This document shows positions 1 through 18,411 of a stretch of 18,411 nucleotides of DNA, piece after piece (position 1 is the first letter of the stretch; the number at the start of each line of letters is the position of its first letter). Where the stretch lies: NCBI GenBank assembly GCA_003157575.1, contig PMKA01000425.1:4223-22633 (forward strand). The letters are read 5' to 3'. The stretch comes from Opitutia bacterium. Lineage in GTDB: Bacteria > Verrucomicrobiota > Verrucomicrobiia > Opitutales > Opitutaceae. Below the pieces are notes generated by a model. The model ran no database searches and was not told where the DNA came from. It saw only the letters and a program-made list of their open reading frames with translations. A program made the translations under genes and the position numbers.

Positions 1-85
1 CAGGCTGGCTCAAACACAACACTCCCGGGTAACCCGCTGAAGAGATCCCGCCGTTTCCCGCCAGTTTGGAGGACCCGAAGTCCGA

Positions 86-100
86 CAGGCTGCCAGCCTG
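86..100. repeat. 15-bp perfect palindrome upstream of the LamG gene
   Basis: CAGGCTG, one central C, CAGCCTG. A 15-base stretch overlapping its right half (GCTGCCAGCCTGGAA) matches the reverse complement of 1623-1637 at 14 of 15 positions. It may be one of the small palindromic repeats of this genome. It lies in the untranslated leader or promoter region. Confidence 0.45.
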
Positions 101-206
101 GAAAGATATTGCCACCTTGCAGCAGCAGGTGTCTTTTCCCCTTTTCGGCGACCGCCGGGGTCGCGCATTCTTCCGACGCACGAATTTCTTACCGTTTCCA
201 AAAGCC

Positions 207-1064
207 ATGACTCACGCAAGGAAACAAGCCCTGCTCTGGCTCTTGTCCGCCATCGTAGCCGACGGTTTTCTCGCCACGTGGGGCAGAGCACAGAGCGCTT
301 ATGCCGAAGCCGTCCTGGCCGACACCCCCCTGGCCTACTGGCAGCTGGACAGCAACAACGGGACAAGTCTGACCGGGGAATATTCGTCCACCTACTTGAA
401 TGGCGCGACGACAAGCGCGGCTGGCACCGGAGCCCCGTTGGCGGGTTCTTTGGACAACGCGGCGCTTGCCCTGAATGGAGTCAACAACAGCATGCCGCAA
501 TATGTGACGACGGGACTCAGCGGCGGCATCAACGGAGCCGGCAGCATTGTCGCCTGGGTCAATCTCGCCGCGCTTCCGAGCACCGCCGGAGCCTATTTCT
601 ACATCGCAGGCGAGTCCCAGGTGGGCAACGATTTCGACCTCCAGTTCCAGAACGACAACAGACTCTATTTCTACACAGGAGCCGGAGAAAACACGTCCTT
701 CACGCCAGATCCGACGGCCCTCGTCAATCAATGGAATCAGATCGTCGTGACCTACGACAGCACCGCGGGTTTTCGGAATATCTACTGGGATGGCGTTTTG
801 GTCTCCAGCGTCACCAGCGGCGGAATCAATTCCGCCTCCAAAACCTCTGCCTTCACGATAGGCTACAGCTCCGTCTTTGGAGGTCGCGATTTTAACGGAC
901 TGATCGACGACGTGTCTGTCTTTGGATCGGCTTTGAACTCCACGCAGGTCTTCCAACTGTACGCCGAGGCCATCCCTGAGCCGCCGGTCTACGTCCTGTT
1001 GTTCCTCGGATCCGCGGGGATCTTGCTGTTTCTGGTCAAACAACGACGGAGCGCAGCCGCCTGA
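207..1064 (+). CDS. LamG-domain exported protein with PEP-CTERM sorting tail
   Basis: A 285-residue secreted protein. A hydrophobic N-terminal signal segment lies at about residues 8-22. It is followed by the AYAEAVLADTPLAYWQLD stretch that typically opens LamG/concanavalin A-like jelly-roll domains in PVC bacteria. The domain continues to about residue 250, with typical strands around NQIVVTYD, IYWDGVLV and GLIDDVSVF. The C-terminus has the PEP-CTERM order: IPEP, a hydrophobic helix (YVLLFLGSAGILLFLV), then KQRR. In this family the tail is recognised by an exosortase, which releases or anchors the protein at the cell surface. The domain suggests carbohydrate or adhesion binding, but no ligand can be read from it. 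ATG 207 is chosen because the frame upstream (back to a TTG at 66) runs through a palindrome and gives no signal peptide. No Shine-Dalgarno is visible. The gene stands alone and faces a convergent gene. Confidence 0.85.
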   Translation: MTHARKQALLWLLSAIVADGFLATWGRAQSAYAEAVLADTPLAYWQLDSNNGTSLTGEYSSTYLNGATTSAAGTGAPLAGSLDNAALALNGVNNSMPQYVTTGLSGGINGAGSIVAWVNLAALPSTAGAYFYIAGESQVGNDFDLQFQNDNRLYFYTGAGENTSFTPDPTALVNQWNQIVVTYDSTAGFRNIYWDGVLVSSVTSGGINSASKTSAFTIGYSSVFGGRDFNGLIDDVSVFGSALNSTQVFQLYAEAIPEPPVYVLLFLGSAGILLFLVKQRRSAAA

Positions 1065-1219
1065 CGTTATCCGGTGTGCGGGCACAGCGATTCCGATGGC
1101 GGCAGGACGGCCTGAAAATACGCTCCCTCCGACCCTCCAACCCTCGTCAAGAAACGGGATCTGACATCTCCAGATCGGCTCCTGCGCTCGTTGAACGGCA
1201 GAACCGACGACACGTGATC

Positions 1220-1858
1220 CTATCGCGACGCCGCGGCCGCTTCATATCGTATACGCTGAAGCTCCTTCGCCTCCTTCGGATCGGCGATCTTTTCGAGCCT
1301 TACCAGGGAGTCCAATTTTTCCAGCATCTTCAGTCGTTCATCCTGGCGATAAAGCGTCACGGCTTCGGCTTCGTTGGGATGCCAGCCGTGCAGGATGGTG
1401 AGAAAATTGAAATAGTATGCGGCGATCTGACTCAACGGCCCGAATGTCACACGGTAGAGCGGACTAAGGTATTTCGCCTCGGCCATCTTCAGCTGCGCCG
1501 TGTCCGTCAAAACGTCCGTTTCCGTAAGCCGGACCCGATTCTCCCTCACGTAGAAGGGTTTCATCTGCACGACTTCCGGGTCAAAAGGCGGCGGCTTCCC
1601 GGCGGGTTTCGCCATCGGGGGCTTCCAGGCTGGAAGCGAAGAAGAGATCTGTCCGGCGAGTTTGGCCGAGAGCTTCAACCGCGCGTCGGGTGCCGGAGGC
1701 CGGGAGGCGCCGGCAGGGACAGGGACAATCTTGTCCGCGGGCGCCGGCGGCGGAACCGGGGCATTCGCGGCGGCCTGTTCCTGGGCCGCCCTGCCTGGCG
1801 CGACCAGGGCCACCATCAAAACAAACAATGCCTCCCCAACGCGGACGTGCAGGATCAT
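1220..1858 (-). CDS. Exported proline-rich hypothetical protein (Verrucomicrobia-type)
   Basis: 212 residues from the ATG at 1858-1856. That start places a hydrophobic segment (ALFVLMVALVAPGRAA) at the N-terminus as a signal peptide. The frame is open back to 1996, but the extra 46 residues are arginine-rich and precede the signal, so they are rejected. After the signal comes a Pro/Ala-rich linker (residues about 25-100), then a compact C-terminal part. That part has a PFYVRENRVRL strand, a hydrophobic helix (FGPLSQIAAYYFNFLTILHGW) and a charged helical tail (ERLKMLEKLDSLVRLEKIADPKEAKELQRI). I recognise the layout from uncharacterised Opitutus-like proteins but know no function. It is convergent with the LamG gene and divergent from the gene at 2039. 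A palindrome inside it at 1621-1637 encodes LPAWKP in the linker. Confidence 0.7.
   Translation of the reverse strand: MILHVRVGEALFVLMVALVAPGRAAQEQAAANAPVPPPAPADKIVPVPAGASRPPAPDARLKLSAKLAGQISSSLPAWKPPMAKPAGKPPPFDPEVVQMKPFYVRENRVRLTETDVLTDTAQLKMAEAKYLSPLYRVTFGPLSQIAAYYFNFLTILHGWHPNEAEAVTLYRQDERLKMLEKLDSLVRLEKIADPKEAKELQRIRYEAAAASR
1621..1637. repeat. 17-bp perfect palindrome inside the hypothetical gene
   Basis: GCTTCCAG, one central G, CTGGAAGC. On the minus strand it translates within the proline-rich linker of the 212-residue protein. Its core resembles the palindrome at 86-100 in the complementary orientation. Confidence 0.45.
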
Positions 1859-1998
1859 TGGTGAATTGGACGGGCGGAATCCGAAAATGTTTCCTCGAAG
1901 TCCGACCCGCCGCGGGGGGCCGCAAATGCGAATCAGGTTGAACGGGGCCTGGAGTCGTGACAAAAACACCGTTGACCTGCGCCACGCACGCCACAACG

Positions 1999-2014
1999 CC
2001 CGCCTCCCGGCGGG
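1999..2014 (+). promoter_or_regulatory. GC hairpin in the leader of the small membrane protein
   Basis: CCCGCC, loop TCCC, GGCGGG. The stem ends 12 bases before the Shine-Dalgarno AAGGA (2027-2031), which lies 7 bases from the ATG at 2039. A stable hairpin here could affect mRNA stability or translation. No partner sequence or known riboswitch fold is seen. Confidence 0.35.
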
Positions 2015-2038
2015 TAACTTTGAAGAAAGGATGTCATC

Positions 2039-2278
2039 ATGAATTGTCCCGCTCTCGGTCTGCGAGTCGCCAGTGTGATCTTCGGCCTCATGTGTCTTGG
2101 CAATCTTGCCCGTATTGTCGGTTGCGTAAGCCTGCAGGTCGGCTACTGCCCGGTCAGACGCCGTTGGAGCGCTGTCGCCGTTGTCGTTCTTGCCGCGCTT
2201 TGCGTGTGGTTGTGGATGCTCGCATCCAAGGCCTGCAAGAAAAAGGACGAAGTCCCCCCGGCCAAACCCGCCGCCTGA
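2039..2278 (+). CDS. Small two-helix inner-membrane protein
   Basis: 79 residues. Two hydrophobic helices lie at about residues 6-32 (LGLRVASVIFGLMCLGN...) and 44-63 (SAVAVVVLAALCVWLWMLAS), joined by a short RRR loop. The tail KACKKKDEVPPAKPAA is charged and should sit in the cytoplasm by the positive-inside rule. The start is well supported by AAGGA seven bases upstream, one of the few clear Shine-Dalgarno sites in the window. It lies 110 bases upstream of the DnaJ gene on the same strand and may share its transcript. I do not recognise the family. Confidence 0.65.
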   Translation: MNCPALGLRVASVIFGLMCLGNLARIVGCVSLQVGYCPVRRRWSAVAVVVLAALCVWLWMLASKACKKKDEVPPAKPAA

Positions 2279-2331
2279 ACAGCCTCCCCTCCGTCGCTAC
2301 GGATTCGCCGCCGTCGCTTTGGCCGCCTTGA

Positions 2332-2364
2332 GGGCTCGAAGCCCGAAAGACTGCAGACTTTTCC
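2332..2364 (+). promoter_or_regulatory. Paired dyads in the gap before the DnaJ gene
   Basis: Two adjacent dyads lie between the small membrane gene and the DnaJ gene: GGGCT-CGA-AGCCC (2332-2344), then an imperfect palindrome around CTGCAG, roughly AAAGACTGCAGACTTT. The first could be a weak terminator stem. The second could be an operator. It does not match the CIRCE heat-shock element. The role is a guess. Confidence 0.25.
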
Positions 2365-2388
2365 CTGACGCCGCCCTCCAATCACCAA

Positions 2389-3372
2389 ATGCCAGTCGAA
2401 TTCAAAGATTACTACGCCACCCTAGGGATCGCGCGGGACGCAACGGATGACGATATCAAGAAGGCGTTCCGCAAGCTCGCGCGCCAGTATCATCCCGACG
2501 TCGCAAAGGACAAGAAGACGGCGGAGGAGAAATTCAAGGAGATCAACGAGGCCAACGAAGTTCTGAGCGATCCGGTCAAGCGCAGAAAGTTCGACGAACT
2601 CGGGGCGAACTGGCAGGAGGACGCCGGCTCGCAGCCGCCCCCCGGATACGAACAACGAGGTTCCCGTGCGCAAGATGGCAGGCGGGGGCAGGAGTATCAT
2701 TTCACCGGGACGGGATTCAGCGATTTCTTCGAGCAGTACTTCGGCGGCGGCAGGCGCTACGGTTTTCAATCCGGCGGCCGGGACTTCGCCGGGGAGCCCG
2801 GGCCGGAGGAACGGCAGGGCGGGGACGTCGAGGGGGAGATCCTTGTCACGCTCGACGAGGCGGTGCACGGGACGATGCGTGAGGTTTCGCTCAAGACCGT
2901 CAACCCGCGCACCGGCGCCGCCGAAACCCATTCCTTCCAGGTTCGCATTCCGGCGGGCGCGATGGAGGGGCGGAGGATTCGCGTGCCAGGCAAGGGCGAG
3001 CCGGGAGAGGGAGGCGCGCCGGCGGGCGACCTCTATTTGCGCGTGCGCTTCGCCTCCCATCCCGATTTTCGTGCGCGGGGCGCGGACCTCTATTACGACG
3101 TCGATCTGGCGCCTTGGGAGGCGGTCCTCGGAACGACCATCGTCGCACCCTCCTTCGAAGGGCCGATCAAGATCCGCATTCCGCCGGCCACCAATCACGG
3201 GACGCGACTGCGCATCCGCGGGCACGGGCTGCCCGACGGCCGGAACGGGGGACGCGGCGACCTCTACGTCGTCGCCAACATTGAGGTGCCCCCGCAGCTC
3301 ACCGAGAAGGAGACCCGGTTGTGGGAGGAGCTCAGCCGGACGTCAAAGTTCAACCCGCGGGAACAGCCGTGA
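2389..3372 (+). CDS. cbpA: CbpA-type DnaJ/Hsp40 co-chaperone
   Basis: 327 residues, close to the roughly 306 of E. coli CbpA. The J domain spans residues about 6-72. It has the catalytic HPD tripeptide at 35-37 and the YHPDVAKDKKTAEEKFKEINEANEVLSD region that stimulates the ATPase of DnaK. A Gly/Arg/Phe-rich linker with GTGFSDFFEQYFGGG follows (about 80-130). There is no CxxCxGxG zinc finger, so this is a type II (CbpA-like) protein. The C-terminal half (about 145-320) carries the two substrate-binding beta domains (VTLDEAVHGT, FQVRIPAGAMEGRRIRVPGKG, GDLYLRVRF, GDLYVVANIEVPPQLT). The ATG at 2389 has no Shine-Dalgarno but begins exactly where the J domain needs it. The cbpM gene follows after 39 bases, the standard partner arrangement. 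Confidence 0.93.
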   Translation: MPVEFKDYYATLGIARDATDDDIKKAFRKLARQYHPDVAKDKKTAEEKFKEINEANEVLSDPVKRRKFDELGANWQEDAGSQPPPGYEQRGSRAQDGRRGQEYHFTGTGFSDFFEQYFGGGRRYGFQSGGRDFAGEPGPEERQGGDVEGEILVTLDEAVHGTMREVSLKTVNPRTGAAETHSFQVRIPAGAMEGRRIRVPGKGEPGEGGAPAGDLYLRVRFASHPDFRARGADLYYDVDLAPWEAVLGTTIVAPSFEGPIKIRIPPATNHGTRLRIRGHGLPDGRNGGRGDLYVVANIEVPPQLTEKETRLWEELSRTSKFNPREQP

Positions 3373-3400
3373 CCATCGAATCCTTTGCCAAGCCAAATCC

Positions 3401-3407
3401 CGGAGGA
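3401..3407 (+). promoter_or_regulatory. Shine-Dalgarno for cbpM
   Basis: CGGAGGA lies four bases before the ATG at 3412. It favours that start over an in-frame upstream ATG at 3385, which has no such site. Confidence 0.6.
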
Positions 3408-3411
3408 CGCC

Positions 3412-3738
3412 ATGGATGACACTGATCAGAGTTCCCAGGCCGCCCGGCCGCAGTCCGGGCCGGCGGAGGAGGATGTCTACTCGATCGAAGCCGTCGTGCA
3501 CATCACGCGGACTCCCCGACACCAGATCGCCGTGTATTGCCGCCACGGTCTTATTTCGACCGTCGCAGTGCCCGAACGCGAGGGCTGGTGGTTCGACGGG
3601 GAGGCGGTGCGGGAGCTGCGCCGGATCGAATGCCTGCGCATCGACTACGGCATGAACATCGACGGGCTGCACGTCGTGTCGGAGCTGTTTCGCGAGGTTG
3701 AACGGCTGCGCGAGGAAGTGCGCGCCCTGCGCCGTTAG
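3412..3738 (+). CDS. cbpM: CbpM-like chaperone modulator (MerR-type fold)
   Basis: 108 residues, near the 101 of E. coli CbpM. After a polar N-terminus (about 20 residues) comes a MerR-like helix-turn-helix region (YSIEAVVHITRTPRHQIAVYCRHGLIS), a beta wing (VAVPEREGWWFDGEAVRELRRI) and a C-terminal helix ending EVERLREEVRALRR. CbpM binds the J domain of CbpA and stops it working with DnaK. Its placement directly after cbpA supports the call. The last four bases overlap the convergent gene ending at 3735. Confidence 0.85.
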   Translation: MDDTDQSSQAARPQSGPAEEDVYSIEAVVHITRTPRHQIAVYCRHGLISTVAVPEREGWWFDGEAVRELRRIECLRIDYGMNIDGLHVVSELFREVERLREEVRALRR

Positions 3739-3986
3739 GTCCAAGCCAGCGCCAGCAAGAATGCCGCAGTGAGCCATGCGCGGGCGGGCTGCTCAGAAAC
3801 ATGGAAGGCGAAGTCCGACAGTCCGAGCTGGACCCCGATATTCGGGAGCGTGATCCGCCAAAGCGACAGGAAGCGCCCGAACGACGTCACGTTCAGAGCG
3901 ACGACGATGTTGAACACCGGCAGCGCGAGGAGCGTTACGGCGGCCCACTGGACGCAGCGGGGGGCGATCTGAAATGGATTTCTCAT
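3735..3986 (-). CDS. Small membrane protein of unknown function
   Basis: 83 residues. One hydrophobic segment lies at about residues 12-33 (CVQWAAVTLLALPVFNIVVALNV) and another at the extreme C-terminus (AWLTAAFLLALAWT). An amphipathic stretch (FGRFLSLWRITLPNIGVQLGLSDFAFH) lies between. The stop overlaps the cbpM stop region by four bases, convergently. It lies 34 bases downstream of the repeat lipoprotein gene on the same strand and may be its co-transcribed partner. No family is recognised, and no strong ribosome binding site is near the start. Confidence 0.55.
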   Translation of the reverse strand: MRNPFQIAPRCVQWAAVTLLALPVFNIVVALNVTSFGRFLSLWRITLPNIGVQLGLSDFAFHVSEQPARAWLTAAFLLALAWT

Positions 3987-4020
3987 TTCTCAGGCTGCTC
4001 CAGTGCGGCGAGAAACCTGA

Positions 4021-5646
4021 TCACATTCCCTGCGCAGCCTCCAGCAATGAACGCGCTTCTGGATCCGAATGCTTGGACAAAGCCTGAGCTTCAATATGCA
4101 GGCAGACACCCCAAAGACACGCCGCACGGGCATAATGGGGATCATTCTTCAGAGCCAAATCGAATTTCTGGTGCGCAATCCCCCAGAGCCTTCGCGCCTC
4201 TGGCAGATCAACATTGGCCACAGCCTCTGCTTCGTGATTCAAGACGCACCCCCAATCATCTGCAGCCAGAGCACAAGGCTCCGCCTCGAGCGCCTGGCGA
4301 AACTTCTCGCCCGCCTGAGCCCACAAGCGGCGTGCCGCCGGCAGATCGTTCCCAGCCACCCGCAGACCCTCGACATCCAATTCATCGCCCCAACCTATCA
4401 GCGCGGGTCCGTAGCCCGGCCTGATTGCCAACGACATCTGAAATTTCGCAGCAGCGTCCCGCCATAACGCCAGTGACGTCGCTGGATCCATGTCTGCAAC
4501 CGCCCGAGCTTCATGTTCCAGGGCCACGCCCCAATTGTCCGCTGCCAGATACCCCTTTGAATTAAGAGCCAGCGCGCGTCTAAATTTCGCTGCAGATTCG
4601 CTCCACAAACGGCGAGCCTCGGGAAGGTTGTCCTCTGCAATGATGTCGGCCTCGCCTGACAGGCCATTGCCCCAGATCAAGGCAGCCCCGTCATCGTCAG
4701 ATTTCAGCTTCATCGCGCGCTCGTATTTCTCGAGCGCCTGATGCCACAAATCCAGGGCTGCCGGACGGTCAACCTCGCCAACAACCTTCGCTTCCTCCGT
4801 CAATGCAATTCCCCAATTCTTCAGCGCGCTGTACTTGTCGGGCTTGATCTTCAGTGCCAACTGATACTTCTCTGCGGCCTTCTTCCAGAGAGCCCTCGCT
4901 GCCGGCAGGTCGGTCCTGGACAACGCCTTCGCTTCTTCATTCAGTGCGTTTCCCCAGTTGTTCGCCGCCCCGTGTTGATTCGGCAGATTGTCCAGTGCCC
5001 ATTTAAGAACCGCGGCCGCGCGCTCCCACAAAGCCTGCGCCTCCGGGAGGTTCACGGCCGCAACCGCCTGAGCCGACCGGTCGAGCATCACTCCGCAATT
5101 GTTGGCCGGACCGGATTTCCATGGCTCCAGTTTCAACGCCTTCCCGTATTCGGCCTCGGCTTGCAGCCACAATTCACGCGCAACCGCCAGATCCGTCTTT
5201 GCCACCGCCTCCGACTCCTTGTCCATCGCAAAGGCGAAATCGTAAATGGCATCGTAATGGTTGGGACGCTGCTGCAGCGACCACACAAAACACTTCCATG
5301 CCTTCCCCCACAGAACACGTGCCCCGGCGAGATCGGTCGCCGCCATCTTGCGTGCGTCTTCCGACATTTCCACGCCAGACCGCCACGCGAAGTCGGGTGT
5401 CCGATATCGCGATTCCATATCTTCCTCAACCGATTTCGGAAAGACAACGGAAGGGGACGCTGGATTCACGCCGCCCTGATCGGAATTCGCAGTCTCGTGC
5501 ACGGGATTCTGCGGTGTCACACAGCCAGTCAAGACCATGATCGACGCCAACAATGCCAGCAGATTCCCACCTCTCAATACCGGATCAACCGGGGCACAAT
5601 CGCCGAGCATGCCGGTCGCGGGGTTTTGTTTTGAATAGAAGCTCAT
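4021..5646 (-). CDS. Lipoprotein of 47-residue TPR-like repeats
   Basis: 541 residues from the ATG at 5646-5644. The lipobox LLALLASIMVLTGC puts the lipidated cysteine near residue 42. Then follow nine full repeats and one partial, each 47 residues (one is 46). The consensus is roughly WGxALxxEAxAVAxxDLPxARxLWxxAxxKFxxALxLxP. This is a TPR pattern (W4, G8, A20 and P32 equivalents) with an extra 13 residues between the helices, carrying the conserved D-L-P-x-A-R-x-L-W. Such solenoids bind proteins or peptides, and the lipid anchor suggests periplasmic or outer-membrane attachment. GC content looks clearly lower than in the 7573-17366 operon (about 55% against 75% in two sample lines), so it may have a different origin. 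The frame is open upstream to 6069, but that part is repeat sequence beyond a plausible promoter at 5696-5723, so I exclude it. An ATG at 5610 is an alternative start. Confidence 0.8.
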   Translation of the reverse strand: MSFYSKQNPATGMLGDCAPVDPVLRGGNLLALLASIMVLTGCVTPQNPVHETANSDQGGVNPASPSVVFPKSVEEDMESRYRTPDFAWRSGVEMSEDARKMAATDLAGARVLWGKAWKCFVWSLQQRPNHYDAIYDFAFAMDKESEAVAKTDLAVARELWLQAEAEYGKALKLEPWKSGPANNCGVMLDRSAQAVAAVNLPEAQALWERAAAVLKWALDNLPNQHGAANNWGNALNEEAKALSRTDLPAARALWKKAAEKYQLALKIKPDKYSALKNWGIALTEEAKVVGEVDRPAALDLWHQALEKYERAMKLKSDDDGAALIWGNGLSGEADIIAEDNLPEARRLWSESAAKFRRALALNSKGYLAADNWGVALEHEARAVADMDPATSLALWRDAAAKFQMSLAIRPGYGPALIGWGDELDVEGLRVAGNDLPAARRLWAQAGEKFRQALEAEPCALAADDWGCVLNHEAEAVANVDLPEARRLWGIAHQKFDLALKNDPHYARAACLWGVCLHIEAQALSKHSDPEARSLLEAAQGM

Positions 5647-5695
5647 CTTGTATGACGCGATTTGACCGAACTGATCCTCATCTCTTTTTCCTAGA

Positions 5696-5723
5696 ACATT
5701 ACTCAAACCGATTGTCGACTCAA
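5696..5723 (-). promoter_or_regulatory. Possible sigma-70 promoter for the repeat lipoprotein
   Basis: Read on the minus strand: TTGAGT (5723-5718), 16-base spacer, TAATGT (5701-5696). This is a partial match to TTGACA/TATAAT. It would give a leader of about 40-45 bases before the ATG at 5646 and supports that start. It is the most AT-rich patch in the area, but the matches are imperfect. Confidence 0.3.
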
Positions 5724-5745
5724 CAATCGAACGGCGGTTTCGTGC

Positions 5746-5766
5746 GGCGCCGGGGGGACCGGCGCC
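5746..5766. repeat. GGCGCCGG hairpin
   Basis: Arms GGCGCCGG (5746-5753) and CCGGCGCC (5759-5766) pair perfectly over 8 bases around loop GGGGA. It lies about 100 bases upstream of the lipoprotein start and beyond its likely promoter. Its form is that of a REP-like palindromic unit. Confidence 0.5.
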
Positions 5767-5995
5767 CTCCACCGGTTTGCCATCCCGTTGCCGCCAATTC
5801 CGCGCCCAGCCGCTTTGACGATGCACGGACGCCGTCCACGCCCAACAAACTTTACGCCGCATCGGCCCTCCCGCCCCAAGCCTGTTTGAGAGGCTCTCGT
5901 CCGTCGGTGAAGAAGCAGGTTGTTTTATGGTTCGAACGGTTGGGCTGAATCCCGAAGACACCGGGACGCCGTCGAGGATCGCAATCGCTCTGGAA

Positions 5996-6015
5996 ACGCG
6001 ACGAGGGCGTCGCGT
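5996..6015. repeat. ACGCGACG hairpin, copy 1 (intergenic)
   Basis: Arms ACGCGACG (5996-6003) and CGTCGCGT (6008-6015) with loop AGGG, perfectly paired. The same 16 arm bases recur at 9613-9632 with loop GGGG. Flanks are partly alike (GGAA before this copy, GGGA before the other). Confidence 0.65.
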
Positions 6016-6030
6016 CCCCATCGGATATTT

Positions 6031-6053
6031 GTGCGAATTCGTGCCAATTCGTG
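6031..6053 (+). repeat. Short tandem GTGCxAATTC repeat
   Basis: GTGCGAATTC is followed directly by GTGCCAATTC, then GTG. Two 10-base units are 9/10 identical, with a partial third. I recognise this kind of AATTCGTG boilerplate from intergenic DNA of Verrucomicrobia-like genomes. It is too short for a CRISPR or an iteron origin. Confidence 0.4.
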
Positions 6054-6078
6054 GGCAAACGGCCGGCATTGGATCGAT

Positions 6079-6127
6079 CTCCTTTGTCTTCGTTGCCTTC
6101 TGTAAAGCCGATTGGGATTGGCGCCAC
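6079..6127 (-). repeat. AAGGCAAC dispersed repeat, copy A
   Basis: The reverse complement contains GCCAATCCCAATC, then TTTACAGAAGGCAACGAAG, then a purine-rich tail. It aligns with 9158-9216 over about 50 bases with small gaps, including the upstream GTGG-GCCA part. This is the best-preserved intergenic copy. Confidence 0.6.
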
Positions 6128-6173
6128 TTTGAGTCCGGTGGACGGACGCTCTTGATCCCCCCGGCTTCACCGA

Positions 6174-6188
6174 CCGGAGCCTCCGGGG
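6174..6188 (-). terminator. Possible hairpin terminator after amrS
   Basis: Just past the amrS stop the minus strand reads CCGGAG-G-CTCCGG, a perfect 13-base palindrome (plus strand 6174-6186). CCGGGG further on can pair as well. There is no run of T residues, so intrinsic termination is doubtful. It may be another palindromic repeat. Confidence 0.25.
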
Positions 6189-7331
6189 TCAGCCCAGGCG
6201 CACCGGCTGACAGCGAGCCCCCCAGGTTCCCGGCCGGGGCTCAAACCGGCCGGCGATCTCGCATCCGCACGCCCTGCAGCGGCCGCCGTCCAGATTGTAT
6301 CCGTTCAGTTCATACCCATCGCGCCCGATGAGCAGCGCGCCGCAGGACGGGCACCACGTGCTCCCGCCTTCGCGGTCGCGCACGTTGCCGGTGTAGACAT
6401 GCCTCAGCCCCTTCGATCGCGCGATCTCCCGCGCCCGCAGGAGGGTGGCGGACGGCGTCGGGGGGATGTCGAGCATCCTGAAGTCGGGATGGAACGCGCT
6501 GAAATGCCACGGCACATCCGGCCCGAGGTTGGCGGCAAACCAGTCGGATGCCCTGTCGAGCTCCTCGGTGGAGTCATTCTCGCCCGGAATCAGCAGTGTC
6601 GTCACTTCGAACCAGACGTTCGTCTCCCTTCGCAGGTAGACGAGGGTGTCGAGCACGGGCTGGAGTTCGGCGAAGCAGAGGCGGCGGTAAAAATCCTCCG
6701 TGAACGCCTTCAGATCCACGTTGGCCGCGTCCATGGCCCGGTAAAACTCGGGCCGCGCCTCGGCGGTGATATAGCCGGCCGTCACGGCGACGGTCGCGAT
6801 GCCCCGCTCACGGCAGGCCTGGGCGACGTCGATCGCGTATTCGGCAAAGACGACCGGGTCGTTGTAGGTGAACGCAACCGAGCGGCAGCCGAGGCGCAGC
6901 GCGCTGTCGGCGATGCGGTCCGGCGTGGCGGCCTCGCTCAAGCGGTCGGCCTCCCTTGCCTTGCTTATGTCCCAATTCTGGCAGAACCGGCAGCCGAGAT
7001 TGCAGCCGACGGTGCCAAACGACAGGACGCTCGTGCCCGGAAAGAAGTGGTTCAGCGGCTTCTTCTCAATCGGGTCGATGCAGAAACCGCTGCTCCGTCC
7101 GTAAGTCGTCAGCACCATCCCGCTGCCGGCCCGCTGCCGGACGAAGCAGAAGCCGCGCTGCCCATCCTGCAGCTTGCAAAGGCGCGGACACAGCCGGCAT
7201 TCAATCCGGCCGTCGGGCCGCATGCTCCACCATCTGGCCGCGACGTCGGCCAGGCGTTCACTCGCCACGCCGGGTACAAGCACCGGCGCATGCGGCATCA
7301 AACCCGCGGAAACAATCGATTCATCCGCCAT
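6189..7331 (-). CDS. amrS: AmmeMemoRadiSam system radical SAM enzyme
   Basis: 380 residues from the ATG at 7331-7329. The start is chosen because AGAGGTG lies five bases upstream. A cysteine-rich N-terminal element (ECRLCPRLCKLQDGQRGFC, residues 44-62) precedes the radical SAM cluster motif GCNLGCRFC, with cysteines at 110, 114 and 117 (CX3CX2C). That motif binds the 4Fe-4S cluster that cleaves S-adenosylmethionine. The TIM-barrel part follows (SVAFTYNDPVVFAEYA, VTAGYITAEARPEF, NVDLKAFTEDFYR, EVTTLLIPGENDS, WHFSAFHPDFRM). The end is a zinc ribbon-like CPSC...CRAC. Together these identify AmrS, whose substrate is unresolved and which normally accompanies AMMECR1 and Memo. Neither partner is in this window. 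Residues 6-22 (VSAGLMPHAPVLVPGV) look like the beginning of a Memo/LigB-type domain, which is odd. The gene is divergent from the operon at 7573. Confidence 0.92.
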   Translation of the reverse strand: MADESIVSAGLMPHAPVLVPGVASERLADVAARWWSMRPDGRIECRLCPRLCKLQDGQRGFCFVRQRAGSGMVLTTYGRSSGFCIDPIEKKPLNHFFPGTSVLSFGTVGCNLGCRFCQNWDISKAREADRLSEAATPDRIADSALRLGCRSVAFTYNDPVVFAEYAIDVAQACRERGIATVAVTAGYITAEARPEFYRAMDAANVDLKAFTEDFYRRLCFAELQPVLDTLVYLRRETNVWFEVTTLLIPGENDSTEELDRASDWFAANLGPDVPWHFSAFHPDFRMLDIPPTPSATLLRAREIARSKGLRHVYTGNVRDREGGSTWCPSCGALLIGRDGYELNGYNLDGGRCRACGCEIAGRFEPRPGTWGARCQPVRLG

Positions 7332-7336
7332 TTCAT

Positions 7337-7343
7337 CACCTCT
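7337..7343 (-). promoter_or_regulatory. Shine-Dalgarno deciding the amrS start
   Basis: AGAGGTG on the minus strand, five bases before the ATG at 7331. It favours this start over the ATG 25 codons upstream (7406). Confidence 0.6.
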
Positions 7344-7412
7344 GGTTTCGAGTCTATCCCGCCGGCCGGTGTTCGCCAAGCAGAAGTTTGGCATCGGTCC
7401 ATCCACACCCGC

Positions 7413-7440
7413 CGCCGTTTCCTCCGTTGGCTCCTGTAAA
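7413..7440 (-). repeat. AAGGCAAC dispersed repeat, copy D (divergent)
   Basis: The reverse complement reads TTTACAGGAGCCAACGGAGG followed by AAACGGCG. It matches the copy at 9187-9214 at about 20 of 25 positions and shares TTTACAG with copy A. It lies in the leader of amrS, about 80 bases upstream of its start, in the gap to the operon at 7573. Confidence 0.45.
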
Positions 7441-7572
7441 AGGCTCTCCGGTTGTTTTCTGTTCTACGTCGCCAGACGCCACCGGGAAATCTTCCGAGCC
7501 GCGCAGGCCGCAGGATCGCTTTCGGCTCGCATCCGGAGCCGCCCAGCCTAATGGCTCGTCTCCAATTCGTCA

Positions 7573-9102
7573 GTGAAAAATACGCCCGGTTCTTCTTTGA
7601 CGGTGAGACGTCCCGTTCGCCCCTTCCTTGCGCCGCTCGTCGTGCTCGCGTTGACCTGCTGCACGATCCTCGGCGCACGCCTGTTCCAGCGGCGGGAGAT
7701 TGCGTATCTCAACCGCCAGCTTTCTCTCGCGCAGACCGACCGGAACGTCGGATCGGTTCGCGAAGTCGCCCGGCGCATCGGGCGCCTGGACAAGTCTCCC
7801 CGGACAAGGCTGCGGGTCGCGGAGATTTTCCTTTCGCTGGATCTCATGGACGATTTCTGGGGAGCGCTGCGCCTGGTCGAGAACGACTCGCCTGAAAGGG
7901 CGGCCTCCATCGAGCGTTTGCGGGCAAAAGGCCTCCTCGCTGCAAACCGGAAGGCAGCCTGCGTGACGTCGCTCCAGCGGTTTCTACGCATGCCCGGACT
8001 GTCGCCGGAACAGAAGGTCGATGCTTTCGATGATCTGGCTGCTGCGCAGTGCGGTCTCGGCCGATGGAACGAGGCCCGCGCCGCTCTCGACGAACGGCTC
8101 GCGCTTGCGGACGCCCCGGCTCCGCGGCTCAAGCGGGCCCGCGTGCTTGCGCGCGCGGGGCGCTGGGCGGAGGTGCGGGGCGAGTTTGCACTGCTGGCAC
8201 GGACGGACGCGTCGGCCCCTGACGTGAAGGAGCTGATGCCGCGGTGGGAACGGGCCGGCCGCGGGCTGGCCGGATTGCCGGCGTGCGACGACGCGTTGAA
8301 CGCAGCGCCCAATGCGCTCAAGCCGCGCCTCGACCGCGCGCGCGTCGAGGCCCGGCTCGGCCTCTGGCAGAATGCGGCGGACGATCTGCAACAGGCGGTC
8401 TCGCTTGCGCCCATGACCCGCGCCCGCCTGCTGCGGCTGCCTCTGGTGCTCGGCGCCCGGCTCGGGATGAAGACGACCAAGGAGGGGATGGAACTGGAGG
8501 ACGCGCAAGGAGCGGAATTGACGAACGTGCCCTGGCTCGCGCCAGGCGCATCCCTGCAACAACTGAACGACCTGGCGCGGGCGGAAGACTGGCAGCAGCT
8601 CGAGGATGTCGATCTTGAAATCGCGGGCGATCCCGCAGGGTGGGCGGACCGTTCGAGGTTCGCCGGGCTGCTCGCCACCCAGGCGGAGATCGAGCTCAAA
8701 CTCGGCTCCCCACGGCGCGCGCTTGCAGACGCAAATGAAGTGTTGAAGCAGATGCCGGGATTTCTGCCGGCCCGGCAGGTTGAGATCGCCGCCCTGCTCG
8801 CAACCGACGACCTTCCTGAAGCGGAGGCCGAAACCGAACGTGCCGTCCGCGAGAACACGGACACCGGGGGCCACGTCCCTGCCTCGCTGGGTGTGCTGGC
8901 GGGTTACGTCTGGCAGCGACAGGGCCGGCATCGCGACGCCGTCGAAGCCTTCTCCGCGTGCCTCGATGTCGCGAGGAGCGCGGACATTCTCCGCGCCCGC
9001 GCGAAGAGTCTGCGGTTCCTGCAGCGCTTCGCCGAGGCCGACCATGATGCGGCCGAGGCCGATGCACTGGCGGCGCCCACCGCGCGGGAGGCTGCGCCAT
9101 GA
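7573..9102 (+). CDS. Membrane-anchored TPR-like protein, first gene of the macroglobulin operon
   Basis: 509 residues from a GTG start, with no clear Shine-Dalgarno. An N-terminal signal anchor lies at about residues 18-38 (PFLAPLVVLALTCCTILGARLF). The rest is alpha-helical with degenerate helix-turn-helix repeats of TPR character, for example AAQCGLGRWNEARAALDERLALA, RARVLARAGRWAEVRGEFALLA, RARVEARLGLWQNAADDLQQAVSLAP and AGYVWQRQGRHRDAVEAFSACLDVA. The soluble part should face the periplasm. The stop overlaps the next start as ATGA (9099-9102), so the alpha-2-macroglobulin gene is translationally coupled. Placement suggests an accessory or scaffold for the macroglobulin/PBP1C pair. That is inference, since no specific family is recognised. 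Codon use matches the two downstream genes. Confidence 0.8.
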   Translation: MKNTPGSSLTVRRPVRPFLAPLVVLALTCCTILGARLFQRREIAYLNRQLSLAQTDRNVGSVREVARRIGRLDKSPRTRLRVAEIFLSLDLMDDFWGALRLVENDSPERAASIERLRAKGLLAANRKAACVTSLQRFLRMPGLSPEQKVDAFDDLAAAQCGLGRWNEARAALDERLALADAPAPRLKRARVLARAGRWAEVRGEFALLARTDASAPDVKELMPRWERAGRGLAGLPACDDALNAAPNALKPRLDRARVEARLGLWQNAADDLQQAVSLAPMTRARLLRLPLVLGARLGMKTTKEGMELEDAQGAELTNVPWLAPGASLQQLNDLARAEDWQQLEDVDLEIAGDPAGWADRSRFAGLLATQAEIELKLGSPRRALADANEVLKQMPGFLPARQVEIAALLATDDLPEAEAETERAVRENTDTGGHVPASLGVLAGYVWQRQGRHRDAVEAFSACLDVARSADILRARAKSLRFLQRFAEADHDAAEADALAAPTAREAAP

Positions 9103-12100
9103 ATGGCGTGCATCGGTGGAAAAGTCTGCGGCGGCTCACGGGCCTGTTTTTTGGTGCGGTGGAGCCACTCCTAATTCCAATCCTCGTTGCAGAAGGCAAC
9201 GGAAGAAACGGAGAAAAAGAGAATAGACAGGGAAAGCCCTCTCAGTCTTCTCCGTTTCCTACTGGAAAAATTCTGGTTTTTGGAATCTCCTGCAAGCAGG
9301 CTCCTACAGCCCGGACCAAACGGTTTTGGACACGTCTCGCGCTCCCTCTCTTGCTTGGCTGGATGGCTTTCGCGTGTGCGGGCTGCGGGCGCGGAAAGCA
9401 GGCCCTCCCGGAGAACACACTCGATGTCAGCCCAAACGCAGGCGGGGTGCTGGCGGCGACGCGAGCGGTCCATCGCTGGCATGAGGATGACGACGAGGCG
9501 ACAGGTTCCAGGCCGTTGCGTCGCGGGGACAGCCTGACGATCTCTTTTCCCCTGCCGATGGCCGCGTCGACGGGGTTCGACCGCCATATCGTGGTCGGAA
9601 TATCTCCCGGGAACGCGACGGGGGCGTCGCGTCTCCAGACAGAGACTCCACTCCAAAGCCAAACCAGAGGTGGAACACCCGGGCTGGAGTCGCCGGTGCA
9701 GATGGTCCCCGCCCTGGCGCTGGATTTCGTCTGGCGGAGCGCAACCGAGGGAGAGGTGACGATCACCGGCCGGCCTGCGCCCATGACGGGATACCGGCTT
9801 CGGCTGCGGCACGGACTGTGCGACGTTGCGGGGGCTCCGGTGGACGCGCCCGGGTGGGGCGTATCCTGGACGCCGGCGCCTTTCAATGTTCAGCTGGAAG
9901 GCTGGTATCGGTGTGCCCCATCGGATCTGGACTGCCCTCTTTCGGCGCAGCCAGTGTTCGGCTTGCGCTTCAGCCACCCGGTTTCGGCCGATGACGTGGC
10001 GGGGACCGTTGTCTGGCGCGACGAGACGGAGAAGACCGTGGCAAGCGACGTCCGCATGGCGACACAGGAGGATCCGGCCGCCGCGATGCGTTTTGAGGTG
10101 ACGCCGCGAAGGCCGCTGGAAGCCGGGCGCCGGTACGAACTCCTGGTTGAGAACACGCCGTGCGCGCTCGGCGGCGGGACACTTCCCTATCCCTTCGTAT
10201 TTCCGCTTGGCCGGACGCAACCGATGGAGATCGAGCGGGTCAGCGCCTATCAACAGCCGCTGACAGGCGCGTTTCTCGCCGTCGTGTTCAACCAGTCGGT
10301 GGATCCGGCTACGGCGCCGTCGCGTGCGTTCAGCGTCACGCCGGCCGTCGAGATCCAGCGCACGGAGGCGCAGGGCGACGAGCTCAGGCTGTTCGGCGCG
10401 TTTGTGCCCGGTGTTCGCTACACCGTGAGGATCGCGGCGGGCATAGGCGGGCGGCGCGGCTTTGCGCTGGCGAAGCCGGAGACGTGGCACGCCACGTTTC
10501 ATGCCAAGCGTCCGGCGGTCATTCTGCCGCGCAGCATCCTGACGACGTCCGCGACGGCCGGCCTGACCGTCGATTTTACGCAGGTGAACACGGGGGTTTT
10601 GCACTGGCGCCTTGCGGATGTGCCCCCTGAAGACATCCTCGCAGTGCGCGCCCGCCTCGACGAATACCGGGTGTGGAGCAAGATACAGCCTGATCCGAAT
10701 TCCGGACGGAATGAGGTCCGCCTGGATCAAACCCGGTTGCTGGTCCCGGCCTTGAAACTTCCGGTCCGGGCCGAGGGCGATTTCGCCGCAGCCGGCGGCG
10801 ACCAGGAGGTGCCGCGATCGCTCGCGTTCACCCCGCAGCAGCTTCCGTCCGGCGTCTATCTGCTCGAAATCGCCGGCCCGACCGATGACGGCCGCGTCGC
10901 GGGAAACCGCGCCCTTTTGCTGGTGAACCGGGAGTTCCTGGTGTGGAAGCAGACGCCGGGCGGCCTGCTCGGCCGGATCTTCGATGTGGTTTCCGGCGAC
11001 CCCGTGGCGGGCGCCGGTTTGCAAATCCTCGGGCACGATGGCGCGCTGCGCGGCGAGGCGACGACCGATGCAGAGGGTGCGTTCTCCATCGTCCCCGCCT
11101 CTCTCAGCGATTACGTGGAGATGGAGGTGGTGCTCATCCGCCGCGGCGATTCCCTTTCAGCGCACTTTGCGGACCTCGGGGCGGGGCTGCGCAGCTACCA
11201 TAGTTGGCGGCAGTCTCCGGCCGCGAACCACGGGAAACCCGCCCGCCAGTGGCTTTTCACCGACCGGTCGATCTATCGCCCGGGCGAGACCATCAAGGTT
11301 CAGGGCATCCTGCGGCGCGTGGGAGAAGAAGGCCGGCTGGAGCTTCCCCCGGCCGGCGAACCCGTGGCATGGCAGTTGAAACGGACCGCGCAGGACGAAC
11401 CTGTGCTCACCGGAAAATCCGTGCTGACGGAAACGGGTTCCTGGGAGGCCGCGCTCGCGCTCCCGGAAAACATCACGACCGGCCGTTACGATCTGGAGGC
11501 GGCGGGGTCCCGTTGCGCAGTGAAGATCGATGAGTTTCGCGCGCCGGCGTTTTCGGTGGAAACGCAACCTCTCGAAGTCGCGGGCGGGCCGCGCAGCCGG
11601 ATTCGCGTGGTGTCGCACTATTTCCACGGCGCTCCGAATGCGAATGCCCTGGTGCGCTGGCGCGCGGTCTGGTCCGCGCACGTTCCGTGCTGCTCGGACG
11701 ACCTGAACGGAGCCTTTCTGCGGACATCGGATTACTGCTCGCCGGACAAGGAACTGCGGCGGCCGGCCTGGGCTGACGGCTCGGAGGAGCGCCGGGCCTC
11801 GGACGAGGAGGCGCGCAGCCTGAGCTTCGACGGCGCGGCGGCCCTCGATGCAAACGGGACGGTCGAGCTGGAGAGCGCGGCCGCGTTCCCGGCAAAGGAG
11901 CGGGCCGCATTCGCAAAGGTGAGCTGGGAAATCTCCGTGATTGCAGCCGACGGGCAGACGGTCGCCGCGGAGCAGAACCAGATCATCCCGCTCGCCCGGG
12001 CGCAGCCCGCGCTCAGCCTCGAGGCAACGGCGCACGGTTCAGAGGTGGAATTGAAGGTCCAGGCGCTGGACGGCGAGGGCGGGCTCGTGCCGGGCGTCCC

Positions 12101-15044
12101 GCTGCACGTCGTGCTTTATCGCGTCGAGGAAAAGAGCGTGCGCGAGCTGTTGTCGCGACACGTGGCCCGGTATCGCAACACACCGGTCTTCACGCAGGTG
12201 ATTGCGAGGGACATCGTCACGCCGTTCTCCGGGACGCTGGAGGCGAAGGGCTGCGGACGTTACGTCGCGGTGGCCACGCTGGGCGACGGGGCGGCGGCTC
12301 CCCGGGCAAGCGACGACGCCTACGTCTGGCGCGACGAGCGGGCGGAGTTCGCCCAGTGGGACGACGCAACGATCGACCTGAAGCCGGACCGCGAATCGTA
12401 CCGCGAGGGAGACACGGCGCACGTTGCGCTGCTCGCGCCGTTCGCGGGGCGGTGCTGGGTCACGGTTGAAACCGGCCGCCTCCTGTACAGCAAGGTTCTC
12501 ACGCTCCCGGCCAACGCGAGCGGTATTGATATTCCTGTGACACCCGCGATGCATCCCAACGCCTATGTCAGCGCGTATCTCTTCCGGCCGTCCGGCGCCG
12601 GCGGGCCGGCGGAGCGCATCGGAAGCTGCGAACTGCGGGTCGCGCGCCCCGAAACGCGCCTCGATATCGCAACCGAACTCGCGGCCCCGAGCGTGGAGCC
12701 CGGAAACCCCGTCCGGGGAACCGTGACGGTCAAATCCGGAGGCCGCCCCGCAGCGGACGCGGAGGTCACGGTCTTCGCGGTCGACGAATCGGTGCTACAA
12801 TACGGCCGGTGGTCGCTCCCCGATCCGGACGAGGTGTCCTTTCCCCGTGTCGAACACGAGGTCGAGACGTCGAGCGGACTGCGCGAATTCGAACAACGGG
12901 ACAAGGACCCGCCCCTCTTTCAAAAAGGATTCGTGCTCGGCGACGGTGGAACGGCATGGCGGAACCGGTTCCCTCGCTCCCGGTTCCGCTCCCTGGCGTT
13001 CTGGCAGGGCCGCCTGAAGACGGACGCGGACGGACGCACGCACTTCGCGTTCGACGCTCCGGACAACCTGACCGCCTACCGCATCGTCGTCGTCGCGCAC
13101 CGCGGCGCGGAGGCTTTCGGCCGGGGCTCGTGTCTCGTGCAGGTCGCGCGCCGGCTTCAGGCGGAGCCCGCATTGCCGCGTTTCGTGCGCGCGGGGGACG
13201 ACGTCGATCTGCGCGTGGTGCTCCGCCAGCGCGAGGCGGTCCGGCTTCCCGTCCACGTCGAATGCACTGTGGACGGGGCGGTCGTCGGCGGGGCCGTCGG
13301 CGCCGACGCGATCCTCGATCAAGGGCTGCCGCTCCCCGTGGTCTTCAGGGCGAAGGTCGGCGCGGAAAGCACGAAGCTACGGGTGAAATTCGCCGTCCGT
13401 GCGGGCGGCGGTCCGGGTGGAATGGGCGGGCCGCCCCTGTTGGGCGACGAAGTCGAAATCGAAATCCCGGTGCGCGCCGCCACGGTCGTCCGGCGCGACA
13501 GCGCCTCGGGGGAGATCCCGACGGAGGGCTGGTCGCCCGCGGCGGCGCTGCCCGCCCCCTGCCGCGAGGCGACGGGGAGCGTCGACCTGGTGATTTCGCG
13601 TTCCCCGTGGCTGCCGCTTTTTGAAGGCCTGCCGCGCCTGCTCGATTATCCACACGGCTGCTGTGAACAGGTCTCCTCCCGGGTGCTCTCCTATGCGCTC
13701 ATGGCGGGCCTGCTCCGGACGCTTCCGGACGGCGCCGCGCGCGCGCCGGATTACGAGCGCCGGGTGACCGAGGGCCTGGCCCGTCTCGCCCGGGCGCAGC
13801 TGCCGGAAGGCGACATGCCGTACTGGCCGGGTGGAGACACCGCGCACCCGTTCGTCACAATCCAGACCGCGTGGGCGGCGGCCGAGGCCCGGCGTTCCGG
13901 TCTGGGCGTGTCGGCGGGGTTTGCGGCGCGCCTGCAGGAGGCGCTGACCCGCATCGTGCGCCGGCAGGACGGCGTGCGCGTGGACGCCGCGCAGCGGGCG
14001 TTTGCGCTGATGGTGTTCGCGTCCCTCGATGCCGGCACGAAACCCGCGGCCGAAGCGCTGGAGATCTACCAGCAACGAGACGAGCTCGGCGACGACGGAC
14101 GCGCGTTCCTGGCGCTCGCGCTGCACCGCCTCGACATTCTCCCGGACGAGAAGAGGCAGCTGCTCGCCGAATTGGACCGGGAGCCGCTGGCGGCGGCCTT
14201 CGAGCCGGCTCTCTTCAACTCGCCCGCGCGGACGGCCGCGCTGCGGATCTGCGCCCGTGCGGAGATTCAGGGCCGGACGTGGACGGAATCCGTGCGGGCG
14301 GAACAACGCCGGCTTCTCGCAACCCTCACGGCGCAGTCGCACGACTTCTCAACGCAGGAAAACCTCTGGATGCTGCTCGCGTTCCGGGCGCTCGTTCGCG
14401 CCGGGACGGATGCCCCCGGGCCGGCGTTGAGCCCGCCGTATCCCGGAAGCATGGCCTCGGCGGACGGAGAATCGGCAGGCTGGCACGACCAGCCGTTGGC
14501 CGGGTTTCTGAAACGCTTTGGGGAGCCGGCGTCCGCCGCCGGCGGGCGGACGTATTATCTACGGGCAACGTACCAGCTGCCGGGCCGAGAGGAGCGCGAC
14601 GACCGCGGTTTCCGCATCGAGCGCGTCGTCCGGAACCTCACCGCGCCTGGGCGCGACGGTTCAGCCGCCGCCCCGTGCCGCATCGGCGACGAACTCATGG
14701 TTACCTTCCGTGTGGTCGCGGAACGCGCACAGGCCTACGTCGCGATGGAGGAATCGTTGCCCGCCGCATTCGAGACGGTGGACCCGGACTATTATCGCGC
14801 GACCCACCGCGAGCGGATGGCCGTTGGCGGAGGAGACCGTGAGCCGGGCCTGTCCCACTGGGAAAAACGCGACGACCGCACGCTCTGGTATTTCGACTCG
14901 ATGGACGCCGGTGCGCAGAGTTATTCCGTGATCGTGCGGGTGACGTCGACGGGGCGGTTTCACTGGCCCGGTGCGATTATCTCCCCCATGTACGACCACC
15001 GGTTTTCCGGGATCAGCCAAGGCCAGGAGATCGAGGTTCGCTGA
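9099..15044 (+). CDS. Bacterial alpha-2-macroglobulin lipoprotein (YfhM-like) with repeat-derived insertions
   Basis: 1981 residues, longer than the 1653 of E. coli YfhM. Bacterial alpha-2-macroglobulins are thought to trap attacking proteases in the periplasm: cleavage of a bait region exposes a thioester that bonds the protease. Seen here are a hydrophobic segment with lipobox ACAGC (lipid cysteine about 96), macroglobulin-like beta domains (about 110-710), the MG motif TDRSIYRPGE (721-730), FAVDESVL near 1228, the alpha-2-macroglobulin family core FWQGRLKTDADGRTHFAFDA (from about 1298) and the thioester motif GCCEQ with cysteines at 1521 and 1522. An all-helical thioester domain follows (to about 1800), then C-terminal beta domains. 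The start overlaps the previous stop (ATGA). Two oddities stand out: about 75-90 residues separate this start from the lipoprotein signal, and residues about 168-198 contain a genomic palindrome. Both look like translated repeat DNA. pbpC follows after three bases. Confidence 0.92.
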   Translation: MNGVHRWKSLRRLTGLFFGAVEPLLIPILVAEGNGRNGEKENRQGKPSQSSPFPTGKILVFGISCKQAPTARTKRFWTRLALPLLLGWMAFACAGCGRGKQALPENTLDVSPNAGGVLAATRAVHRWHEDDDEATGSRPLRRGDSLTISFPLPMAASTGFDRHIVVGISPGNATGASRLQTETPLQSQTRGGTPGLESPVQMVPALALDFVWRSATEGEVTITGRPAPMTGYRLRLRHGLCDVAGAPVDAPGWGVSWTPAPFNVQLEGWYRCAPSDLDCPLSAQPVFGLRFSHPVSADDVAGTVVWRDETEKTVASDVRMATQEDPAAAMRFEVTPRRPLEAGRRYELLVENTPCALGGGTLPYPFVFPLGRTQPMEIERVSAYQQPLTGAFLAVVFNQSVDPATAPSRAFSVTPAVEIQRTEAQGDELRLFGAFVPGVRYTVRIAAGIGGRRGFALAKPETWHATFHAKRPAVILPRSILTTSATAGLTVDFTQVNTGVLHWRLADVPPEDILAVRARLDEYRVWSKIQPDPNSGRNEVRLDQTRLLVPALKLPVRAEGDFAAAGGDQEVPRSLAFTPQQLPSGVYLLEIAGPTDDGRVAGNRALLLVNREFLVWKQTPGGLLGRIFDVVSGDPVAGAGLQILGHDGALRGEATTDAEGAFSIVPASLSDYVEMEVVLIRRGDSLSAHFADLGAGLRSYHSWRQSPAANHGKPARQWLFTDRSIYRPGETIKVQGILRRVGEEGRLELPPAGEPVAWQLKRTAQDEPVLTGKSVLTETGSWEAALALPENITTGRYDLEAAGSRCAVKIDEFRAPAFSVETQPLEVAGGPRSRIRVVSHYFHGAPNANALVRWRAVWSAHVPCCSDDLNGAFLRTSDYCSPDKELRRPAWADGSEERRASDEEARSLSFDGAAALDANGTVELESAAAFPAKERAAFAKVSWEISVIAADGQTVAAEQNQIIPLARAQPALSLEATAHGSEVELKVQALDGEGGLVPGVPLHVVLYRVEEKSVRELLSRHVARYRNTPVFTQVIARDIVTPFSGTLEAKGCGRYVAVATLGDGAAAPRASDDAYVWRDERAEFAQWDDATIDLKPDRESYREGDTAHVALLAPFAGRCWVTVETGRLLYSKVLTLPANASGIDIPVTPAMHPNAYVSAYLFRPSGAGGPAERIGSCELRVARPETRLDIATELAAPSVEPGNPVRGTVTVKSGGRPAADAEVTVFAVDESVLQYGRWSLPDPDEVSFPRVEHEVETSSGLREFEQRDKDPPLFQKGFVLGDGGTAWRNRFPRSRFRSLAFWQGRLKTDADGRTHFAFDAPDNLTAYRIVVVAHRGAEAFGRGSCLVQVARRLQAEPALPRFVRAGDDVDLRVVLRQREAVRLPVHVECTVDGAVVGGAVGADAILDQGLPLPVVFRAKVGAESTKLRVKFAVRAGGGPGGMGGPPLLGDEVEIEIPVRAATVVRRDSASGEIPTEGWSPAAALPAPCREATGSVDLVISRSPWLPLFEGLPRLLDYPHGCCEQVSSRVLSYALMAGLLRTLPDGAARAPDYERRVTEGLARLARAQLPEGDMPYWPGGDTAHPFVTIQTAWAAAEARRSGLGVSAGFAARLQEALTRIVRRQDGVRVDAAQRAFALMVFASLDAGTKPAAEALEIYQQRDELGDDGRAFLALALHRLDILPDEKRQLLAELDREPLAAAFEPALFNSPARTAALRICARAEIQGRTWTESVRAEQRRLLATLTAQSHDFSTQENLWMLLAFRALVRAGTDAPGPALSPPYPGSMASADGESAGWHDQPLAGFLKRFGEPASAAGGRTYYLRATYQLPGREERDDRGFRIERVVRNLTAPGRDGSAAAPCRIGDELMVTFRVVAERAQAYVAMEESLPAAFETVDPDYYRATHRERMAVGGGDREPGLSHWEKRDDRTLWYFDSMDAGAQSYSVIVRVTSTGRFHWPGAIISPMYDHRFSGISQGQEIEVR
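9158..9216 (+). repeat. AAGGCAAC dispersed repeat, copy B (inside the macroglobulin ORF)
   Basis: Contains GTGGAGCCACTCCTAATTCC and, from 9187, TTGCAGAAGGCAACGGAAG and AAACGGAGAA. It aligns with the reverse complement of 6079-6127. It is translated in frame as residues about 21-39 (VEPLLIPILVAEGNGRNGE) of the macroglobulin. Confidence 0.6.
9205..9258. repeat. Long inverted repeat enclosing a second hairpin
   Basis: GAAACGGAGAA (9205-9215) is the exact reverse complement of TTCTCCGTTTC (9248-9258). Inside the loop, AGGG (9229-9232) pairs with CCCT (9237-9240) around AAAG. The 5' arm is the tail of copy B. The structure suggests that the inserted repeat unit is itself palindromic. Confidence 0.55.
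9289..9300. repeat. CCTGC-AA-GCAGG hairpin before the lipoprotein signal
   Basis: A perfect 5-base stem with a two-base spacer, within CTCCTGCAAGCAGGCTCCTA. I recognise this wording as similar to the GGAGCCTGCTTGCAGG-type palindromes that recur in intergenic DNA of several bacteria. It is translated as SCKQA, shortly before the hydrophobic segment of the macroglobulin signal. Confidence 0.4.
9613..9632. repeat. ACGCGACG hairpin, copy 2 (in the macroglobulin ORF)
   Basis: Arms ACGCGACG (9613-9620) and CGTCGCGT (9625-9632) with loop GGGG. The arms are identical to those at 5996-6015. It is translated in frame as NATGASR (residues about 172-178), within a polar segment (TETPLQSQTRGGTPG) unlike the surrounding beta domain. 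Confidence 0.65.
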
Positions 15045-15047
15045 GAC

Positions 15048-17366
15048 ATGTCCAGGCAGCCCTCACTTCCCCGCCTGCGGCGCCTTCGCCGGGTTCTTTT
15101 GCGGGCGACCCTTTTTACGCTGATTGCGCTGGTGGCGGCTGGCTCCGGGCTGTGGATCGCGACGTGGCTGGTGCCGCTGCCCACCGGGCTGTTTCAGCCG
15201 GCTGACCGCGCATTGGTTCTGGTCGACCGGGAAGGCAGGGAGATCGCTGTCGTGGCCGGCATGCGCGCCCGCGTTTCGGAGGCAGCGATCCTGGAAGAAA
15301 TGGGAACATGGCTGCCGCGGATCACAGTCGCGCTTGAAGACCGGCGGTTCTGGAGGCACTGCGGCATCGATTTTCACGCATTGCTTGGCGCGGCCTGGAG
15401 GAACCTCCGCTCGGGGCGGATCGTTTCGGGCGGCTCGACCATCGCCCAGCAGCTCGTCAAGAACGCGCGCGGCCGCCACGGCTGGCGTTGGTCCGACAAG
15501 CTTTACGAGTCGCTCGCAGCGGTCCGGCTCACGCGTGTCTGGCCGCGCGAGCGCATCCTGGAGGAGTATCTCAACCGGATCGATTACGGCAACCGCCGGC
15601 TCGGTCCGCGGGCGGCGGCGCAAGCCTATTTCTCAAAGGAGCCGGCCGACCTGGACATCGCCGAGGCGATCTATCTCGCCGGGTTGCCCCAGGCGCCCAC
15701 CCGATTCAATCCCTGGTCAAAATCGGAGCGGTCTGCGAAACGCTACGCGCGCTCGCTCGAACAGCTTGTCGGGCAACGTGTGTTGAGTGCGAAGATCGGG
15801 GCCGAACTTGCGGCCGCCCCGCCACCCGTGTTGCGACGGGCGCCGCCAAACGAAGCGCCCCATTTTGTGGATGCCTTGCTCGCGCGCGATCCCTGGCTCA
15901 CGGAACCGGGGGCGCATCTTCCCGGCGCCACAGCCGGGCGGGTTGCAACCACGCTCGACCTCGCGCTTCAACGTCAGGTGGCCGCACTCGTGCGCCGGCA
16001 CGTCGACCGGCTGACGGGCCGCGGAGTGGGACAGGCGGCGGCTGTGGTCCTCGACAACCGCGACGGCTCCGTGCTCGCGCTCGTGGGCTCGGCCGACTAC
16101 GCCGGTCCCAAGGGGCAGAACAACGGCGCATTGCTGCCGCGGAGCTGCGGTTCGGTGCTGAAGCCGTTTCTTTACCTTGAGGCGATCGACCGCCGGATTC
16201 TCACCGCGGCGTCGGTGCTGCCCGACACCCCGGATGCGATCCGCGCGGCATATTTGGATTACGATCCCCGCAACTTCGACGAACGTTACCTCGGCCCCGT
16301 GCGGGTGCGCGAGGCTCTGGGCAACTCCCTTAATGTCCCGGCCGTCTTCACGCTCAGCCGGGTCGGAGCCAGGAGCTTCTTCGAACGCCTGCATGACTGG
16401 GGCTTTGTTTTTCCCCGTGGCCTGCGCGAATACGGCGCGGGGCTCATCCTGGGCAACGCCGAACCACGTCTGATCGATCTTGCGGCGGCGTTTGCAGGGA
16501 TCGCAGCGGAAGGACGCGTGCCCGCATGGCGGCTGCTGGCGGACGATCCTCGAACCGGCCGGGTTGTCGCCTCGCCCGAGGCCGCGGCGATCGTGGCCGA
16601 CATGCTTTGCGATGACGATGCCCGGCGCCGGGCGTTCGGGCGCGGATCGCCGCTTGCAGTGCCCGTGCGCGTGCCCTGCAAGACCGGCACCAGTTCGGGA
16701 TTTCGCGACGCGTGGACCGTCGGCGCGACCAGCCGCCATACGGTGGCAGTCTGGGCCGGCAATTTTGACGGACGCCCGATGGATGCGACGAGCTCGATCG
16801 AGGCCGCGGCGCCGCTTTGGAGAGAGATAGTCGACCTGTTGCTGGTCCGGGACGACGGAGTGCCGCCGCCGTGCGAAGGCGGGAAGCTCGTGCGCAGAAG
16901 CGTCTGCCGCCTGACCGGACGCATTCCGACGCCGGACAGCCCGGGTATCGTGAACGAATGGTTTCTCGCCGGGACGGAGCCTGTCGAATCAGCCTCGGTG
17001 TGGCTGAGGACGGGGCCGGGCGGAACCCGCCTTGTCCTCCCTGGGGAGTATCAAGCCTGGTGTGCAAGTCCGCACAATTTCCTCGGAGCCGAGGTGGAAG
17101 CGATGAAGCGACTGATCGTCCGCACCCCGACCGACGGTGGGCAGTACATGATGGATTCCAGCCTCTCGCCGGAACAACAGATGATGCTTCTTGAGGCGCT
17201 TTCCCCCACCGGCGCCGCGGTAATCTGGACGGTCGCCGGCAGGCCGGTGGCGCCGGCGGGTGCGGCCTTTCTCTGGAAACTCCAGCCCGGCCGGCACGTC
17301 GCCACCGCAGTGTCAGGCGGGCTGTCGGCCTCCGCCCGTTTCGACGTCCAGGGACCAAAACCCTGA
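15048..17366 (+). CDS. pbpC: Penicillin-binding protein 1C (bifunctional glycosyltransferase/transpeptidase)
   Basis: 772 residues, the usual size of PBP1C. An N-terminal membrane anchor lies at about 17-40 (LLRATLFTLIALVAAGSGLWIATW). The GT51 glycosyltransferase domain (about 60-230) has EDRRFWRHCGID with catalytic E97, GGSTIAQQLVKNARGR and RERILEEYLNRIDYGN. The transpeptidase domain (about 295-600) has the three active-site motifs: SxxK as SVLK (369-372), SxN as SLN (427-429) and KTG (545-547, in CKTGTSSGFRDAW). The C-terminal part (about 645-770) fits the PBP1C-specific beta domain. The enzyme polymerises and cross-links peptidoglycan in the periplasm. The ATG is three bases after the macroglobulin stop. 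The macroglobulin-pbpC pairing is known from E. coli yfhM/pbpC. All catalytic motifs are intact, so it should be active. Confidence 0.95.
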   Translation: MSRQPSLPRLRRLRRVLLRATLFTLIALVAAGSGLWIATWLVPLPTGLFQPADRALVLVDREGREIAVVAGMRARVSEAAILEEMGTWLPRITVALEDRRFWRHCGIDFHALLGAAWRNLRSGRIVSGGSTIAQQLVKNARGRHGWRWSDKLYESLAAVRLTRVWPRERILEEYLNRIDYGNRRLGPRAAAQAYFSKEPADLDIAEAIYLAGLPQAPTRFNPWSKSERSAKRYARSLEQLVGQRVLSAKIGAELAAAPPPVLRRAPPNEAPHFVDALLARDPWLTEPGAHLPGATAGRVATTLDLALQRQVAALVRRHVDRLTGRGVGQAAAVVLDNRDGSVLALVGSADYAGPKGQNNGALLPRSCGSVLKPFLYLEAIDRRILTAASVLPDTPDAIRAAYLDYDPRNFDERYLGPVRVREALGNSLNVPAVFTLSRVGARSFFERLHDWGFVFPRGLREYGAGLILGNAEPRLIDLAAAFAGIAAEGRVPAWRLLADDPRTGRVVASPEAAAIVADMLCDDDARRRAFGRGSPLAVPVRVPCKTGTSSGFRDAWTVGATSRHTVAVWAGNFDGRPMDATSSIEAAAPLWREIVDLLLVRDDGVPPPCEGGKLVRRSVCRLTGRIPTPDSPGIVNEWFLAGTEPVESASVWLRTGPGGTRLVLPGEYQAWCASPHNFLGAEVEAMKRLIVRTPTDGGQYMMDSSLSPEQQMMLLEALSPTGAAVIWTVAGRPVAPAGAAFLWKLQPGRHVATAVSGGLSASARFDVQGPKP

Positions 17367-17375
17367 GCCCCTGCT

Positions 17376-17405
17376 CAAGGCAACAAAAGGAACCAAGATC
17401 GATTT
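17376..17405 (+). repeat. AAGGCAAC dispersed repeat, copy C (after pbpC)
   Basis: CTCAAGGCAACAAAAGGAAC followed by CAAGATCGAT begins about ten bases after the pbpC stop. It shares AAGGCAAC and AGATCGAT with the minus-strand copy at 6079-6106 at matching positions. It is the weakest of the four copies. Confidence 0.4.
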
Positions 17406-17492
17406 CCCCGACACGATCCGCTGCTGGTGCAGGACGGCCGCGGCATTTTAACGGAGCCTATCGGCCAAGCCCGAAGACTCCTGTCCATGCCC

Positions 17493-17511
17493 CCGGCCGG
17501 AGGGCTGCCGG
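17493..17511 (+). terminator. Weak hairpin downstream of the operon
   Basis: CCGGC (17493-17497) pairs with GCCGG (17507-17511), about 130 bases after the pbpC stop. No T-tract follows. It may end the operon transcript or be incidental in GC-rich DNA. Confidence 0.2.
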
Positions 17512-17529
17512 TGCGAAACCGCATTCCAG

Positions 17530-17967
17530 TCAACCGACAGAGGCTTTCTTCCGTCGCCGCGTCTTCGCCGTCGCAAGGCCACGCTTTTTGTCGGCCGCCT
17601 CGCGGCGCAGGCGTTCGACCATCATCCGGCCCGCGAGCTCCCCGACCGCCTCTTCGCTCACCGACGGAAACAACTCCATCACTTCACACAAATGGGACAG
17701 AAGAACCGTCCCGTCCAATCCGCGCTTGTGATTCCGCCTCACCTGTTTCGGCCTCCCGGTCTTTCCCGTCTTCCGAACCTCCGGTCCGCGACCGGTTCCG
17801 TATCCGCCGTCCGGAGGTTTCCGACGACCGCCTGTTTGACGTCGATGCACGGCTTGATGCTTCGTTGATGGAGGCGCGATACCTCGACCCGCCAGGAGGT
17901 TATGGAATTCGCGTTCCGACAGCCCCTTCGTCCGCCCGGCGGAGGCGCCACCGGCCTCAGTTGCCAC
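17530..17967 (-). CDS. Doubtful hypothetical protein with basic C-terminus
   Basis: A 145-codon frame, convergent with pbpC. The C-terminal half looks coding: a basic stretch TGRPKQVRRNHKRG, an amphipathic helix LLSHLCEVMELFPSVSEEAVGELAGRMMVERLRREAADKK, and a lysine/arginine tail TAKTRRRKKASVG. This could be a small nucleic-acid-binding protein. The N-terminal half is less convincing, and a neighbouring frame of the same strand also reads sensibly there (CIDVKQAVVGNLRTADTEPVA). The gene may therefore be frameshifted, or start further in at a GTG. I recognise no family. Confidence 0.35.
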   Translation of the reverse strand: MATEAGGASAGRTKGLSEREFHNLLAGRGIAPPSTKHQAVHRRQTGGRRKPPDGGYGTGRGPEVRKTGKTGRPKQVRRNHKRGLDGTVLLSHLCEVMELFPSVSEEAVGELAGRMMVERLRREAADKKRGLATAKTRRRKKASVG

Positions 17968-18218
17968 TCGTCTGCCTCTCGCGGCAGACCCGGTAGGCGC
18001 CGAGCATCTCGCGGGGATAGAGCGTCTAACCGGCGAGTAGGAAGTCGTCGGTTTCTGGCGGACAGGAAGTCACCTCTTCTTCGGTGGATTTTCTTCCTGG
18101 ATTCCCAAGAAAAAGATCTTCTTCCCGTGCGTGGTTTTTCTTCCCCGCTGGCCTCTGTGACCGTGGCCTGAGGGCAAGGCGGGATTGAACGCGGAGCCGG
18201 CGTTTCGGATGCAGGACG
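17968..18218. other. Gene-poor stretch before the window-edge gene
   Basis: No coding signal was found on either strand. It contains a pyrimidine-rich tract (about 18070-18150) and two occurrences of AGGAAGTC about 30 bases apart. No transposon end or target duplication can be recognised. Confidence 0.4.
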
Positions 18219-18411
18219 ATGCATCCGAAGGGATCGTGCAAGTGCCTTTATTGTCCTGCGTTCTTCATTCCCGACGCCCGGAACCGTGGGCGTCAGCATT
18301 CGTGCGGCAGGCCCGAATGCCGGAAGGCGAGCAAAGCGGCGAGCCAGCGTGTCTGGCTCAACAAGCCCGAGAACAAGGAGCACTTCAGCGGCCCGGAAAA
18401 TGTCGACCGGG
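18219..18411 (+). CDS. Cysteine-rich transposon-associated hypothetical protein (5' part)
   Basis: 64 codons from the ATG at 18219, open to the window end, so the C-terminus is missing. The N-terminus carries CKCLYC and then HSCGRPEC, a likely zinc ribbon (cysteines within the first 35 residues). It continues RKASKAASQRVWLNKPEN and HFSGPENVDR. I recognise this order (CxxC, CxxxxC, KASKAASQRxWLxKPEN, FxGPxNV) from small proteins that recur next to transposase genes in Verrucomicrobia, Planctomycetes and Deltaproteobacteria. The role is unknown. AGGA lies only two bases before the ATG, so the start could be elsewhere. It suggests that a mobile element begins to the right of the window. Confidence 0.65.
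   Translation, partial: MHPKGSCKCLYCPAFFIPDARNRGRQHSCGRPECRKASKAASQRVWLNKPENKEHFSGPENVDR

What the first reader, a model, noticed from the sequence alone, without database searches (positions are those of the whole stretch)
9141..9320. Dispersed repeat lodged between the coupled start codon and the lipoprotein signal of an alpha-2-macroglobulin
The only upstream in-frame ATG (9099) overlaps the previous stop as ATGA, a classical coupled start. The lipoprotein signal (hydrophobic run, lipobox ACAGC near residue 96) begins only about 75 residues later. The DNA between holds a repeat copy (9158-9216) shared with intergenic DNA at 6079-6127, an 11-base inverted repeat (9205-9215/9248-9258) and a CCTGC-AA-GCAGG hairpin. 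The insertion keeps the frame, so the signal either works with a long N-terminal extension or is initiated internally. Either way, export of the protease trap may be changed. Repeat elements inserted in frame in genes are known for Rickettsia palindromic elements, but I know of no case in a signal region of this family.
Basis: partly seen in the sequence, partly recalled or inferred. Interest (0 to 1): 0.7.

Follow-up and report, generated by a model that had tools for sequence, protein, structure and literature searches.

The report
Repeat DNA inside an export-signal region
Two small mobile DNA repeats sit in frame between the start codon and the export signal of a bacterial protease-trap gene, probably giving the protein about 57 extra amino acids; such insertions are known in this bacterial family, but this position is unusual.

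Summary
The A2M gene (9099-15044) keeps what looks like its ancestral start: an ATGA overlap and a Shine-Dalgarno 7 nt upstream, both also in an orthologous locus. In 11 aligned orthologues the lipobox Cys is at residue 21-26; here it is at 96. The extra DNA (about 9162-9332, 171 bp, open only in the gene's own frame) is two dispersed repeats end to end: a MITE-like inverted-repeat element (R3) and a reversed GTAG-headed REP, which has 62 further matches in this genome and surrounds a RAYT transposase gene. A second in-frame insert (about 9597-9689) carries a different REP. That REP also lies between start codon and signal peptide of a binding protein elsewhere in the genome (absent from 16 of 16 homologues aligned) and in a variable ImuB linker. 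Most likely: near-neutral in-frame insertion at permissive sites, translated as a disordered extension, with the downstream signal still used; export is untested. Intragenic GTAG REPs are published for Opitutus terrae, which appears to be of the same family, and a MITE-derived signal peptide for Yersinia, so this is a new member of a known kind in an unusual place.

The parts
7573..9102 (+). upstream TPR-type gene, overlaps the A2M start as ATGA
   Evidence: ORF list; weak TPR matches; a 511-aa ORF in the same position in L064
9086..9091 (+). Shine-Dalgarno GGGAGG, 7 nt before ATG 9099
   Evidence: GGAGG at the same distance in L064
9099..15044 (+). bacterial alpha-2-macroglobulin, 1981 aa
   Evidence: Pfam MG2, A2M_BRD, A2M and bMG10 above cut-off
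9162..9282 (+). R3, MITE-like inverted-repeat element, left part of insert 1 (boundaries approximate)
   Evidence: 67% to L172 over 9162-9290, 72% to L171 over 9187-9287, 71% to L054 over 9187-9264; 11-base inverted repeat
9283..9332 (-). REP1, GTAG-headed REP (hairpin 9289-9300, GTAG head 9307-9304 on the minus strand) with a flank shared with other copies; right part of insert 1
9336..9386 (+). lipoprotein-type signal core (residues 80-95) and Cys96
   Evidence: Cys96 invariant in 11 rows; the -3 residue is Cys, unusual for a lipobox (motif recalled)
9597..9689 (+). insert 2, about 31 residues in frame, absent from the 11 orthologues aligned
   Evidence: residues 171-192 have pLDDT below 50 between predicted strands
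9604..9639 (-). REP2 palindrome inside insert 2
   Evidence: 26 matches in the own genome at E <= 0.1, itself included; contexts
5992..6020 (-). another REP2 copy, near the 5' end of ORF 4021-6069
   Evidence: 90% to 9609-9637
6078..6119 (-). partial R3 copy, inverted relative to insert 1

Best explanation
Insert 1 is a composite of two mobile palindromic repeats, a MITE-like R3 element and a reversed GTAG-type REP, that went in frame into the n-region of the lipoprotein signal of an A2M protease trap. A second REP family sits in frame in a loop further on. Translation starts at the ancestral coupled ATG 9099 and reads through the repeats, giving a disordered extension of about 57 residues before the hydrophobic core and Cys96. 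The insertions persisted because both sites tolerate extra residues. Shown by sequence: repeat identity, absence from the orthologues aligned, kept frame, conserved start context, a RAYT-type gene surrounded by REP1 units in this genome and a frame with a weak RAYT match between REP2 units in a same-genus genome. Inferred: spread by RAYT, translation of the extension, use of the downstream signal, near-neutrality.
For: Repeat copies; orthologue alignment; conserved ATGA and Shine-Dalgarno; only the gene frame of the 171 bp is open among six, and no ATG/GTG/TTG lies between 9159 and 9351; ten REP1 units around the RAYT of G000:C98; a second gene with the same architecture; both inserts predicted as low-confidence, coil regions.
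Against: No expression or protein data. An open frame is expected in 5.3% of mononucleotide shuffles of the 171 bp, so openness alone is weak. Low pLDDT in stretches that have no counterpart in the alignment is weak evidence of disorder, and the model is poor overall (mean pLDDT 64). The extension makes a second hydrophobic stretch (residues 16-30), which could disturb targeting. The -3 lipobox residue is atypical. Three of five RAYT loci of this genome (C126, C19, C492) have neither REP in the stretches looked at. The assembly is a fragmented, 73.6% complete genome.
Confidence: 0.75

Rival explanations
1. The repeats are untranslated: initiation is internal, at a rare start codon near the signal core, and 9099-9332 acts as a leader.
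For: Di Nocera et al. 2013 hold that many REPs at ORF N-termini are really outside the gene (PMC3733652, passages). CTG 9273 and ATC 9285 are in frame.
Against: The coupled ATG with its Shine-Dalgarno is shared with L064; no ATG, GTG or TTG lies between 9159 and 9351; the frame stays open through repeats diverged by about 30%.
Confidence: 0.15
2. The insertion changes targeting: the new hydrophobic stretch (residues 16-30), made by native sequence joined to R3, acts as the signal or as a membrane anchor, so the trap is released, anchored or misplaced.
For: Its 15-residue hydropathy of 2.19 equals that of the core at 80-94 (2.03) and lies within the range of the cores of P0002-P0011 (1.67-2.68).
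Against: It contains Glu and two Pro; a strongly positive run precedes the second stretch and Cys96 is invariant. This weighing is inference; no signal predictor was run.
Confidence: 0.12
3. Assembly artefact or chance similarity.
For: G000 is a fragmented assembly: 546 contigs, 73.6% complete.
Against: The entry P0001 is recorded on 3 contigs, the longest 33,904 bases, although these may come from the same sample. Both inserts keep the frame. A second gene shows the same architecture.
Confidence: 0.03

Closest known systems
Intragenic GTAG REPs of Opitutus terrae (Di Nocera et al. 2013, PMC3733652; abstract, one section and passages read)
   Same: GTAG head, short hairpin, inverted pairs, a RAYT-type gene among the repeats, in-frame copies inside genes, some genes with two inserts. 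O. terrae appears to be G008, in the window's family: G008 and the O. terrae record behind P0094 share the contig length 5,957,605.
   Different: Here the REP is joined to a MITE-like element and lies between a conserved start codon and an export signal. The O. terrae families were not compared letter by letter (figures and supplements not seen).
Rickettsia palindromic elements (as described in PMC2229807 and PMC3733652, passages read)
   Same: Palindromic repeats inserted in frame in protein genes and tolerated.
   Different: Other sequences and another phylum; the RPE-type repeats in PMC3733652 are CGTC-tagged, REP1 is GTAG-tagged.
MITE-derived signal peptide in Yersinia YPO1552 (Delihas 2007, PMC2229807, passages read)
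   Same: A mobile repeat contributes to the N-terminal signal region.
   Different: There the MITE helps to form the signal of a new protein; here it lies ahead of the signal core of a conserved protein.
Bacterial alpha-2-macroglobulin next to a PBP1C-type gene (E. coli yfhM-pbpC, recalled)
   Same: A2M domains, a lipoprotein-type Cys, a transglycosylase/transpeptidase gene directly downstream.
   Different: N-terminal extension and loop insert.

Membership tests
GTAG REP with RAYT | GTAG at one end of a short palindrome | tested here: met
   GTAGGAGCCTGCTTGCAGG on the minus strand
GTAG REP with RAYT | high copy number, often in inverted pairs | tested here: met
   63 matches at E <= 0.001, itself included; pairs
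GTAG REP with RAYT | RAYT gene flanked by the same REP | tested here: met
   RAYT at G000:C98:17592-17840 with four REP1 units on one side and six on the other; the other four RAYT matches of the genome are not so flanked
GTAG REP with RAYT | mobilised by the RAYT | not testable with these tools
   needs an experiment
REP2 as a RAYT-associated REP | RAYT gene flanked by the repeat | tested here: inconclusive
   G004:C60 has REP2 units on both sides of a Y1_Tnp match that is below the Pfam cut-off (22 bits against 23)
MITE (R3) | terminal inverted repeats, dispersed copies, no own gene | tested here: met
   copies in the own genome and in G002 with inverted ends; the window copy has degenerate ends
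MITE (R3) | target-site duplication and a parent transposase | not tested
   boundaries too diverged; no parent looked for
Rickettsia palindromic element | sequence membership in the Rickettsia families | not tested
   no comparison with RPE sequences was made; resemblance is in mode of insertion
Bacterial alpha-2-macroglobulin | A2M domain set | tested here: met
   four Pfam families above cut-off
Bacterial lipoprotein | conserved lipobox Cys after a hydrophobic core | tested here: inconclusive
   Cys96 invariant, but Cys at -3 and a 95-residue leader; no signal predictor available

The most novel reading that the evidence does not exclude
In this lineage, signal-peptide n-regions and inter-domain linkers are recurrent landing sites where REP palindromes are kept as translated protein, so that REP activity keeps creating long N-terminal extensions and hypervariable linkers (as in ImuB) that can alter export or regulation.
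Probability: 0.2. Interest if true: 0.65.

Novelty: new member of a known kind. Interest (0 to 1): 0.42.

Why it matters
It gives two genes in one genome where a REP lies between a start codon supported by homologues and an export signal, with no usual start codon in between, so the standard dismissal of N-terminal REPs as misannotation can be tested by one proteomics run. It also points to several repeat families being read as protein in this lineage, including a variable linker of the mutagenesis protein ImuB, a natural series for asking how REPs enter genes and why they stay.

Tried and rejected
Chance similarity: rejected on copy number and on a RAYT locus surrounded by the same repeat. 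Strong mRNA structure as the function: the fold of 9162-9332 has z = -1.5, and 14 of 200 shuffles fold as well. Plasmid origin: no match in the plasmid collection. A2M orthologues in the same genus: 4 of 5 same-genus genomes have no match and G004 only a distant one (32% over part of the protein).

REP1 in other coding genes: 9 of 40 clusters (delimited by hand) lie in frames open 150 bp on both sides. Besides the A2M I scanned 3 of these against Pfam (L104, L114, L016); only L114 had a family, NAD kinase, with the REP upstream of the domain; 5 were not scanned. REP2: 14 of 25 clusters lie in such frames. Besides the A2M I scanned 7 (L070, L077, L080, L081, L084, L085, L090), one frame each; 3 had a family (L077, L085, L090). 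L078 is the copy at 5992-6020, whose minus frame is ORF 4021-6069; 5 were not scanned. The codon score used separates true from other frames only moderately. The GluQRS copy of REP2 is weak (88%, E = 0.07), so that case rests on the alignment. The 0-2 mismatch pattern search is largely background (255 against 161 control places per strand). A screen for further REPs before signal-like segments gave three candidate proteins (L160, L186, L196), but its filters missed the A2M and L077 cases themselves, so it is no census.

Rows left out: of the 18 A2M hits (self included) were aligned; P0012-P0018 (25-33% identity) were not. Of 120 listed ImuB proteins 23, and of 120 listed binding proteins 17, were aligned. 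Of 29 genomes with a GluQRS-type match, 11 including the own were aligned.

Full report
Observation. The reading frame 9099-15044 encodes a 1981-residue bacterial alpha-2-macroglobulin (MG2, bait-region, A2M and bMG10 domains above cut-off). It overlaps the preceding TPR-type gene as ATGA and has GGGAGG 7 nt before the ATG. The orthologous locus L064 has a 511-aa ORF and the A2M in the same order, the same ATGA and GGAGG at the same distance; a 758-aa ORF follows there, not scanned for domains. In the window the next gene has transglycosylase and transpeptidase domains.

Comparison with relatives. I aligned the N-termini of P0001, the ten best other hits (44-51% identity, 1859-1875 aa) and L064 (1877 aa): 12 rows, of which P0004 and L064 are near-identical. 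In the 11 others the lipobox Cys lies at residue 21-26, directly after an ordinary hydrophobic core; here it is at 96, and it is an invariant column in an 11-row alignment without L064. The alignment shows a second gap of 31 columns in the 11 others, at about residues 167-197 (9597-9689).

What insert 1 is. Between 9162 and 9332 lies DNA of 49% GC in surroundings of mostly 60-78%. It consists of two repeats. R3, about 9162-9282, has a relative in same-genus genome G002 at 67% over 9162-9290 (L172), another there at 72% over 9187-9287 (L171), and one in the own genome at 71% over 9187-9264 (L054). REP1, about 9283-9332 on the minus strand, is GTAGGAGCCTGCTTGCAGG plus a flank shared with other copies, with matches running to between 9323 and 9332. 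REP1 accounts for 63 matches in the own genome, itself included, and also occurs in G002, G003, G004 and G005, but has no match at E <= 0.001 in G001 (hits scored per genome are capped there). Many copies stand in inverted pairs. Ten units surround a RAYT-type gene on G000:C98, four on one side and six on the other; of the other four RAYT matches in this genome, C219 has REP1 units more than 1 kb away and C126, C19 and C492 have neither REP in the stretches looked at.

Insert 2 holds REP2, typically TGGAGACGCGACGCCCTCGTCGCG, with 26 matches at E <= 0.1, itself included. In G004 REP2 units lie on both sides of a frame with a Y1_Tnp match just below the Pfam cut-off. AlphaFold2 on residues 1-330 with ten homologues gives low overall confidence (mean pLDDT 64), with 1-57, 61-77 and 171-192 below 50, a helix at 81-94 (the signal core), and insert 2 between strands 163-166 and 200-203. 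This fits disordered additions but is weak evidence, since the inserted residues have no counterparts in the alignment.

Is it translated? 9162 and 9333 are both first codon positions; the gene frame is the only one of six without a stop across the 171 bp, and 5.3% of mononucleotide shuffles would be open. R3 has diverged by about 30% from its relatives, so the insertion is probably not recent (inference), yet the frame is open. No ATG, GTG or TTG lies between 9159 and 9351. These points favour initiation at 9099 with a long extension. Di Nocera et al. 2013 (PMC3733652; abstract, section 16 and passages read) caution that many N-terminal REPs may lie outside the true gene; the conserved start and the missing alternatives argue against that here, without proving it.

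Does it alter export? Residues 16-30 (LFFGAVEPLLIPILV, hydropathy 2.19), made by native sequence joined to R3, are as hydrophobic as the core at 80-94 (2.03) and as the cores of P0002-P0011 (1.67-2.68). So the protein has two signal-like stretches. The positive run RTKRFWTR before the second and the invariant Cys96 make the second the likelier working signal; this is inference. The -3 position of the lipobox is Cys, which is unusual (motif recalled).

Not a lone case. In the same genome an iron-complex-type binding protein (L077, P0140; C299) reads MNSR, then 20-23 extra residues ending in the REP2-encoded GDATPPS, then RL and the signal core. The 16 other rows aligned lack these residues; 10 of the 16 begin MRS, and a more distant homologue in G010 begins MNPRLH and goes straight into its core. 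Reading the DNA, no in-frame ATG, GTG or TTG lies between its start and its core. ImuB (L085) carries REP2 in a linker that is absent from 5 of 23 aligned proteins and highly variable in the rest, with peptides that look like translated repeats in P0021, P0022, P0027 and P0032; the DNA of those was not seen. GluQRS (L090) has the longest segment of 11 aligned rows at a weak REP2 match; G004 has a long segment of its own there. In same-genus genomes REP2 lies in open frames of a YwiC-like protein (L181, G004) and of a TIR-domain protein (L196, G002), not checked against orthologues.

Known and new. Di Nocera et al. [quoted passage not shown] O. terrae appears to be G008, which genome search places in the window's family: the contig length 5,957,605 is shared with the O. 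terrae record behind P0094. Delihas 2007 (PMC2229807, passages read) describes a MITE forming part of a signal peptide in Yersinia, and in-frame RPE inserts in Rickettsia. Eight paper searches (listings only except for the two papers named) showed no paper on REPs between start codon and signal core; the library lacks most subscription journals and supplements were not open to me. So the kind is known; the position, seen in two genes of one genome with starts supported by homologues, is the new detail.

Verdict. Observation confirmed and main interpretation supported; a new member of a known kind, of moderate interest, with a cheap decisive test.

Noticed in passing
L077:1439-2602 (G000:C299:13841-15004): Binding-protein gene with REP2 in frame between start codon and signal core; 16 of 16 aligned homologues lack the 20-23 residues.
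   Followed up: yes
L085:899-2542 (G000:C80): ImuB with REP2 in a linker that is absent from 5 of 23 aligned proteins and highly variable in the rest.
   Followed up: partly
L090:1045-2013, minus strand (G000:C47): GluQRS with an extra segment at a weak REP2 match.
   Followed up: partly
L160 start 1114 (G005:C67): Possible third case: a REP1 copy in frame about 30 residues after an ATG and before a strongly hydrophobic segment; not checked against orthologues.
   Followed up: no
L181:1000-1851 (G004) and L196:407-1807 minus (G002): REP2 in the open frames of a YwiC-like protein and a TIR-domain protein.
   Followed up: no
window 4021-6069, minus strand: The longest frame of this ORF starts upstream of a REP2 copy (5992-6020), but a lipobox-like segment (LLALLASIMVLTGC) lies about 165 residues further on, so the true start is probably downstream.
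   Followed up: no
L115 (G000:C98:16000-19550): RAYT-type gene among ten REP1 units, including tandem copies 33 bp apart.
   Followed up: partly
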